From Albidovulum marisflavi (GTDB lineage Bacteria; Pseudomonadota; Alphaproteobacteria; Rhodobacterales; Rhodobacteraceae): a DNA stretch of 64,000 nt. The stretch covers positions 248,001 to 312,000 of the forward strand of contig NZ_JAOWKY010000003.1 of NCBI RefSeq assembly GCF_025751435.1, written 5' to 3'. Below are positions 1 through 64,000 of this stretch, in pieces; the first letter of the stretch is position 1; each line of letters begins with the position of its first letter. Under the pieces are notes generated by a model, which was given only the letters and a program-made list of their open reading frames with translations, was not told the DNA's origin and searched no databases. The position numbers were made by a program, and so were the translations under genes.

Positions 1-1086
1 AAGCGCCGGCAACAGCAGAAGCGGAAGCAGGTAGTAATGAAGCCAGCCGATGGGACTGGACAGCGTAAGTAAAACCGACAGGGCAAGCAGCAGGAACGCG
101 ATCCGGCGCTGGTCCGGAAGGGTCGTCATGCGCCGCACGAAGAGCGCGAAACCCGCCACCAGAAACAGGCGCATGAACCAGGAGATCGCGTGAAAGACAG
201 GCGTGCCCGCCACTGCGGACAACACCTTCGGGTCCGCCACACCCAGATATGAAAGCACCGCCGCCAGTGCCAGTTGCGCGCTGGCATTCGCCGGAACGGT
301 GCGAAGCGTGCCGGAAGCCTTTTCCAGAGTGGCTGCGAAGTCGCGATGAATCTCGGGGCCGGTGATCAGCAGGCTCGCGCCGGCGAACACAAGGCACGTC
401 ACGGCGAAAGCTCCCGCTGCGCGCCATCGTTTTTCCACGAGCATGATCACAAGGAACGCCCCGGGAAGAAGCTTCATAGCCGCCGCCACGGCCAGAATGG
501 CCCCGGCGGTCCGGTCGGCACCCGCAACCAGTCGCTCGAAGGACAGCAGCACAAGGAACGTGACGATGATCTGCGGTTGGTTGAAGAACAGCGCGGTTTG
601 CGAGAACACGGAGATCTGCGCCAGAAGGCAAGCGGCAAAGCACCATGTGAACAGCGAAAGGTTCGTCGGCCGGCAGATCCTTCGGGCAAGAAAGACGGAT
701 GCCGCGATCAGCGAGACGTTCAGGACAAGGAATCCGTGGTGAAACGCTGGGGGTGACGCAAGGGGCACAACCCACGATGCCAGCCACGCCCAGATCGGCG
801 GGTAAAGATACGCAAACGCCAGATTGTGCGGAATTCCCAGGCTTTCCACCGCGGGCTGCCAAGCCGGTGGTGTCCCATGCGAGTAATTGGCAATGGCGGC
901 GTAGACAAGCTCGGGCTTCCCCTCGGCCAGAAAGTGGCCGGCCATGTAAAGCCCCCAAAGATCCGACGCCGGAGAATTCCAGTGAGTCACGATCGCGAAC
1001 ACGCCCCAGGCGCAAACCAGGGCGACAGCCGGGGTGCGATTGGTCCGCACGGGGTCTAGAAGACGGCGGATGAATTCTGGCCACAT
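1..1086 (-). CDS. GT87-like membrane glycosyltransferase, C-terminus cut by window edge
   Basis: An open minus-strand frame runs from an ATG at 1086 to the window edge with no stop, so at least 362 residues are present and the C-terminus is missing. The protein is strongly hydrophobic with many membrane segments, carries FFNQPQ and KLLPG stretches, and near the visible end a SSPIGWLHYYLLPL segment. This layout is typical of the GT87/DUF2029 polyprenyl-phosphate-sugar-dependent glycosyltransferases, which act in the membrane on cell-envelope glycans. A purine-rich GGAAGGA lies just before the start, closer than ideal, so the start could be slightly different. It is divergent from aspS. The substrate cannot be told from sequence. 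Confidence 0.72.
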   Translation of the reverse strand, partial: MWPEFIRRLLDPVRTNRTPAVALVCAWGVFAIVTHWNSPASDLWGLYMAGHFLAEGKPELVYAAIANYSHGTPPAWQPAVESLGIPHNLAFAYLYPPIWAWLASWVVPLASPPAFHHGFLVLNVSLIAASVFLARRICRPTNLSLFTWCFAACLLAQISVFSQTALFFNQPQIIVTFLVLLSFERLVAGADRTAGAILAVAAAMKLLPGAFLVIMLVEKRWRAAGAFAVTCLVFAGASLLITGPEIHRDFAATLEKASGTLRTVPANASAQLALAAVLSYLGVADPKVLSAVAGTPVFHAISWFMRLFLVAGFALFVRRMTTLPDQRRIAFLLLALSVLLTLSSPIGWLHYYLLPLLLLPAL

Positions 1087-1188
1087 GTCCTTCCGCGCAA
1101 TCTTTTGCCGGGGGGCGACCCTGTTCCGGGCGCACCGCACTGTGGCCCGGTTGATGCCGAAAGCCAAGGCCCACACTGCGCCCGGCCC

Positions 1189-1217
1189 TTGACTTCGTGC
1201 GCGTCGCAATGTGTATC
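1189..1217 (+). promoter_or_regulatory. Candidate sigma-70 promoter for aspS
   Basis: A TTGACT -35-like hexamer (1189-1194) is followed after exactly 17 bases by TGTATC (1212-1217), 41 bases before the aspS start. The -35 is close to consensus and the -10 is weak. Assigned from spacing and position only. Confidence 0.4.
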
Positions 1218-1258
1218 GGCGCGGACCACGGGAATTCGCCTCTTGAAAGGGGACGCTC

Positions 1259-3040
1259 ATGCACGCCTATCGCAGCCACACCTGCGCCGATCTCAACAAA
1301 TCCCATGCCGGGCAGACGGTCCGGCTCGCGGGATGGGTTCACCGGGTGCGCGACCACGGCGGGGTTCTGTTCATCGACCTGCGCGACCACTACGGCATGA
1401 CGCAGGTGCTTGCCGACGGCGACAGCCCGGCCTTCGCAGCGATCGAGAAGATGAAGGCTGAAACCGTGATCCGCATCGACGGACGCGTCAAGGCGCGCGA
1501 CGAAAGCCTGGTGAACCCCAAGATCCCCACCGGCGAGATCGAGGTCTATGTGACCGAGGTCGAGGTCCTGGGCGCGGCCGAAGAACTGCCGCTGCCGGTC
1601 TTCGGCGATCTCGACTACCCGGAAGAAACCCGTCTGACCTATCGTTTCCTGGACCTGCGCCGCGACAGTCTGCATCGCAACATGATGCTGCGTTCGCACG
1701 TTGTGCGGTCTTTGCGCAACCGCATGTGGGACATCGGTTTCAACGAATTCCAGACGCCGATCATCACGGCATCCTCGCCCGAGGGCGCGCGCGACTTTCT
1801 GGTGCCCTCGCGGCTTCATCCGGGCAAGTTCTACGCGCTGCCGCAGGCGCCGCAGCAGTTCAAGCAGATGATCATGGTCGCGGGCTTCGACCGCTACTTC
1901 CAGATCGCCCCCTGCTTCCGCGACGAGGACCCGCGCGCAGACCGTTCACCCACCGACTTCTACCAGCTTGACGTCGAGATGAGCTTCGTCACGCAGGAAG
2001 ACGTCTTTGCCGCCGTCCAGCCCGTCATCCAGGGCGTGTTCGAGGAATTCGGCGGCGGTCGCCGCGTCGATCCCGACTGGCCGCTGATTTCGTACGCCGA
2101 TTCCGCGCTGTGGTACGGCACCGACAAGCCCGACCTGCGCAACCCGATCAAGATGCAGGTCGTCAGCGAACATTTCCGCGGCTCGGGTTTCGCGATCTTC
2201 GCCAAGCTGCTGGAAAACGAAGGGACCGAGATCCGCGCGATCCCCGCCCCCACGGGCGGCAGCCGCAAGTTCTGCGACCGCATGAACGCCTTCGCGCAGA
2301 AGGAAGGTCTTCCGGGCATGGGCTACATCTTCTGGCGCAAGGCCGAAGACGGTTCGGGGATGGAAGCGGCTGGCCCGCTCGCCAAGAACATCGGCCCCGA
2401 GCGGACCGAGGCGATCCGCGTGCAGCTTGGCCTGGGCGAGGGCGACGCCGCGTTCTTCCTTGGCGGCAAGCCCGAGGCATTCGAGGGCGTCGCCGGGCGT
2501 GCGCGCACCGAGATCGGACGTGAACTGGGGCTTACGGACGAAAACAGCTTCAAGTTCGCCTGGATCGTCGACTTCCCGATGTATGAGAAAGATCCGGAAA
2601 CAGGCCGCATCGACTTCAGCCACAACCCCTTCTCGATGCCTCAGGGGGGCATGGAAGCGCTGGAAGGCGATCCGCTCAAGGTTCTGGGCTACCAGTACGA
2701 CCTGGCCTGCAACGGCTACGAACTGGTGTCGGGCGCGATCCGCAACCACAAGCCCGAAATCATGTTCAAGGCCTTCGAACTGGCGGGCTATGGGCATGAA
2801 GAGGTCGAAAAGCGCTTTGGCGGCATGGTCAAGGCGTTCAAGTACGGCGCACCCCCGCACGGTGGCTGTGCCGCGGGCATCGACCGGATCGTGATGCTTC
2901 TGGCGGATACCGCGAACATACGCGAGGTCATCATGTTCCCGATGAACCAGCGGGCCGAGGACCTTCTGATGGGCGCGCCGAGCGAACCCAGCAACGAACA
3001 GCTGCGCGAACTCAGGCTGCGGGTTCTTCCGAAGGAGTGA
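1259..3040 (+). CDS. aspS: Aspartate--tRNA(Asp/Asn) ligase
   Basis: Class II aminoacyl-tRNA synthetase charging tRNA-Asp in the cytoplasm. The 593-residue length is the bacterial norm. An N-terminal OB-fold anticodon domain (about 1-105) carries [11 protein letters not shown]; motif 2 with [13 protein letters not shown] lies at about 219-231, followed by the bacterial GAD insertion, and motif 3 with GIDRIVMLL near 540. Motif 2 has the one-residue-longer alphaproteobacterial form. His33 in the RDHGG loop is the residue associated with non-discriminating AspRS (known from Pseudomonas-type enzymes), which fits organisms that make Asn-tRNA by GatCAB transamidation; that reading is inference. The start at 1259 has a purine-rich GAAAGGGG upstream. 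The 3' end overlaps the convergent LysR gene by 29 bases. Confidence 0.97.
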
Positions 3041-3965
3041 TCCCGGGCTCGGTCCCGATCCGCCAGCGGCGGCCGTAGCGGCGCACGGTTTCGGTCAGGA
3101 ACGCTTCGAACACGCGAAGCTTGCGCGGTTTGCGCGCAAGTCGAGGTGTGACCAAAGAGATTTCGGGCCCGGGATAGAGCCAGTCGTCAAGTACCTGAAC
3201 CAGGGCGCCGCGTCTCATTTCCTCTGCCAGAAGATATGTGATCATCTGCAAGAGCCCGCCGCCGGCAACGGCGGCGGCCACAGCTGCCTCGCTCGAATCG
3301 AAGGCAAGCGCGCTTGGCACGGGAACGTGAATGTCTTCGCCGCCGCGGCGAAACCGCCAGTCAAGGCGCTGGCCTGACTGGCCTGACAGGATTCCGATGC
3401 AGTCATGCGCGGAAAGGTCGCCCGGTGTCGCGGGGCGACCGCGACGGTCAAGGTAGCCGGGGGCGGCCGTGACCATCAGGGGCACGCGTCCCAGCGACCG
3501 GCGCAGGACGTCGCGCTCGGGCAGTTCGCCAATGAAGATCGCGGCATCCAGGCGCCGGGTCTGAAAGTCGGGCAGTCCGCTGTCGCTGACGACCTCGACC
3601 GAAAGGGCGGGGTAGCGCTGGGTAAAGGCGACAAGCGCCGGGCCCGCCAGCATCCGTGACAATCCCGAGGGTATCTGCACGCGGAGCTGCCCGCGCACCT
3701 GACGCTCCGCCCCGCCGACCTCATCCTCAAGCTCCGCAACGTCGGCAAGGATCAGGCGCGCGCGGGCGGCGTAGCGGGTGCCTTCCTCGGTCGGGCGCAG
3801 GCTGCGGGTCGTTCTGACAAGAAGCGACACGCCCAGATGCGCCTCAAGCTCTTTCACGATCTGGCTCGCGGCACCGGGGGCAAGGCCCGCATCAAGGCTG
3901 GCGGCTGTGAAGCTGCCCAGATCCAGCACCCGCAGAAAGGTGCGCATGGCGCGCAGGTGGTCCAA
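3012..3965 (-). CDS. LysR family transcriptional regulator
   Basis: A 317-residue DNA-binding regulator with an N-terminal winged helix-turn-helix (about 1-60; [17 protein letters not shown] and a [20 protein letters not shown] recognition region) and a periplasmic-binding-protein-like effector domain (about 90-295). The best start is TTG at 3965, since family members begin with a residue pattern like [10 protein letters not shown]; a GAGG lies about nine bases upstream. It is divergent from the hemerythrin-like gene across a palindrome-rich operator at 3980-4016, so autoregulation and control of that gene are likely. Its stop lies inside the 3' end of aspS. The inducer is unknown. Confidence 0.93.
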
Positions 3966-3979
3966 GGAAGGTCGCCTCT

Positions 3980-4016
3980 ATTGTCTGAAATTATCGGATA
4001 GACAATCCGATTGTCT
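3980..4016. promoter_or_regulatory. Operator-like palindrome cluster between LysR gene and hemerythrin-like gene
   Basis: ATTGTCT occurs at 3980-3986, its inverse AGACAAT at 4000-4006, and ATTGTCT again at 4010-4016. The last two form a perfect 7-3-7 palindrome; the first two form a 7-13-7 inverted repeat like a LysR T-N11-A box. A second, overlapping palindrome TCGGAT-N5-ATCCGA lies at 3994-4010. The position directly upstream of the LysR start makes this the probable regulator binding site. Confidence 0.7.
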
Positions 4017-4100
4017 GCAATTTCTCGAAGAATGCAACGGCGCTATTTCGCACTCATCCCGGCCGCGACGCCGGAACACTATCGCGAAAAGGAGGGCGAC

Positions 4101-4799
4101 ATGAATGCCAACGCCGATATTCGGGCCGCCGATCAGGTGGCGACCCACGATCTTTACTACGCCGTTCACAAGGGAATTCGACTGGCCAACGCGCGGATGC
4201 TGATCGCGTTGGGGCAGGCGGACGCCGAAAACGAAGGTCAGCTGATGCGGGCCCTGGGCGCGCTTTCGGCGCATCTGGACCTGGGCCTAAGCCATCTGAC
4301 GCACGAGAACCAGTCCATTCACACCGCGCTTGAGGCGCGGATGCCGGGTGGCGCTGCTCATGCGGAGGACGACCATGACGACCATCTTGCCGCCTTTGCC
4401 GAGCTTCGCCGCATGTCCGAGGCCGTGGCCGTGGCGCCCGTGGCGGAACGGGCGGCCCTGTTGCGCCGTCTCTACCAGAGGTTCGCGTTGTTCGTGGCGG
4501 ACGACCTGCGCCACATGCACGAGGAGGAAACCGAACTCATGCCCCGCATCGCGCGCAGCTTCACCAATGATGAGGTGATGGCGATCGAGGGGGCGATCGT
4601 GACTCGCATCCCGCCGGCCGAAATGGCGCGCTTCCTGAGACTGATCCTTGGTGCGGCATCCCGGTCAGAGCGGGTCGCGATGGTCGGCGCAATGCAGTCG
4701 CAGATGCCGGAAGCGGCATTTTCGGACCTGTTTTCCGCGATCGTCGGCCCCGATTGGCGCGCCGGTGACTGGGAGGCGATGGAGCTTGCTCTGTGCTGA
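4101..4799 (+). CDS. Hemerythrin HHE-domain-like protein
   Basis: A 232-residue helical protein with spaced histidine/acid motifs: HLDLGLSHLTHEN near 57-69, HAEDDHDDH near 86-94 and HMHEEETELMP near 138-148, the last being the typical HHE 'H..EE..L.P' helix. Such proteins bind a di-iron site or sense oxygen, NO or redox state; some have lost full metal binding, and whether all ligands are present here cannot be settled. The start at 4101 is chosen because it follows a strong AAAAGGAGGG ribosome site; the upstream in-frame extension to 4011 would run through the operator. Likely controlled by the divergent LysR protein. Confidence 0.72.
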   Translation: MNANADIRAADQVATHDLYYAVHKGIRLANARMLIALGQADAENEGQLMRALGALSAHLDLGLSHLTHENQSIHTALEARMPGGAAHAEDDHDDHLAAFAELRRMSEAVAVAPVAERAALLRRLYQRFALFVADDLRHMHEEETELMPRIARSFTNDEVMAIEGAIVTRIPPAEMARFLRLILGAASRSERVAMVGAMQSQMPEAAFSDLFSAIVGPDWRAGDWEAMELALC

Positions 4800-4910
4800 C
4801 CCGCCCGTCGCCGGACATCTGCGCGGGCTGCGCGCGGCGACAGTCCGGCCTCTGTCCGCAGTTTCCACCGGCTGAGGACGACCAGGGCGGCCAAGGGGGG
4901 GATCCGAACC

Positions 4911-4943
4911 AAGGGACCGCGCCGTGCAGGGTGCGGTCCCCTT
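4911..4943. terminator. Hairpin terminator between hemerythrin-like gene and small membrane peptide gene
   Basis: AAGGGACCGC (4911-4920) pairs with GCGGTCCCCTT (4933-4943) around a 12-base loop, with one bulged base. It lies downstream of both convergent genes and ends in a short T run only on one side, so it may act in both directions. Confidence 0.55.
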
Positions 4944-4950
4944 GTCGCGA

Positions 4951-5067
4951 TCAGAAAGCCGAGGCGGTGGTCGCCAGAACGGAAAACACCAGGGTCGCGG
5001 CGCTGATGGCGAAAAAGGCCCAGCCGACGATCGGCTTTTCGACGATATCAAGCAAGCGTCGCTTCAT
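4951..5067 (-). CDS. Small single-span membrane peptide, 38 residues
   Basis: A 38-residue ORF starts MKRRLLDIVEKP and continues with one hydrophobic helix (about residues 13-33, GWAFFAISAATLVFSVLATT), ending ASAF. A GGGAGG ribosome site is six bases before the ATG at 5067; an upstream in-frame ATG overlaps that site and is less likely. The positive N-terminus predicts a cytoplasmic N-terminus. It is followed by a hairpin terminator. Family not recognised. The excellent ribosome site and single-span design support it being real. Confidence 0.62.
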   Translation of the reverse strand: MKRRLLDIVEKPIVGWAFFAISAATLVFSVLATTASAF

Positions 5068-5166
5068 CCGCATCCTCCCGACCTGTCAGTTCGCTTGTGC
5101 CTGATCGGACTTTCCCTCAGAAATGCGGCAGGAATCTGATCTGATTGTTTCCGGAAAGGGGCGGCG

Positions 5167-5886
5167 ATGACACAGGCGCGCGATATCGGTGAGCGGATCG
5201 AAGGCTGGCGCCCACCTGTCTGGCCCGGCCCCATGGCGATTGAGGGGCGCTACGCCCGGCTTGAGCGGCTGAGTGTCGATCACGCGCAAGAACTGGATGC
5301 TGCGGCGCGCGCGGACGACCGGGTCTGGGACTACATGCCCTATGGCCCCTTCGCGACGGAGGCGGCCTATGCGGACTGGGTCGCGGTCATGGCGGCCAAG
5401 GCGGATCCATGGTTCTACGCGGTGCGCAACCTTGACACCGGGCGGGCCGAGGGCGTTGCAAGCTGGCTGCGCATCACCCCCGAAGCAGGCTCGATAGAAG
5501 TCGGCCACATCCTGTTTTCTCCCGCGCTGCAGCGGACGCGGGCGGCCACGGAGGCCATGTTCCTCATGATGGGATGGGTCTTCGGCGCGGGATATCGGCG
5601 ATACGAGTGGAAGTGCAACGCACAGAACCTGGCGTCGCGCCGTGCGGCCGAAAGGTTCGGCTTCACCTATGAGGGCGTGTTTCGTCAGGCGGCCGTCATC
5701 AAGGGACGCAACCGAGACACCGCCTGGTTCGCCGCGATCGACAGGGAATGGCCCGCGTTGCGCGCCGCTTACGAAGCTTGGCTTGACCCAGCCAACTTCG
5801 ACGCCGCGCAGCGCCAGAAGCGCTCGCTCGCAGAGCTGACGGCGCCCATCCTCGTGACCCGGGATCTAATGGCGCGCGCGCTCTAG
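5167..5886 (+). CDS. GNAT family N-acetyltransferase, RimJ/RimL-like
   Basis: A 239-residue acetyl-CoA-dependent acyltransferase. It has the RimJ/RimL features: WDYMPYGPF near 57-65, a central EVGHILFSP strand, the acetyl-CoA region near QRTRAATEAMFLMM, and the C-terminal NLASRRAAERFGFTYEG motif (about 156-172), where cofactor contacts and a terminal helix lie. The C-terminal 40 residues extend beyond the usual domain. A GAAAGGGGCGGCG stretch precedes the start. Its stop overlaps the convergent response regulator stop by three bases (5884-5886 against 5883-5885). The substrate, a protein N-terminus or a small molecule, is unknown. Confidence 0.88.
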   Translation: MTQARDIGERIEGWRPPVWPGPMAIEGRYARLERLSVDHAQELDAAARADDRVWDYMPYGPFATEAAYADWVAVMAAKADPWFYAVRNLDTGRAEGVASWLRITPEAGSIEVGHILFSPALQRTRAATEAMFLMMGWVFGAGYRRYEWKCNAQNLASRRAAERFGFTYEGVFRQAAVIKGRNRDTAWFAAIDREWPALRAAYEAWLDPANFDAAQRQKRSLAELTAPILVTRDLMARAL

Positions 5887-6590
5887 TCACCAGCGCAAAG
5901 CCTTGCCGAAACAAGTCCGCGCACCACGTCGACACGGGCTGCGGTTTCGGCCGGCGACAGGCCGCGCAAGGCTTCGGCCGCGTGCTGAAGGTCGCGGTCG
6001 CGGGCGCTGCGGCCCAATCCGGCCAGAAACTGCGCAACGTAGTCAAGTCGGCTGCCTGTCACCCCCGACGCCAGGTAGACGTCTGCCTGGGCCAGGTCTT
6101 CGCGCAAGGCCATGGAGTCTGGCCGGATGACCACATCGCGCATGGTGTTGCGGTCAGTGCGGGCGTGACGGGGCAACGCCTTGATCACTGCCGACTGAAA
6201 TGCCGCCAGGCTTTCAATCGGCTTGCAAAGAAACCCCTGGGCGCCCGCGCCGCACGCGGCGGACGCCAGCATGGGGTCGCCGCTTGTCGCCAGAACCACC
6301 GGCACGCGGGGGACCAACGACCCCAGGCGCCGGATCAGGTCAAGTCCCGACCCGTCGGGCAGGCCCAGATCGACGATGATGACCGAGGGACGGTACGACG
6401 ACAAATGCCGCTCGGCCGACCTGAGGCAATCGGCCCGGCGGACACGGGCGCCGGAGCGCAGGCACATGAGCCTGAGCGCGTCTGAGGCGAATCTGCTGTC
6501 CTCGAGCACCAGCACGGTCAGTCCGCGCAGCGGGGCCGAGGCATCGGGGCGGTGCAGCGGCTGGAAGGCGTCAAGATCGTCGGCCATCAT
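5883..6590 (-). CDS. Response regulator (REC domain with short C-terminal extension)
   Basis: A 235-residue protein. The receiver domain covers about 22-140 with the acidic pocket ED (30-31), phospho-acceptor Asp74 in IIVDLGLPDG, a Thr/Ser in VLATSGDP, and Lys in GFLCKP. The remaining 95 residues are helical and do not look like a DNA-binding or enzymatic output domain; residues after 150 contain VYLASGVTGSRLDYVAQFL. This suggests a phosphorelay or protein-interaction role. The start ATG-ATG at 6590/6587 follows AGAGGAGGAA. No kinase gene is adjacent, so it is an orphan regulator here. Confidence 0.85.
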   Translation of the reverse strand: MMADDLDAFQPLHRPDASAPLRGLTVLVLEDSRFASDALRLMCLRSGARVRRADCLRSAERHLSSYRPSVIIVDLGLPDGSGLDLIRRLGSLVPRVPVVLATSGDPMLASAACGAGAQGFLCKPIESLAAFQSAVIKALPRHARTDRNTMRDVVIRPDSMALREDLAQADVYLASGVTGSRLDYVAQFLAGLGRSARDRDLQHAAEALRGLSPAETAARVDVVRGLVSARLCAGD

Positions 6591-6743
6591 GTTCCTCCTC
6601 TGGTCCGGGTGCGAGTCGCGACCCGAGTGTCGGACGCGATTGGTAAACGCCGCGTGTATGGCCCAGGCCCTGCGGCGCCCTGCCGCTTGCACGCGACCGC
6701 CGCGCGCCCCATAAGGACTGCAAAGCGCGAAAGGAGCCTGCCC

Positions 6744-7148
6744 ATGATCGGACGTCTCAACCACGTCGCCATCGCTGTTCCGGACCTCGAGGCCGCGGCG
6801 GCGCAGTATCGCGAAACACTCGGGGCCGCGGTCGGGGCGCCGCAGGATGAACCTGACCACGGGGTCACCGTCGTCTTCATCGAACTGCCGAACACCAAGA
6901 TCGAGCTGCTGTATCCGCTGGGCGAAAACTCTCCGATCAAGGGCTTCCTGGAAAAGAACCCGGCCGGGGGCATCCACCATATCTGCTACGAGGTCGATGA
7001 CATTCTTGCCGCGCGCGACAAGCTGAAGGAACAGGGCTCGCGCGTGCTGGGCACCGGGGAGCCCAAGATCGGCGCGCACGGCAAGCCGGTGTTGTTCCTG
7101 CATCCCAAGGATTTCAACGGCTGCCTCGTGGAACTGGAGCAGGTCTGA
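6744..7148 (+). CDS. mce: Methylmalonyl-CoA epimerase
   Basis: A 134-residue vicinal-oxygen-chelate enzyme that interconverts (S)- and (R)-methylmalonyl-CoA in propionyl-CoA and ethylmalonyl-CoA pathways. Two beta-alpha-beta-beta-beta modules carry metal ligands: His7 in RLNHVAIAV, a His in GGIHHICYEV (about 78-87) and a C-terminal Glu in LVELEQV. The length matches the family. AAAGGAG lies eight bases before the ATG. The stop TGA shares its last base with the ATG of the DUF1467 gene, an arrangement often seen in Rhodobacteraceae. Confidence 0.95.
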   Translation: MIGRLNHVAIAVPDLEAAAAQYRETLGAAVGAPQDEPDHGVTVVFIELPNTKIELLYPLGENSPIKGFLEKNPAGGIHHICYEVDDILAARDKLKEQGSRVLGTGEPKIGAHGKPVLFLHPKDFNGCLVELEQV

Positions 7149-7426
7149 TGAACCTTACCGGCGGCATCGTCCTTTTCGCGGTCATATGGTTCATCGTCTT
7201 CTATGTCGTTCTTCAGATTCGCCCCGGCAGCCAGGCTGAGTCCGGCGACGTGACGCCGGGCACGCCCGCCAGTGCACCAAGTGATGCAAAGATCCTGAAG
7301 AAGGCCAAGATCACGACGCTCATCACCATCGTCCTGTGGGCGGCGATCGCGGGCGTGATCCTGTCGGGCTGGGTGACGATCCATGATCTTGACTGGTTCG
7401 GCCGGCTGGACCCGCCCGCGAACTAG
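7148..7426 (+). CDS. DUF1467 family membrane protein
   Basis: A 92-residue protein with two membrane helices (about 3-23 and 56-77) separated by a polar 30-residue loop rich in Gly, Pro and Ser. It fits DUF1467, an alphaproteobacterial family of unknown function commonly next to mce. Translation is coupled to mce by a one-base overlap (TGATG), indicating a shared operon. Confidence 0.85.
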   Translation: MNLTGGIVLFAVIWFIVFYVVLQIRPGSQAESGDVTPGTPASAPSDAKILKKAKITTLITIVLWAAIAGVILSGWVTIHDLDWFGRLDPPAN

Positions 7427-7438
7427 GGGCCAGAAGCG

Positions 7439-8134
7439 CTATCCGCGCCTTTGGTTCAGACGGTGGAAGATGTGGGTGAAGGTCGCCGCGCCAAGCACCG
7501 GTATGAACAGGTTGATGATCGGCAGGGTCAATGGTGCTGCCATGAGCATCCCGGCGGCGAGGATCGTCAGGCGATTATCCCGCCGCAGCTGTCGCGCGGC
7601 GGGGCGGCCGATCCGCCGCATCGCCGCCAGCTGGAAGTATTCCCGTCCGATCAGGTAGCCGTTGAGCGCCCACAGAACCAGGGGCCCAAGCGGCCCCACA
7701 GTGAACCACAGCATCAGCGCCAGCACGTTCACCGCGATCAGGACGCCGGTAAAGTTCACCGCCTCGATGATCGCATCCCACATCGGGATCCTGGGTGCGG
7801 GGGCAAGCTTGGGATAGTGCCGCGCCTCGACCGCATCCGCCACCGTGTCCAGAAAGATGCCTGAAAACGCGGCGGCGACCGGAACCATCAGGAAGATGGA
7901 CAGGATCAGCATGATCAGAAGCGAACCCCACCCAAGAAGCGTGTGAAGCCCGTCGACCTCTCCGATCAGCGGAAGCGTGAGGGTGTCGGGCGTGAATGTG
8001 TTCCAGAACAGAAGCAGGCCCGCATAGAAGGCGGCCAGAAGCGCGACCGACAGCGCCACGCCCAGAAGCAGAACGCGCATGAAGCGGCGGTCGCCAAGCT
8101 GACCGACAGCGGCGAGGAAAGCGCTGAAGATCAC
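7439..8134 (-). CDS. EI24 domain membrane protein (CysZ-like)
   Basis: A 231-residue membrane protein with several hydrophobic segments and the EI24/CysZ pattern: a helical pair near 20-75, a soluble PRIPMWDAIIEAV segment near 110-122, and LNGYLIGREYFQLAAMRR near 158-175, the family's best-conserved block. CysZ proteins carry sulfate; more distant EI24 members are of unknown role, so sulfate transport is not claimed. The start is a GTG at 8134 whose bases form GTGA with the upstream nitroreductase stop, which indicates coupled translation. Confidence 0.85.
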   Translation of the reverse strand: MIFSAFLAAVGQLGDRRFMRVLLLGVALSVALLAAFYAGLLLFWNTFTPDTLTLPLIGEVDGLHTLLGWGSLLIMLILSIFLMVPVAAAFSGIFLDTVADAVEARHYPKLAPAPRIPMWDAIIEAVNFTGVLIAVNVLALMLWFTVGPLGPLVLWALNGYLIGREYFQLAAMRRIGRPAARQLRRDNRLTILAAGMLMAAPLTLPIINLFIPVLGAATFTHIFHRLNQRRG

Positions 8135-8709
8135 GCCGAGACCCAGGTTGTCAGTGCCGCGACATCGGGCCGAGGCCGGTCTGGCGGCGTGTTGGTTTCG
8201 GTGCCGATGTGGATCATTCCCGCCACCCACTCGCCCTCGGACAGGTCCAGCGCCTCCTTGCAGAAGGCTTTGTCGTGGACGTGCCAGCCCGTCAGCCAGG
8301 TCGCCCCCCAGCCCGATGCCAGCGCCGCGTTCAGAAGTCCCAGGCATACGGCGCCAGCCGACAGCGTCTGCTCGATCTCGGGGACTTTCACCGTCTCGCG
8401 CGGCACCTTGACCACCGCCACGGCAAGATGCGCGTCGGCGAACTGGGCCGTGCCCTTTTCGATCCGGTCGGGCTCCATTCCCATCTCGGCCCCGCGGCGA
8501 CGGGCCACTTCGGCCAGACGCAACAGCGCGCCGCGTTCCAGCACGATGAAGCGCCAGGGTTCCAGCTTGCCGTGGTCGGGCACGCGGGCCGCGGCGGTGA
8601 GGATCGGCACCAGGTCCTCGCGCGATGGCACCGGCGTGGTCAGGATCTTGGCGGGCCGTGAACGGCGGGTCAGGAAGAACTCCATCGCGGCGGGATTGGG
8701 GGCGGGCAT
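8131..8709 (-). CDS. Nitroreductase family protein (YdjA-like)
   Basis: A 192-residue FMN-dependent oxidoreductase. The TRRSRPAK N-terminal motif (about 13-20) and ARVPDHGKLEPWRF (about 40-53) are typical FMN phosphate/ring-binding parts, and GWGATWLTGW lies near 131-140 as in small YdjA-type members. These enzymes form dimers and use NAD(P)H; the natural substrate is not evident. The start at 8709 has AAGGAG eight bases upstream, preferred over the ATG at 8739. It overlaps the EI24 gene by four bases. Confidence 0.9.
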   Translation of the reverse strand: MPAPNPAAMEFFLTRRSRPAKILTTPVPSREDLVPILTAAARVPDHGKLEPWRFIVLERGALLRLAEVARRRGAEMGMEPDRIEKGTAQFADAHLAVAVVKVPRETVKVPEIEQTLSAGAVCLGLLNAALASGWGATWLTGWHVHDKAFCKEALDLSEGEWVAGMIHIGTETNTPPDRPRPDVAALTTWVSA

Positions 8710-8799
8710 CGGCGTCTCTCCTTGTTCGTGGGTCTTCATGTCGGACGGGCGGGCCGCAGGGTCAAGGCCTGTCGGCATCGCGCCCGGTGACGAAGAAAT

Positions 8800-9738
8800 C
8801 TATCGCGCAGTGTGGCGCTGCCACGCGGCGACGGACAGGGCAAGGTCGCCAAGTGCGTGGCCGCGAAAAAGGAACGCGGTTCTATCCGCCGGTGTTCGCC
8901 GCCCTTCGACCCGGTCCAGCACGAGCCCGGCAAGATCGCCCGAGATCATTTCCCGTGGCGCCAGGGGGGCAGCCATCGCCGCCTCCTGTTCCAGATCGTC
9001 GATGAAAAGCCGATCGAAAGCGCCAAGGCCTGACGGCTCCCACGCGCGGCCCAGATCGGCCATGGCCACGAAGGTTCCGGGGGCCAGGCGCCAGGCGTCC
9101 AGGCGCGGCGCGAAGTCGCCCGAATGCGGAACCGAACTCACGATGATGTCGGCGCCCTCCACCGCTTCGTCTGCGCTGGCGGCCAGGATCGGCTGCAGGC
9201 CAAGATCCTGGGCAAGATCGCAGAACGCCCCGGTGTTGGCGGCGCCCCTGCCGAAGGCGCGGACTTCGGACAGGCCGTAGAGCCAGGCGAATGCCTTGAG
9301 GTGGCTCCTCCCCTGGACGCCGGTGCCGATGAAGGCCGCCCGTGCCGCATCGGGCCGCGCCAGGCGTTTCGCGGCGCAGGCGCTTAGCGCGGCGGTGCGG
9401 ATCGCGGTGATCCAGTTGCCGTCGAGCGTCGCCAGCGGCTGCCCCGTACGGCTGTCCAGAAGCGTGACGATCGCGTTGATCGGCGGCAGGCCGATGGCCG
9501 CGTTTTCCTGGTTCAGAACCAGCGACTTGACCGCCACGACCGGCGGGTCGTCGGACGCCGCGAGCGTGGCCATTATATAGCGCCCGTCCTGCGGCTGGAT
9601 CGTCGCCTTGGGGGCCGCCTGAACCGTCCCGTCCGCAGCGCCCCGGATGCACTGTTCGATGCTCGCCACGGCCGCTGCGGGCGTGATCCCCAGCGCCTCA
9701 AGGCGATCGCCGTCCAGATGCGGAATGCGGGTGGTCAT
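8800..9738 (-). CDS. Ornithine cyclodeaminase / mu-crystallin family protein
   Basis: A 312-residue NAD(P)-binding protein. The central Rossmann motif is FIGTGVQGRSHLKAF (about 136-150), preceded by NWITAIRTAALSA, which fixes the family; SVPHSGDFAPRL and ADLGRAW follow. Family members include ornithine cyclodeaminase, alanine dehydrogenase and ketimine reductases, and specificity cannot be read off. The chosen ATG at 9738 is preceded by GGACGGGG; an in-frame ATG at 9750, five bases after the upstream stop, is possible. It is directly downstream of the HDAC-like gene and probably cotranscribed with it. Confidence 0.88.
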   Translation of the reverse strand: MTTRIPHLDGDRLEALGITPAAAVASIEQCIRGAADGTVQAAPKATIQPQDGRYIMATLAASDDPPVVAVKSLVLNQENAAIGLPPINAIVTLLDSRTGQPLATLDGNWITAIRTAALSACAAKRLARPDAARAAFIGTGVQGRSHLKAFAWLYGLSEVRAFGRGAANTGAFCDLAQDLGLQPILAASADEAVEGADIIVSSVPHSGDFAPRLDAWRLAPGTFVAMADLGRAWEPSGLGAFDRLFIDDLEQEAAMAAPLAPREMISGDLAGLVLDRVEGRRTPADRTAFLFRGHALGDLALSVAAWQRHTAR

Positions 9739-9754
9739 GGCCCCGTCCATCCGG

Positions 9755-10855
9755 CTAAGGCAGGAAGTAGCCGGCCAGGGCGCCGATATGGGCCGAGACA
9801 TGCGCCTGCCATTCCGCCCCCGGCTGGCGCTTCTTCAGCGTTTCGGCCAGCGGATCTGCGGCGCGAACGGCACTGCCCGACAACTCTTCAACCGCGGCAT
9901 GGCCGCAGAAGGGAACGTGCAGTTCGGAATAACCGCCCTCGTGCACGAGGATCAGCCGTCCCCCGCAGAGATCCCGCGCCGCCGCCATGACCTGCCGCGT
10001 CATCTGGCGGAAGGTTTCGGCCGTGGCCAGCATACGGCCCAGGGGATCCATGGCCGAGGCGTCGTAGCCACACGCCACGATGATCGCCTCGGGCCGGAAG
10101 CGGGCCAGCGCCGGCAGCACGATCCGTTCCATCGCCTCAAGATAGCTTGCATGACCAGTGCCGGGGGGCAGCGGAATGTTGATGTTGAATCCATGGCCCT
10201 TGCCCTCTCCGCGCACCTCGGCCCCGCCGGTATCCAGCGGGTAGTTCCGGTCCTGGTGCAGCGAAATCGTCAGGACATCCGGGTCCGACAGGAAGATGGC
10301 CTCGGTGCCGTTGCCGTGGTGGACGTCCCAGTCGATGACGGCGACGCGCCGAGCAAGTCCCGCCGCCTGAGCGGCGCGAATGGCTATGGCGATGTTGTTG
10401 AGCAGGCAAAAACCGTTCGGCCAGTCGGCCAGGCAGTGATGCCCCGGCGGGCGCGACAGGGAATAGGCGTTGTCCGCCTGACCCCGCAGCACGGCGAAAA
10501 GAGCCGCCTTGGCCAGTCCCGCGGACAGCGCCGCGATTTCGTATCCGCCCGGTCCGAAGGGCGCGCGCAATCCCAGCTCGCCCCCGCCAGCGTCGGATGC
10601 CGATTTGAAGGCGTCCAGGTAACTGGCGGGGTGGACGCGCAGCAAATCCTCGCGCGTGGCCTCCGGAGCGGACTGCAGGGCCAGTTCGCGGGCAAGACCG
10701 GACACCTCGATCAGGTTGCGCAGGCGGCGCTTGGTTTCGGGTGTCTCGGGCAGTCCGCCGCCGGGTTCGACGAGCCCGCCGACGGGCACGGTCAGCACAT
10801 AGTTCCCGCCGCCATGCCAGAAGCAGCGCTCGTCGGTGAAAAAGGCGGTGGTCAT
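9755..10855 (-). CDS. Histone-deacetylase-like (class II) amidohydrolase
   Basis: A 366-residue zinc-dependent deacetylase of the arginase/deacetylase fold. Catalytic features are all present: RPPGHHC (135-141) with the His pair 139-140, DWDVHHGNGT (175-184) with metal ligands Asp177 and His179, ISLHQ, a CGYDASAMDPLG segment (262-273) with the third metal Asp, and EGGY (306-309). Bacterial relatives remove acetyl groups from polyamines or other small amines, or from proteins; with an ornithine-cyclodeaminase-like neighbour, an amine or amino-acid substrate is a reasonable guess only. Start at 10855 follows GGAG with six bases spacing. Confidence 0.92.
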   Translation of the reverse strand: MTTAFFTDERCFWHGGGNYVLTVPVGGLVEPGGGLPETPETKRRLRNLIEVSGLARELALQSAPEATREDLLRVHPASYLDAFKSASDAGGGELGLRAPFGPGGYEIAALSAGLAKAALFAVLRGQADNAYSLSRPPGHHCLADWPNGFCLLNNIAIAIRAAQAAGLARRVAVIDWDVHHGNGTEAIFLSDPDVLTISLHQDRNYPLDTGGAEVRGEGKGHGFNINIPLPPGTGHASYLEAMERIVLPALARFRPEAIIVACGYDASAMDPLGRMLATAETFRQMTRQVMAAARDLCGGRLILVHEGGYSELHVPFCGHAAVEELSGSAVRAADPLAETLKKRQPGAEWQAHVSAHIGALAGYFLP

Positions 10856-10967
10856 CGCAGGCTCCGCTTGGGGTGGGCGCAGTTTGGCCGAAGCGACCGC
10901 CCTGACGCAAGCCCGTGCGGCCGCCCGGACGATTGGCATTTTCCCGGCGTCGTGTCAGGTAGGAAGG

Positions 10968-11219
10968 ATGGATGATCTGAAGCGCATGGCCCGTCCGGGC
11001 GCGGAAATCGCGGTCCGCGTGACCCCGCGCGCGTCGCGCAACGCCGTCGTGGTCGAAGAAGGCGCGATCCGCGTCTACGTTACCGTCGTGCCCGAAAGCG
11101 GCAAGGCGAACGAGGCGGTTCGCAAGCTGCTGGCAGCGGAACTTGGCATGGCGAAATCCCGGCTGGTTCTGGTTCGCGGACAGACGGCCCGGGACAAGGT
11201 GTTCCGCATCCAGGACTAG
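10968..11219 (+). CDS. DUF167 / YggU family protein
   Basis: An 83-residue small protein with the family core IAVRVTPRASRNAV (about 13-26), SGKANEAVRKLLA (about 44-56) and KSRLVLVRGQTARDK. Structures of this family show a compact alpha/beta fold of unknown function. AGGAAGG immediately precedes the ATG at 10968; the upstream in-frame extension is rejected because it runs into the promoter region of the divergent HDAC-like gene. Confidence 0.9.
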   Translation: MDDLKRMARPGAEIAVRVTPRASRNAVVVEEGAIRVYVTVVPESGKANEAVRKLLAAELGMAKSRLVLVRGQTARDKVFRIQD

Positions 11220-11322
11220 CGGGAACCCGTCCTTTGGTCGCATGTCCGACCATCACCGCAAGGCTTGACCGCATCGGCTGATGTGCCAGCATGATGCCAC
11301 CGCGAGGGGGAGCCAGCGCACC

Positions 11323-12234
11323 GTGACACGCCTACCTGAATCCATCGATGCCGTGGAACGCATGCTTTCGGGCCAGAACTATGTCTGCGGCCGCGCGTTG
11401 GCGACCGTCGTGTTCCTGTCGCTGAAACTGGGGCGGCCGCTGTTCCTGGAGGGCGAGGCAGGCGTCGGCAAGACCGAGATCGCCAAGGCCATCGCCCTGG
11501 CCTTGGGTCGGCGGCTGATCCGGCTCCAGTGCTATGAGGGGCTCGATGCCGCCTCGGCGGTCTGCGACTGGAATTTCGCCGCCCAGATGATCGCGATCCG
11601 CACGGCCGAGGCGGGCGGCGGGGCGGACCGCGATGCGTTGCGGTCCGAGCTTTTCACCGAGGACTACCTGATCGAACGCCCGCTTCTGGCGGCGATGCGC
11701 CCCCAGCCCGGCGGCGCGCCGGTCCTGCTGATCGACGAGCTTGACCGCACCGACGAACCCTTCGAGGCCTTCCTGCTTGAGGCGCTGTCGGATTTCCAGG
11801 TCACGATCCCGGAACTCGGCACGATCAAGGCGCCGGAACCGCCGATCGTCATACTGACCTCGAACCGCACGCGCGAGGTGCATGACGCGCTCAAACGCCG
11901 CTGCCTTTACCACTGGGTCGACTATCCCGGTTTCGATCAGGAAATCGAGATCGTCCATGCCCGTGCGCCCGAAGCGACGGAACGGCTGAGCCGCGAGGTC
12001 GTGGCCTTCGTTCAGAAGCTCCGGACCGAGGATCTTTTCAAGAAGCCCGGCGTCGCCGAGACGATCGACTGGGCCAAGTGCCTGCTTGCGCTTGACGTGA
12101 TCGCGCTGTCGCCCGAGGTCATCGCCGATACGCTGGGCGCGATCCTGAAATACCAGGATGACATCCAGAAAATCGCGGGCTCCCCCGCCAAGAAGATCCT
12201 CGACCAGGTGCGGGCCGACCTGGCGGCTGTCTGA
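11323..12234 (+). CDS. coxD: CoxD-type MoxR AAA+ ATPase
   Basis: A 303-residue MoxR-family ATPase needed to mature the molybdenum active site of Cox-type hydroxylases. Walker A GEAGVGKT (44-51), Walker B LLIDELDR and sensor-1 ILTSNRTR are intact. A GTG at 11323 is taken as the start because homologues begin at the LPESID segment and GAGGGGGAG lies upstream; an ATG at 11281 would add 14 residues. The coxE gene begins ten bases downstream, the usual CoxD-CoxE pairing in which ATPase and VWA protein act together. Confidence 0.92.
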   Translation: MTRLPESIDAVERMLSGQNYVCGRALATVVFLSLKLGRPLFLEGEAGVGKTEIAKAIALALGRRLIRLQCYEGLDAASAVCDWNFAAQMIAIRTAEAGGGADRDALRSELFTEDYLIERPLLAAMRPQPGGAPVLLIDELDRTDEPFEAFLLEALSDFQVTIPELGTIKAPEPPIVILTSNRTREVHDALKRRCLYHWVDYPGFDQEIEIVHARAPEATERLSREVVAFVQKLRTEDLFKKPGVAETIDWAKCLLALDVIALSPEVIADTLGAILKYQDDIQKIAGSPAKKILDQVRADLAAV

Positions 12235-12243
12235 GGGCCGGGA

Positions 12244-13506
12244 ATGACCGCGGGCCGGTTCCTCGACATTCCGGAAAACGGGCGGCTTGCCGACAACATC
12301 ACCCATTTCGCCCGCGCGCTGCGCAAGGCCGGGCTGAGGGTCGGGCCGGGGCGCGTGGTCGATGCGATCCGCGCGGTCGAGGCTGCCGGCTTCACCGATC
12401 GGCGCGACTTCTACTGGGTCCTGCACGCGGCCTTCGTGTCTCGCCCCGAGGAGCGGGCGGTCTTCGCGCAGGTCTTCCGGCTTTACTGGCGGGATCCGCA
12501 ATACCTGGAACACATGATGAGCCTGCTTCTTCCCGCGTTGAGCGGGGTTCAGGACCAACGCGTCGCGACCGCTGCGGAAAAGCGCGCCGCCGAGGCGTTG
12601 CTGGACGGGGTCGAGCGTCCGCCACCGCCCCAGACCGGGCGCGAGGACGACGTTCAGATCGACGTTGACGCCACCGGCACGCAGTCCGAGCAGGAGCGCC
12701 TGCGCAGGCTGGATTTCGAGCAGATGTCGGTCGCCGAGATCGCCGAGGCCAAGCGGATGATCGCGCGGCTGTCGCTGCCCGTGCGCCCCATCGTTTCGCG
12801 CCGCAGTCTGGCCGACCCCCGCGGGCAGTTGGCCGACTGGCGCGCGACGATGCGCGCCGCGCTGCGCCGGGGAGGCGAGGTTTCCGACCTTGCGATGCGC
12901 CGCCGCCGGACACGCTGGCCGAACCTTGTCGTGCTGTGCGACATCTCGGGGTCGATGTCGCAGTACAGCCGCATGATCCTGCATTTCCTGCATGCCGTCG
13001 CCAATCACAAGGGGGCGGGCTGGGCAAAGGTTCACGCCTTCACCTTCGGCACAAGGCTTACCAACATCACCCGGCACCTCGCGCAGCGCGATGTCGATGC
13101 AGCCCTTGCCGCAGCTGGGGCCGAGGCGCAGGACTGGAAGGGCGGCACGCGCATCGGTTCCTGCCTGCACGAGTTCAACCGCGACTGGTCGCGGCGCGTG
13201 ATGGGCCAGGGGGCCGTCGTGCTGCTGGTCTCCGACGGTCTGGATCGGGATCCGGCTGCCGACCTTGCGCGGGAAATGGAGCGTCTGCATCTTTCGGCGC
13301 GCCGCATGGTGTGGGTGAACCCGCTCTTGCGGTGGGACGGCTTCGTGCCCAGGGCGCGTGGAATCCGCGCGATGCTGCCCCACGTCGATGCGTTTCGCTC
13401 CGGTCATTCCATCGCCACGCTCGAGGCGCTTGGCCGCGCCATCTCGGAAACCGGCGACCGGGGTGAAAAGGACCGGCTGATGCGACTGATGGACCGCGAT
13501 GCCTAG
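12244..13506 (+). CDS. coxE: CoxE VWA-domain protein
   Basis: A 420-residue protein with a C-terminal von Willebrand A domain. The metal-ion-dependent adhesion site DISGSMS is at 233-239, with further VWA elements GGTRIGSCL and LLVSDGLDRD. The N-terminal half is helical (HFARALRKAGLRVGPGR, then DFYWVLHAAF). In carboxydotrophs CoxE works with CoxD on the Cu/S cluster of the Mo site; form II enzymes have no such cluster confirmed, so the precise job here is open. A ten-base gap to coxD indicates an operon. Confidence 0.92.
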   Translation: MTAGRFLDIPENGRLADNITHFARALRKAGLRVGPGRVVDAIRAVEAAGFTDRRDFYWVLHAAFVSRPEERAVFAQVFRLYWRDPQYLEHMMSLLLPALSGVQDQRVATAAEKRAAEALLDGVERPPPPQTGREDDVQIDVDATGTQSEQERLRRLDFEQMSVAEIAEAKRMIARLSLPVRPIVSRRSLADPRGQLADWRATMRAALRRGGEVSDLAMRRRRTRWPNLVVLCDISGSMSQYSRMILHFLHAVANHKGAGWAKVHAFTFGTRLTNITRHLAQRDVDAALAAAGAEAQDWKGGTRIGSCLHEFNRDWSRRVMGQGAVVLLVSDGLDRDPAADLAREMERLHLSARRMVWVNPLLRWDGFVPRARGIRAMLPHVDAFRSGHSIATLEALGRAISETGDRGEKDRLMRLMDRDA

Positions 13507-13577
13507 CTTGCGCCTCCGACCTTTTGCTACTGGCGATCGGCGGCACCCGCGCTCATATTGGTCACCGGAGGAGCGAC

Positions 13578-14560
<983 letters not shown>

Positions 14561-14561
<1 letters not shown>

Positions 14562-15565
14562 TGCGGTTCGGTCCGGTCGCGATCGCCGAGGCGGAAGGGG
14601 CGGTTCTTGCCCATTCGATTCAGTTGGACGGGCGCAAGCTTGCCAAGGGGACGGTGCTTGGCGCGGATCATGTGGCCCGGCTTCTTCTGGCAGGGATCGA
14701 AAGGGTGACGGTCGCGCGCCTTGATCCCGGTGATGTGGGCGAGGATCGCGCGGCAGAGGCGCTCTCACTGGCGCTGGTGCCCGATCCGAAGTCGGCGGGG
14801 CTGTCGCTGTCGCGTCCCCATGCGGGCCGGGTGAATCTGAACGCCACGCGTCCCGGAATCGTCGAGATGGAGACAGCCGCGATCCAGTCGCTTAACCGAA
14901 CGGATCCGGCGATCACGCTCGCGACGCTGGCGCCCCTGACCCGCGTGACGCCCGGAATGCTGGTCGGAACCGTCAAGATCATCAGCTACGCGGTGCCCGG
15001 TCCGGCGCTGGAGGCCGCCTGCGCGGCGGCACGGGCGGCGATACGGGTCCGACCGGTCACGATCGGATCGGTCGGGCTGATCCTGACCGAGGTTGCGGGC
15101 CATGACGGCAAGCTTGCCCGCAAGGCCGAAGCGGCGGTGGCCGCGCGGCTGGACGTGCTCGGCATCGACTTGGTGGAAGTGCGCGCCGTCGCCCATGAGG
15201 AAGAGGCCATCGCCGCTGCGCTGAGCGACATCGCCGGTGGCATGACGCTGATCCTGACAGAGGCCGCGACGTCCGACCTGTACGACACCGCGCCGCAGGC
15301 CCTGCGCCGTGCGGGAGGAGAGGTGTCGCGGTTCGGCATGCCGGTCGATCCGGGCAATCTGCTGTTTCATGGCCGGCTTGGCGAACGCCCGGTGATCGGC
15401 CTTCCGGGATGCGCCCGCTCGCCCGCGCTGAACGGCGCGGACTGGGTGCTGGAGCGCCTTGCCTGCGGCCTTGACCTGACGCCCGACGACATCGCCGCGA
15501 TGGGGGTGGGCGGACTTCTGAAGGAGATCCCCCTTCGTCCGCAGCCCCGGGAAGCCCGCCGATAG
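14561..15565 (+). CDS. Molybdopterin-binding protein, MoeA-like C-terminal type
   Basis: A 334-residue protein with a MoeA-related N-terminal part (AEGAVLAHSIQLDGRKLAKGT, here spread over about 9-29) and a MoCF_biosynth-type molybdopterin-binding domain in the second half (GSVGLILTEVAGHDGKLARK region and LPGCARSPALNGADWVLERL near the C-terminus). Homologues in cox and xdh clusters are sometimes fused to a MobA-like nucleotidyltransferase, which is absent here. It likely handles molybdopterin or its cytidylated form for CoxL. Translation is coupled to the XdhC-type gene by a one-base overlap. It is convergent with the kinase gene, eight bases away. Confidence 0.85.
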
Positions 15566-15572
15566 CGCAAGT

Positions 15573-17774
15573 CTATTCGTTGCCCAGGACAAAGCCCGCA
15601 AGTGCCGCGGCGTCGACCGGCTTGTGCAGGATCCTGATGCCCGCGGATGCGCAGGCCGCCTCGAGCGCGGTTGACCGGATTGCGGTCAGGAGCCGCGACG
15701 GAACCGCGCCGTAGCGGTCCCGCAGCCTGCCCACAAGCGCAAGGCCGTCGATCCCGCTGCCCAGGTCCTGGTCGATCAGGAACCGGTCCGGGAGGATGCC
15801 GATTTCATCCAGAAGCGACAGCGCTTCCTCCCCCGAACCGACGTCGATCACCTCAAGCCGCCACTTTTCCAGGAGATGGCAAAGCGCGCGCCGCATGTCG
15901 GGATCGTTTTCGACAAGGCAGACGATGCGCCCGTCGGGACGAAGCGCCCCGTCGTCGCCGATGTCGGGCAGAGCGCCGCCCACCGGATTGTGCTGCGCCG
16001 CGCGCGGCAGGGTGATGGTGAAACGCGTGCCGCGCCCTGGCGTCGAGCGCAGCGCAAGCGGATGGCCAAGAAGGGCGGCCGCGCGTTCCACGATCGCCAG
16101 TCCCAGTCCCATCCCCTCGGACGCGGACGCGCGGGCGTTCAGGCGGTGAAACTCGCGGAAGACGTTGGCCTGTTCGGCTTCCGGGATGCCCGGCCCGGTG
16201 TCGATCACCTCGATCCGCAGGTTTGCGCCCGCTGGCCGTGCGCCGACAAGGATTCGACCCCGCTCGGTGTAGCGGATGGCGTTTCCGATCAGGTTCTGCA
16301 GGATGCGCCGCAGATAGGTCGGATCGGATTCGACGCTTGCGGCGCAGGGACGCACGCTCAGGCGCAGGCCCTTGACGGCGGCGAGGGGCGCGAATTCGTC
16401 CGCAAGCTGTGTGAGGATCCGGTCGACGGGAACGGGACCCACGTCGACCGCCGCGCGCCCGGATTCGAGCTTCGATATGTCAAGCAGCGCATCCAGGATC
16501 CCCTCAACGCTGACAAGCGCATTTTCTGCCTTGGCAATCGTCGCCTGCGCCTCGGGCGCGAGCCCGGCGTCGGCCAGCGAGGCGACGAACAGCTTGGCGG
16601 CGGACAAGGGCTGAAGCAGGTCATGGCTGGCCGCGGCAACGAAGCGGACGCGCGCGGCGTTGGCCTGTTCGGCGCGGCCCAGGGCCTCTGCCAGTTCCGC
16701 GGTGCGGCCAGCAACGCGCCGTTCAAGCGTTTCGTTCGCCTCCGCGATCGCGCGCAGGGCCTGCCGTTCGGCGGTGATGTCCGAAAAGCTCATCACAAAG
16801 CCGCCGTCGGGCATTTCCTCTGCCAGGACCGCCAGAACGACCTCTGATCCGACGCGCAGCTCGAAGGTCAGCGCGGGCCTTGGCCGGGGACCCTGAACCC
16901 AGGACACTATATCGTCCAGCGTCATCCCGTCGTTCGGGGTGAAGCGGGCGCCAAGCGCTTCGGACAGCGTGTCGAACGAAGCGCCAAGCCGGAAGCGCCC
17001 GGCCGGAACCGCCAGCAGAATACCAAGCCGCCGGTTCCATCCGACGAGCCGGGCCTCGGCGTCGAAAATGCCGACCCCCTGGCTGATATGATCAAGGGTC
17101 GCGCGGATCATCCGCGCCTGATCGTCCAGAAGCTTGCCGCGTTCCTGCCGCTCAAGCCGGATGATGTCGGTCACATCGGTCTGAAGGATGACGGTACCGC
17201 CGTCCAGCGTGCGATGTTCCGAAACCTGGACCCAGCGGTCGTCCGCGAGCTGCACGTTGAACATGACGTGCCGATCGGCGTGGCGGCGCATCCGGCCGAT
17301 CGCCCAGCTTTCGGCGTCCTCGCCTGCGGGAAGCGCAAGGAAGCGCGACCGGCTGACCAACTGCACGAAACCGGCGAAGGCCAGGCCCGGCACCAGCCTT
17401 TCGCGGATGTCCGTCATGTGCATGCCGAAGCGCGAGTTGCACATGACCAGCCTGTCCCTGGCGTCGAAAAGCGCAAAGCCCTCTTGCACAGTCTCGATCG
17501 CCGAGGCGAGGTTCTGACGTGCGGCCTCGGCCTCGGCCGTGGCGGCGGCCAGCCGCGCGTTCGTGGCGTTCAGCAGATCAAGCGCCCGCTCAAGCTCGCG
17601 GGTGCGTTCACGCACCTCGTCCTCAAGCAATGCCGCCCGCTGGAACTGCTGGTAGGCCCGGCCGCCGTCATCGGTTTCCTGCTCCACCCGGCGCATCAGC
17701 ACTTCCACGATCTGAAGCAGCTTCTGGCGCTGGCGCTCGGGCGTATCAGCGGGATTGATCAGGGAGTGGGTCAC
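15573..17774 (-). CDS. Hybrid PAS sensor histidine kinase / response regulator (NahK type)
   Basis: A 733-residue cytoplasmic hybrid kinase without membrane segments. A coiled coil (about 15-75) leads to two PAS modules (about 80-200 and 215-340), a second coiled coil, a HisKA domain with ASHDLLQPLSAAKLF (His384), a HATPase domain with NLIGNAIRYT, DTGPGIPEAE and GMGLGLAIVERAA, and a receiver domain (about 615-733) with LIDQDLGSGID. The phospho-site sequence is that of NahK/ErcS-type kinases. The start is a GTG forming a four-base GTGA overlap with the FIST gene stop. In Pseudomonas a FIST heme protein (NosP) adjacent to NahK controls such a kinase; the same pairing is seen here. Confidence 0.92.
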   Translation of the reverse strand: MTHSLINPADTPERQRQKLLQIVEVLMRRVEQETDDGGRAYQQFQRAALLEDEVRERTRELERALDLLNATNARLAAATAEAEAARQNLASAIETVQEGFALFDARDRLVMCNSRFGMHMTDIRERLVPGLAFAGFVQLVSRSRFLALPAGEDAESWAIGRMRRHADRHVMFNVQLADDRWVQVSEHRTLDGGTVILQTDVTDIIRLERQERGKLLDDQARMIRATLDHISQGVGIFDAEARLVGWNRRLGILLAVPAGRFRLGASFDTLSEALGARFTPNDGMTLDDIVSWVQGPRPRPALTFELRVGSEVVLAVLAEEMPDGGFVMSFSDITAERQALRAIAEANETLERRVAGRTAELAEALGRAEQANAARVRFVAAASHDLLQPLSAAKLFVASLADAGLAPEAQATIAKAENALVSVEGILDALLDISKLESGRAAVDVGPVPVDRILTQLADEFAPLAAVKGLRLSVRPCAASVESDPTYLRRILQNLIGNAIRYTERGRILVGARPAGANLRIEVIDTGPGIPEAEQANVFREFHRLNARASASEGMGLGLAIVERAAALLGHPLALRSTPGRGTRFTITLPRAAQHNPVGGALPDIGDDGALRPDGRIVCLVENDPDMRRALCHLLEKWRLEVIDVGSGEEALSLLDEIGILPDRFLIDQDLGSGIDGLALVGRLRDRYGAVPSRLLTAIRSTALEAACASAGIRILHKPVDAAALAGFVLGNE

Positions 17775-18946
17775 GGCTTTCCCCCTGCGGGCGGATAGAT
17801 CGCGACGCCGGTCATGGTCTGGTTCACATGCATTGCGCCCAGCTGTTCGCCATAGGTCGAAAAGCCCACCACCCTGTTGTCGCGCAGCAGATCGGAGATC
17901 TGGCCGAACATCTGCCGGTCCTGTGCCTCGATCCGGCGCAGGATGCAGTCGCACGCCAGTATCGCGGCGGGCGCGCCGGGTTCGGTCAGGCGCCGAAGCT
18001 CTTGCTCAAGGTGCTGGACCATGTCCTGGGGTTCGGCCAGCGTCAGCACCAGCCCTTCGTCTATGGCCGAAAAGAAGACCAGATCGCCGTTCGGCATCAT
18101 CCGCTGGATCGAGCGGACATGGTGGCGCCCGCCGATGCGGACGACGACCGGGTGGGCCGCGAAGGTGAAGGTGGTCAGCTGCGCCGGGTCCTTGCCCAAG
18201 AGGCGCGCGTATTCGAACGCCGCGGGCTCGGCGTTGATCTGGCGCACGATGCGGCGGGCGGGGTCGGCCTCGGTCACCACCATGCGCGCACGGGTGGGGC
18301 GCAGGTGGTCCAGGCTGAAGACCTTGACCGGACATGCCGTGCGCACGAAGGTCAGAACAGCCGCGTCCTGCAACGCGCGCCTTTCGTGGAAGACGAAGGT
18401 TTCGCGGAATCGGGTTCCGTCGCCTGCGGACCCGCCGAACAGTGGCACCGGCCCCAGTCCCGGCGCCAGTGCTGCGGCCAGTTCATCTTCGCGGATCGAC
18501 AGGCCGTCGACCATCAGGAAGGCGAATTCGCCCTGCCAGCCGGGATGGGCGCGGGCAAGCCTCTGGCGCGCGCGGATCAGGGCGCCGGTCAGGTGCTCCG
18601 CCTCAAGTCGGTACAGGTCGGGCACCAGGATGGTTTCGGTCGCGAAATGCGCCGAGGGCAGGGCAAGCGCGACGATCTCACCCTCGGCATAGCCCTCCGA
18701 ACAGATTTCACCGGCGGTGGTGCAACCGACGACGGGCGTCCCCGCGAACGCCTCGGCGGCGCGGTCGGGCAGGGACCGGGCATCGGCTTCGGAGGCGGCA
18801 AACAGGAAGACCAGCGAAAACGGGCCGGCGCCCAGTTGATCCGCGAGCCGTGCAAGAGCATCCGGCGCTTTGGCCGGGCAGTGCGCGCTTGCCAGCACCG
18901 ATGAGCGGTCGCGCGCGGCCGCCAAGGCATCCTTCAGGGTGTGCAT
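17771..18946 (-). CDS. FIST domain sensor protein (NosP-like)
   Basis: A 391-residue FIST_N plus FIST_C protein. The N-terminal domain has TPVVGCTTAGEICSEGY (about 68-84) and LFGGSAGDGTRF (about 166-177); the C-terminal domain has FSLDHLRPT, VVRIGGRHHVRSIQ and ILACDCILRR. Some FIST proteins (NosP) bind heme and sense nitric oxide and signal to a co-cistronic kinase, the arrangement seen here. Whether this one binds heme cannot be judged from sequence. GGAGG lies five bases before the ATG at 18946. It lies between the LuxR regulator and the kinase on the same strand. Confidence 0.9.
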   Translation of the reverse strand: MHTLKDALAAARDRSSVLASAHCPAKAPDALARLADQLGAGPFSLVFLFAASEADARSLPDRAAEAFAGTPVVGCTTAGEICSEGYAEGEIVALALPSAHFATETILVPDLYRLEAEHLTGALIRARQRLARAHPGWQGEFAFLMVDGLSIREDELAAALAPGLGPVPLFGGSAGDGTRFRETFVFHERRALQDAAVLTFVRTACPVKVFSLDHLRPTRARMVVTEADPARRIVRQINAEPAAFEYARLLGKDPAQLTTFTFAAHPVVVRIGGRHHVRSIQRMMPNGDLVFFSAIDEGLVLTLAEPQDMVQHLEQELRRLTEPGAPAAILACDCILRRIEAQDRQMFGQISDLLRDNRVVGFSTYGEQLGAMHVNQTMTGVAIYPPAGGKP

Positions 18947-19037
18947 TCGAGCCTCCGCTTCGGGAAGGCTATGGTCGGGCAAACCGACAGGCAAGGGGCG
19001 AACCGAGCCGGCGTCCGGCGCGATCGTGGCCCCGCGA

Positions 19038-19712
19038 TCAAGTGCCGGAGCCCTGGTCAAGCGCGAGGGCCGCGAAATCCACCTCCTTGGCCAGAAGGAC
19101 CGCCTGCGTGCGGCTGAAGACGCCCAGCTTGCGCATGATCGCCGTGACATGGGCCTTGACGGTCGTTTCCGCGATCGACAGTTCCCAGGCGATCTGCTTG
19201 TTCAGCTTGCCCTCGCAGATCAGTTGCAGGATGCGCGCCTGCTGCCGGGTCAGCAGCGACAGGCGTTCCAGCGCGTCTTCCTGCGGCGTGGCAGCCGCGC
19301 TTTCCGAGACCGGGACGTAGGTGTCCGGGGTGTAGGTCCGCCCCTCGGCGATCGCGTCGAAGGCCGCGCGGAACACATCGCGCTGGCTGTGCTTGGGCAC
19401 GAAGCCCGCCGCGCCCGCCTTGAGGGCCGCGCCGATCACGCGCGCGTCGGCCATCGAGGATACCACGACCACCGGAACCTGCCCCGCGACCTGCCGGATG
19501 CGGACAAGACCCTCCATCCCGTGCACGTCGGGCAGGTTCAGGTCCAGCACCACGACATCCGGAAGCGCGCCGCCGCTTAGCCGGTCTATGGCAGCTTCCA
19601 GCCGGTCCGCGGTTTCGATCCGCCCGATGCCCACGAAGGCCTTCAGCGTCATCGCGAGGGCGTCGCAAAACAGCGGGTGGTCGTCGACGATCAGCGCCGA
19701 ATGCATGGTCAT
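19038..19712 (-). CDS. LuxR/NarL family response regulator
   Basis: A 224-residue regulator. The receiver domain has VDDHPLFCDAL, phospho-acceptor Asp57 in VVVLDLNLPD, VVSSMADARV and FVPKHS; the C-terminal NarL-type helix-turn-helix runs about 150-212 with LTRQQARILQLICEGK and IAETTVKAHVTAIMRKLG. It is the likely output of the FIST/kinase pair. Start at 19712 lacks a strong ribosome site; ATG at 19706 is an alternative. It is divergent from coxG across 148 bases, so it is well placed to control the coxGSLM operon and itself. Confidence 0.92.
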   Translation of the reverse strand: MTMHSALIVDDHPLFCDALAMTLKAFVGIGRIETADRLEAAIDRLSGGALPDVVVLDLNLPDVHGMEGLVRIRQVAGQVPVVVVSSMADARVIGAALKAGAAGFVPKHSQRDVFRAAFDAIAEGRTYTPDTYVPVSESAAATPQEDALERLSLLTRQQARILQLICEGKLNKQIAWELSIAETTVKAHVTAIMRKLGVFSRTQAVLLAKEVDFAALALDQGSGT

Positions 19713-19780
19713 GGCTTGCGTCCCGGCAGAACTACCCCGTCACGATAGCAGCGTGGCGCGCGGCTGTAACCCGCGCCATT

Positions 19781-19840
19781 GGTCCTATGGGACTACGACC
19801 AAGGTAAGATAGCCACGAGGCCCCCTTCGGACTATCGTCG
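19781..19840. promoter_or_regulatory. Candidate regulator site upstream of coxG
   Basis: The intergenic region holds GGACTACGACC at 19790-19800 and a related GGACTATCGTC at 19829-19839, about 39 bases apart, and the first copy overlaps the small palindrome GTCC-TATG-GGAC. Repeats of this kind upstream of coxG suggest binding of the divergent LuxR regulator. This is a position-based inference. Confidence 0.35.
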
Positions 19841-19860
19841 TCGATGATTGGGAGGATCGC

Positions 19861-20397
19861 ATGGAACTCAAGGATACCCGCGCCATAGCCGCGCTGCCCG
19901 AAGCCGTGTGGGCGGCCATCCTCGATCCGGAGGTTCTGAAAGCCTGCATACCCGGATGCGAAAGCATCACCGGAACCCCCGAAGACGGGTTCGAGGCCGT
20001 GGTCGTCCAGAAGGTCGGCCCGGTCAAGGCGCGCTTCACCGGCGTCGTCACGCTTTCGGACATGGTTCCGGGCCAGAGTCTGACGATCAGCGGGGAAGGC
20101 AAGGGCGGACCGGCGGGTTTCGCGAAGGGCGGCGCCAGGGTCCGGCTTGAACCGGATGGCGAGGGCACGACTCTCAGCTACGAGGTTCAGGCTGCCGTCG
20201 GTGGCAAGCTTGCGCAGCTTGGCAGCCGGATCATCGACGGATTCGCGCGCAAGCTGGCAGACGAGTTCTTCGCGCGGCTTCAGGGTGCGGTCGAGGCCCC
20301 CGATGAGGACGATCAGCCCGAGGAAGCTGCGCTTGATGCGTCCGGCGAGGGTAAGGAGAAGAAGAAAGGCTGGTTCCGGCGCATGACTGGCGCCTGA
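19861..20397 (+). CDS. coxG: CoxG-type SRPBCC protein
   Basis: A 178-residue SRPBCC/START-like protein, the CoxG family often annotated as 'carbon monoxide dehydrogenase subunit G'. The N-terminal [20 protein letters not shown] and the [10 protein letters not shown] motif (about 31-40) are diagnostic, with [12 protein letters not shown] as the closing helix. A charged linker (about 144-165) is followed by a basic amphipathic tail KKKGWFRRM, suitable for membrane contact. CoxG in form I systems is reported to tether the enzyme to the membrane and pass electrons to quinone. GGGAGG precedes the start. Confidence 0.92.
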
Positions 20398-20425
20398 GCC
20401 CTGAGGGTCACCAAGGGAGGATAGA

Positions 20426-20911
20426 ATGACGAAGGTCACGATGACCGTGAACGGCCGGGCCGTTTCCGGCGAGGTGGAGGGGCGCACGCTCCTGTCCGCC
20501 TTCTTGCGCGAGGGGCTGGGCCTGACCGGCACCCATGTCGGCTGCGACACGTCCCAGTGCGGCGCCTGCGTGGTGCATGTGGATGGCAAGGCCGTCAAGA
20601 GTTGCACCGTGTTCGCCTCTGACGTCGATGGCGCCTCGGTCGCCACGATCGAAGGCATGGCCAATCCCGACGGGACGCTGGGCCGTGTGCAGCAAGCGTT
20701 CCAGGACCATCACGGGCTTCAGTGCGGGTTCTGCACACCCGGCATGGTCATGTCTGCCGCGGCGCTTCTTGCGGAAAACCCCAAGCCCTCCGAGGCCGAT
20801 GTGCGCCATTATCTCGAAGGCAACATCTGCCGCTGCACGGGCTACCACAACATCGTCAAGGCAGTGCTTGCCGCGTCCGGTCAGGACGTGAGCGGCATGG
20901 CCGCCGAGTAA
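20426..20911 (+). CDS. coxS: Form II molybdenum hydroxylase, [2Fe-2S] small subunit
   Basis: A 161-residue electron-transfer subunit with two [2Fe-2S] clusters. The plant-type ferredoxin cluster is held by Cys40, 45, 48 and 60 ([10 protein letters not shown]) and the second by Cys100, 103, 135 and 137 (QCGFCTPGM and NICRCTGY). It passes electrons from the molybdenum site in CoxL to FAD in CoxM. GGGAGGATAG lies upstream of the ATG. The gene order S-L-M is that of form II clusters. Confidence 0.95.
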
Positions 20912-20924
20912 GGGAGGGAAGAAC

Positions 20925-23297
20925 ATGCCGAAGGATCATGGCATCGGCGCCAGCGTGAAGCGGCGCGAGGATGTGCGCTTCCTGATGGGGCTTGGCAAGT
21001 ACACCGACGACATGGCCATCGCTGGGCAGGCGCATGCCGTCTTCGTGCGCAGTCAGGTGGCGCACGGGCGCATCAACAAGATCGACGCTTCGGATGCCGC
21101 GGCGATGCCCGGCGTGCTGTGCGTGCTGACGGGCGAGGACTTCAAGGACGTGGGCGGCAACCCGACCGGGTGGCTGATCAATTCGCGCGACGGAACGCCG
21201 ATGCGCGAACCGAAACGTCCCGCGCTGGCCCATGGCAAGGTTCGCCATGTCGGCGACGCCTATGCCGTCGTCATCGCCGAAACCTATGCTCAGGCCAAGG
21301 AAGCGGCCGAGGCGATCGTGGCCGATATCGAGGAACTGCCGGCGATCGTCGACATGGCCGCGGCGGTTGCGGACACCTCGAACCGCGTGCATGACGAGAT
21401 CCCGGACAACCTTTGCTACGACTGGGGTTGGATCGAGGACAACCGCGCGGCCGTGGACGAGGCGATCAGGAACGCGCCCCATGTCACGACGCTGGAACTG
21501 GTCAACAACCGGCTTGTGCCCAACGCGATGGAGCCGCGCGCCTCGATCGGAGAGTATTTCCCCGGCACGGGCGATTACAAGCTGACCACGACCAGCCAGA
21601 ACCCGCACCTGACGCGGCTTCTGATAGCGGCCTTCGTGATGGGCATCCCGGAAAACAAGCTGACGGTGGTCGCGCCCGACGTAGGCGGCGGCTTCGGATC
21701 GAAGATCTATCACTACGGCGAAGAGGCGGTGGTGCTGACCGCGGCCAGAAAGCTTGGCCGCCCGGTGCGCTGGACGGCGGAACGTTCCGAAAGCTTCCTG
21801 TCTGATGCGCATGGCCGCGACCACGTGACCAAGATCGAACTGGCCTGCGAAAAGGACGGCACCTTCATCGCCTTCCGGACCGAAACGATGGCGAACGTGG
21901 GCGCCTACCTTTCGAACTTCGCAACCGTGACACCAACCTTCCTGCACGGCACGCTGATGGCGGGACCTTACAAGGTGCCGAACGTCTACGTGAACGTGAA
22001 GACGGTCTTCACCAACACGGCCCCCGTCGACGCCTACCGTGGCGCGGGCCGGCCCGAGGCGACCTATTCGCTTGAGCGGGTGATCGACAAGATGTGCCGT
22101 GAACTCGGCCTCGACCCGTTCGAGGTGCGGCGCAAGAACTTCATCACGACCGACATGTTCCCCTACACCACGCCGGTGGGGCTTGCCTATGACACCGGCG
22201 ACTACCACGCCACGCTCGACAAGGCGATGGAGATGGCCGATGTCGCGGGCTTCGAGGCGCGCCGCGCCGCCAGCGCTGCCAAGGGCAAGCTGCGCGGCAT
22301 GGGGCTTTCGACCTGGATCGAGGCGTGCGGCATCGCGCCATCGCACCTTGTCGGGATTCTTGGCTCGCGCGTGGGTCTTTACGATGCGGCCACCGTCCGT
22401 GTGAACGCCACCGGCAACATCAGCGTGATGACCGGCGCCCACAGCCACGGGCAGGGGCACGAGACGGTGTTCGCCCAGATCGTGGCGGACAAGCTGGGCG
22501 TTCCCGAAAGCTCGGTCGAGATCGTTCACGGCGACACATCGAAGATCCCCTTCGGCATGGGGTCCTACGGCTCGCGTTCGCTGGCGGTCTGCGGCTCGGC
22601 GGTGACCAAGGCGATCGACAAGATCGTGGCCAAGGGCAAGAAGATCGCGGCGCATATGCTGGAGGCCGCCGAAGAGGACATCGCCTTTGAAAACGGCAGC
22701 TTCACCGTCGCCGGGACCGACAAGGCGAAAAGCTTCGGAGAAATCGCGTTCTCGGCCTATGTGCCGCACAACTACCCGCTTGAGACCCTTGAGCCGGGGC
22801 TGGAGGAGACGGCGTTCTACGACCCCGCCAACTTCACCTATCCCGCGGGCGCCTATATCTGCGAGGTCGAGGTGGACGCGGAAACCGGCAAGGTCGACGT
22901 GGCAGCCTTCCACTGCGCGGACGATTTCGGCAACATCATGAACCCGATGGTGGTCGAGGGGCAGGTGCATGGCGGTGTCGGCCAGGGGATCGGCCAGGCG
23001 CTGTGCGAAAACACCGTCTACGACGAAAACGGCCAGCTTCTGAGCGGGTCCTACATGGACTACGCGATGCCGCGCGCCGACGACGTGCCGTTCTACAATG
23101 TCGACTATTCCTGCCAGACGCCCTGCACGCACAACCCGCTGGGCGCAAAGGGCTGCGGCGAGGCAGGCGCCATCGGATCGCCCCCGGCGGTGGTCAACGC
23201 GGTGATCGATGCGCTTCAGCGCGGCGGACACACTCACGTCACGCATATCGACATGCCGGTCTCGCCTGCGCGGGTCTGGGCGGCGATCCAAGGGTAA
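20925..23297 (+). CDS. coxL: Form II CO-dehydrogenase-like molybdenum hydroxylase, large subunit
   Basis: A 790-residue xanthine-oxidase-family catalytic subunit binding molybdopterin cytosine dinucleotide. It has [16 protein letters not shown] (about 252-267), the active-site loop AYRGAGR at residues 370-376, [15 protein letters not shown] (about 505-519) and the catalytic base Glu746 in GCGEAG. The AYRGAGR loop marks form II; true form I CO dehydrogenases have AYxCSFR with the Cu-binding cysteine. CO oxidation is therefore not assured and another carbon substrate is possible. Downstream of coxS by 13 bases with GGGAGG upstream. Confidence 0.93.
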
Positions 23298-23308
23298 GGA
23301 GACGGGCA

Positions 23309-24097
23309 ATGTACGCATTCGACTTCGAGAAACCGAAGACCGTGGCCGAGGCCGCAGCGGCGCTGGCGCGTGAAGACGCGATGCCGCTGGGGGGTGGGCA
23401 GACGCTGATCCCGTCGCTGAAGCAGCATCTGGCGGCGCCCTCGGCGCTGGTCAGCCTGACCGGCATCGCCGAGATGCGGGGGGTCTGCACCGGCGACGAC
23501 GGCGCGCTTTGCGTGGGCGGCGCCACGCCACACGCTGCCGTCGCGGCGGACGCCGCGGGCAAATACCCCGCCCTTGCCGCCCTTGCCGGAAACATCGGAG
23601 ATCCGGCGGTCCGCAACCGGGGCACGATCGGTGGATCACTTGCCAACAACGACCCGGCGGCGGACTATCCGGCGGCGGTGCTGGGATCGGGCGCCACGAT
23701 CGTGACGAACAATCGCGCCATCGCTGCGGACGATTTCTTCGAAGGGCTCTTCACCACCGCCCTGGAACCCGGAGAGATCATCGTCGAGGTGCGCTTTCCC
23801 GTCCCGGAACGGGCTGCCTATGCCAAGTTCCAGCAGCCGGCATCGCGCTTTGCGCTGACGGGTGTGTTCGTGGCCAAGACAGCGGATGGTGTCCGCGTCG
23901 CGGTGACCGGGGCTTCGGAAGACGGTGTCTTCCGCTGGGCGGAGGCCGAAGAGGCGCTGTCGGAGAACTTTTCGGCCGATGCGATCGCCGGGCTGTCGGT
24001 GTCCGCCGAGGGCATGGTGGGCGACCTGCACGGCACCCCGGCATATCGCGCCAACCTGGTCAAGGTGATGACGCAACGCGCGGTACGCTCCGCCTGA
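23309..24097 (+). CDS. coxM: Form II molybdenum hydroxylase, FAD subunit
   Basis: A 262-residue FAD-binding subunit. FAD motifs are PLGGGQTLIP (about 26-35) and TIGGSLANNDPAADYPAA (about 106-123), both as in the CoxM/XdhB family. It ends with the C-terminal CO_deh_flav_C domain. It takes electrons from CoxS and gives them to the chain, perhaps by CoxG. AAGGAG is nine bases before the ATG. A strong terminator follows at 24118, which closes the coxGSLM operon. Confidence 0.94.
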   Translation: MYAFDFEKPKTVAEAAAALAREDAMPLGGGQTLIPSLKQHLAAPSALVSLTGIAEMRGVCTGDDGALCVGGATPHAAVAADAAGKYPALAALAGNIGDPAVRNRGTIGGSLANNDPAADYPAAVLGSGATIVTNNRAIAADDFFEGLFTTALEPGEIIVEVRFPVPERAAYAKFQQPASRFALTGVFVAKTADGVRVAVTGASEDGVFRWAEAEEALSENFSADAIAGLSVSAEGMVGDLHGTPAYRANLVKVMTQRAVRSA

Positions 24098-24117
24098 TCC
24101 GAAGTTGAAACTGGAAC

Positions 24118-24147
24118 CGGCCCCTGTCGAAAGACGGGGGCCGTTTT
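24118..24147 (+). terminator. Rho-independent terminator of coxGSLM
   Basis: An 11-base-pair GC stem (24118-24128 with 24133-24143, one G:T pair) closed by a GAAA tetraloop is followed by TTTT (24144-24147). It begins 21 bases after the coxM stop. Confidence 0.9.
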
Positions 24148-24167
24148 CATTGGCGCTTTGCCCTGCG

Positions 24168-24416
24168 CTAGGGCTTTGGCGCCTTCTTGGTCGACAGCCG
24201 GTAGACGCCTTCGGGCAGGTTCAGCGCCGCGGCAAGCTCTCGGATCTGGGCCATGGACATGACGATCTTCACGACCTCGTCCTGGCGCGAATCGTATTGC
24301 TCGATGGTGACGCACTCGGCAAAAGCCTGGATCGTCACATCCTCTTCCAGATGCGGGCTTCCCTCGTCCACAAGGGTAATGACGGTCGCGTCGAAGTCGT
24401 GCTCGATGGTGAACAT
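24168..24416 (-). CDS. Conserved small acidic protein, unknown function
   Basis: An 82-residue cytoplasmic protein without signal or membrane segment. It begins MFTIEHDFDATVITLVDEGS, is acidic through VTIQAFAECVTIEQYDSRQDE, and has a helix MSMAQIRELAAALNLPEG before a basic tail STKKAPKP. The even beta-rich start and helix end look like a folded single domain. I recognise no family. It is convergent with coxM beyond the terminator. Confidence 0.65.
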   Translation of the reverse strand: MFTIEHDFDATVITLVDEGSPHLEEDVTIQAFAECVTIEQYDSRQDEVVKIVMSMAQIRELAAALNLPEGVYRLSTKKAPKP

Positions 24417-24548
24417 GGGCCAAGCCTAACGCGCGCCCGGCGTGCCGACAATGGCATTCGCGGCGAATTGCCGAGTGCCGACGGCGGCCCTTCCAGCGCT
24501 TGTGCGGCGGCGTTATCTACGCGTCCAGTTCATTCGTCGGAGACGCAG

Positions 24549-25271
24549 ATGCGCAGACACCCGGGTTCCCTTTCGCTGATCTTCGCACTGATGCTTTCGG
24601 CCTGCGTGGGAATGCAGGACGAGACAAGCTATCCCATCGCCCCGGTCGCGCCGGCGGGGCCGCCCCTTGACGCCGCGACCGCGCAGGCGAACTTCGCCGA
24701 GGTTCTGGCGCGGATGGAACCGGTCATCGAAAATGAGTGCCGCACAAGGACGCGCGGGCTGAACTGCGACTACCGGATCTCGGTCGATGCGCGGCCCGGG
24801 CTTCCGCCCAACGCGCTTCAGACGCGCGACGGTGCCGGGCGTCCGGTGATTGCCTTCACGTCTTCCCTGATCGCCGAGGCGCGCAATCGCGACGAACTTG
24901 CCTTTGTCATGGGGCATGAGGCCGCCCACCACATCGCGGACCACATCCCGCGCCAGCGGCAGACGACGATGGCGGGCGCGATGTTCGGCGGCCTTGCGGC
25001 AACCTTCGTGGGCGCCAGCCAAAGCACGGTCGAACTGGCCCAGAACCTTGGCGCCACCGTCGGGTCGCGCGTCTATTCCAAGGACCACGAGATCGAGGCC
25101 GATGGATTGGGCACGGTGTTGACCTGTGCCGCCGGTTACAGCGCCCGTCGCGGCGCGGCTTATTTCGCCCGCATTCCCGATCCCGGCAACAGGTTCCTGG
25201 GATCGCACCCGCCCAATGGTCAGCGCATCGCAACAGTGGAGCGCATTTCCGGGGATATCGGCTGCCCCTGA
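24549..25271 (+). CDS. M48 family metalloprotease, lipoprotein
   Basis: A 240-residue secreted zinc protease. A lipoprotein signal ends at the LSAC lipobox (Cys19), so the mature protein is lipid-anchored in the periplasm. The zinc site is MGHEAAHH (His123, Glu124, His127) with a third ligand Glu in HEIEADGLG, as in the Oma1/BepA-like M48 proteases that degrade misfolded envelope proteins. GGAGACGCAG precedes the ATG at 24549. The C-terminal LGSHPPNGQRI block is also family-typical. Confidence 0.92.
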   Translation: MRRHPGSLSLIFALMLSACVGMQDETSYPIAPVAPAGPPLDAATAQANFAEVLARMEPVIENECRTRTRGLNCDYRISVDARPGLPPNALQTRDGAGRPVIAFTSSLIAEARNRDELAFVMGHEAAHHIADHIPRQRQTTMAGAMFGGLAATFVGASQSTVELAQNLGATVGSRVYSKDHEIEADGLGTVLTCAAGYSARRGAAYFARIPDPGNRFLGSHPPNGQRIATVERISGDIGCP

Positions 25272-25274
25272 GGC

Positions 25275-25288
25275 TTGATCTGGATCAA
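25275..25288 (+). promoter_or_regulatory. Perfect FNR-type box upstream of DUF6455 gene
   Basis: TTGATCTGGATCAA matches the full FNR/Anr/DNR consensus TTGAT-N4-ATCAA in both half-sites. It lies 57 bases upstream of the DUF6455 start at 25346 and directly after the protease stop. In this group FnrL or DnrF-type regulators bind such sites under low oxygen or NO. Confidence 0.85.
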
Positions 25289-25345
25289 TGCGGGCTCCCG
25301 TGTCATGCTCGACCCTGTAACAAGCATGCGTGCAAGGAGGGTTGC

Positions 25346-25624
25346 ATGGTGAAGAGTGCAGGGGCCCGTGCCCCGCAAAATTGCGGCTTGCCGGAAGTGC
25401 CCTATTTCCTGACCCCGGATTTCGCGGAACGCCACGGCGTGGATCTGGGCGGCGCCGTTCATGGCGGTCTGCTCACGATCGAGGATTTCGTGGCGCTTCT
25501 TCAGTCCTGCCGCGAATGTCAGGATGGATCCGGCCGCCGTCATGAACACCCCGAGGGAACCGACGCCGCGCCAGCTTGGTGCGCCAATCGGACCGTTCTG
25601 GAAGGGCTTCGCGGTCTGGTCTGA
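25346..25624 (+). CDS. DUF6455 family protein
   Basis: A 92-residue cysteine-containing protein. It has ERHGVDLGGAV, a CRECQD pair (Cys55, Cys58) and a downstream WCANRTVLEGLRGL (Trp/Cys at about 78-79), the family pattern of two paired cysteines and a later Cys-x-Asn. Function is unknown, but cysteine clusters and an FNR box suggest a redox or metal role under low oxygen. AAGGAGGG lies upstream of the ATG. A second DUF6455 gene lies 400 bases downstream on the other strand. Confidence 0.78.
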   Translation: MVKSAGARAPQNCGLPEVPYFLTPDFAERHGVDLGGAVHGGLLTIEDFVALLQSCRECQDGSGRRHEHPEGTDAAPAWCANRTVLEGLRGLV

Positions 25625-25651
25625 TCGCCGCGCGGGCTTGCAACGGCGCGG

Positions 25652-26035
25652 GTGACCGTCTATCGCCGGTCCATGCGCATCATCGAAAACGTGCTGAGCG
25701 ACCGGGGGTCGAGGTATGCCGTCTCTGGCGGAGCGGTGAGCAATCGCGCCGAGGCTGCGGAGTTTCTGACGGAACTGAAGCGCGCGAAGAAATTCGCCAA
25801 GGCCACGCACAACAGCTGGGCAGTCCTGTTTGAACAGGATGGACAGCTGGACCCCCACAAGAACGACGACGGCGAATCGGGCGCAGGTGCCGTCATCCTT
25901 CGTATGCTGGAACGCGAGGGCCTGACCAACCACATCATCGTCGTCACCCGCTGGTACGGCGGCGTCAAGCTGGGTGGCGACCGCTTTCGGCATGTGACCG
26001 AGGCGGTGCGGACCTATCTGTCCGAACTGGTCTGA
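25652..26035 (+). CDS. IMPACT/YigZ family (UPF0029) N-terminal domain protein
   Basis: A 127-residue protein consisting only of the UPF0029/IMPACT N-terminal domain. Conserved blocks are SRYAVSGGAVSNRAEA, KKFAKATHNSWAV, KNDDGESGAGAVIL and VVTRWYGGVKLGGDRFRHV. E. coli YigZ is about 200 residues with a second ferredoxin-like domain, which is missing here. Function is unclear; eukaryotic IMPACT affects translation control. GTG at 25652 is the given start, ATG at 25673 is an alternative. Its 3' end overlaps the opposite DUF6455 gene by 22 bases. Confidence 0.85.
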   Translation: MTVYRRSMRIIENVLSDRGSRYAVSGGAVSNRAEAAEFLTELKRAKKFAKATHNSWAVLFEQDGQLDPHKNDDGESGAGAVILRMLEREGLTNHIIVVTRWYGGVKLGGDRFRHVTEAVRTYLSELV

Positions 26036-26289
26036 GGCGAATCCCTGAGACTCGCAAACACTGCGCGGTTGCAGCAGTAAACTGGCGCGTCCTTTGCCCC
26101 GGACATATGCGCGTCAAGCCAGCGTTCGCAGTCCCCGATCCCCTTGCAGGTCTGGCACGCGTCCACCATCGCGTCGAAGCTCATGCCCTTCAGTCGCGCG
26201 TCCAGGATCGCCTGGCCAAGGTCGATATCAAGCGTATGTGCCATGCGCCCCACAAGCGCGCTGTGGCGGAGCCATTTTCCGTCCGTCAT
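26014..26289 (-). CDS. DUF6455 family protein
   Basis: A 91-residue protein with the full family pattern: RMAHTLDIDLGQAILDARL, ACQTCKGIGDCERWL (Cys45, Cys48, Cys53), and APVYCCNRAVFASL near 68-81. Regularly spaced cysteines suggest metal or redox binding; function is not known. A GGGAGGAGGG ribosome site precedes the ATG at 26289 and an FNR-like box lies 58 bases upstream, matching the distance at the other DUF6455 gene. Confidence 0.82.
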   Translation of the reverse strand: MTDGKWLRHSALVGRMAHTLDIDLGQAILDARLKGMSFDAMVDACQTCKGIGDCERWLDAHMSGAKDAPVYCCNRAVFASLRDSPQTSSDR

Positions 26290-26347
26290 CGGCCCTCCTC
26301 CCAGGGGTCAACGGGGGCGACACTGCAGCTTTTCGCCCGCTCTTTCC

Positions 26348-26361
26348 TTGACGCGGATCAA
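26348..26361 (-). promoter_or_regulatory. FNR-like box upstream of second DUF6455 gene
   Basis: TTGACGCGGATCAA matches TTGAT-N4-ATCAA with one changed base. It lies 58 bases before the start of the minus-strand DUF6455 gene, about the same spacing as the perfect box at 25275. Confidence 0.65.
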
Positions 26362-26461
26362 TGCCGCGAAGAAACAACTCTGAAAGTCGGGGGCTGGTGT
26401 CGGAAGGATTTGCGCCCCAAGCAGGGTGACGGGGCCGAGGGATGCCCACGGCCCCGCATCG

Positions 26462-26836
26462 TCAGGCATTCTTGAGAACGTTGAGCCCGAATACGGCGGC
26501 CCCGACCCAGATCGCCAGTTCGGCGAGTGGGGCAAGCGGGAACATGGCCGCTTCGGTGATCGATCCCGACAGAAGCAGAACAAGCATCACCAGCAGGATG
26601 AATGCCCCGATCTGGTGAAGCCAGAAATGCGCCTTGGCAAGAATGCTGTCCGCCATGGCCGGGATGACGCGGTAGGCAAGCCCGAAGATCGTCATCAGTG
26701 TGAAGCCCAGCAGGTTGATGTGGGCATGCGCCGCAGACAGCGTGTGATCGCCGGATGCGCCCATGTGCATCCCGATGGCTATGCCGACCAGCAGATAAAG
26801 TACGGCGATGACCAGAAAGGCCTTGGATATGTTCAT
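26462..26836 (-). CDS. Small heme-copper-oxidase subunit I-like membrane protein
   Basis: A 124-residue protein with four predicted helices (about 5-23, 33-55, 65-90, 98-120). The segment MHMGASGDHTLSAAHAHINLLGF (His24, His31, His37, His39; written over 23-45) resembles the helix with a heme ligand in CcoN/NorB-type subunit I, but the rest of the oxidase, including CuB ligands, is absent. Such miniature relatives occur near oxygen- or nitric-oxide-related genes and are of unknown role; heme binding is possible. GGGGAACACG lies before the ATG. It neighbours FNR-controlled genes. Confidence 0.72.
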   Translation of the reverse strand: MNISKAFLVIAVLYLLVGIAIGMHMGASGDHTLSAAHAHINLLGFTLMTIFGLAYRVIPAMADSILAKAHFWLHQIGAFILLVMLVLLLSGSITEAAMFPLAPLAELAIWVGAAVFGLNVLKNA

Positions 26837-26987
26837 CGTGTTCCCCTGTTCGCGCAGGCCGGGTTTTCCCGGTCCGTGAAGCGGAACATATACCTGTACG
26901 CATTTCGGGCAATCAGGATTCTCCGCGGTCGCGTCTTGTCACGTCCAGCAGTCCCGGAGGCCTGCGTACCACGGTCGCGAAATCCGA

Positions 26988-28373
26988 CTAGATTCGCCGC
27001 CCCCAGAGATCATATTCGCTGGCTTCGTCGACCTCGACCGTGACGATGTCGCCGGGGGTCAGGCCTTCGAAATCATCGTCGATGAAGAGGTTGCCGTCGA
27101 TTTCCGGCGCATCCGCCTTGGTGCGGCAGGTCGCCCCCTCGGCGTCGACCGAGTCCACCAGAACTTGCTGACGGGTTCCGATCTTGGCGGCCAGCTTCGC
27201 TTCGGAAATAGCTTGTGCCTTTTCCATGAAGCGTTCCCAGCGGTCCTGCTTGACCTCGTCGGGAACGTGATCGGGCAGAGCGTTCGAGCGCGCGCCTTCG
27301 ACATTCTCGTACTGGAAGCAGCCGACGCGGTCGAGCTGCGCCTCATCCATCCAGTCGAGGAGCGTCTGGAATTCCTCCTCGGTTTCGCCGGGGTAGCCGA
27401 CGATGAAGGTGGAACGCAGGGTGATCTCGGGGCAGACAGCGCGCCAGGCGGCGATTTCGTCCAGCGTCTTCGCGGCGGCGGCGGGCCGGGCCATGCGCTT
27501 GAGTGTTTCCGGATGGGCGTGCTGGAAGGGAATGTCGAGATAGGGCAGCACCAGCCCCTCCGTCATCAGCGGGATCAGGTCACGCACATGCGGATAGGGG
27601 TAGACGTAATGCAGCCGCACCCAGGCGCCGAGGCTGCCAAGGTCGCGCGCGAGGTCCGTGATATGGGCCCGGTGTTCGCGCCCGTCGCGCCCCGACGAGG
27701 CCGCGTGCTTGATGTCCACGCCATAGGCCGAGGTGTCCTGGCTGATGACCAGAAGCTCCCTCACCCCCGCCTCGACCAGCTTTTCGGCCTCGCGCATCAC
27801 GGCATGAGCAGGGCGGCTGACAAGGCGCCCACGCATGTCGGGGATGATGCAGAAGCGGCACTTGTGGTTACAACCCTCGGAGATCTTGAGGTAGCTGTAA
27901 TGGCGCGGCGTCAGCTTCACCCCGGTCGCGGGCAGAAGATCCACGAAGGGGTCGGGCGAGGGCGGTACGGCGACATGGACCGCGTCCAGAACCTGTTCGT
28001 ATTGATGCGGGCCGGTGACGGCCATGACCGAGGGATGGGCGCCGGTGATGTATTCGGGCTCCGCGCCGAGGCAACCGGTGACGATCACCCGGCCGTTGGC
28101 TGCCAGCGCCTCGCCGATCGCCTCAAGGCTTTCGGCCTTGGCGCTGTCGAGGAAGCCGCAGGTGTTCACGATGACCGCGTCCGCGCCCTGGTAGTCGGGG
28201 CTGATCGCATAGCCTTCGGCCCGAAGCCGCGTCAGGATGCGTTCGCTGTCCACCAATGCCTTGGGACAGCCAAGCGAAACCATCCCGATCCTGGGTTGGC
28301 CCGGGCGGGCAGGGGTGTCGAAGAGAGGCTTCGGCGCAAGGTCGGGGCGAAGGTTGGGCGGGTTCTGGGACAT
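26988..28373 (-). CDS. rimO: Ribosomal protein uS12 methylthiotransferase
   Basis: A 461-residue radical-SAM enzyme that methylthiolates an aspartate of ribosomal protein S12. The N-terminal UPF0004 domain has [22 protein letters not shown] and VTGCLG, each with a cluster-binding Cys. The radical SAM motif is CNHKCRFC (about 182-189), followed by ISQDTSAYG and a C-terminal TRAM domain ending [11 protein letters not shown]. The motif set matches RimO rather than MiaB. The chosen ATG at 28373 opens the conserved part; the longer frame to 28511 has no homologous look. Terminates near 26988. Confidence 0.95.
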
Positions 28374-28598
28374 TGGCGCGATATAGCGAAGCCGGACGGC
28401 GCTGCCTAGGGGGCGAAAGGAAGGCCGGGTGGCGGGAACCGCGGCAGCCGTGCGGACGTGATTTTCCCGAGAGCCTGGACTTACCAGGTGGGCGCCAGGT
28501 ACGCGGACCACGATCCGCGCAGAGCCAGCTCCCTCGGAAATGATTATCGGCCACTGGAAAAGGGCCCGACACGAGAGGGGCAGAACCCGCCGCCTAGA

Positions 28599-28627
28599 GA
28601 GTTAGGCGCAGACGGTGTCCCGTGCAA
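28599..28627 (-). promoter_or_regulatory. Candidate promoter for rimO
   Basis: On the minus strand TTGCAC (28622-28627) is separated by 17 bases from TAACTC (28599-28604). If used, the transcript would have a 5' leader of roughly 215 bases before rimO. The 28374-28762 intergenic region contains no other gene that I can see apart from this and the LexA box. Confidence 0.4.
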
Positions 28628-28736
28628 GCCCCTTGGAAAAAGGTGTGATCCGGTGCCATCACGTCGGCATGTTGCGGCGCCGGCGCGCCGATGCGAACCT
28701 GCCGACAACCTTGGCGTTCGCGGATGCTGGACAGAT

Positions 28737-28751
28737 GTTCATGTTTCGTTC
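28737..28751 (+). promoter_or_regulatory. LexA (SOS) box of mmcB
   Basis: GTTC-ATGTTTC-GTTC matches the alphaproteobacterial LexA consensus GTTC-N7-GTTC exactly. It ends 11 bases before the mmcB ATG, where LexA would block transcription or initiation. Caulobacter mmcB is known to be SOS-regulated. Confidence 0.88.
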
Positions 28752-28762
28752 AGATTGTGTGG

Positions 28763-29230
28763 ATGAATGGCGCATCCTCTCTTCCGCAGCTTCAACCCGG
28801 CCAGGTGCTGGCGCGGGGTGTCTGCAGGCACCTTCTGCACCACGGATTCGTCACGGTCGAGGAACTGGTGCCGACCCCGGGTCTGCGCGTCGACGTGATG
28901 GGGCTGGGCCCTAAGGGCGAGATCTGGATCGTCGAATGCAAGTCCGGCCGGGCGGATTTCACCTCTGACCGCAAGTGGCAGAATTACCTGGAATGGGCTG
29001 ACCGGTTCTTCTGGGCGGTGGACGCCGACTTCCCGGTCGAGCTTCTGCCCGAGGAAACGGGGCTGATCCTGGCCGATGCCTATGACGCCGAGATCGTCCG
29101 CATGCCCGCGCCGTCCCCACTTCCAGGCGCTCGGCGCAAGGTGATGCTTCAGAAATTCGCCCGCCACGCAGCGCTCAGGCTGCAGGGCTACCGCGACCCC
29201 GGCGTCACCGTTTCCGGGGTGTCCCCTTAG
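28763..29230 (+). CDS. mmcB: MmcB family DNA repair nuclease
   Basis: A 155-residue PD-(D/E)XK-like nuclease of the MmcB family, needed for mitomycin C resistance in Caulobacter. It has GQVLARGVCRHL, catalytic LRVDVMGLGPKGEIWIVECK (Asp44, Glu58, Lys60), and YLEWADRFFWAVDADFP. The start at 28763 is favoured since a LexA box sits immediately upstream; in-frame starts further 5' would place the box inside the coding region. The 3' end overlaps the convergent DUF6324 gene by 26 bases. It should be induced by DNA damage. Confidence 0.92.
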   Translation: MNGASSLPQLQPGQVLARGVCRHLLHHGFVTVEELVPTPGLRVDVMGLGPKGEIWIVECKSGRADFTSDRKWQNYLEWADRFFWAVDADFPVELLPEETGLILADAYDAEIVRMPAPSPLPGARRKVMLQKFARHAALRLQGYRDPGVTVSGVSP

Positions 29231-29423
29231 AGCCGCCCTCGCCGATGCTGCGGGCCGCTTCCGCGGCGGCGCGCAGTTCCTCGGCGATCTCCTCGGCTTC
29301 CTCCGGGTCGAAATCCAACGGCAGTTCCATGCCCTCGGCCTCGACATAGATGCGGACCATGCCAAGCGAGGTCGGGCCGATCTGAAGATTGGCGGCGATT
29401 TCGCTTTCCTTGTCGATACCCAT
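29205..29423 (-). CDS. DUF6324 family protein
   Basis: A 72-residue acidic protein: MGIDKESEIAANLQIGP at the start, VRIYVEAEGMELPLDF in the middle, and a helix of Glu/Ala repeats (EEAEEIAEELRAAAEAARS). This is a short Rhodobacteraceae family of unknown function. The start at 29423 is chosen for GGAGG with seven bases spacing. The 3' end overlaps mmcB. Confidence 0.75.
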   Translation of the reverse strand: MGIDKESEIAANLQIGPTSLGMVRIYVEAEGMELPLDFDPEEAEEIAEELRAAAEAARSIGEGGSKGTPRKR

Positions 29424-29708
29424 CTCAGGACCTCCGATGTTTCGGATTGCCTTTAGGGGACAGGGGCGCGGCAAGGCAAGCGCTGAAATGCGCGCGGCGC
29501 GCCATCTAACCCCGCGAAGGCCGCAGGTTCGAAGAAGAACCTGCCCCGATCTTCGGGCCGTCGCCCGGAAGAGGCCAGTTGAACTGGACCTTTGATCTTT
29601 GCGCCCCTATCTTGGGATTATCCGATCTGGCCCCGGCTGCGGAACCGATTTTCCGGTTGACCGCGGCCCGCGAAAGCCCTAATCGGACGCGCACCGCACG
29701 TCGGTCGT

Positions 29709-29785
29709 GCCGCCTTAGCTCAGTTGGTTAGAGCACCAGATTGTGGATCTGGGGGTCCCCCGTTCGAGCCGGGGAGGCGGTACCA
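29709..29785 (+). tRNA. tRNA-His (GTG)
   Basis: A full cloverleaf with acceptor GCCGCCT paired to AGGCGGT, D stem GCTC/GAGC, anticodon stem CCAGA/TCTGG with loop TTGTGGA (anticodon GTG) and T stem CCCCG/CGGGG with loop TTCGAGC. The CCA end is encoded at 29783-29785. Base 73 is A (29782) and the base before position 1 is T (29708), so there is no encoded G-1:C73 pair. Position 1-72 is a G:T wobble. Lack of G-1 and A73 is the known alphaproteobacterial variant. Confidence 0.97.
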
Positions 29786-30107
29786 TCCTTTCTAGTTGAG
29801 ATCACATCCTTTTCGCGACCAAGGCGCATCCCGCCTGTGCTTCGTTTGCAGCCGGTTTGCAAAGGATGTTGCCGGACTCTTCTGGCGCGCATGAATCGCC
29901 TCACGTGACATGGCTGAAGTCCGGGTCGCTGAAGTGGGGTTGCGCAGCCTTTTCGGCCTTGTTCATTTCCTCGAAGGCCTGACGTGGAATCCTGCCACGG
30001 CGATGTGCCTTCGCCCTTTCTTGCCGAACCCGTCGACGAACCTGTCGCAATGCGCTTCGTTCTACTCCCGCGAACGGATCGCACCATCAAACCCTGGGAT
30101 CAAGCAC
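29786..30107. other. Intergenic region after tRNA-His with a weak coding remnant
   Basis: This 322-base stretch has no convincing complete gene. On the minus strand a frame ending at 29901 reads RRGRIPRQAFEEMNKA and then AAQPHFSDPDFSHVT before a stop, which looks protein-like but has no start and no recognised family. It could be the tail of an eroded mobile-element or other gene next to the tRNA. No attachment-site repeat is visible. Confidence 0.3.
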
Positions 30108-30671
30108 CTAGGGCCGAAGCCGCTGGGCGATTTGATGGGCCAACATCTCAACCGCCCGGCCATTGGCTCGTGCGATCGCGGCAGGGCCGTCGCCGTCAAG
30201 TGCAACACTGATGTCGAAGCGGTCGATGAACTCTGTGATGCGGCCGTCCGAAGACGCGACAGCGAACTGCCCCGCAAGCTGGAACGCGCCGTCTGCGCGG
30301 GCAACCATGCTTTCAATTCGAACTTCCAGTTGCGCTGCTGCAGGCTCGGTCAGTGGCCAGGGCTCGGCTGCGACATCCGTGGTCGTCATAAGGTCAAGGC
30401 TGCGCGCCAAGGTCGAAGTCAGGGCGCGCGCCGATCCGTCCGCCCATTGCGCGTTTTCGACGACCTGGAGCGCGCCCGACTCGCTCTGCCTCAGTATCTC
30501 GGACGCTTCCGCGTAGGCAGGCACCACGACCTCTCTGATTTCGAGGCTGCCGACCCGTAGCACAATGCGCTCCTGCGCGCTTGACGGCTCGACCAGATAA
30601 CGGTCGGCCGCAGCGCCACAGGCGGAGAGACCAAGCAAAAGAAGCAGCAGGTAGCTATGAATGGATGGCAT
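30108..30671 (-). CDS. pqiC: PqiC-like ABC-type transport auxiliary lipoprotein
   Basis: A 187-residue outer-membrane lipoprotein. The signal peptide ends at LSAC (about 15-18). The rest has the PqiC/YmbA fold features: DRYLVEP, ILRVGSLEIREVVVPAYA-like strand (spread over about 36-54) and LARSLDLM. PqiC forms a ring that links PqiB tunnels to the outer membrane for lipid movement. It starts three bases after the pqiB stop and is last in the pqi operon. Confidence 0.88.
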   Translation of the reverse strand: MPSIHSYLLLLLLGLSACGAAADRYLVEPSSAQERIVLRVGSLEIREVVVPAYAEASEILRQSESGALQVVENAQWADGSARALTSTLARSLDLMTTTDVAAEPWPLTEPAAAQLEVRIESMVARADGAFQLAGQFAVASSDGRITEFIDRFDISVALDGDGPAAIARANGRAVEMLAHQIAQRLRP

Positions 30672-30674
30672 GCC

Positions 30675-32759
30675 TCAGCGTCCGATGATGAGGGAATTGG
30701 GGTTGCGTTCGATCGCACGAGCAAGCTGCGCGATCGTTCGGGCAGCGGCGCGCACCTCACGCAAGGCTGCAAGCGCGTCCGCATTGAAGTTGGACTGCGC
30801 TCCGTAGGCGGTAACAAGTCTTTCGGATTGCGCGATCAGGGCGTCGAGCCGCGCCGAGAGTTCCGGCAGGGCGGCGGTGGCTTCGGCCACGGCATCTGCG
30901 GCCGCGCGCGTGGAGGTGAGCGTTGCGTTTGCGTTCTCGACAGCACCGCCTTCGCGAAGTTCAGACAGCGTTGCCTCCACCTCTCCGAGGGCGGCTGTCA
31001 ACGCCGGTGGCAGCGCTCTGGCCTCGTCCGTTCCGATCAGTGCGTTCGCACTGTCGAGAACGCGCGTGGCTGAGGCCACCAGTTCCTCGGCGCCCAGTTC
31101 ATTGGCCTTGGCCGCAAGCGCCCTTAGATCCTCGATCAAGGCCGGAACCCGTTCGGAAGCCGTAGACAGATTGGCGCTTGCTGCATCGGCATTTTCGAGC
31201 GCCGAGACCAGCCGGTCAATGGCGCCGCGGGCGCGAAGCTCATCGACGACGCCGCGCAGTTCGGCAATCGCAGCCCGGATCTCGCCCGGCAACGCTTGGG
31301 TTTCCTCAGAGGCGACAAGGGCACGGCTGTCCTCGATAAGAGAGACGAGCGCGTCGGGCATCGCGCGCGTTCCCTCGGCCGTGGCCACCGCCTCGATCGA
31401 GGCCATGACGCTGATCGCTTGGTCGATCAGTTCCTCGACGGGAAGCGCATTGATGCGCTCAAAGACGCCTTCCGCAGTGGCGGTGAAATCGGGCAGATCG
31501 ACCTGAACCGAAGGCAGCACGGGATACCCTTTCTCCGGGCGCCCGAGCGTTGCCGGGGGCGCATCCGGAGTTTCCGCCAGTTCAATGATCAGTGCCGAGC
31601 TGAACAGGTTTGCGGGCGCCAGCCGCGCCCTGAGCCCCGCCTCGACTTCGGAGGCAAGGAAGTCGACCGACTCTTCGGTGCCCGCGTCCGCCGGCAGGCC
31701 CATGGCTTGCGGATCGAGCGCGACGGTGGCGCGCAGGCGCACTCGCTGCCCCTCTGTCGTTTCGGTCAGGAAGGCGGCGATGGCGCTGACCTCGCCGACG
31801 CGCAGCCCTCGGTACTCGATCGGCGATCCGACCGTAAGACCCTCTACCGACCCGTCGAAATCGATGCTGAAGCGAACCGCGTTCGGGCCGATGCCGGAAA
31901 CCAGGCTTTGCCGCGCCGACTGCTCGTCGGCGAACAGCTCGAAGACGGATCCCGCCTCAACCGGCTCACCGCCGGAAAACAGCGTGTCGAAGGCGATTCC
32001 GCCTGTCACCAGCGAGGAAAGGTTGCCCACTTCCAGGTTAATGCCGGCGGCGCCCAGAGACACCGAGAAACCCGAGGTGTCCCAGAACCGCGTGGCTGTT
32101 GTCAGGAACCGGTCGTAGGGCGCGGCGATGAACGTGCCGACCACGACGCTGTCGCCAGTATCACTCAGATGCGGCGTCTCAATGCGCCCGACCTCGATCC
32201 CACGGTAAAGAACCGGCGCGCCGGGAGACAGCCGGTTGCCGTCCCGCGCGCGGATGGTCACGTAGGTGCCCTCTTCGCCGACCCCGGTCAGCGGCGCGTC
32301 GTCGAGCCCTTCGAACGACCGGGCGCTGCCGCCGGGGCTGGGCTTGAAGGACGCCTCGATGTAGACGCCGGAAAACACGGTCGACAGGCCGCTGATCCTT
32401 TGCGCGGTTACCTCCGGGCGTACGACCCAGAACATCGCCTCCTCCGGCAGCAGATCGGCGACGGTCTTGTCGATCCGCGCCGAGAGAACGACCCGGGACA
32501 GGTCGGTGGTGAAGTCCACGTCCTCCACCACGCCGACGACCACGTCGCGGTAGCGAATGGTGGTCTCGCCCGCAGTCACGCCAGAGGCGTTGCTGAGCGA
32601 TATCTCGATCAGCGCGCCGCGTTCCGAATAGCTTCTCCAGGCGATGGCAAGAGACAAGACAAGAGCCAGGATCGGCACCAGCCACACGAAGGACAGATTG
32701 CGCAGGAAGGATTGACGCGGGCGCGAGACGTCAAGTTCGGCTGGCTTCGGGTCGGTCAT
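30675..32759 (-). CDS. pqiB: PqiB-like MCE domain protein
   Basis: A 694-residue intermembrane lipid-transport protein. One N-terminal membrane helix (about 22-42) is followed by three MCE (MlaD) domains (about 45-135, 160-260 and 290-400), each with a core such as YRDVVVGVVEDVDF, YRGIEVGRIETPHL and YRGLRVGEVSAI. The last 270 residues form long Ala/Leu/Glu-rich coiled helices that would build the needle of the MCE tunnel. The start ATG overlaps the upstream pqiA-like stop (ATGA). Length is longer than E. coli PqiB (546). Confidence 0.9.
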   Translation of the reverse strand: MTDPKPAELDVSRPRQSFLRNLSFVWLVPILALVLSLAIAWRSYSERGALIEISLSNASGVTAGETTIRYRDVVVGVVEDVDFTTDLSRVVLSARIDKTVADLLPEEAMFWVVRPEVTAQRISGLSTVFSGVYIEASFKPSPGGSARSFEGLDDAPLTGVGEEGTYVTIRARDGNRLSPGAPVLYRGIEVGRIETPHLSDTGDSVVVGTFIAAPYDRFLTTATRFWDTSGFSVSLGAAGINLEVGNLSSLVTGGIAFDTLFSGGEPVEAGSVFELFADEQSARQSLVSGIGPNAVRFSIDFDGSVEGLTVGSPIEYRGLRVGEVSAIAAFLTETTEGQRVRLRATVALDPQAMGLPADAGTEESVDFLASEVEAGLRARLAPANLFSSALIIELAETPDAPPATLGRPEKGYPVLPSVQVDLPDFTATAEGVFERINALPVEELIDQAISVMASIEAVATAEGTRAMPDALVSLIEDSRALVASEETQALPGEIRAAIAELRGVVDELRARGAIDRLVSALENADAASANLSTASERVPALIEDLRALAAKANELGAEELVASATRVLDSANALIGTDEARALPPALTAALGEVEATLSELREGGAVENANATLTSTRAAADAVAEATAALPELSARLDALIAQSERLVTAYGAQSNFNADALAALREVRAAARTIAQLARAIERNPNSLIIGR

Positions 32760-33406
32760 ATGTCGTCCGCTTCGTAGGCATCCCAGATCAGGCGCGGGTC
32801 AAAGCTGTGCGCGGAAAGCATCGTGAATGCAACAGAAAGAGCAAAACTGGCGGCGGCGATCCCGGGGTTCACCGTCGCCGCAAAGTCCAGCTGAACCAGC
32901 GCCGACAGGATCGCCACGACGAAAACGTCGATCATGGACCAGCGCCCGATGAATTCGACCACCTCATACAGCTTCTGTCGTCCGTGCCCACGGATCACGG
33001 CGGCCGAACGAACGCTGACGGCGAGGTAGGCGATCGCCAGGAACTTGCCAATCGGGATCACGACGCTTGCAACGAAGACGATCAGAGCGACGACGTAGGC
33101 GCCGTGGTGAAAAAGCTCGATGACGCCACCAACGATGCTGTTCTGGCTGGTCTTGCCAAAGGTCGTGGTCACCAGCATCGGATAGATGTTCGCGGGAATG
33201 TAGACGATGATCCCGGCGGCGAGCCAGGCCCAGACCCGCTGCAGGCTGTGGGGATCCCGGCTTGCGATGCGGCTGCCACAACGCGCGCAGACCTGCGCCG
33301 CGCAATCGTGGACCCGCCCACAGTTGCGGCAGCCGGTCAGGCCCGCCCGCCGGGCGGTCAGGACTTCCTGCGTTCTTCCAGCGTTTTCCAAATCGTCAGT
33401 CTGCAC
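32756..33406 (-). CDS. pqiA: PqiA-like membrane protein, second half
   Basis: A 216-residue protein with a zinc-ribbon-like CRNCGRVHDCAAQVCARCG (about 26-44) and four membrane helices, including AAGIIVYIPANIYPMLVTT and SVVIPIGKFLAIAYLAVSV. It matches the second module of PqiA, the inner-membrane partner of PqiB. The start is most likely GTG at 33406, with AAGGA nine bases upstream, inside the 3' end of the first pqiA-like gene (49-base overlap). The gene is separate from its first half, whereas E. coli PqiA is one chain. ATGA overlap with pqiB. Confidence 0.8.
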   Translation of the reverse strand: MQTDDLENAGRTQEVLTARRAGLTGCRNCGRVHDCAAQVCARCGSRIASRDPHSLQRVWAWLAAGIIVYIPANIYPMLVTTTFGKTSQNSIVGGVIELFHHGAYVVALIVFVASVVIPIGKFLAIAYLAVSVRSAAVIRGHGRQKLYEVVEFIGRWSMIDVFVVAILSALVQLDFAATVNPGIAAASFALSVAFTMLSAHSFDPRLIWDAYEADDI

Positions 33407-34014
33407 ATGAAGTTGTCCTTTAGCACCGTCACCAGGACCAGTGTGACGAACGCCCAGAAAGCCGGCCCGAGCGAAAGCTTGGCCAGTCCCGAAATCTTTA
33501 TCAGCGCCACCACCACGCCGACGATGAAAACCTCGGCCATCGCCCAGGGGCGGGTCGCCTCTGCAATTCGGAAGGCGCGCACGGCATGACGCGCCGGGCG
33601 CGCGCCCAGGGCCAGCGGTCCAAGGACGTAAAGCAGCGTTGCGAAACGAACCAGAGGAAGCACGATGATCAGCGCCGCGACCGCGAACGTGAGCGGAAGG
33701 AGCTTGCCGCTGGAAAAGGCCATCACCGCATCCAGAAGCGAACTCCGCTGCACTTTTCCGCCGGCGCTGAGTTCGAGGAACGGGAAGAAAACGGCGGACA
33801 TCATCAGAACCAGCGCCGTTGCCGCAAGCGTGACGATCTGCGCCAGCGCGCCTTCGCGCGGCGCCAACAACAGCGTGCCGCAGCGATGGCAGCGCGCCCG
33901 CGCGCCGGCGGGCACGGCCATGTCGGCATGCAGCGCATCGCAGGCCGGACAGGCGATCAAGGTCTCGGGGTCGAACGCTTGTCGCGGCTGTGGCGGTGGG
34001 GTCAGTGATGTCAT
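33358..34014 (-). CDS. pqiA: PqiA-like membrane protein, first half
   Basis: A 218-residue protein: zinc-binding ACPACDALH and CHRCGTLL near 22-50, then four membrane helices (about 65-200) with SAVFFPFLELSAGG and FVTLVLVTVLKDNF. It corresponds to the first module of PqiA. The start at 34014 follows AAGAG; the upstream frame to 34146 is not family-like. The second module follows in another frame, so PqiA is encoded by two overlapping genes. It leads the pqiA-A-B-C operon. Confidence 0.82.
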   Translation of the reverse strand: MTSLTPPPQPRQAFDPETLIACPACDALHADMAVPAGARARCHRCGTLLLAPREGALAQIVTLAATALVLMMSAVFFPFLELSAGGKVQRSSLLDAVMAFSSGKLLPLTFAVAALIIVLPLVRFATLLYVLGPLALGARPARHAVRAFRIAEATRPWAMAEVFIVGVVVALIKISGLAKLSLGPAFWAFVTLVLVTVLKDNFMCRLTIWKTLEERRKS

Positions 34015-34371
34015 TCGCGTCTCTTGAGCACCTTGAACGGCGGCCGCATGGCCAGAATCGCCCACCGATAAGCCTTTCGTTTGCATAGACCAAACGGCAA
34101 GACGCGTTAAGGAACAGCAAGATCGCGCCTCGATTGCGGCTGACAACCGCCGATGGCGATGGGCGGGGCGCGACAGCGACCGCGTCGGACTTCACCACGT
34201 TCTCCGAACCGGTAACGGACCGGTCGTCACGAGCATGTTCTACCGGTCATCGCGACCACCACACGCAGCGAAAGGGATTCCACCCTGGTCTCTGCACCTC
34301 GCCCAGACTGTACACCGCTGCAAGGCAAGCGATCCAATTGAGCTCTCCTTGCGGCGCACCGGGCTTCGCGC
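34015..34371. promoter_or_regulatory. Intergenic region upstream of pqi operon with triple ACCGGT repeats
   Basis: No gene is visible in these 357 bases. ACCGGT, itself palindromic, occurs at 34208-34213, 34219-34224 and 34242-34247, so the starts are 11 and 23 bases apart, near one and two helical turns. This spacing is what a cooperative binding site would show. The region must contain the pqi promoter. Confidence 0.4.
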
Positions 34372-34602
34372 CTAGCGCATCCAGCCGATCAACGCTGCCG
34401 GATGGTGGCTGAGAATGAGGTTGTCTGCCCTGTCCCCGCGCGCTTCCTGCAGGAGGCGCGCCCATTCCTCGGACGTGTATTCCCGAGGGGACGGATTTTC
34501 GGCGGTTCTTGCCGCGCGCCAGCCAAGCAGGGTGGATAGCGCAGCCTGCATGCGCGCGAATAACGGTTGCGCAGGGGCCAATTCACTCGAATGATCGGTC
34601 AT
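34372..34602 (-). CDS. Small hypothetical protein, 76 residues
   Basis: A 76-residue soluble protein: MTDHSSELAPAQPLFARM, a central LLGWRAARTAENPS, then EYTSEEWARLLQEAR and a tail HHPAALIGWMR. An AAGGAGAG ribosome site lies seven to ten bases before the ATG at 34602. No family recognised. It is divergent from the BTAD regulator gene. Confidence 0.55.
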   Translation of the reverse strand: MTDHSSELAPAQPLFARMQAALSTLLGWRAARTAENPSPREYTSEEWARLLQEARGDRADNLILSHHPAALIGWMR

Positions 34603-34703
34603 GGGGTCTCTCCTTGATCCTGTGACGCCATTTTCGCCCATGACCGTCCACGCCGGCGTCAACGCGGTGCAAAAGCGGCGTCAAAAGCGAAGCGAAGGGA
34701 GAC

Positions 34704-36662
34704 ATGGCGGACGAAAGTTCACGCAAGGCGCGGCTGCAGCTGCTTGGGCGTTTCGGTCTTTTCGGATCCGGTGGGCAGGAAGTACCCGTTTCCGCAAAGA
34801 AGAACCGGGCGCTTCTTGCGGCGCTCGCGCTCGCGCCGAATGGCAGCCTGATGCGCGAGGATCTTGCCGCGCTTCTGTGGGGGGATCGCGCGGAAGCGCA
34901 GGCGCGGCGCAGTCTTCGGCAAGCATTGACGGTCCTTCGCAAGGAGGTGGCGCAGTGCGGCGTCAAGGTGGACCCCAGCGGGGACAAGGTCAGGATCGAT
35001 CTGGGCTCGATCGTGGTGGATGCGGTGCTGGTTCGGCAGGCGGCGGCGACCGCCGACCCCGAACTGGTGCGTCTGGCCGCCGAAAGCGGGGACGGGACGC
35101 TGCTGGCCGATCTCGGGTTGCATGGCGCGTCGATCGACGATTGGCTGGCCGCCGAGCGCCGCCGTCACACGGGCGCCATGCTGACGGTCCTTGAGTTGTG
35201 TTCCGCCACGCAGACGGGCGCCGCGAGAGTGGAATTGCTGGAACGGCTGGTCGCGCTTGATCCTCTGCGCGAAGCATCGCATCGGGCACTGATGCAGGCA
35301 CTGGCGGACGCAGGCGAAACGGCGCTGGCCCTGAAACAGTACGACGCCTGCCGGGCACGGCTTGATGACGATCTGTCGGTTGCCCCCGCGCAGGAGACGC
35401 GTGCGCTCAGGGCGCGGATCGCGCGCGGGGCAGTTTCACCCGCCCCGGCCTCGACTGCGAAGGACGTACGCCCCTCGATTGCGTTGCTGCCCTTCGCGAA
35501 CCGGAATGGAGACGCGCAGACCGGTGTGCTTTGTGACGCCTTTACGGATGCGATCATTGCCGGTCTTGCGCGATTCCGCGATTTGCGTGTCACGGCCGCT
35601 GAGTCAAGCTTCGCGTATCGCGGCAGGTCGATTGCCGTTCCCGAAGCGGCGCGCGCCTTCGGCGTCCACTTCATCCTCGAGGGAAGCGTCCTGCGGCTGG
35701 ACGGCCTGATCCGCGTCACGGCTGCGCTGGCGGACGGCGGCGACGGCGCGGCGCTTTGGACACAGACCTTCGATCGGCGGGATGGCGACCTGTCGTCGGT
35801 CCTTGACGGAATCACCGGTCAGATCGTGGCGCAGCTTGCTTCGGCCTATGGCGGCGGCCTGGCGCGGGAATGGCGGCGCCTGTCCTTCCATGCGGAAGAA
35901 AAGGACCTTCGCGCCTATGACCATTTCCAGCGCGGCCTTGCAGCCTACAACACCTTCACACCAGGCAGCACCGCGCAAGCGCGCAAGGAGTTCAATGCCG
36001 CTCTGGCGCTTCGGCCGGGTTACGGCAAACCCCTGGCCAAGGTGGCGTGGAGCCACATAACCGACATCACCGCCGGGTGGTCCCGCGATGTCGATGCCGA
36101 CCTTGCAGCGGCACACAGGTTCGCCATGGAGGCGATCGCGTCCGAAGATGGCGAATCCTGGGGTTACTGGGCGCTGGCAGGTTGGCACATGACCCGGCTG
36201 GAGCATGACCAGGCCATCGCCGCCTGCAAGAAGGCCCTGGCACTCAATCCCAACGACGCCGATGTCTGGACGGATTACGGCTATTTCCTGAATTTTGCCG
36301 GACGGCATGACGAGGCGCTGAAGTCGGTGGCCCATGCGATGACGCTGAACCCGCACTACCTGGAATGGTGGCTGATGGAGCGGGGCCAGTTCCATTTCGA
36401 TGCGCACAATTACGAAGAGGCGGTCGCGGACCTGACATCGTTGGAATTGATGGCCAGTTCATTCGTCGAGACCTACCTTGCCGCCGCGCTCGCGGCCCTC
36501 GGGCGGAACCTAGAGGCCAAAGCCTCTGTCCGTCGCCTTCTGGCGTTCGCGCCGAGCGAAACCGTGGCTTCGGCTACGGAACCCATGCGCGCGCCCTATG
36601 CGCGCGACAAGGATCGCGATCATCTGGCCCACTGGCTGCGCATCGCGGGCCTGCCGGACTAG
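34704..36662 (+). CDS. BTAD/SARP-type regulator with TolB-N-like and TPR regions
   Basis: A 652-residue multi-domain protein. An OmpR-like winged helix DNA-binding part (about 10-95; NRALLAALALAPNG, RRSLRQALTVLRKEV) is followed by a BTAD domain (about 100-235; DPLREASHRALMQALADAG, QYDACRARLDDD). Residues about 250-390 (SIALLPFANRNGD, FTDAIIAGLARFRDL, FILEGSVLRLDG) resemble the TolB-N-like module of CadC/cyclase-type regulators. The C-terminal 250 residues are TPR-like repeats (YWALAGWHMTRLEHDQAIAA, KALALNPNDADVW). No membrane helix. It lies divergent to a small ORF and convergent with matB; targets are unknown. Confidence 0.85.
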   Translation: MADESSRKARLQLLGRFGLFGSGGQEVPVSAKKNRALLAALALAPNGSLMREDLAALLWGDRAEAQARRSLRQALTVLRKEVAQCGVKVDPSGDKVRIDLGSIVVDAVLVRQAAATADPELVRLAAESGDGTLLADLGLHGASIDDWLAAERRRHTGAMLTVLELCSATQTGAARVELLERLVALDPLREASHRALMQALADAGETALALKQYDACRARLDDDLSVAPAQETRALRARIARGAVSPAPASTAKDVRPSIALLPFANRNGDAQTGVLCDAFTDAIIAGLARFRDLRVTAAESSFAYRGRSIAVPEAARAFGVHFILEGSVLRLDGLIRVTAALADGGDGAALWTQTFDRRDGDLSSVLDGITGQIVAQLASAYGGGLAREWRRLSFHAEEKDLRAYDHFQRGLAAYNTFTPGSTAQARKEFNAALALRPGYGKPLAKVAWSHITDITAGWSRDVDADLAAAHRFAMEAIASEDGESWGYWALAGWHMTRLEHDQAIAACKKALALNPNDADVWTDYGYFLNFAGRHDEALKSVAHAMTLNPHYLEWWLMERGQFHFDAHNYEEAVADLTSLELMASSFVETYLAAALAALGRNLEAKASVRRLLAFAPSETVASATEPMRAPYARDKDRDHLAHWLRIAGLPD

Positions 36663-36764
36663 CGGGGTCGCGGGCTGGATGCTTTCCGGCTGCGGGAAAA
36701 GGTCGACGAGAGGATCGCCGACCTCGCCTCGGAGGCGGGAGCGAACCGGGACGGGATCGGGCGC

Positions 36765-38276
36765 CTATCGGAACATGTCGGCGTAGCGTTCGCGAAGCAC
36801 GTTCTTTTGCACCTTGCCCATGGTGTTGCGGGGCAACTGGTCAAGGACGATCAGCTTGCGGGGATGCTTGAAGCGCGCCAGCGACTTGCGCGCGGCCGCG
36901 TCGATGGCCTCAAGATCGGGGGTCTTGCCTGGCTTCGGCACCAGCACCGCCAGAACGGTTTCACCGAAGTCGGGATGCGGCACGCCGATCACCGCGCTTT
37001 CAAGAACGCCGGGCTGCTCGTCAAGCAGTTGCTCGATCTCCTTGGGGTAGATGTTGTAGCCGCCCGATATGATCAGGTCCTTGTTGCGTCCAACGATATG
37101 CACGTAGCCGTCGGCGTCGATGCGGCCGAGATCGCCGGTGATGAAGAAACCGTCGGGGCGCAATTCGGCTGCGGTCTTTTCGGGCATTTGCCAGTAGCCC
37201 TTGAAGACGTTCGGACCCCTGACCTCGATCTGACCGACTTCGCCCTGTTCGATGGTTTCGCCGGTCGCCGGATCGGTGATCTTGAGTTCGACGCCAGGCA
37301 GCGCAAAGCCGACCGTTCCCGCCCGGCGCTCTCCGTCGTAGGGGTTGCTGGTGTTCATGTTGGTTTCGGTCATGCCGTACCGCTCAAGGATGCGATGTCC
37401 GGTGCGTGCCTCGAACTGGGCGTGGGTCTCTGCCAGAAGCGGCGCCGAGCCCGAAATGAAGAGGCGGACGTGCGACGCCAGTTCGCGGGTAAAGCGCGGT
37501 TCGTCGAGCAGGCGGGTGTAGAAGGTCGGAACGCCCATCATCGCCGTGGCCTTGGGAAGCAAGGCAAGGATCCGTTCGACATCGAACCTGGGCAGAAAGA
37601 TCATCGAGCTTCCGGCGGCCAGAGAAACGTTGGTCGCCACGAAAAGTCCATGCGTGTGAAAGATGGGCAGCGCGTGCAGCAGGACGTCGTCCTGGGTGAA
37701 GCGCCATTCGCTGACAAGCACTTCGGCATTCGACAGAAGGTTGCCCTGCGTCAGCATCGCGCCCTTCGACCGCCCGGTCGTGCCGGAGGTGTATAGAAAC
37801 GCCGCAAGATCATCGATCGCGCGCGGGACGGTCTGGAACTCTGCGGGCATCGTTAGGGCCTTTTCGGCAAGCGATCCCGAGCCGTCCCCGTTCAACGTTT
37901 CGATGCCCGCGCCAAGGCTGGTGGCGACATCTGTCAGCGCAGAGCGGGATGTCTGGTCGCAGACGACAAGGCGCGCTCCGCTGTTTTCGATGAAGTAGTG
38001 CAGTTCATCGACGGTGTACGCGGTGTTCAGGGGAAGGAAAACGACGCCGGCCTGCGCGCAAGCGGCATAAAGCGCAAGCGCCTCAGGCGATTTTTCCACC
38101 TGTGCCGCGAGGCGGTCTCCGGGTTTAAGGCCCGCCTGCGTAAGGACATGCGCGAACCGGGACGCCATTTCCAGGAAGTCCTGGTAGGAGATCGCGCCAC
38201 CGTCCTGCAGATGAAGGAAGGGGCGCGTGCTTTGGGCGTGACGGCCGAAAAGGCGGTCGTAAAGCGGATTGGCCAT
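36765..38276 (-). CDS. matB: Malonyl-CoA synthetase (malonate--CoA ligase)
   Basis: An ANL-superfamily acyl-CoA synthetase of about 503 residues that activates malonate with ATP and CoA. Motifs are the P-loop YTSGTTGRSKGAML, ERYGMTETNMNTS, GYWQMPEKTAAEL, the hinge TGDLGRIDADGYV and the C-terminal Lys in RNTMGKVQKN. ATG at 38276 gives the MANPLYDRLF start expected of MatB proteins; a GTG at 38288 overlaps the matA stop (GTGA) and may be the translational coupling site. Last gene of the malonate operon. Confidence 0.93.
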   Translation of the reverse strand: MANPLYDRLFGRHAQSTRPFLHLQDGGAISYQDFLEMASRFAHVLTQAGLKPGDRLAAQVEKSPEALALYAACAQAGVVFLPLNTAYTVDELHYFIENSGARLVVCDQTSRSALTDVATSLGAGIETLNGDGSGSLAEKALTMPAEFQTVPRAIDDLAAFLYTSGTTGRSKGAMLTQGNLLSNAEVLVSEWRFTQDDVLLHALPIFHTHGLFVATNVSLAAGSSMIFLPRFDVERILALLPKATAMMGVPTFYTRLLDEPRFTRELASHVRLFISGSAPLLAETHAQFEARTGHRILERYGMTETNMNTSNPYDGERRAGTVGFALPGVELKITDPATGETIEQGEVGQIEVRGPNVFKGYWQMPEKTAAELRPDGFFITGDLGRIDADGYVHIVGRNKDLIISGGYNIYPKEIEQLLDEQPGVLESAVIGVPHPDFGETVLAVLVPKPGKTPDLEAIDAAARKSLARFKHPRKLIVLDQLPRNTMGKVQKNVLRERYADMFR

Positions 38277-38284
38277 CGGAATGC

Positions 38285-39532
38285 TCACTTTCGGTTCTTG
38301 TCTTCTGCCGCGCTCAGACTGCGCACGGTGGATGAGGCGGCGATTTCATGCCTCGTCGCGAAACGCTCGTGGTTTTGCGACACTTTCTTGAGATCATAGA
38401 GGTAGTTGACCATCGCGCCGCCCGACTGCCTGATCCCCTTGGCCGAGGTGTCGGCTCCGGCGTGAACGTCATGGATCAGCGCGCCATTGCCAAGGTGGAA
38501 GCGGGCGACCGGGTCAACGGGAAGCCCGTCTTCGCGTCTTGCGGTCATCAGGTAGTGGGCGGCGATGCGGCGCATCGGCTCGGCTTCGGCGGGGTCGTGG
38601 GCGCGGCCTTCCCGCGTCAGCCAGTCGACAAGGCCGGGAATGGGCGAAAGCGTCACGAAGGTCTTCAATCCGGAAAGTTCCGCCGAAAGATCCGAGGCGA
38701 CCTGCTTGATCAGCGAGTTGCCGAAGGAGATCCCCGCGAGGCCCGGCTGGCAGTTCGAGATCGAATAGAACACCGCCGTGTCGGCGGCCTCGGCCGTCAT
38801 CGGCTCCCGGCTTTCTTCCAGCAACGCCTGGATCGAGCTAGGCACACCCTTCGTCAGCGCCACTTCGACGAATATCAGGGGGTCGTCGGGCATGGCGGGG
38901 TGGAAGAAGGCAAAGCAGCGCCGGTCCGCCGGAAGCAGCCGCCGCCGCAGGTCGTCCCAACTGTCGATGGCATGCACCGCCTCGTAGGCGATGATCTTTT
39001 CAAGGACCGAAGCAGCGCTTTGCCAACTGATCGGTCGCAGGACCAGGAAGCCGCGGTTGAACCAGGAGGCAAGCAGGTGCTGGAAGTCCAGGTCCAGCGC
39101 CTTCAGCGTGGGGTCCTTGCGCGCGAACTTCAGAAGGTCGGCCCGCATCCGCACCAGCCGCGGCGTCGCCCCCGGAAACTGGTTCAGGCGGCGGATCAAT
39201 TCCTGGCGCGTCGGCTCTGCGGCGGCCATGAAGTTGCGGTAGCCTTGTGGTGTCGTCACCGCGTCTTCCTGGTCGAGGGCCGCCCGAACGCGTTGCGGAT
39301 CGATCCCCATATCCTCGGCAAGATGCCGGAAGAAGCCCTGACGCCCATCGTCGTCCTGTGACTCGTAGCGATCCAGGATCGTTCCCGCCAGGGCTCCCCC
39401 GGAAACTTCTCCCGTGGCGCCCAGGAGCGCCGCGCAAAGTTCCGGCAGCGTCCGGCCGTCGCGCCCCGAGGGACCGGCGGCGCGGGCGCGCCGCTCGAAC
39501 ACCGTGGCCAGAAGGTCGGCCAGGAGGGTCAT
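38285..39532 (-). CDS. matA: Malonyl-CoA decarboxylase
   Basis: A 415-residue enzyme that converts malonyl-CoA to acetyl-CoA, giving carbon for central metabolism. It has the family's helical N-terminal domain (KFARKDPTLKALDLDFQHLL) and the GNAT-like C-terminal domain with SISNCQPGLAGISFGNSLIKQV (split over about 268-289), LSPIPGLVDWL and HLGNGALIHDVH, including the catalytic Ser/His region. Start ATG at 39532 overlaps the dctM stop by ATGA. Sits between the TRAP transporter and matB. Confidence 0.94.
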   Translation of the reverse strand: MTLLADLLATVFERRARAAGPSGRDGRTLPELCAALLGATGEVSGGALAGTILDRYESQDDDGRQGFFRHLAEDMGIDPQRVRAALDQEDAVTTPQGYRNFMAAAEPTRQELIRRLNQFPGATPRLVRMRADLLKFARKDPTLKALDLDFQHLLASWFNRGFLVLRPISWQSAASVLEKIIAYEAVHAIDSWDDLRRRLLPADRRCFAFFHPAMPDDPLIFVEVALTKGVPSSIQALLEESREPMTAEAADTAVFYSISNCQPGLAGISFGNSLIKQVASDLSAELSGLKTFVTLSPIPGLVDWLTREGRAHDPAEAEPMRRIAAHYLMTARREDGLPVDPVARFHLGNGALIHDVHAGADTSAKGIRQSGGAMVNYLYDLKKVSQNHERFATRHEIAASSTVRSLSAAEDKNRK

Positions 39533-40848
39533 ATCGCTTCCCCCATGACGGCTTCGGGCAACCAGGTCGCAAGGCCGGGGAAGATGCACAGAATGACGAT
39601 CGCCAGCGCCATGCACAGCACGAAGGGCAGCGAGCCGACAAGGATCTTTCTGAGCGAGATATCAGGCGCGATCCCGTTGATGACATAAAGGTTCAGCCCC
39701 ACCGGCGGGGTGATCAGCCCGATCTCCATGTTGATCGTCACGATCACGGCGAACCAGTAGGGGTCGAAGCCCGCCGACGTGATGATCGGCAGAAGGATCG
39801 GCGCGGACATCAGGATGACCGCGACCGGCGGGAGGAAGAAGCCCGCGACCAGCAGGAACAGGTTGATGACCGCCATCAGAACCCAGCGATTCACCTCAAG
39901 TGCTGCGATCCATTGCGCGACCGACTGTGTCACGAAAAGCGACGACAGCATGAAGCTGAAGACGCCCGCGGCGCCGATGATGAACAGGATCATCACGCTT
40001 TCACGGGTGGAATCGCGCAGCACGACCCAAAGGTCAGCGGCCCTGTACATCCGGTAGACGACGATCGCGACGGCAATGCACAGAAGCGCGCCGACGGCCG
40101 CGGTCTCGGACGGCGTGGCGATGCCGCCGTACATGGCATAGAGCACGCCGATGATGATGGCGATGAACGGGACGACGCGGGGCAGGATCTCGACCCGCTC
40201 GCGCCAGGAATAGCGCGCGCCGCTCAGCACCGCCGACGCAGCACCGCGCCGCCAGGTGTCGTAGATCGCCCAGACCATGAACAAGCCGGTCAGCAGCAGC
40301 CCCGGAAGGACGCCCGCCAGGAACAGCCGTCCGATCGAGGTTTCCGTGGCGATGCCGTAGACGATCATCGTGACCGAGGGCGGGATCAGGATGCCCAGCG
40401 TTCCCCCCGCCGCGATTGATCCCGCGGCGACCTCCTCCGGATAGCCGCGGCGCCGCATTTCGGGGATGCCCATCTTGCCGATCGCGGCGCAGGTCGCTGG
40501 CGAGGATCCCGACATTGCCGCGAACAGGGCGCAGGCCCCCAGGTTCGACACGACAAGCCCGCCGGGTACGCGGGTCAGCCAGCGTTCAAGCGCCTCGTAC
40601 AGGTCGGGGCCGGCGCGTGTGGAGGCGATTGCCGCGCCCATGATGATGAACATGGGGATCGAGAGCAGCGCGAAGCTGTTCAGCTCTCCGAAGAAGATCT
40701 CGGGCAGCGCCTGAAGCGAACGTGCGCCGTCGAAGATCAAGAGGAATCCCGTCGCCACGACCAGAAGTCCGGTCCCGACCGAGATTCCGGTGAAAAGCAC
40801 CACAACCGTCGCGAAGGCGACCATGAGGCCGATCGTCAGTGGTTCCAT
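39529..40848 (-). CDS. matM: TRAP transporter large permease (DctM type)
   Basis: A 439-residue inner-membrane protein with about 12 helices, the sodium-coupled carrier subunit of a TRAP transporter. DctM motifs include FGELNSFALLSIPMFIIMGA, MSGSSPATCAAIGKMGIPEM and ITPPVGLNLYVINGI. Next to matA and matB it most likely moves malonate, as in the MatPQM system; substrate is inferred from context. ATG shares a base with the small-permease stop (TAATG). Confidence 0.9.
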   Translation of the reverse strand: MEPLTIGLMVAFATVVVLFTGISVGTGLLVVATGFLLIFDGARSLQALPEIFFGELNSFALLSIPMFIIMGAAIASTRAGPDLYEALERWLTRVPGGLVVSNLGACALFAAMSGSSPATCAAIGKMGIPEMRRRGYPEEVAAGSIAAGGTLGILIPPSVTMIVYGIATETSIGRLFLAGVLPGLLLTGLFMVWAIYDTWRRGAASAVLSGARYSWRERVEILPRVVPFIAIIIGVLYAMYGGIATPSETAAVGALLCIAVAIVVYRMYRAADLWVVLRDSTRESVMILFIIGAAGVFSFMLSSLFVTQSVAQWIAALEVNRWVLMAVINLFLLVAGFFLPPVAVILMSAPILLPIITSAGFDPYWFAVIVTINMEIGLITPPVGLNLYVINGIAPDISLRKILVGSLPFVLCMALAIVILCIFPGLATWLPEAVMGEAI

Positions 40849-41405
40849 TACAGGTTCTCCCCGTCCGGGCTGATGCCGTGCACCGTGGTTTCAAGCTGCG
40901 CGCCGTCCGACTTCGCTGCCAGCCAGAGATCGGAGGCCAGCTGAAGCGCAAAGACACCGAAGCCAAGGGGCACGGACAGGTAGGGTATCCAAAGGGGAAC
41001 GGCCCAGACCGTTTCGGACTTCCAGTTGCGGGACCAGGCAAGGTGGAACATCTCCCACCCGTAGAAGGTCATCACGCCGACCATCAGCAACGTCAGGAAG
41101 AGGACCGCGAACGCCAGCAGCCTGCGCATGGAGGGTGGCAGGAGGCCGGGGATCAGGTCCACGCCGACATGGCCGCGCTGGTGTTGAACGTAAGGCAGGC
41201 CGATCAGGGTCGCTGCGATCATCAGGTAGATCACCGCCTCGGTTTGCCAGATCGTCGACTGCCCGAGAACGCCGCGCACGAAGATCATCTGGCAGGTGAT
41301 CAGCACCGAGGCCATGATCATGGTCGCCGCGATAACACCGAACATGTTGGACACGAGGCTGATCGCGCGCACCCAGCTTGGTGGCTTGATTGTTCCCTGA
41401 CGCAT
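40848..41405 (-). CDS. matQ: TRAP transporter small permease (DctQ type)
   Basis: A 185-residue protein with four helices (about 17-40, 52-70, 88-110, 135-160) and the DctQ features VLITCQMIFVRGVLG, STIWQTEAVIYLMI and GHVGVDLIPGLLP. The start at 41405 is supported by length and similarity; the frame extends upstream without homology. A hairpin lies between it and dctP, which may lower its expression relative to the binding protein. Confidence 0.88.
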   Translation of the reverse strand: MRQGTIKPPSWVRAISLVSNMFGVIAATMIMASVLITCQMIFVRGVLGQSTIWQTEAVIYLMIAATLIGLPYVQHQRGHVGVDLIPGLLPPSMRRLLAFAVLFLTLLMVGVMTFYGWEMFHLAWSRNWKSETVWAVPLWIPYLSVPLGFGVFALQLASDLWLAAKSDGAQLETTVHGISPDGENL

Positions 41406-41435
41406 CACGCCCCTCCCCTGGCTCTGGTGTGTTGT

Positions 41436-41460
41436 CGGCGGCCGGATTTCACGGCCGCCG
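41436..41460 (-). terminator. Intercistronic hairpin between TRAP binding protein and permease genes
   Basis: A perfect 9-base-pair GC stem, CGGCGGCCG (41436-41444) with CGGCCGCCG (41452-41460), around a 7-base loop. It lies between the dctP stop and the dctQ start and has no T run. It probably attenuates transcription or stabilises the upstream mRNA. Confidence 0.7.
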
Positions 41461-41469
41461 GTCGTCGGT

Positions 41470-42456
41470 TCACTCGACCGCGAGTGCGAGATCGAGAAGC
41501 ATCTGGCCGTCCGGGGTTTCCGCGACGAAGGCCGGGTATGCCGTTTCGGACGCCAGTTTGCGCCAGGCTTCGAAGTCTTCGGGCGACATTTCCGCGATCT
41601 CGACGCCGGCATTGGCAAACGCCTGGCGCGCGACGTCATCTCCGAGCTTGGCCTGCTCAAGATAGAACGCCTCGGCCTTTTCGGCGGCGGACATGAGCGC
41701 GGCCTGCTGTTCGGCGTTAAGCCCATCGAAGGTGGACTTGTTCATCAAAAGCGGCTGGTACATGAACCATAGCGCGGTGTCGCCTGCGGGAGTGTAGCAC
41801 TTCAGTTGCTCGTAAAGCCGGTAGCTGACGAAGCTTTCGGACGAGGTGTTGGTCGCGTCCAGCACGCCGGTTTGAAGCGCCGGGTAGATCTCGGACGAGG
41901 CCATGGATGAAATCGAGGCCCCCGCACCGGCAAGCATCTGCTCGAACGATTTGCCGGCGGCGCGGATCGAGATGCCGCTGACGTCTTCGGGCTTGGTGAT
42001 GCAACCCTTGTTCGAGCCGAAGCCGCCAGCAAGATAGCCGTGCACGAGGACCATGACGTCGTCGCCCGCCATGATTTCTGTCAGCTTGTCCATGAAGGGC
42101 GAGTGCGACAGGCGCGCGGCATGATCGTGATTGCGCACGAGGCCCGGCATCAGGGTCAGGTTGTAGGCAGGCTGCTGGCCGCCGGCATAGCTGAGCGGCA
42201 ACACCGTCATGTCCAGCTGTCCACGGCTCAGCGGCGTGTACTGTTCACGCGCCTTGAACAGCGTCTGGTTTGGGAAGATCTGGATGGTCAGGTCGACGCC
42301 GGCGTTGGCGACATCGTCCGCGACCATTTGCGCGACCTGATGGCGTACGTCACCTTCTGCCCACTGGTGTGACAGGCGCAACTCTTCCGCGGATGCGGCT
42401 CCGGCGGCAAGAGAAAGCGCCACGACGGCAAGCGTCGATTTCAATCTCGGTTTCAT
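41470..42456 (-). CDS. matP: TRAP transporter substrate-binding protein (DctP type)
   Basis: A 328-residue periplasmic binding protein with a signal peptide (cleaved near ASAEE, about residue 23). It has LRLSHQWAEGDVRHQ and the DctP signature MASSEIYPALQTGVLDA (about 191-207), with the conserved KCYTPAGDT region after it. In the malonate operon it should bind malonate or a related dicarboxylate. AGGGAGGAAATC precedes the ATG at 42456. First gene of the operon, divergent from the GntR gene. Confidence 0.9.
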   Translation of the reverse strand: MKPRLKSTLAVVALSLAAGAASAEELRLSHQWAEGDVRHQVAQMVADDVANAGVDLTIQIFPNQTLFKAREQYTPLSRGQLDMTVLPLSYAGGQQPAYNLTLMPGLVRNHDHAARLSHSPFMDKLTEIMAGDDVMVLVHGYLAGGFGSNKGCITKPEDVSGISIRAAGKSFEQMLAGAGASISSMASSEIYPALQTGVLDATNTSSESFVSYRLYEQLKCYTPAGDTALWFMYQPLLMNKSTFDGLNAEQQAALMSAAEKAEAFYLEQAKLGDDVARQAFANAGVEIAEMSPEDFEAWRKLASETAYPAFVAETPDGQMLLDLALAVE

Positions 42457-42529
42457 GATTTCCTCCCTGGTGTGTATCCCGACACTGTCTGGATCGCATG
42501 GCAGATTGACATTTCTGCGTTCCTTGTCA

Positions 42530-42552
42530 AACATTTTGTATACAGGAATGTT
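42530..42552. promoter_or_regulatory. GntR operator of malonate cluster
   Basis: AACATT (42530-42535) and AATGTT (42547-42552) form an inverted repeat around the perfect eight-base palindrome TGTATACA (42537-42544). TGTATAC-type sites are typical for FadR-subfamily (FCD) GntR regulators. It lies in the 134-base divergent region of dctP and the GntR gene. Confidence 0.75.
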
Positions 42553-42590
42553 GATCTTGCTTCTTCTTCGTCAGTCGCTAGGATTCTGCC

Positions 42591-43247
42591 ATGGACCAGA
42601 AACTCGCAGATACGATCTTGAACGAACTTGAGGAGCTGATCCTCGACGGCACGTTCGAGAATGGCGAACGGCTTGATGAAGTCACTCTTGCCAAGCGCTT
42701 CGGCGTGTCCCGGACCCCGGTGCGGGAAGCGCTTCAGAAACTGGTTCTGGCAGGTCTTGTCGAGCAGCAGCCAAGGCGGGGGGCGTTCGTGCGCCAACCC
42801 GGTCCGGTCGAGTTGATCGAGATGTTCGAGGTCATGGCCGAACTGGAAGCAAGTTGCGCGCGCTTCGCGGCGTCCCGGATCAGTGACGAGGCGCTGGATG
42901 AACTGCGCGCCGCGAACCAGCGGTGTCAGGCCGCGGTCGAGGCGAATGACGCGGACCGCTACTACGAAGAGAACGAGGTCTTTCACAAGATCATCTACCG
43001 ACAGTCGGGCAACGGCTTGCTTGAACAGGAGGCACTCCGTCTGCATCGGCGGCTGAAGCCGTTCCGGCGGGTGCAGCTCAGGCTCAGGGGGCGGATGCGC
43101 CAGTCGATGGCCGAGCATCTGGAGATCGTCGAGGCGCTGACGCGGGCGGACGCCAACGCCGCCGCCGAGGCCCTGCGCGCGCATGTCGCGGTGCAGGGCG
43201 AAAAGTTTCATCATCTGGCCGCGACCTTCAAGACAAGCGCGGCCTGA
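42591..43247 (+). CDS. matR: GntR family regulator, FCD type (MatR-like)
   Basis: A 218-residue transcription factor. The winged helix (about 1-70) has DTILNELEELILDG, RFGVSRTPVREALQKL and GLVEQQPRRGAFVRQ; the FCD effector domain (about 78-215) has metal-binding candidates in EVFHKIIY and SMAEHLEIVEAL. Placed divergent to the malonate transporter genes with a clear palindromic operator, it most likely represses them until malonate or malonyl-CoA is present. The ATG at 42591 is the only good start. Confidence 0.9.
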   Translation: MDQKLADTILNELEELILDGTFENGERLDEVTLAKRFGVSRTPVREALQKLVLAGLVEQQPRRGAFVRQPGPVELIEMFEVMAELEASCARFAASRISDEALDELRAANQRCQAAVEANDADRYYEENEVFHKIIYRQSGNGLLEQEALRLHRRLKPFRRVQLRLRGRMRQSMAEHLEIVEALTRADANAAAEALRAHVAVQGEKFHHLAATFKTSAA

Positions 43248-43314
43248 ATCCGGCGGCCGCCCGATTTCCTTGCGCGGTTTTGACCTGAAGGGACCGTTGG
43301 CCCTATGGTTCAGG

Positions 43315-43521
43315 ATGAAGTCGCCGGCGAAGATGGATATCCTGCTGCCGGAGCTGCGGGCCTACGCACGGTCGCTGCACTCGCAACCAGACATCTCGGA
43401 AGACCTCGTTCAGGACGCGGTCGAGCGCACGCTCAAGCTGTCCAACATTGCCCGCGCGCTTTGCGAACTCAGGCCCTGGATGTTCCGCGTCAGCACCCTG
43501 ACCTGTCTTCAGCCAACCTGA
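43315..43521 (+). pseudogene. Truncated ECF sigma factor remnant
   Basis: 68 codons read LLPELRAYARSLHSQPDISEDLVQDAVERTLKL (given over about 9-41) and RPWMFRVSTL, which is sigma-70 region 2 of an ECF factor. It stops where region 2.4 should begin, and region 4 is absent. A following frame (43533-43658, 41 codons, MDGGRFAAIARLLHEYTQ start) is not sigma-like and may be unrelated or decayed. The rest of the 429-base stretch to 43676 holds nothing else recognisable. Probably a deletion remnant. Confidence 0.65.
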
Positions 43522-43676
43522 CGCTGGTCGGGATGGACGGGGGCCGGTTCGCCGCGATCGCCAGGCTGCTGCATGAATACACGCAGCGGAATCGTGCGGG
43601 ACGCGACGCTTTGGTTGCCGTCCGCCGGGCGACGGCTGAAGCCATGCCCTGCGCCTGACCTGCGGTGCTGCCCATT

Positions 43677-44387
43677 TCAACGTTGGGGAAAGTTCGGCCG
43701 GTCGGTGTTGTAGTGCTGCGCAAGGTAATCGAGGATGGCATCGCGCTCGTCCGGCGGAAGTTCGGCCATCCCCTGCTCCTCGATCATCCAGTCCAGGAGC
43801 TTGTCCCATCCATCGCGTGTCTTGCCCTGCTGAACCACAATCATTTCCGAGTGGCAGGCGGTGCAGGCGTCGTAGGTTTCCTCGGCGCCGGCCCCGTCGA
43901 CAAGCAGGCCGAAATCCTCGGCGCCATCTTCCCCGGAACTGCCGTCGGAGGGCCGCAAGTCAGCGGCGTTCTCATCTGCCGGCGTGTCCGACATCGTACG
44001 CAGATACGCGATGACATCGGCACGGTCCTCGGGATCGCGCAGGCCGGGGAACGCCATGCGCGTTCCGGGGATCGCCCGGCGCGGGTTTTCCAGATAGGCG
44101 TCGAGTTCCTGCGGCGACCACGCTCCGCCCGCAGTCGCGATGGCGGGCGAATAGCGAAACCCCTCCGCCGCGCCTTTTTCTTGGCCCACAATCCCATACA
44201 GGTTGGGTCCGACGCGGTTGGGGGCGTCCTTTTCGGCCGTGTGGCAGGCCTTGCATTTCCGGAAGACCCCTTCGCCAGCTTCGATGCTGGCGGTTGTCAG
44301 GCGTTCGTCGATGGTCTGCGCACTGGCCTGCGAGACAGTGGAAAGTAGCGCCGCGATTGTCGCGGCAGCAGTCCTGAAAAGGGTCAT
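43677..44387 (-). CDS. Diheme cytochrome c, sulfite dehydrogenase electron acceptor
   Basis: A 236-residue periplasmic protein with a signal peptide (about 1-23) and two c-type heme sites: CKACH at 45-49 with axial Met111, and CTACH at 175-179. The first half resembles a c550-type domain; the second half, with EEQGMAELPPDERDAILDYL, resembles the SorB cytochrome of SorAB. It is therefore a two-domain acceptor for the preceding SorA-like enzyme, where SorB is a monoheme protein. AGGAG lies before the ATG at 44387. Gap to sorA is 56 bases with a hairpin. Confidence 0.88.
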   Translation of the reverse strand: MTLFRTAAATIAALLSTVSQASAQTIDERLTTASIEAGEGVFRKCKACHTAEKDAPNRVGPNLYGIVGQEKGAAEGFRYSPAIATAGGAWSPQELDAYLENPRRAIPGTRMAFPGLRDPEDRADVIAYLRTMSDTPADENAADLRPSDGSSGEDGAEDFGLLVDGAGAEETYDACTACHSEMIVVQQGKTRDGWDKLLDWMIEEQGMAELPPDERDAILDYLAQHYNTDRPNFPQR

Positions 44388-44415
44388 TAGCGGCTCCTGG
44401 CTCGGGCGGGCCGCC

Positions 44416-44433
44416 GGCGGCCGCTCGGCCGCC
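44416..44433 (-). terminator. Intercistronic hairpin between sulfite dehydrogenase and cytochrome genes
   Basis: GGCGGCC (44416-44422) pairs with GGCCGCC (44427-44433) with a GCTC loop; the stem can extend by one pair with a two-base loop. No T run. It may adjust expression of the downstream cytochrome gene. Confidence 0.6.
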
Positions 44434-44443
44434 AGCCTTTCGG

Positions 44444-45739
44444 TCAGGCCACTTTCAGGCCCACGCGGTGCATCGTGTTGTTGAGATATCCCTTCGGGTT
44501 CCAGTCGATCGCGAATGGCTGCATCTCGCCTTCGCTGTCCGTCGCCCTTGCCCAGATCTCGTAGTAGCCGGGTTGCGGGAATTCCACGTTCGCGCGCCAG
44601 TTCTGCCAAGCGCCGTCGCTGGCGGGCGCGTCCAGTTCCGCGCTTTGCCACGTCGCGCCGAAGTCGATCGATATGTCCAGCCTGTCGATGCTGCGGTCGC
44701 CCGACCATGCGTGCCCGCGCACCTCGGTCGAGGTGCCGGTTTCCGCGCCGTTGGCCGGGAAGGTGATCAAGGATTTGACGGGCATACGCTCGATGATCAC
44801 GAAGTCCTCTTCCGGGACGTCCGTGCCCGGTGCGACAGGATAGGCCGGCACCCTGTAGGACGTTCCGGTCATCTTAGGCCCGTCGTGCACGACTTCGCGC
44901 AGCTGGATCCGTTTCAGCCATTTCTGCGAGCAGGATCCAGGCCAGCCCGGCACGACCAGCCGCAAGGGCGCGCCGTTCATCGGATGAAGGTCTTCGCCGT
45001 TCATCTGGAACGCGATCAGAACGTTGTCGGTCATCGCCTTTGCAATCGGGACGCCGCGGGAGATCGGCAGCTTGGACGGATCGCCCGAAAGGTGGGCGTC
45101 CGCGCCGTAGTGCGCCGTGTAGACGACGTTGTCCTGCACGCCAGCGGTTTCAAGAACATCCTTGAGCCGGACGCCCGTCCAGTTGGCGCAAGCCACGGCG
45201 CCGTATGTCCACTGGTTTCCGCTTGCCGGCGGATCGAAGAACGCCCGGCCATTGCCGCCGCATTCGAGGGTCAAGGCCATCGTCACGACCTCGAACTGGT
45301 TCTGCAGGTCTGCGATCGACATCTCCATCGGATTGTCGACCAGGCCATCGATGGTCAGCGTCCAGCCATCCGTCGCCATGTCCTCTGGCACGATGCCGTT
45401 ATTGCGGATGAAGTGACGGTTTGTGGGCGTGATCGGATCGTCAAGCAGTTCCGGTGGCGTCTCGGCATTGACCGGACGGTCGTTCAGCAGGCTCAGGCCG
45501 TCCTTCCCGGAAAGAGCGTCGCCCTGCGCGAAGGCGGCGGGCACGAAGCCCGGGGGAATGTTGCGGTGGAAGGGGATGGTCATTCCGACTGCGGCCCCCA
45601 CCGTCATCAATCCGGCGTTTCTGAGAAAGCTGCGCCGGTTCGGGGCGGGCGCCCGTACGAGGACATCGACCCCAGCGGTTGCGGGGCTATCTGCGAAGTG
45701 CTTGCCCGGCTCCTGTCCGTTCTTGTCGTCGTAGCCCAT
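44444..45739 (-). CDS. sorA: Sulfite dehydrogenase molybdenum subunit (SorA/SorT-like)
   Basis: A 431-residue sulfite oxidase-family enzyme exported by Tat: RRSFLR (35-40) precedes a hydrophobic stretch ending near AFAQ (72). The molybdenum-binding Cys160 lies in LTLECGGNGR; GNQWTYGAVAC, HLSGDP, PLRLVVPGWPGSCS and GHAWSGD are further family blocks, and the C-terminal Ig-like dimer domain ends with PKGYLNN. It oxidises sulfite to sulfate. The match is closer to SorA/SorT than to SoxC of the Sox complex, and no soxXYZAB genes are near. Followed by its cytochrome. Confidence 0.9.
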   Translation of the reverse strand: MGYDDKNGQEPGKHFADSPATAGVDVLVRAPAPNRRSFLRNAGLMTVGAAVGMTIPFHRNIPPGFVPAAFAQGDALSGKDGLSLLNDRPVNAETPPELLDDPITPTNRHFIRNNGIVPEDMATDGWTLTIDGLVDNPMEMSIADLQNQFEVVTMALTLECGGNGRAFFDPPASGNQWTYGAVACANWTGVRLKDVLETAGVQDNVVYTAHYGADAHLSGDPSKLPISRGVPIAKAMTDNVLIAFQMNGEDLHPMNGAPLRLVVPGWPGSCSQKWLKRIQLREVVHDGPKMTGTSYRVPAYPVAPGTDVPEEDFVIIERMPVKSLITFPANGAETGTSTEVRGHAWSGDRSIDRLDISIDFGATWQSAELDAPASDGAWQNWRANVEFPQPGYYEIWARATDSEGEMQPFAIDWNPKGYLNNTMHRVGLKVA

Positions 45740-45926
45740 TGTCTTCCTCCCGAATACTGTTCACGCGGCGCACATGACATGCGCTGAACAACAAACGTTC
45801 GGGGCAGGCATTCTGTTCCGCCGTCTCCGGCTCCAGGCTTGGCGGGGCCGGTTCGCGCTCATGGCGCCAGGCCCGCGCGGTTGCGGTGCGTCAGGGAGTG
45901 CGCCTGCGACGGCCGCGAAAGGCAGG

Positions 45927-46919
45927 CTATTCGACGATCTCCGCGATCTGTATCAGGTTCACCGGCGGATAGAGGCCGATCTGCTTGGCCATCGACAGGT
46001 TGATGGTCACTGCAAACTCGGACATCCGCGCGACAGGCAGGTCGCCCGCTCGTGCGCCGTCGAAGAGGATCGCCGCGGCCTGCCGTCCGGCGAGGCGCCC
46101 GACCTCGTAATAGCTTGCCGCTACGGACAGGAGGGCGTTCCCCTCGCGCGCGGCTTCTTCATAGGGGCTGATCAGGGGAAGCTTCGCATCGCGAACCGCC
46201 GCGCCAAGAATTGCGCTGTTCGCCTGCAGGAAGGAAGAGCTTCCCACATACAGGAAGTCGGCCCCCGCCTGCGCGACCTCGCGCACCTTGGGAGAGATAT
46301 CCTCCACCGAAGGTTGCCCTGCCTGGGTCAGCGGAAGGGCCAAGGCCACAAGTTCGAACCCCTCGGTCTTGGAAAGTTCCTGCAGTTCCTGATACTTGAG
46401 AACCGAGTTCGGCTCATTTTCGTTGTAGATCAGTCCCAGTGTGCCAAAGCCCGGAAGGTAGCTGCGGATGGTCTGGATCGTGACGGTCTCGGGCATGCGG
46501 TTGTAGGTCCCGGTCAGGTTCGGCCGGCCCGTGTCGTCGAGCGATTCCACAAGTCCGGATCCGACCGGGTCCGCGACGATCATGAACACCTGCGGGATGT
46601 CGTGATTGAACGCCGGATCTTCCAGTTGCGTGAGGTCGCCGGCAATTGCCTTGGTCACGCTCGTCCCCCAGCTGACGATCAGATCTGCCTCGCTGGCGCG
46701 CGCCTCGCCCAGCAGTCGCGGCAGCACGGCCTTGTCCTGCCCGGCGTCGCGGACGGTCAGCCGCACGTCCTGCCCAAGGCTGGCCATGTGGTCCTTGAAG
46801 CCCTGGCAGGCATCCTCGCAACCGCGCCAGGTGGCGATCATGACGTCCAGGCCCTGGGCCCGGGCGACCGTTGACCCGCTGGCCACAACGGCCAGCGTGC
46901 ACAGCAGGTACTTCAGCAT
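45927..46919 (-). CDS. ABC-type substrate-binding protein (PF04392 type), solo
   Basis: A 330-residue periplasmic protein with signal peptide (cleaved near ARAQ, about 22). It has the two-lobed peptide-/amino-acid-like binding protein layout of PF04392: CEDACQGFKDHM, LIVSWGTSVTKAI, VFMIVADPVGSGLVES, LGLIYNENEPNSV and the hinge FLYVGSSSF. There are no ABC permease or ATPase genes nearby. It overlaps the MFS/sensor gene upstream by seven bases, which suggests the ligand is passed to or sensed by that protein. Confidence 0.85.
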   Translation of the reverse strand: MLKYLLCTLAVVASGSTVARAQGLDVMIATWRGCEDACQGFKDHMASLGQDVRLTVRDAGQDKAVLPRLLGEARASEADLIVSWGTSVTKAIAGDLTQLEDPAFNHDIPQVFMIVADPVGSGLVESLDDTGRPNLTGTYNRMPETVTIQTIRSYLPGFGTLGLIYNENEPNSVLKYQELQELSKTEGFELVALALPLTQAGQPSVEDISPKVREVAQAGADFLYVGSSSFLQANSAILGAAVRDAKLPLISPYEEAAREGNALLSVAASYYEVGRLAGRQAAAILFDGARAGDLPVARMSEFAVTINLSMAKQIGLYPPVNLIQIAEIVE

Positions 46920-49672
46920 GGATGCCCTCTCCGCGCTCTCGAAGCCACTGACGCTTCGGATATCACGAACAGCACGGCGCCCGCCATAGCGGCCAACCCT
47001 AGCGCGGTCGAAATCGTCGAATGATAGCCCAGTTGGCCAAGAGCGGCGGCGATCGACAGGCCCAAGATCGCGCCCAGACGTTCAAAGAGGCGAAGCAAGG
47101 CAATCGGGCGTGACGACGCGCCGCTCAGTCCGAGGGTGAGCGCGTAGATGGGCGAGCGCAGGAGCGTGTGACCGATACCGACCAGCAGCACCGCGCACGC
47201 CGCGATCCAGACACCGCCAAGAAAGGGCAGGGCCACCAGCGTCAGCCCCGAAAGCACGGCGCCGACCACGGCCGAGACGCCGCTGCCGTGTCCGCCTCGG
47301 TCTCCGGTTCCCATCATCGGGCCCAGAATGATCGCGGCAAGATAGTAGAGCATGACCACGCGCGCGACATCCGCCGACCTGAGCCCCTGCGCGTCAAGCG
47401 CCAGCGGCATGTAATACCAGATGAAGGCCGCCGTCACCGCGCTGAGCGGCATGGCAAGGCCGACAACCAGCGCGGCGAACCGGCGCATGTCCACGGGCGT
47501 GGCCTCTTCGACGCGCTCGGCGGCGACGGTGTCGCTGGGGGCGCCCGCCGGCCCAATCATCCACAGACGACAGGCCAGGCCGGAAGCAAGGATGAAGACC
47601 GCGCCCAACATGATCGCAGAGGGAAATCCCAGCCGGCTTGCCAATACACCCCCGATGACCGATCCGCAGAAGGTGCCGCCGATGATAACGCCGATGAAGC
47701 CGCTCATCGTCCTGGCGCGAGGCGCCGCAGGGTCGACCCGAAGCCCGTATTCCTGGCAGGCCACGGTCACGAGCGCGTAGCACGCCGCGACCAGGCCGCG
47801 CGCAAGGGCGATCTGCGTGACGCTTCCGGCCATGGCCATCCAGACCAGTGCGGCCATGGCCACGGGAACCGAGGCAAGGAAAAGCCGCGCTGCGCCGTAT
47901 CGCCTGCTGATCGCTCCGGCAAAGGGTGACAGGGCTGCGACGGCCAGAAGGTAGATGACCATGGGCGCCGCTGCGGCGACCTCTGCCGTCAGCCAAACCG
48001 GGCGCGTCGCGGCCGAGGCGTAGACCGGCAGAAATGATGCCGTGATCTCGGACCCGAGTGCGAACAGGAAGAGTGGTAGCCGTATGTCGGCCCTGTCAGA
48101 CATCTCGACAAGCTTCGGCGAAGCCGGGGGCTGATCATTGCCAAGCGCTCGCCGCCGCTTGGCGATGTCGAGCGCGTAGGAGTTGAACCGGGCCGCCAGC
48201 CTGCGGAAGGCGACCGGCCCCTGTTCGCGCATGACGTGGTTGAATTGCCCTTTGCGCTGCTCTGCGAGCATCTGTATCAGCTGCGCATGCGGTTTCCATA
48301 CGGTCGCGCTCGCGATGGCGATGGCGAGTTCGACACCGATCAGCAACATCGCGATCGCCAGGATCGACACGTCCAGGACGACGTCGCGCAGCCGGGTCTG
48401 AACGAAGCGCTGGCTGCCCTCGATCCGGATCGTGCCGACGACCTGGCTCCCGGCAAGCACGGGCATTTCGACGGTCGATGCGCGAACGCCAACGGCGTGC
48501 CCGAACGAAGATGGGATGACCTCATCCCCAGTGTCCTCCCTCCTGGCCTCCGCGACCCGCTCGCCGCCGCCCGATATGAGGGATATCGCGGACACTTCGT
48601 CAAAGTTTTCGAGAATGCCTTCGAAGTGGGGCGACAGCCCACCAAGCGCGGACATCGGGATGCCAAGCTCCAGCGTGCGCTGCATCTCGGCTCGGACAAG
48701 GCTGCCGATCAGCGTTGCGCGGCTTTCCAGTTCTGGCTCGATGGCACGGTCGAATGCCAGAACGACGAGGGTGGAAAACACCAGAAGCGAGCTTGAGACG
48801 ACCGCAAGCATCGCAAGCACGATGCGTCGGCGCAGCGCCTGGATTTGCGCCGGCGGCGCCATCGGTTGGTCGTCGGGTGTCGGTGTTTGCGTCCGTGCCG
48901 GCGTACCTGCGCTGCCCTCGATCTCTAAAGCGTATCGCCGTTCAACTTCGCCTATCAGCGCGGAAAGAGGGCGGGCCGAAGCCGAAGGCCTTGACGCTTC
49001 GCCGGTGCTGGCCGAGATCCGCGACAGCCAGCTTTCACGCTCGAACCGCTGGATCTGCTCTTCCACTTCGTCATAGGCGGTGGTTGCCCGCGCAAGGGCG
49101 CGGCGCAGCACGATCCATATCGCTGGCGCGAGCACCATGGTGAAGGCCAGACCGGCCAGCAGAAGTTGGCCGACCATCGCCCAGGATTGCGCCTGGCTTT
49201 GCCGACCGGAATAGGTGATCGCCACCCCGCCGGCCACGCGCCCCGAGGCGTCAAAGAGTCGGACGCCAGAATAGAAACCGTCGGTGGTGTCTCCGGACCA
49301 GGTCGCGCTTGCGTCGTCGCCCAACCCGAAAGGGCCACCCAGAAGCGCAGGCTCCCGGTCGGTCGACGTCGTGGAGGCGACGAGCGAGCCATCTGCCGCG
49401 AACAGATAGGCGCCTTCGATGGCGGGATCGAACTGGCGCGCAAGTTCAAGCAATGCCGCCGTGTTGCGAACGGAGGATACGGGAAGTCCGATCTGGGTGG
49501 CAGCCTTGAACGGGTCCGCAGTCCGGTTCGCCAGCACCGCAATTCTTTCGCGCTCCAGCTCGAATCGGACCTGATTGAATTGCAGCACCGCCAAGGCGAT
49601 GAAGGCGAAAAGCGAGGACGCCGCGACGATGAAGATCGTCGGAAAGATCCGTCGGAACATCAGCAAGGGCAC
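46913..49672 (-). CDS. MFS transporter fused to two periplasmic sensor modules
   Basis: A 919-residue inner-membrane fusion. A first helix (about 10-32), a periplasmic domain (about 33-165; GAYLFAADGSLVAS) and a second helix (168-190) are followed by a cytoplasmic linker, a second helix-periplasm-helix unit (283-309, about 310-430 with EVSAISLISGGGERV, 433-458) and a HAMP-like/linker stretch, then a 12-helix MFS domain (about 530-905; PFAGAISRRYGAARLF, GFIGVIIGGTFCGSVIGG). The Cache-like repeats resemble sensor kinases but no kinase is present. The GTG start follows GGGAGGACA. Overlaps the binding-protein gene. Confidence 0.85.
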   Translation of the reverse strand: MPLLMFRRIFPTIFIVAASSLFAFIALAVLQFNQVRFELERERIAVLANRTADPFKAATQIGLPVSSVRNTAALLELARQFDPAIEGAYLFAADGSLVASTTSTDREPALLGGPFGLGDDASATWSGDTTDGFYSGVRLFDASGRVAGGVAITYSGRQSQAQSWAMVGQLLLAGLAFTMVLAPAIWIVLRRALARATTAYDEVEEQIQRFERESWLSRISASTGEASRPSASARPLSALIGEVERRYALEIEGSAGTPARTQTPTPDDQPMAPPAQIQALRRRIVLAMLAVVSSSLLVFSTLVVLAFDRAIEPELESRATLIGSLVRAEMQRTLELGIPMSALGGLSPHFEGILENFDEVSAISLISGGGERVAEARREDTGDEVIPSSFGHAVGVRASTVEMPVLAGSQVVGTIRIEGSQRFVQTRLRDVVLDVSILAIAMLLIGVELAIAIASATVWKPHAQLIQMLAEQRKGQFNHVMREQGPVAFRRLAARFNSYALDIAKRRRALGNDQPPASPKLVEMSDRADIRLPLFLFALGSEITASFLPVYASAATRPVWLTAEVAAAAPMVIYLLAVAALSPFAGAISRRYGAARLFLASVPVAMAALVWMAMAGSVTQIALARGLVAACYALVTVACQEYGLRVDPAAPRARTMSGFIGVIIGGTFCGSVIGGVLASRLGFPSAIMLGAVFILASGLACRLWMIGPAGAPSDTVAAERVEEATPVDMRRFAALVVGLAMPLSAVTAAFIWYYMPLALDAQGLRSADVARVVMLYYLAAIILGPMMGTGDRGGHGSGVSAVVGAVLSGLTLVALPFLGGVWIAACAVLLVGIGHTLLRSPIYALTLGLSGASSRPIALLRLFERLGAILGLSIAAALGQLGYHSTISTALGLAAMAGAVLFVISEASVASRARRGHPC

Positions 49673-49806
49673 TGTCCTCCCGCGCCGAACCTAGCCGCCA
49701 ATTCGCTGATCCTACAATAGGCCAAAGATGTGCGGGGACCGTCGGGCTGGCGTCTGTCAAGAAGCTCTGTTCCGAGCTGGCATGGTCGCGCGGCAAGGCA
49801 CCCTGG

Positions 49807-50322
49807 CTAGCCGCGGACCCGGCGGACTTCCTGGCCGAAGCGATGCAGGAAGTCTTCCTGTTCCGGGCTTTCGACCCAGCGGGAGTTGCGCCGTCGCGCC
49901 TTGGTCAAGGCCTCCGTCGGGTCAAAGCCGCGCCAGATCAGCTGCGCGACCAGTGCCGTTCCCGTGCGCCCCTTGCCGGCATGGCAATGGTGTACGACCG
50001 CCTGTCCCGCTTCGATCCGCCTGTCCACCTCGCGGCAAATCAACGCTGCCTGCGCCATGTCCGGGGGCATCCGGTCCGGGATCGGGACATGAAGCGACTC
50101 CATTCCGTGGGCCGAGACGGCGTCGGCGTCGGGTTGCCATTCCTCCGTAAGCGACACCAGAAGGCGCGTTCCTACCCTTGCAAGCGCCGCAAGGTCGCCG
50201 TCCAGCGATGCGGAAAGACCCGGACGCGCCGTGCCGCCAAGCAGGCCCGGCACAAGCCAGACGAATCCCATCGGGCCGAAATAGTCGGACACCACCTGAA
50301 GGGGGCTAATATCCTCAAGCAC
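49807..50322 (-). CDS. Protein tyrosine / dual-specificity phosphatase-like protein
   Basis: A 171-residue cysteine-dependent phosphatase. The active-site P-loop HHCHAGKGRTG has Cys113 and Arg119, and the general acid Asp83 is in PIPDRMPPD. The early PGLLGGTARPG matches the substrate-entry region of DSP-type enzymes. The start is GTG at 50322 with a purine-rich AGGGGG upstream. A related but cysteine-free domain forms the C-terminus of the ABC protein encoded at 53975-55108. Confidence 0.85.
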   Translation of the reverse strand: MLEDISPLQVVSDYFGPMGFVWLVPGLLGGTARPGLSASLDGDLAALARVGTRLLVSLTEEWQPDADAVSAHGMESLHVPIPDRMPPDMAQAALICREVDRRIEAGQAVVHHCHAGKGRTGTALVAQLIWRGFDPTEALTKARRRNSRWVESPEQEDFLHRFGQEVRRVRG

Positions 50323-50388
50323 GGTGATCCGGCCCCCTGCCGCTGTTTCGCATTGGCCGAAGCCGTTCCGTGCCCAATGCCCGTCGCG

Positions 50389-51960
50389 TCATGCGGCCAA
50401 TCCACCCGAGGAATTGGATCGGCAGCGGTCGCAGAAGATTTCCCCCGTCCGCAGGTGATGTCGGACCGTCTCTCCGGCCGCGACCTCGTTCTGGCAGCCG
50501 TCACAGAGCGTGCCGAGTGTCATGACCTCGTCAACGAAGGCCGGCTTCGTCACCTCCTTGCCGTCGATCCACTGACCGCGCATGGATGACTTCACGATCT
50601 CGCGCCGGAACATCTCGTTCAACGCCGCCCAGCGGTTCATCAGGTGCTGCGGCAGGCCGTGCCGCGCGGCCACCGAGAAGAAAAGCCGCTCCCGGTAGTC
50701 GAACAGCTCGTCCGAGATGATCATCCAATGATGAGAGTTGAAGGGCCTTTCCCCGAAGTACCGGCGCTGGCCGGTGAACAGGTCTGCCATGAAGGAATAC
50801 TGCTTTTCCACGAGCCGCGCCTTGGTGACCTTGCGGAAAAACGGCTCCAGCCGCGGGTCGGCGAAGACCAGCGTGTAGAAGTCCTCAAGGATCGCGGTCA
50901 GCTTGCTGCCGCTGTCCAGCGCGGCCCACATTTCGCTGTCCGCTTCAACGCCGCTGATCTTTTCCGAATCGCGCGGCCGATAGGGCGCCGGGCTTTCGAA
51001 CGGGTCGGAGAACAGATCCTCCAACGCCGCGCCATGGCGCAGCGCCGCGATGCGGCCGGTCTCGACCATGTCCGGGGCGCCGCAGAGGTAGACCAGGTGC
51101 CCGCCAAGATCGGCCTCGGGGCCGATCGCGTTCCGTGCGACATCGCTGATCTCGGCGTCTGCCACCATGTAGTCGACGCTGAAGGTGGTGAAACGTGCCG
51201 CCATGTCATCCAGCCTTTCGCGAAGGTAGTGGTCCTCGGGGCGCCGGGCACCGTGAACCAACCGGATGGGTGCGCGGTGTCCGCGGGTCAGCGCGTCCTG
51301 TGCCACGGCTGCCAGAGTTCCCGCGCCGCAACCGCTTGCGATCAGCAAGAGCGGGCTGTCCGGCTGATCCCGGTAGTGGCAATGACCCGCAGGGCCGACA
51401 AAGTCGATCGTCGCGCCGACATCCAGCTGGTTGACCAGCCAGTCGCTGACGGCGCCCCCCTGATAATGGCGAATGTGAAGTTCAAGGTAGTAGTCCTCAG
51501 GGCAGCTCGCGATGGAGTAGCTTCGCATCTGCGTGCCGCTGCGCCGGATCGTTATGAACTGACCCGGACGCCAATCGAGGGCCTGATGCGTCTCAAGAAC
51601 GACCTTGTAGATGTTTGTACCCAGGCGAACTCTTTCCACGATGTCCGCCTGCGAAACCGACCTTGCCGGATCCGGCATGCGGGCCTCAACCGCGTGGGGA
51701 TGGCGCATCGTGCAAGGCAGGAAGAAGTTCTGGTCCCGGAGGTGCTTGGGAAGGGGCGAACGCGCTTCGGGACCCGGATCGCCCGATACTGCCTCCATCA
51801 TGCAGGATCGGCAGGTTCCCTTGCGGCACGAGAAGACGACATTCGCGCCCCCCGCAAGCATCGCCTCAAGCCCCGACTGGCCCGGCGCCACATCGTAGCG
51901 TTTGCCTTCGAAAGCAATCCAGCTATCGCCAACGATCTGTTTAGGGTCTGATCCGTTCAT
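50389..51960 (-). CDS. Ferredoxin-flavin reductase-globin-zinc ribbon fusion
   Basis: A 523-residue multi-domain protein. The N-terminal [2Fe-2S] domain uses Cys45, Cys50, Cys53 and Cys83 (SCRKGTCRSC). A ferredoxin-NAD(P)H reductase module follows: FAD motif RSYS (146-149), GCGAGTLAAV (210-219) and YLCGAPDMVE (291-300). Residues about 345-458 are globin-like (KLTAILEDFYTLVFADPRLE, SHHWMIISDELFDYRERLF), with candidate proximal His410 or His411. The C-terminus has paired cysteines Cys486, 489, 510 and 513 (CDGCQ, CDRC), a zinc-ribbon shape. GGAGGATGCA precedes the ATG. Order is the reverse of Hmp flavohemoglobin. An NO- or oxygen-related reductase is likely; not proven. Confidence 0.82.
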   Translation of the reverse strand: MNGSDPKQIVGDSWIAFEGKRYDVAPGQSGLEAMLAGGANVVFSCRKGTCRSCMMEAVSGDPGPEARSPLPKHLRDQNFFLPCTMRHPHAVEARMPDPARSVSQADIVERVRLGTNIYKVVLETHQALDWRPGQFITIRRSGTQMRSYSIASCPEDYYLELHIRHYQGGAVSDWLVNQLDVGATIDFVGPAGHCHYRDQPDSPLLLIASGCGAGTLAAVAQDALTRGHRAPIRLVHGARRPEDHYLRERLDDMAARFTTFSVDYMVADAEISDVARNAIGPEADLGGHLVYLCGAPDMVETGRIAALRHGAALEDLFSDPFESPAPYRPRDSEKISGVEADSEMWAALDSGSKLTAILEDFYTLVFADPRLEPFFRKVTKARLVEKQYSFMADLFTGQRRYFGERPFNSHHWMIISDELFDYRERLFFSVAARHGLPQHLMNRWAALNEMFRREIVKSSMRGQWIDGKEVTKPAFVDEVMTLGTLCDGCQNEVAAGETVRHHLRTGEIFCDRCRSNSSGGLAA

Positions 51961-52592
51961 TGCATCCTCCGGGGGCGGGCGAAATGCCCGGCTGACGGTC
52001 GAGACCGTCCTTCTCGCACAATCGAGTCGTCCGATGTTCACGGCCGACTTCGCGGCAGGCCAACGCGCGCAAGCAATGAGCGCATTGCGGCGATCCGGAG
52101 GCGTCGGGGCGTCGAAATCATGGCGACCCGGTGATTTCTGGGGCGGAACCCGCAAAGTGCGATCTTGTCGCACCCAGCGAGAATGTTGCGACAGCATTTG
52201 GCCTCAATCCTGCCGCATTGGATGGTCAGTTATCCGGCCCAAGGAACGGGCGAGTCGAAACCCGCAGTCCTTGGGCAGCACGGAAAGGTTATATCGAGCG
52301 TTTCATGGATTGTTGAATTTAAGATCAATCCAGATGCGCGTTTCCATTGACCCAATCGTCGCCGCCAAGATTTTAACTGTGCTTACCGAGTGAATGTCTA
52401 CGAATGAAAGGTTCGGACAGATAATTAGCGCGAAGTATCATCTTGTGGGTTTCCCCATGAGAAAAACAAGAAAGCTAATATCTAGGAAACGCTGAACGTC
52501 GGTGCGCCGGATGATTTTTTTTATACGAGTTTCCGGTGCAATCAAACACCAGCACCGTCAGTATATCTGACCAACCAGTATTAGGATTCCCA
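51961..52592. promoter_or_regulatory. Divergent intergenic region with inverted repeats
   Basis: No convincing gene lies here. GTGCGA-TCTTG-TCGCAC is a perfect inverted repeat at 52157-52173, and TGCGACA recurs at 52187-52193, so three related half-sites are present. The last 200 bases before the Roadblock gene are unusually A/T-rich and should hold its promoter. The region separates the reductase-globin gene from the Roadblock gene and is a natural place for a shared regulator. Confidence 0.45.
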
Positions 52593-52997
52593 ATGTCTCT
52601 CGACAAAGCACTCGCCGAAGCAATGAACACGGTCCCGGAATGCGTTGCCGGCGCCTATATCGATATCGAGTCCGGCCTTCTGCTCAGCGTCAAGACGCTC
52701 GACTCCCATCCGCAGGCGGTTCTGGACATGGTCGCCGCGGCGACCGCCGACATGTTCCAGGGGCCGAATGTTTCGCAGATTGAAAAGCATTTCAAGGCGT
52801 CGCGCGGTCAGAAGGATGCGACGTCGCATTACTTCAACGAATTCCTCGTCTTCAGTGACAATCTCATTCACGTCTTCCTGCGCACCAAGAAGTTCCCCGA
52901 TCATGTCGTGTCCTTCGTGTGCCGCAAGAGCGCGAACATCGGCATGGTGCTTGCGAAAAGCCGCATGGCGATCGACGGCCTGTCGAGTGCCGTCTGA
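52593..52997 (+). CDS. Roadblock/LC7-like domain protein
   Basis: A 134-residue single-domain protein. AEAMNTVPECVAGAYIDIES at the start matches the Roadblock/LC7 fold, as does the following GLLLSVKTLDSHPQAVLDMV region and the LIHVFLRTK strand in the middle. Such proteins usually partner a small GTPase as MglB-type regulators, but none is encoded here. AGGATTCCCA before the ATG at 52593 is a good site; the frame extends 19 codons upstream to a GTG. First gene of a three-gene plus-strand set. Confidence 0.68.
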   Translation: MSLDKALAEAMNTVPECVAGAYIDIESGLLLSVKTLDSHPQAVLDMVAAATADMFQGPNVSQIEKHFKASRGQKDATSHYFNEFLVFSDNLIHVFLRTKKFPDHVVSFVCRKSANIGMVLAKSRMAIDGLSSAV

Positions 52998-53026
52998 GGC
53001 TTCACCGGAGTAAGTTCAACAATGAC

Positions 53027-53050
53027 GGGTGCCTTATGAAAAAGGCACCC
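53027..53050 (+). terminator. Hairpin between Roadblock gene and downstream gene
   Basis: GGGTGCCTT (53027-53035) pairs perfectly with AAGGCACCC (53042-53050) across a six-base loop. No T run follows. It may attenuate read-through into the next two genes or stabilise the Roadblock message. Confidence 0.65.
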
Positions 53051-53075
53051 GCACATCGTGGGGCAAGAAGCGCAA

Positions 53076-53966
53076 ATGTCTTTGCGAAGCCTATTTCTGG
53101 ATCGTGTAAGGCGGGACCGAAGCGTCAAGCCGAAAAGCAGTGAAACACTGGCGGCGGATCTGTCTCCGCTTGATCGCCACGCCACTATTGCCAAGCTGAT
53201 AGCGGACTCCGATAGCCCGCGTGAAATCCGGCTTTCCGGTCAGACGTGCGAGGCCATTCTGATTTCCTTCGGGCAGCGGCTTCTGCGTGCGGAAATAAGA
53301 GCGCCCGGATCTCAGGGTGAAGTATTCGATTTCGGCATGAAGGCGGATGCGCCTGAATTGGAAGGGTTGATCGCGCGGCTGAACGCATCTCTTTCCGAGT
53401 TTTGCGCGCGCAGCGGGGAATTGTCGGTTGATATCCTGACGGCGGACAAGCCCCAGGACGCGGCTGCGGGCCTGCGCCATGGGCTTGTGACATACGACGA
53501 CGAGGCCGCGATCGAAAGCCTCTGGGAGACGACGCGTCCCCAGCAGGAAGACGATGCCGCCCGCGCCCGCGAACCCGGCAAGGGGCCGGAGGCCGCCTCC
53601 GATGTGCTGACACTTCAGTCGCCGCTGCGGCCGGAAGGTGCCGCATCGCTGAGGCCGTTCGAGTTCCTTGATGGCTGCCGCGGCTTCGCGGACGAGGTCA
53701 CGTTCTTTTCCGAGCACGGCGAAGGCGCCTATGCGGCGAGAAGAACTGACGACATTGCGGGCGACCGCCGGGACCTGCCCGCCCTTGCTGACTGGTATGA
53801 CCGGGTTTCGGAACACCTTGGCGCGGACATTTTCGTTGTCGCCATTCCCGCGCGTCGCGACGATCCTGCGACGGCCTTCGCTCTGAACGGCAGTCATGGC
53901 GCGGGCATACGTTTCCGGCGCGTGAACCTGGGGCAGGTGGCCCGTGTGATTGCCGGTTCAGACTGA
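53076..53966 (+). CDS. Unrecognised soluble protein in Roadblock/ABC set
   Basis: A 296-residue protein without membrane segments or signal. MSLRSLFLDRVRRD opens a basic start; two halves follow. The first (about 30-145) has SPLDRHATIAKLIADSD, ILISFGQRLLRAEIRA and LEGLIARLNASLSEF; the linker 150-195 is acidic and disordered-looking; the second (about 200-296) has PFEFLDGCRGFADEVTF, LPALADWYDRVSEHLGADIF and FRRVNLGQVARVI. I recognise no family. The ATG at 53076 is preceded by AAGAAG; a GTG at 53058 is in frame. The stop is eight bases before the ABC gene start. Confidence 0.7.
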   Translation: MSLRSLFLDRVRRDRSVKPKSSETLAADLSPLDRHATIAKLIADSDSPREIRLSGQTCEAILISFGQRLLRAEIRAPGSQGEVFDFGMKADAPELEGLIARLNASLSEFCARSGELSVDILTADKPQDAAAGLRHGLVTYDDEAAIESLWETTRPQQEDDAARAREPGKGPEAASDVLTLQSPLRPEGAASLRPFEFLDGCRGFADEVTFFSEHGEGAYAARRTDDIAGDRRDLPALADWYDRVSEHLGADIFVVAIPARRDDPATAFALNGSHGAGIRFRRVNLGQVARVIAGSD

Positions 53967-53974
53967 TCAGGCGC

Positions 53975-55108
53975 ATGTCCGGCTGTGCCCTGTCGATCCG
54001 CAACCTGTCCGTCCACGCCAACGGGCGGCCGGTCCTCCTTGGCATCGATTTCGACCTGTCCAGCCACGGAATGACCGCACTGATGGGTCCGATGGGCAGC
54101 GGCAAATCCGCCTTTCTGAAGTGCATATGCTCATCCGACAGCGATCTGCTTGAGGTCCGCTGGGATGAGGCGGTGTATCGGGGCGCGCGGCTCGAACGGG
54201 ATCGCCGCCCCGTGCTCATCCGCCAGAAGCCGCGGCAGGATGCGCGCAAAGCGAAGGCGTCGGGCCGCCTGCTTGATGAACGGATTGAGGAGATTTCGCA
54301 GGCCTGCGCTGGCAATCGGGATGTCCTGTGCATCGATGAGCCGACCGCCGGCCTGAACGCCCGGGACGGCGCCGGCATGATGCGGTTCCTTCAAGCACAT
54401 GCACAGGCGCGACCAATCCTGTTGGTGTCGCACAATTCAAAGGAGGTGCGCGGCTTTTGCGACCGGGTGGCTCTGCTTGGGGGCGGGCGCATGATTGCGC
54501 ACTGCCCGAAAGCCGAATTCTTTGCCCCCGGTGCCGGACGTCACGTCGAATGGTTCATAAGAACCGGCGGGCTAGACCTGCCCGGCGCGGGCACACCCCG
54601 TCACATGCTTTCGTCCGAACACCGGCCCCTGCCGCCCGAATTCGATCGCACCGCCGTCCGACCCGGTGTCGATCGGGCATGGATCATCGAACATGCGCTT
54701 GAACTTAGGTGGCCTGTGGCGGAAGGCGGGGGCAACCCACGGCCAAACCCTGACGATGGCCACATGATCGTGTCTGTCGGGCGCGATGCCACCACGCTGG
54801 CAGGCCCGGGGGGCAGGCGTGCCGTACAGCTCTGGGACCACGATCACACGCGCCCTGATCTGGACATGCCCGCGATCTTGAACATCTGCCGTCTTGTCGA
54901 GGAGGCGATATCCGAGGGGCTTCTGGTGATGATCGAGCCAAGGGAAAACGTCGTCGGCACGGCTGCGATCTTGGGTTCATTCATGGTCATGCGCGGGGCA
55001 GCGCCCGAAGACGCGGTTCGCCTTGCATCCGCGAAACTTCCCGAGCTTCATTTCGGCATGCGGATGGAACAGCTCTTTTGGGATATCGATACCGGCTTGA
55101 CGATCTGA
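53975..55108 (+). CDS. ABC ATPase fused to phosphatase-like domain without catalytic Cys
   Basis: A 377-residue protein. The N-terminal ABC domain has Walker A GPMGSGKS (38-45), a Q-loop-like RQKPRQ (83-88), Walker B VLCIDEPTAGL (117-127) and H-loop VSHNS (His153), but the helical part is short and the LSGGQ signature is degenerate (ASGRLLDERIEEIS). Residues about 215-365 resemble a dual-specificity phosphatase: HMIVSVG, NICRLVEEAISEG and GTAAILGSFMVMRG correspond to the usual strand and P-loop helices, but the P-loop reads VMIEPRENVVGT without Cys. No membrane partner is nearby. Regulatory rather than transport function is plausible. Confidence 0.78.
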   Translation: MSGCALSIRNLSVHANGRPVLLGIDFDLSSHGMTALMGPMGSGKSAFLKCICSSDSDLLEVRWDEAVYRGARLERDRRPVLIRQKPRQDARKAKASGRLLDERIEEISQACAGNRDVLCIDEPTAGLNARDGAGMMRFLQAHAQARPILLVSHNSKEVRGFCDRVALLGGGRMIAHCPKAEFFAPGAGRHVEWFIRTGGLDLPGAGTPRHMLSSEHRPLPPEFDRTAVRPGVDRAWIIEHALELRWPVAEGGGNPRPNPDDGHMIVSVGRDATTLAGPGGRRAVQLWDHDHTRPDLDMPAILNICRLVEEAISEGLLVMIEPRENVVGTAAILGSFMVMRGAAPEDAVRLASAKLPELHFGMRMEQLFWDIDTGLTI

Positions 55109-55166
55109 CCCCACCGCCGCAGGCATTCGGACCGTCCGGGCCGTGTCGATGTCACGTTGTGCTGGT

Positions 55167-55188
55167 CCGCGCCCTCAGGCGGGCGCGG
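55167..55188. terminator. GC hairpin between ABC fusion and ribH
   Basis: CCGCGCCC (55167-55174) pairs with GGGCGCGG (55181-55188) around a six-base loop. It lies between convergent gene ends. No T run is present, so it may act as a bidirectional barrier only. Confidence 0.5.
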
Positions 55189-55272
55189 GGCTGAGGCCGT
55201 CGCGGATCGCTGTCCTGCCACTGTTTCCTGGCCGCGGCGGGACATGGGGCCATGCGCTCGCTGGGGAGCGGT

Positions 55273-55743
55273 CTATTCGGCGGCGATGCCGATCGACCGC
55301 GGCAGCGTGGCATGCGTCGCGGTGATCTGAACCGCAGCGTCGGCGGCCTCTCGGCCCTTCTTCACGAAGTGGTCGCGATAGAAGCCCTGGTGCTCTTGCG
55401 ACGGCTGGAAGTGGTGCGGCGTCAGTGACACCGATAGAACCGGCACGCCGGTTTGCATGCCCGCTTCCATCAGGCCCGAAACCACGGCCTGAGCCACGAA
55501 GTCGTGGCGATAGATGCCGCCGTCCACGACTAGCGCCGCCGCCGCGATCGCGTCATAGCGTCCGCTTTCGGCCAGCTTGCGCGCGAGCAGCGGCATTTCG
55601 AACGCGCCGGGAACGTCGAACGCTTCGACCTCGGCCGCGATGCCCAGCTCGGCCAGTTTCTGCGTGAAGCCCACCAGCGCCTGATCGACGATATCGGCGT
55701 GCCAACGGGCCTTGATGAACGCGAATTTGGGGGATTTTGTCAT
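55273..55743 (-). CDS. ribH: 6,7-dimethyl-8-ribityllumazine synthase, type II (RibH2)
   Basis: A 156-residue riboflavin-pathway enzyme that condenses the pyrimidine intermediate with dihydroxybutanone phosphate. It has VPGAFEMPLLARKL, ALVVDGGIYRHDFV and LTPHHFQ followed by SQEHQGFYRDHFVKKG, the pattern of type II lumazine synthases seen in Rhizobiales and allies, which form decamers rather than icosahedra. The ATG at 55743 follows an FMN riboswitch, which should switch it off when FMN is abundant. Confidence 0.92.
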   Translation of the reverse strand: MTKSPKFAFIKARWHADIVDQALVGFTQKLAELGIAAEVEAFDVPGAFEMPLLARKLAESGRYDAIAAAALVVDGGIYRHDFVAQAVVSGLMEAGMQTGVPVLSVSLTPHHFQPSQEHQGFYRDHFVKKGREAADAAVQITATHATLPRSIGIAAE

Positions 55744-55817
55744 AGCTCCGGATCCTTTCCACCAGACAAGATCCCAGAGCGCAGAGGCCGCACGGGCCTC
55801 GCGGCCCGAACGCCCAC

Positions 55818-55939
55818 ATCTCTCCCATCCGGACTGTGACCGTCGGCCCCGGAGTTCCACCGGATCTGCTGACCCGTCCCGAGGGACGGCGCTCGCGGGC
55901 TGTTACCGCCGGTGGGGAATTTCACCCCGCCCTGAGAAT
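55818..55939 (-). promoter_or_regulatory. FMN riboswitch (RFN element)
   Basis: Minus-strand bases from about 55939 to 55818 show all the conserved RFN parts: TCTCAGGGCGGGGTGAAA, the CACCGGCGGTAA block, AGCCCGCGAGCG, TCAGCAGATCCGGTG, the CGGGGCCGACGG helix and CAGTCCGGATGGGAGAGA closing the aptamer. It is 75 bases upstream of the ribH ATG and should control it by FMN binding. Confidence 0.97.
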
Positions 55940-56034
55940 GTCGCCGGGATACCCTCATGCGCGGACCACGTCAAAGCCGGATACGGCGTGAACACGCCCG
56001 ATAGCGACAGCTTCGTCTCAAAGGAAGAGAAGAG

Positions 56035-56121
56035 TGGTGCGGTTGAGAAGACTCGAACTTCCACGGGGGTTAGCCCACAGCGACCTCAACGCTGCGCGTC
56101 TACCAATTCCGCCACAACCGC
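56035..56121 (-). tRNA. tRNA-Leu (GAG)
   Basis: An 87-base class II tRNA including encoded CCA. The acceptor GCGGTTG pairs with CAACCGC. The anticodon loop is TTGAGGT (anticodon GAG), and a long variable arm (GCTAACCCCCGTG part) identifies a leucine tRNA. The T loop TTCGAGT is normal. Confidence 0.97.
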
Positions 56122-56237
56122 ACTCTTTTCCGGGGCGCGCCCCGGCGAGGTGCGCGCTTATTAGCCGAGCGTTCCGGGGATGTGAAGGGGATTCTTCGGA
56201 CTTGCGGAAAATTCCTGCCCATCCCCGGAAACGGCTG

Positions 56238-57512
56238 TCAGTTCGAACTTTCGGGCACCTGGAAACTTGGCAGGGCCGCCGGAACCGGCGCCGCGGCCGC
56301 GTCATCTTCGCGACCAACCATCGCATATGCGGCCTTGCGCAGAAGCTGCATGCGCTCGGGTTGGCCGGGTGCGAAGACGGCTGTCCCCGGACGCTCGGCG
56401 CCTTCCAGCGCGATGCCATACCAGTCGAAGGCCAGGTCGCTGCGCTGGTTCGCGCCGAAGCCCTGACTCAGATGGTGGCCCAACAACTCGGCATAGGCCG
56501 TCTCGCCAAGCCCGGCCAGCAGCAGGGCTGAAGCCGTCGCCACGTCCATCGCATCATCGCGGTATCCGACCGAAAGGCAGATCTTGGCGGTCGATGACAG
56601 CTGCGCGGGGGGCATGCCGGTTCCCACAGCAAAGCCGCGCACCTTTTCCAGAACCGCAGGCGCGGGACTGAGCGACAGGTCGGAAAGCTCGGCCTTCATC
56701 GCCGGGCCGAAGCCTGCGCATTGCTGGGCGATCTGCTCGGGCGTCGTGCCGGGAACGCGCGCCGCCAGTTCCTCTCCCTGCGCGATCGCGTAGGCGCGGG
56801 TAAGGCAAAGCTGTTCTCCCAACGCCTCCATCGGGTTGGTCATGTCCGCGACCGTGGTGTAGCCGCCATTCGTCGTGGTCATCAGGCCGACGCGATTGCA
56901 GAAGGACGCGAGCGAAACCTGCGCTCCGGCCGCGTCCAGGAAGGTCGGAAGCCCGGTCGAGGGCGCAGTGGCGGTGGTCGTTTCGGGCTGGGCGGCGGCG
57001 ACGGGCGCAGCGGCGGGCGCAGCGGTGGGCGCGATGCCCATGGCCTCGTCCCTCCAGGTCACCAGCAGCCCGCGCATGCCCATTGGATTTGCCGCCGCCG
57101 CCTGCATCGTCGCCGGACCGCCCGCGACGGCGCGGTGGTAGGAGGAGACCAGATGACTGCGCTCATACTCCGTCAGGTAGCCGGTGGGAGAGTAGCCCAA
57201 GGTCACCTGATACTGCGAAATCGCCGAGCGCGAGCGCGAGCCCAAAACGCCATCCGGCGTGCCGGCAGGATAGCCGAAGTAGTTCAGCGCCGTCTGCACC
57301 TCTGCGTTCGCGGCGCGCTGCGAGGAACTGACCTGCGGGGCGACATAGGTCCTCTGCTTTTTCTTGTTCGCCTCGTTGACGATCACGCCGCCGACGACGC
57401 CACCGACAACGCCGCCCACCAGCGCGTCACCGAAATCCGCGCGGGCCGGTGCCGTTTGCGCGGCAATCAGCGCCGCTGCCATGCATGATGTTGCAATTCG
57501 ATTGGCTTTCAT
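56238..57512 (-). CDS. Secreted peptidoglycan-binding domain protein
   Basis: A 424-residue exported protein. A signal peptide (about 1-25, ending ARAD) is followed by a Gly/Val-rich stretch ([11 protein letters not shown]), then a peptidoglycan-binding 1 domain (about 65-115; [29 protein letters not shown]). An Ala/Pro linker (about 160-185) leads to a helical C-terminal domain of unknown type with [18 protein letters not shown] and [20 protein letters not shown]. Likely an envelope protein; conserved-looking in the group but with no assigned job. Confidence 0.8.
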
Positions 57513-57656
57513 TCCATCTCTCCCGCGTCAAAGGCAATCTGGCCCGGCGAGTCGCCCCTTGGTGCGGCTGGCAAGGCGTTTGGAAATCCTCTCGAGTTTG
57601 CGCCCTCCGGTGCGCTCTTGCAACACGGGATATCCGACCAAAGCGAAAGGCGACCC

Positions 57657-58301
57657 ATGGTCGAGTGGATCGAAAGCCGGGGGCTGGTTCCGTACGAGGT
57701 GGCACTGTCCGAGATGGAAAGGCGCGTCGCCGCCATGCACGAAGGCCGTGCAGGCGAGGCGATCTGGTTGCTTGAACATCCGCCGCTTTACACTGCCGGC
57801 ACGTCCGCCAGGGCCAAGGATCTGATCGATCCCGACCGCTTTCCGGTGCATGTCGCGGGGCGCGGCGGCCAGTACACCTATCACGGGCCGGGCCAGCGCG
57901 TGGCCTATGTGATGCTTGATCTGAACCACCGCGGCCGTGACGTGCGCGCCTTTGTCCGCCAGCTTGAGGAATGGGTCATTGCGACGCTGGCAGAGTTCAA
58001 CGTCGTCGGGGAAATCCGCGAAGGCCGGGTCGGAGTCTGGGTCCGCCGCCCCGAAAAGGGGTTGAACCCGGACGGATCGGTGAAGGAGGACAAGATCGCC
58101 GCGATCGGCATAAAGCTGCGCCGATGGATCAGCTTCCACGGCATTTCAATCAATGTCGAACCGGACCTCGGCCACTTTGGCGGCATCGTGCCCTGCGGCA
58201 TCAGCGATCACGGGGTGACGAGCCTGGTCGACCTCGGCCTGCCCGTGACGATGGCCGATCTGGACGCCGCGCTGAAGAAAGCTTTTGAAGCGACATTCTG
58301 A
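57657..58301 (+). CDS. lipB: Octanoyl-(acyl-carrier protein)-protein N-octanoyltransferase
   Basis: A 214-residue lipoate-pathway enzyme moving octanoyl groups to lipoyl domains of 2-oxoacid dehydrogenases. It has [19 protein letters not shown] (about 70-88), the catalytic Lys in [12 protein letters not shown] and Cys in [18 protein letters not shown] seven bases before the ATG at 57657 fixes the start. Length is normal. Confidence 0.95.
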
Positions 58302-58438
58302 TTGTTCCGTGCTGCCGGCGACCGGCACTTCGCGCAGGGCGCGCGGCAGCCCGCCTCGTGGCGAGTTAAAGCCGATCCGGGATGGATCCGGTTGTTCTCG
58401 GTCCGGGCCTGTGATCTGACGGTGGCCGATCCCGCCTC

Positions 58439-58452
58439 TTGACATGTCTCAA
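58439..58452 (+). promoter_or_regulatory. FNR-like inverted repeat upstream of cytochrome c2 gene
   Basis: TTGACATGTCTCAA has the TTGA-N6-TCAA core of CRP/FNR-type sites but lacks the inner T and A of a perfect FNR box. TTGACA can also serve as a -35. It is 79 bases upstream of the cytochrome start. The function is tentative. Confidence 0.4.
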
Positions 58453-58531
58453 GTCGCGACCGAGCGTCGCATGCTACGAGCCGCCCGAAGGGTTTAACTG
58501 CTTAGACGTAATCACAACCGAGGAAACAGAG

Positions 58532-58942
58532 ATGAAAACCATCCTGATTGCAGCGATCGCAACCTTGTCCGTGGCGGGCCCCGCGCTTGCCGAGGGCGAT
58601 CCAGCGGTGGGTGAAGCCGAATTCAAGAAGTGCAAGGCCTGTCACGCGATCATCGCCGATGACGGCACCGAGATCCAGAAGGGCGGCAAGACCGGTCCCA
58701 ACCTTTACGGCGTCGTCGGTCGCGTGGTCGGAGCAACCGACTTCAAGTACGGCGATGACATCAAGGCGGTCGGAGAATCGGGACTTGTCTGGGACGAGGC
58801 GGAACTTGCCGCCTATGTCACCGACCCTGCGGCCTGGCTCAAGGAAAAGACCGGCGATGCCGCGGCGAAAAGCAAGATGAGCTTCAAGCTGAAGGACAAG
58901 CAGGCCGATCTCGCGGCCTATCTTGCCTCCGTAGCCCAGTAA
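58532..58942 (+). CDS. cycA: Cytochrome c2/c550
   Basis: A 136-residue periplasmic monoheme cytochrome. The signal peptide ends near LAEGD (about 20). The heme site is CKACH (about 34-38), and the axial Met lies in KSKMSFKL (near residue 114). GKTGPNLYGVVGR and the length match c2 of Rhodobacter and c550 of Paracoccus. It carries electrons from the bc1 complex to oxidases or reaction centres. GAGGAAACAGAG precedes the ATG. ctaD lies 145 bases downstream. Confidence 0.9.
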   Translation: MKTILIAAIATLSVAGPALAEGDPAVGEAEFKKCKACHAIIADDGTEIQKGGKTGPNLYGVVGRVVGATDFKYGDDIKAVGESGLVWDEAELAAYVTDPAAWLKEKTGDAAAKSKMSFKLKDKQADLAAYLASVAQ

Positions 58943-59087
58943 GGGCCTTAAGAGACGGGGGTGAGGCAATTTTTCCTGCCTCATCCCGGTATCTGCGATT
59001 GCCCATTCCAAGGTTGCCAACTATTACGGGCATGTAGCTACGCGCGGGTGGGAGACCTGCGCCTTGCGAATGGAATGGGAGAACAGC

Positions 59088-60782
59088 ATGGCCGACGCAG
59101 CCGTACATGGCCACGGCGAACATGGACACCCGGGGTTTTTCACCCGCTGGTTCATGTCGACCAATCACAAGGATATCGGCATCCTTTACCTCTTCACGGC
59201 CGCGGCCGTGGGGTTCATTTCCGTCGTCTTCACCGTCTACATGCGGATGGAGCTTATGGAGCCGGGCGTTCAGTACATGTGCCAGGAAGGCGCACGCCTG
59301 ATGGCCAATCCCGACGAGGTCTGCACCCCGAACGGGCACCTATGGAACGTGATGATCACCTATCACGGCGTCCTGATGATGTTCTTCGTGGTCATCCCGG
59401 CGCTTTTCGGCGGCTTCGGCAACTACTTCATGCCGCTCCACATCGGTGCGCCGGACATGGCGTTCCCGCGGATGAACAACCTCAGCTACTGGCTTTATGT
59501 TGCGGGCACGTCCCTTGGCGTCGCATCGATGCTGGCGCCGGGTGGCAACGGTAGCCTGACGGAAGGTCTGGGTGCCGGTGCGGGCGTGGGCTGGGTGCTG
59601 TACCCGCCGCTGACGACCACCGCCGAGGGCGGCTACGCGATGGACCTCGCCATCTTCGCGGTCCACGTTTCGGGCGCTTCCTCGATCCTGGGCGCTATCA
59701 ACATCATCACGACGTTCCTGAACATGCGCGCGCCGGGCATGACGCTGCACAAGGTGCCGCTGTTCGCCTGGTCCGTGTTCGTCACCGCGTGGCTCATCCT
59801 GCTGTCGCTGCCGGTTCTGGCGGGCGCGATCACCATGCTTCTGACCGACCGCAACTTCGGAACCACCTTCTTCTCGCCTTCCGGCGGGGGTGACCCGATC
59901 CTGTACCAGCACATCCTGTGGTTCTTCGGCCATCCCGAAGTCTACATCATCATCGTGCCGGGCTTCGGGATCATCAGCCACGTCATCGCGACCTTCTCGA
60001 AGAAGCCGATCTTCGGCTACCTTCCGATGGTTTACGCGATGGTCGGCATCGGGGCGCTGGGTTTCGTGGTCTGGGCGCACCACATGTACACCGTCGGCAT
60101 GTCCCTGACCCAGCAGTCCTACTTCATGCTGGCGACGATGGTCATCGCCGTGCCCACGGGCATCAAGGTCTTCTCGTGGATCGCGACCATGTGGGGCGGT
60201 TCGATCGAGTTCAAGACGCCGATGCTCTGGGCCTTCGGGTTCCTGTTCCTCTTCACCGTCGGCGGCGTGACCGGCGTGGTGCTGAGCCAGGCGCCGGTGG
60301 ACCGGGTCTACCATGACACATACTACGTCGTGGCGCACTTCCATTACGTGATGTCGCTGGGCGCGGTCTTCGCGATCTTCGCCGGCGTCTACTACTGGAT
60401 GGGCAAGATGTCGGGCCGCCAGTATCCCGAATGGGCGGGCAAGCTGCACTTCTGGGCGATGTTCATCGGTGCGAACCTGACCTTCTTCCCGCAGCACTTC
60501 CTGGGTCGCCAGGGCATGCCGCGCCGCTACATCGACTATCCGGAGGCCTTCGCCTACTGGAACCACATCTCGTCGATCGGCGCGTTCATTTCCTTCGCTT
60601 CCTTCGTGTTCTTCATCGGCATCGTGTTCTACACGCTTCTTGCCGGCAAGCGCGAAACCCGGGCGAACTACTGGAACGAATACGCAGACACGCTGGAGTG
60701 GACCCTTCCGTCCCCGCCGCCGGAGCACACCTTCGAGCAACTCCCGAAGCGTGAGGACTGGGACAAGGGCCACGCCCACTGA
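59088..60782 (+). CDS. ctaD: Cytochrome c oxidase aa3 subunit I
   Basis: A 564-residue catalytic subunit with 12 helices. Heme a and a3/CuB ligands are visible in [19 protein letters not shown] (CuB His with crosslinked Tyr), WAHHMYTVG and [10 protein letters not shown]. The N-terminal TNHKDIGTLY-type motif appears as [12 protein letters not shown]. It reduces oxygen and pumps protons. GGGAG six bases before the ATG at 59088 supports that start over the TTG at 59064. A strong terminator follows. Confidence 0.97.
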
Positions 60783-60799
60783 TCCGCAGAAAACCAGGT

Positions 60800-60834
60800 G
60801 CGGCCCCGGAGTAATCCGGGGCCGCCGTCTTTTG
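60800..60834 (+). terminator. Terminator downstream of ctaD
   Basis: A perfect 11-base-pair stem (60800-60810 with 60815-60825) with a GTAA loop is followed by GTC and a T run. It begins 18 bases after the ctaD stop. Confidence 0.9.
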
Positions 60835-60910
60835 GAGCCGGCAGGTTTCGGTATGCGACCCTCTGGCTTCCGTGCGCCCGCAAACCCACATGGCTTCGTG
60901 CCTTCGACCC

Positions 60911-61405
60911 ATGCCCTATGAATGGATCCACCCCGAAGCCTCGGGCGAAAATCCCGCCGAGCTTCACCTGTGGCCCTATCGTTCGCTGGGCCCCAGGGGC
61001 TTTGCCGTGTTCATCGGCGCGACGGTGCTGATGCTTTCGATTCCTCTGTTTTCGGTACTGGGCACCGTGATCCTCTGGGTGCTTCTTCCCTTCATGATCG
61101 CTGCGGTCGCGGGCATGTGGTGGGCGCTTGGCCGAAGCTGGCGTGATGCGCGCCTCACCGAGGTTCTGACCATTGCAACGGACCGCGTCGCGATCCGCCG
61201 GCAAGACCCGGACGGACGCCTTCGCGACTGGGAGGCGAACCCCTACTGGACCTCTGTTCACCTCCAGCCCACAGGGGGGCCGGTCGCGCAGTACCTTACA
61301 TTGAAGGGCGGTGGTAGGGAGGTCGAACTGGGGGCCTTCCTCACGCCCGGTGAGCGTGCGGAGCTAGCGCAGGAGCTGCGCAAGAAACTTGGCGAGTTTC
61401 GCTAG
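60911..61405 (+). CDS. DUF2244 family membrane protein
   Basis: A 164-residue protein with two helices (about 35-80; AVFIGATVLMLSIPLFSV and VLLPFMIAAVAGMWWALG) and a C-terminal cytoplasmic beta-rich part (TIATDRVAIRRQDPDG, WTSVHL). This fits DUF2244, a family often close to cytochrome oxidase genes in alphaproteobacteria; its function is unknown. ATG at 60911 is preferred though its ribosome site is weak. Confidence 0.85.
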   Translation: MPYEWIHPEASGENPAELHLWPYRSLGPRGFAVFIGATVLMLSIPLFSVLGTVILWVLLPFMIAAVAGMWWALGRSWRDARLTEVLTIATDRVAIRRQDPDGRLRDWEANPYWTSVHLQPTGGPVAQYLTLKGGGREVELGAFLTPGERAELAQELRKKLGEFR

Positions 61406-61495
61406 AGGCTCGGATCAACGGGCGAACCCGTTCGGTCCTGCGTGGTTTCAGGAAGTTCTGGCGGGCGGGCCGATGCCGCCCGCCCGGCAAGAGGC

Positions 61496-61954
61496 TCAGC
61501 CCAGCCGATCCTTGACGCGCGGTCCCGCGGCGCCGAAATCCATCTGACCCGTGTAGCGCGCCTTCAACGCCGCCATGACCTTGCCCATGTCGCGGATCGT
61601 CGCCGCGCCGGTTTCGGCGATGGCGGCATCTATGGCCGATGTCACTTCGTCATCGCTCAACTGGCGCGGCAGGAACTCCTCGATCACCTTGATCTCGGCC
61701 TGTTCCTTTTCGGCAAGCTCAAGGCGCCCGCCTTCCTCGTATGCGCGCGCGCTTTCCTGCCGCTGCTTGACCATGCGGCCGAGGATCGCAAGAACCTCTG
61801 CATCGCCAACGGCGCCCTCGCCGCCTTCGCCGCGCGCGGCGATATCCTTGTCCTTGATGGCTGCATTTATCAGCCGCAACGTCGAAAGCCTGTCCGCATC
61901 GCGCGATTTCATCGCGTCTTTCAGAGCGGCGGCAATCCTGTCCCGCATGATCAT
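61496..61954 (-). CDS. GatB/YqeY domain protein
   Basis: A 152-residue helical protein with the YqeY pattern: RDRIAAALKDAMKSRD, LRLINAAIKDKDIAARG, GRMVKQRQESARAYEEGGR, and IRDMGKVMAALKARYTG. YqeY homologues resemble the tRNA-binding tail of GatB, but the function of the free domain is not known. Start at 61954 fits homologues; ATGs at 61948 and 61972 are in frame. It is divergent from carA. Confidence 0.9.
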   Translation of the reverse strand: MIMRDRIAAALKDAMKSRDADRLSTLRLINAAIKDKDIAARGEGGEGAVGDAEVLAILGRMVKQRQESARAYEEGGRLELAEKEQAEIKVIEEFLPRQLSDDEVTSAIDAAIAETGAATIRDMGKVMAALKARYTGQMDFGAAGPRVKDRLG

Positions 61955-62077
61955 CCGGTGTCCCATCCCCATGAGGTTCCGAAGGCCCACAATACCTGCT
62001 CCGCTTTCGTGATACAACCGTACAGTTTTCGGCTAACCAATTGAAAAATATAGGTAAGCTAAATCGCGCCGAGCCCC

Positions 62078-62106
62078 TTGACCACGACCTGCCATTCCCC
62101 TTAGTT
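62078..62106 (+). promoter_or_regulatory. Candidate promoter for carA
   Basis: TTGACC (62078-62083) and TTAGTT (62101-62106) are separated by 17 bases, 31 bases before the carA ATG. The -35 is good, the -10 moderate. Confidence 0.45.
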
Positions 62107-62137
62107 TCCGCAGGATTTGAGCATCGGGAGTCGCGCC

Positions 62138-63304
62138 ATGCCGCAAAGCCATGAGCCCACCGCAAGACCCACGGCCTGCATCGCGCTTGCCGACGGAACG
62201 CTGTTCTTCGGCCATGGTTTCGGTGCGACAGGAGAGACGGTGGCAGAGCTGTGCTTCAACACGGCGATGACCGGCTATCAGGAAATCATGACCGATCCAT
62301 CCTACGCGGGACAGGTCGTGACCTTCACCTTCCCCCATATCGGCAACGTCGGCGTCAATCCCGAGGATGACGAGGCAGCAGAACCCGTTGCGGCCGGGAT
62401 GGTCGTCAAATGGGACCCGACCGCGCCCTCGAACTGGCGCGCGGCCGAAGAACTGACGGCTTGGCTCACGCGCCGCGGACGCATCGGGATCGGCGGGCTG
62501 GACACGCGCCGTCTGACCCGCGCCATCCGGCAGCAGGGTGCGCCCCATGTGGCGCTGGCCCATGACCCGTCCGGTAACTTTGATGTCGCGGCGTTGGTCG
62601 CCAAGGCCCGCGCCTGGTCGGGGCTTGTCGGACTCGATCTTGCCAAGGACGTGACCTGCGCACAGAGCTATCGCTGGGACGAAACCCGCTGGGCCTGGCC
62701 CGAGGGCTATACGCGGCGGGAGGGCGACGGGCTTCGCGTCGTCGCGATCGATTACGGCGCAAAGCGGAATATCCTGCGCTGCCTCGCGTCGGCGGGCTGC
62801 GACGTAACGGTCCTGCCGGCTTCCGCAACCGCCGAGGACGTGCTGGCACTGAACCCCGAGGGCGTTTTCCTTTCGAACGGTCCCGGTGACCCCGCGGCGA
62901 CCGGCGAATACGCCGTGCCGATGATCCAGGGCGTTCTGAAGCACGATCTGCCGCTCTTCGGCATTTGCCTGGGCCACCAGATGCTTGCGCTTGCACTGGG
63001 TGCCAAGACGATAAAGATGAACCACGGCCATCACGGTGCCAACCACCCGGTCAAGGACATCGAATCCGGCAAGGTCGAAATCACGTCCATGAACCACGGC
63101 TTCGCGGTCGACAGCCAGACGCTGCCCTCTGGCGTGGTGGAAACGCATGTCAGCCTGTTCGATGGTTCGAACTGCGGCATCCGTATCGCGGATCGGCCCG
63201 TGTTCTCGGTACAGCATCACCCGGAAGCAAGCCCTGGCCCGCAGGACAGTTTCTACCTGTTCGAACGGTTCGCGCAGGCGATGCGGGCACGACGCGCCGC
63301 CTGA
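62138..63304 (+). CDS. carA: Carbamoyl-phosphate synthase small (glutaminase) subunit
   Basis: A 388-residue amidotransferase that releases ammonia from glutamine for carbamoyl-phosphate in arginine and pyrimidine synthesis. The N-terminal CPSase small domain has FFGHGFGATGETVAELCFNT (about 23-42), and the class I glutaminase has FLSNGPGDPAA, GICLGHQ with nucleophile Cys277 and QHHPEASPGP with the His/Glu pair. Start at 62138 follows GGGAGTCGCGCC. carB is not in the window. Confidence 0.96.
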   Translation: MPQSHEPTARPTACIALADGTLFFGHGFGATGETVAELCFNTAMTGYQEIMTDPSYAGQVVTFTFPHIGNVGVNPEDDEAAEPVAAGMVVKWDPTAPSNWRAAEELTAWLTRRGRIGIGGLDTRRLTRAIRQQGAPHVALAHDPSGNFDVAALVAKARAWSGLVGLDLAKDVTCAQSYRWDETRWAWPEGYTRREGDGLRVVAIDYGAKRNILRCLASAGCDVTVLPASATAEDVLALNPEGVFLSNGPGDPAATGEYAVPMIQGVLKHDLPLFGICLGHQMLALALGAKTIKMNHGHHGANHPVKDIESGKVEITSMNHGFAVDSQTLPSGVVETHVSLFDGSNCGIRIADRPVFSVQHHPEASPGPQDSFYLFERFAQAMRARRAA

Positions 63305-63309
63305 TCCCG

Positions 63310-63325
63310 TTAACGCGGCGTTAAC
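63310..63325 (+). promoter_or_regulatory. CtrA binding box upstream of the last gene
   Basis: TTAACGCGGCGTTAAC contains TTAA-N7-TTAAC, the full CtrA consensus. It is also part of the perfect palindrome GTTAACGC-G-GCGTTAAC (63309-63325). It lies 41 bases upstream of the ATG at 63367. Confidence 0.75.
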
Positions 63326-63366
63326 CGACCGCGTGCAGCATGGCTCTCGTTCCGGACGGAGAAGTC

Positions 63367-64000
63367 ATGCCGCGCTCTAAACGAAGGGTCGTATCCGTTG
63401 CGCGCCCCCCGCTGCCGATGGCCGTTTCCGACGGTCCGCGTGCACGCGAACGCCCAGGTCGACCGCCGCTGGGCCGTATCCTTCTTGAGCGCCGCGCGGT
63501 CGCGCCGGGAAACATGCTCAGGGCGCTTGCGCTGCAAGCCCGCCACGATGCGCGGCTTGGTGACATTCTGCTTTCGCGCCGCTGGGTCAGCGAACATGAC
63601 CTGACCAGGGCCTTGTGCGAACAATGGGGCACCGAAGCGGCAGATCTGTCTGCAGAGCCGCCGGACTCGCGGCTGGTGGACCTGGTGGGACCCGAACGGT
63701 GTTTGGCCGAGGCCGCCGTGCCCTGGCGCCGCATCGGGGCCGTCACCGTGATCGCGACGGCTCGGCCCGAAGACTTCGACAGGGTGCGGCGTGACATGGC
63801 GCCCCTCATCGGGTCCTGTGTCATGGCGATCGCCCCTGAATCAAAGATCCAGGCCGCCATCGCGGATTCGGGCGCGCGCAGCCTGGTCCGCAGGGCCGAA
63901 ACGCGCACGCCCGAACGTGAAAGCTGCCGCGCAATGGGATCGGCACGGGCCGCGCGGGCAGGATGGGTCGTCATCGCCTGCCTGGTCGGCCTTACGTCCT
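63367..64000 (+). CDS. Protein with GspE/MshE N-terminal-like domain, truncated by window edge
   Basis: An open frame of 211 codons runs off the right edge. After a basic start (MPRSKRRVVSV), residues about 37-90 read LGRILLERRAVAP, DARLGDILLSRRWVSEHDL and LTRALCEQWG, a tandem GspE/MshE N-terminal domain. Near residue 200 a hydrophobic segment begins (GWVVIACLVGL), so the protein continues into the membrane. In this group such a domain usually precedes a family 2 glycosyltransferase; the catalytic part is beyond the window. GGAG six bases before the ATG supports the start. A CtrA box lies upstream. Confidence 0.65.
   Translation, partial: MPRSKRRVVSVARPPLPMAVSDGPRARERPGRPPLGRILLERRAVAPGNMLRALALQARHDARLGDILLSRRWVSEHDLTRALCEQWGTEAADLSAEPPDSRLVDLVGPERCLAEAAVPWRRIGAVTVIATARPEDFDRVRRDMAPLIGSCVMAIAPESKIQAAIADSGARSLVRRAETRTPERESCRAMGSARAARAGWVVIACLVGLTS

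Follow-up and report, generated by a model that had tools for sequence, protein, structure and literature searches.

A divergent Roadblock protein beside an ABC-type ATPase with a pseudophosphatase tail in Albidovulum marisflavi: a candidate Rhodobacterales form of a conserved gene cluster for signalling

Roadblock proteins are regulators of GTPases, and the locus considered here raises the question of what such a protein may control where no GTPase gene is found beside it. The window (the whole 64,000-nucleotide stretch of the Albidovulum marisflavi contig that was analysed) had been described in a first-pass annotation as holding five genes in two divergent groups whose products might work together. 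All five open reading frames were present at the coordinates first described, and their frames confirmed the two groups: the free phosphatase (PTP) and ferredoxin-reductase-globin genes on one strand, the genes of the Roadblock protein, of a protein U and of an ABC-type ATPase on the other (Table 1). The places of the frames stood, but three starts did not and were each moved inward: the over-long globin frame, which reaches 52197, likely begins at Met80 (first base nt 51960; favoured by conservation and a GGAGG sequence), the conservation of the Roadblock protein begins at nt 52593 (alignment A3, 62 of 83 Roadblock references included; ORF opening at 52536), and protein U probably starts at 53076 (ORF opening at 53058).

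Table 1. Features of the divergent locus (window coordinates).
Feature	Position	Strand	Evidence
PTP, dual-specificity-type phosphatase	49807..50322	-	Pfam, motif, PDB relatives
2Fe-2S / FAD-NAD reductase / truncated globin / 4-Cys protein	50389..51960	-	Pfam, conservation, PDB
Divergent AT-rich intergenic region	51961..52592	.	composition, repeat and promoter scans
Divergent Roadblock/LC7 protein (predicted fold), 134 aa	52593..52997	+	AlphaFold, Foldseek, 62-row alignment
Unknown protein U	53076..53966	+	ORF; relatives in other Roadblock loci
ABC-type ATPase + C-terminal pseudophosphatase (by sequence)	53975..55108	+	Pfam ABC_tran, hhalign

The assignment of the Roadblock protein is based on its predicted fold. 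The Pfam model Robl_LC7 did not match it (best Pfam match: Skp1, E 0.25), and solved Roadblock chains showed no sequence match to it; its AlphaFold model (pLDDT 90.3), in contrast, retrieved 3kye (E 1.7e-7), MglB and Ragulator in a Foldseek search (probability 1.00, TM about 0.6-0.7). Because the model matches MglB and Ragulator, the product is, according to the prediction, a divergent Roadblock/LC7 protein, and the original naming, which Pfam had missed, is borne out. Protein U matched no Pfam or NCBIfam model; its structural model (pLDDT 76.6, pTM 0.49) suggests two domains at low confidence and gave no confident match in the fold search. A weak match of its C-terminal half to 9jue (probability 0.54) is only a hint of a Roadblock-like fold. 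Relatives of protein U occurred in 15 of the best 80 (of 259) Roadblock loci (alignment A4: 15 of 16 references, the cut L068 being left out), and a search of a plasmid collection with it gave no match.

The free PTP carries the motif HCHAGKGRTG with Cys113, in agreement with the HCx5R signature, and matches the Pfam families Tc-R-P (1.1e-19) and PTP-SAK (2.4e-17); its PDB relatives include DUSP23 (2img, 4.9e-17), and it is the sole match at E 0.001 within its own genome. Judged by the intact signature it is an active-type phosphatase, as had been proposed. The ATPase matches Pfam ABC_tran, and its Walker A, Walker B and H-loop are invariant in a four-row alignment (A2). These features are shared with the ATPases of ABC transporters, from which the protein differs by the absence of LSGGQ in the stretches inspected, by the attached phosphatase domain and by a locus in which no permease was seen (the ABC permease model of Pfam matched none of the seven window proteins scanned). 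A further difference concerns the stretch between Walker A and Walker B, which is about 35-60 residues shorter in proteins whose phosphatase domain lacks the catalytic Cys (dead type: spacing 78-89 in the 15 of 17 proteins resolved; 87 in the window) than in those with an active domain (122-140 in the 48 of 53 resolved). In the window protein this domain spans approximately residues 205-377 and lacks both catalytic Cys and Arg. The claim that a phosphatase domain occurs twice, the second time without Cys on the ATPase, gained support from an hhalign comparison of five Cys-less ABC tails with four PTPs (96.5%, E 8.6e-10); a PTP profile reached 7 of 17 Cys-less tails, the window's own not being among them. 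By sequence, the C-terminus of the window ATPase is a pseudophosphatase.

The ferredoxin-reductase-globin identity was upheld by Fer2, FAD_binding_6, NAD_binding_1 and Bac_globin matches in a single chain (Pfam). Four C-terminal cysteines in CxxC pairs, which may bind zinc, and an HHW motif in the globin part are invariant in all seven rows of alignment A5, in which His and Tyr positions of this part are conserved as well; one His of HHW is presumably the proximal ligand, haem binding being predicted. The PDB relatives of the globin part are truncated haemoglobins. As in the flavohaemoglobin Hmp, a FAD/NAD reductase and a globin are joined in one chain; unlike Hmp, the window enzyme has the reversed domain order (C-terminal Bac_globin) and additional 2Fe-2S and 4-Cys parts, and it scored 76.4 bits with the NCBIfam Hmp model (cut-off 432). 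A precedent for linking globin and Roadblock domains is HGbRL of Methylacidiphilum, which is described as a direct fusion with N-terminal globin (PMC4476040), whereas in the window the globin is of the truncated type and belongs to a redox protein of several domains that stands apart from the Roadblock protein, and ABC and PTP genes are present besides.

The gap between the divergent groups is A/T-rich, as first described: the GC content of positions 52300-52560 is 43.7% versus 65.0% for the window, and 5 of 6374 segments of equal size were as low. The inverted repeats also claimed for it do not exceed chance: the best candidate between 51964 and 52592 was one exact 9-nt pair, a result reached by 15.5% of 200 shuffles; a role for them as regulatory sites was rejected on this basis. 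One weak sigma-70-like match was found in the divergent region (0.4 expected).

Whether the genes belong together was judged from their neighbourhoods in other genomes. A search of 292 genomes of the order with the ABC protein found it in at least three genomes; six candidates were scored per genome, so that this query under-counts, and the Roadblock protein alone was used in its place (259 relatives, of which the best 80 loci were read). The ABC protein (≥250 bits) was present in 68 of these 80 loci, 52 with an active fused phosphatase and 16 without the catalytic Cys, all 16 in alphaproteobacterial records. In the active-type loci, to which the strand and gap counts refer, the ABC gene always lay on the Roadblock strand (52/52), the matched domains being at most 150 nt apart in 45 of 52; in the Roadblock tree, 54 active-type rows fell on one side of a branch (support 99/98). 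A full ABC gene was not in view in the other 12 loci, four of which (L071, L085, L092, L135) lacked it despite 10 kb on either side, so that contig ends are no explanation. The linkage recurs in records of Pseudomonadota and Myxococcota, and two open frames fuse the partners directly (GTPase-PTP-Roadblock with active phosphatase in L079, PTP-Roadblock in L087), both from metagenome-assembled records in which assembly errors could play a part. The wide core of the cluster is the Roadblock protein plus the ABC-phosphatase.

The companions of this core are less constant. The globin enzyme was found in 32 of the 80 loci (some of the 48 others being cut by contig ends). Among 380 genomes of the order, strong matches to the globin tail (E <1e-60) were confined to three, G000, G057 and G174, and all of these carry Roadblock, ABC and PTP genes. 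Three of the five genomes with a strong Roadblock match in a phylum sample had no globin match, and in another genome of this sample (G538) the globin match lay on a different contig; in G356, with Roadblock, ABC and PTP present, no globin gene was found within the 20 kb read. The layout of the window recurs in Defluviimonas (L066), with PTP and globin genes on one strand and Roadblock, unknown and ABC genes on the other. The full set of five gene types was present in nine of the 80 loci, each from an alphaproteobacterial record, although the globin match in L072 was weak (53 bits). As the homologues are neighbours in many genomes, the proposed functional association passes the neighbourhood check set in the first-pass annotation and is supported. 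MFS-type and substrate-binding genes at 45927-49672 were not supported as parts of the module, having matched only the window's own among the loci fetched by that point; the flanks of relatives, compared in search of an empty site, were not syntenic. No description of this cluster was found in searches of an open-access library.

A separate active phosphatase was found within 15 of the 16 dead-type loci, against 0 of 52 with active fusions (Fisher 9.7e-13 for 14/16 versus 0/52, a guide only because the rows are related). The likeliest reading of the two phosphatases of the window is a split: the free one is active, and the one on the ATPase has decayed.

The explanation that we favour, at about even odds, is that the locus represents the Rhodobacterales in a signalling cluster conserved more widely, and that this cluster forms a switch of NTPase and phosphatase scaffolded by the Roadblock protein and fed by haem or redox chemistry; the linkage of the genes is observed, and the mechanism of the switch we infer from it. 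In the core of the cluster, a divergent Roadblock protein neighbours an ABC-type ATPase fused to a phosphatase of the tyrosine/dual-specificity type; the globin enzyme often accompanies this core, as do GTPases, which are dynamin-like in Rhodobacterales and Ras-like in other groups. Serving as a platform, the Roadblock dimer would sense the nucleotide state of an NTPase and direct the phosphatase to a phosphorylated target, and the haem enzyme would feed gas or redox state into the switch or be its output. The dead phosphatase domain of the window ATPase might bind either the target or the free phosphatase, depending on ATP, and GTPases, if used in this genome, could be supplied by its second operon on contig C8. 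More tentatively, the cluster may be a class of bacterial switch in which a Roadblock protein controls an ABC-type ATPase together with the phosphatase attached to it, instead of a GTPase or in addition to one, while the haem-redox enzyme senses gas. The phosphatase of Rhodobacterales would then have been separated from the ATPase, with a pseudophosphatase left behind and dynamin-like GTPases recruited.

The joined reductase, 2Fe-2S and globin domains, the conserved His and Tyr positions and the divergent placement of globin and PTP genes in the window and L066 would also suit a detoxification system, in which the globin enzyme is the output, as NO dioxygenase or O2 handler, and the Roadblock, ABC and phosphatase proteins control its activity or placement. 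Its absence from 48 of 80 loci, however, makes the globin enzyme unlikely as sole output, and we regard this explanation as improbable. That the genes are chance neighbours without common function is barely credible: some loci lack the globin enzyme or the PTP and the repeats of the gap do not exceed chance, but the recurrent linkage in two phyla and the fusions argue against it.

The remaining alternatives involve GTPases. The statement that the Roadblock protein has no GTPase partner applies to the window locus but not to the family, since dynamin-like proteins occurred in 15 of 16 dead-type versus 0 of 52 active-type loci and Ras-like GTPases in 12 of 52 active-type and 0 of 16 dead-type loci (12 of the 80 loci overall). 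The Dynamin_N domain (Pfam) in the GTPases of relatives, and the matches of the dynamin-like protein of L040 to LeoA/LeoBC of PADLOC (3.7e-16 and 7.9e-16), recall the LeoABC system and would fit membrane-remodelling or anti-phage function with GTPase pairs as effectors, the Roadblock, ABC and phosphatase proteins as control and the window locus as a reduced form. The patchy distribution, and the adjacency of the L066 copy to what we take from the sequence to be integrase-like and transposase-like genes, are in line with this. The window locus, however, lacks any GTPase, active-type loci are devoid of dynamin-like proteins, only the ATPase among the window proteins matches PADLOC (mad3 1.2e-10, mad8 4.6e-5), and the neighbouring genes, read as frames, are presumably housekeeping genes; this explanation appears slightly more doubtful than detoxification. 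Still less probable is a polarity or signalling system of the MglA/MglB or Streptomyces conservon (Cvn) type with added genes. Such systems share a Roadblock-fold regulator acting with NTPases, and the core of some beta- and gammaproteobacterial loci is flanked by a Ras-like GTPase together with a Robl_LC7 protein of canonical type; here, in contrast, the constant partner is the ABC ATPase-phosphatase, a Ras-like GTPase is restricted to a minority of active-type loci, and histidine-kinase and DUF742 models were unmatched in the seven window proteins scanned (Pfam/NCBIfam).

The fused two-gene core is carried by Comamonas testosteroni (L096, L103, L107, L130), which opens the proposed switch to tests in an organism that grows in culture. 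A widespread Roadblock family with a constant ABC-type phosphatase partner would widen the rule that these proteins regulate GTPases; it would also provide a testable example of evolution from phosphatase to pseudophosphatase, with both states kept in related loci, and perhaps a path from haem-based gas sensing to dephosphorylation.

The five open reading frames that the first-pass annotation had described were all present where it had placed them (see table). The globin enzyme likely starts at nucleotide 51960 (Met80, preceded by GGAGG), the Roadblock protein and the unknown protein U likely at 52593 and 53076, respectively.

Open reading frames of the divergent locus and their Pfam assignments
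Frame	Position	Strand	Pfam
PTP	49807-50322	-	phosphatase families
Ferredoxin-reductase-globin	50389-52197	-	ferredoxin, FAD, NAD, Bac_globin domains
Roadblock	52536-52997	+	nothing convincing
Unknown protein U	53058-53966	+	nothing convincing
ABC protein	53975-55108	+	ABC_tran

The window's Roadblock protein matched neither Pfam Robl_LC7 nor, in a profile search, any of the solved Roadblock chains; its predicted structure (pLDDT 90.3, model built from 62 rows) had Roadblock/LC7, MglB and Ragulator chains as top structural matches. The Roadblock assignment thus fails by sequence but is supported by the predicted fold. The divergent regulatory region is AT-rich for this genome; inverted repeats, on which the annotation had wrongly placed weight, were no more frequent there than at chance level. 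A 919-aa frame at 46913-49672 of the window, with an MFS transporter as its C-terminal part, adjoins an ABC_sub_bind protein (45927-46919); in four related genomes searched, this pair gave one weak partial match only. The closest relative of the locus (L066:3396-6003, Defluviimonas) adjoins what we take to be a transposase-like and an integrase-like gene, neighbours that hint at mobility.

By sequence, the C-terminus of the ABC protein is a pseudophosphatase, as had been proposed: aligned with four relatives, the tail matched a profile of four standalone PTPs (96.5%, E 8.6e-10), and the catalytic Cys and Arg columns of PTP hold other residues in the ABC tails of the same alignment. A single PTP profile reached 7 of the 17 dead-type tails (those lacking the Cys), the window's not among them; the link between tail and PTP therefore runs via the family. 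The Walker residues of the ABC protein are retained, with 78-89 residues between Walker A and Walker B in dead-type proteins (15 of 17 resolved by pattern; L072 and L078 not) versus 122-140 in active-type proteins, which are fused to a phosphatase with catalytic Cys (48 of 53 resolved, five not); LSGGQ was not found in any printed stretch before Walker B of either type.

A Roadblock alignment of 10 rows, scanned against genome contigs, returned 259 relatives, of which the best 80 were kept and all examined by six-frame profile search (cut-offs: at least 250 bits for ABC, E 1e-4 for other families). Among these best 80 of 259, the ABC protein was found in 68 loci, 52 with the active phosphatase fused, 16 without the Cys and none with both. 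The 12 loci without it were L068, L071, L073, L085, L089, L090, L092, L110, L116, L122, L132 and L135; L089, L110 and L116 contain pieces cut by contig ends. The globin enzyme was present in 32 of the 80, namely in 19 loci of the active type, 11 of the dead type and 2 that lack ABC; some of these matches are weak or cut, e.g. L072 and L104. A GFA-family (PF04828) protein occurred in 7/80 loci (L040:18287-18883 (= L082), L076, L078, L079, L084, L087, L094), five of them with the globin enzyme.

The lack of a GTPase partner remarked on in the first-pass annotation holds for the window locus and is local: dynamin-like proteins were found in 15/16 dead-type versus 0/52 active-type loci, Ras-like GTPases in 0/16 versus 12/52. 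Protein U was present in 11/16 versus 0/52. Judged by record title, fourteen of the 16 dead-type loci came from Rhodobacterales-type organisms, the others from an unplaced alphaproteobacterium (L075) and a Novosphingobium metagenome bin (L088); the active-type loci belong to Myxococcota and to beta- and gammaproteobacteria, apart from a few records that are unplaced.

By profile count, an active PTP was present in 14 of the 16 dead-type loci, including L087, where PTP and Roadblock form a single frame; the exceptions were L069, a 10-kb contig only, and L079, whose active PTP lies within one frame with a GTPase and a Roadblock domain. As the L079 fusion carries PTP, 15/16 dead-type loci keep an active phosphatase, versus a second active phosphatase in 0/52 active-fusion loci; Fisher p values on this split ignore the relatedness of the loci. 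In the Roadblock tree (90 rows), a branch with support 99/98 set off 54 active-type rows as one group, and the second Roadblock matches of the active loci L112 and L125 joined elsewhere on a very long branch. The label count required 2 changes for the active type and 3 for the dead type. Fusion first and split later is the more economical reading of the direction, not proof, because the alignment is short and the tree unrooted.

Within the sampled Rhodobacterales, the Roadblock protein was matched in 41/390 genomes at E-values of at most 1e-3; a single genus (g22) accounts for 24 of the 41. PTP and ABC genes lie close to the Roadblock gene in G057, G174 and G356, the globin enzyme in G057 and G174; in G356 it was absent from the 20 kb read. 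In ten g22 loci read, Roadblock belongs to a longer operon that also encodes dynamin-like proteins (Dynamin_N domain found), smaller GTPases and a U-like protein. Next come a presumably Ser/Thr kinase-like gene and, in most, what we take to be FHA-like, PP2C-like and LysM-containing genes. Contig C8 of the window's own genome carries a related gene set, in which the Roadblock paralogue is distant (20% identical, E 8e-6). Besides this paralogue, the set (L057 1-19900) comprises two GTPases and one dynamin-like and one U-like protein, with presumed kinase-like, FHA-like, PP2C-like and LysM genes as neighbours; related operons are loci L042-L056. Three of the eight Dynamin_N hits in this genome are on C8; of the five elsewhere, three presumably resemble MnmE, Der and HflX, the other two being L063 and L065.

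The globin tail was matched in 11/380 Rhodobacterales genomes, strongly (E below 1e-60) in the window's genome, G057 and G174, which all carry the module; the remaining eight matches reached 34 bits or less. Roadblock identity was 48% or more in these three, G356 and G072, the ABC gene not being found in the 11.9 kb read of the last. Chance overlap of strong globin with the five Roadblock genomes would be 1.1e-6, if the 390- and 380-genome samples agree; this figure counts the window's own genome, a fixed member of the samples. In the Pseudomonadota sample (398 genomes), the Roadblock protein was matched in 35 at 1e-10 or below, and each of the five strong ones had the ABC protein beside it. 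The globin query matched 67/398 (1e-5), two strongly (over 200 bits); both belong to these five, with globin on a different contig in G538, and the other three gave no match. Weaker Roadblock relatives fell mostly in one family (f38), many adjoining a canonical Roadblock gene; of 25 such loci, each read over 1.8-3.4 kb, 7 contained globin matches. These loci (L161-L185), some with tandem copies, presumably encode a ~300-aa protein with two globin-like parts (7/25) and, in some, a metallophosphoesterase-like protein.

The cluster is real and conserved, and the locus was rightly flagged; no published description of it was found in the open-access library searched. PMC4316618 and PMC4476040 link Roadblock proteins to the regulation of NTPases (MglB acts on MglA as a GAP) and describe a protein of Methylacidiphilum in which globin and Roadblock are fused, for which a structural route of signal relay is proposed. 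In our reading, the regulated NTPase would be the ABC-type ATPase, plus a GTPase in many relatives; the output would be dephosphorylation, and the haem enzyme may supply or consume the signal.
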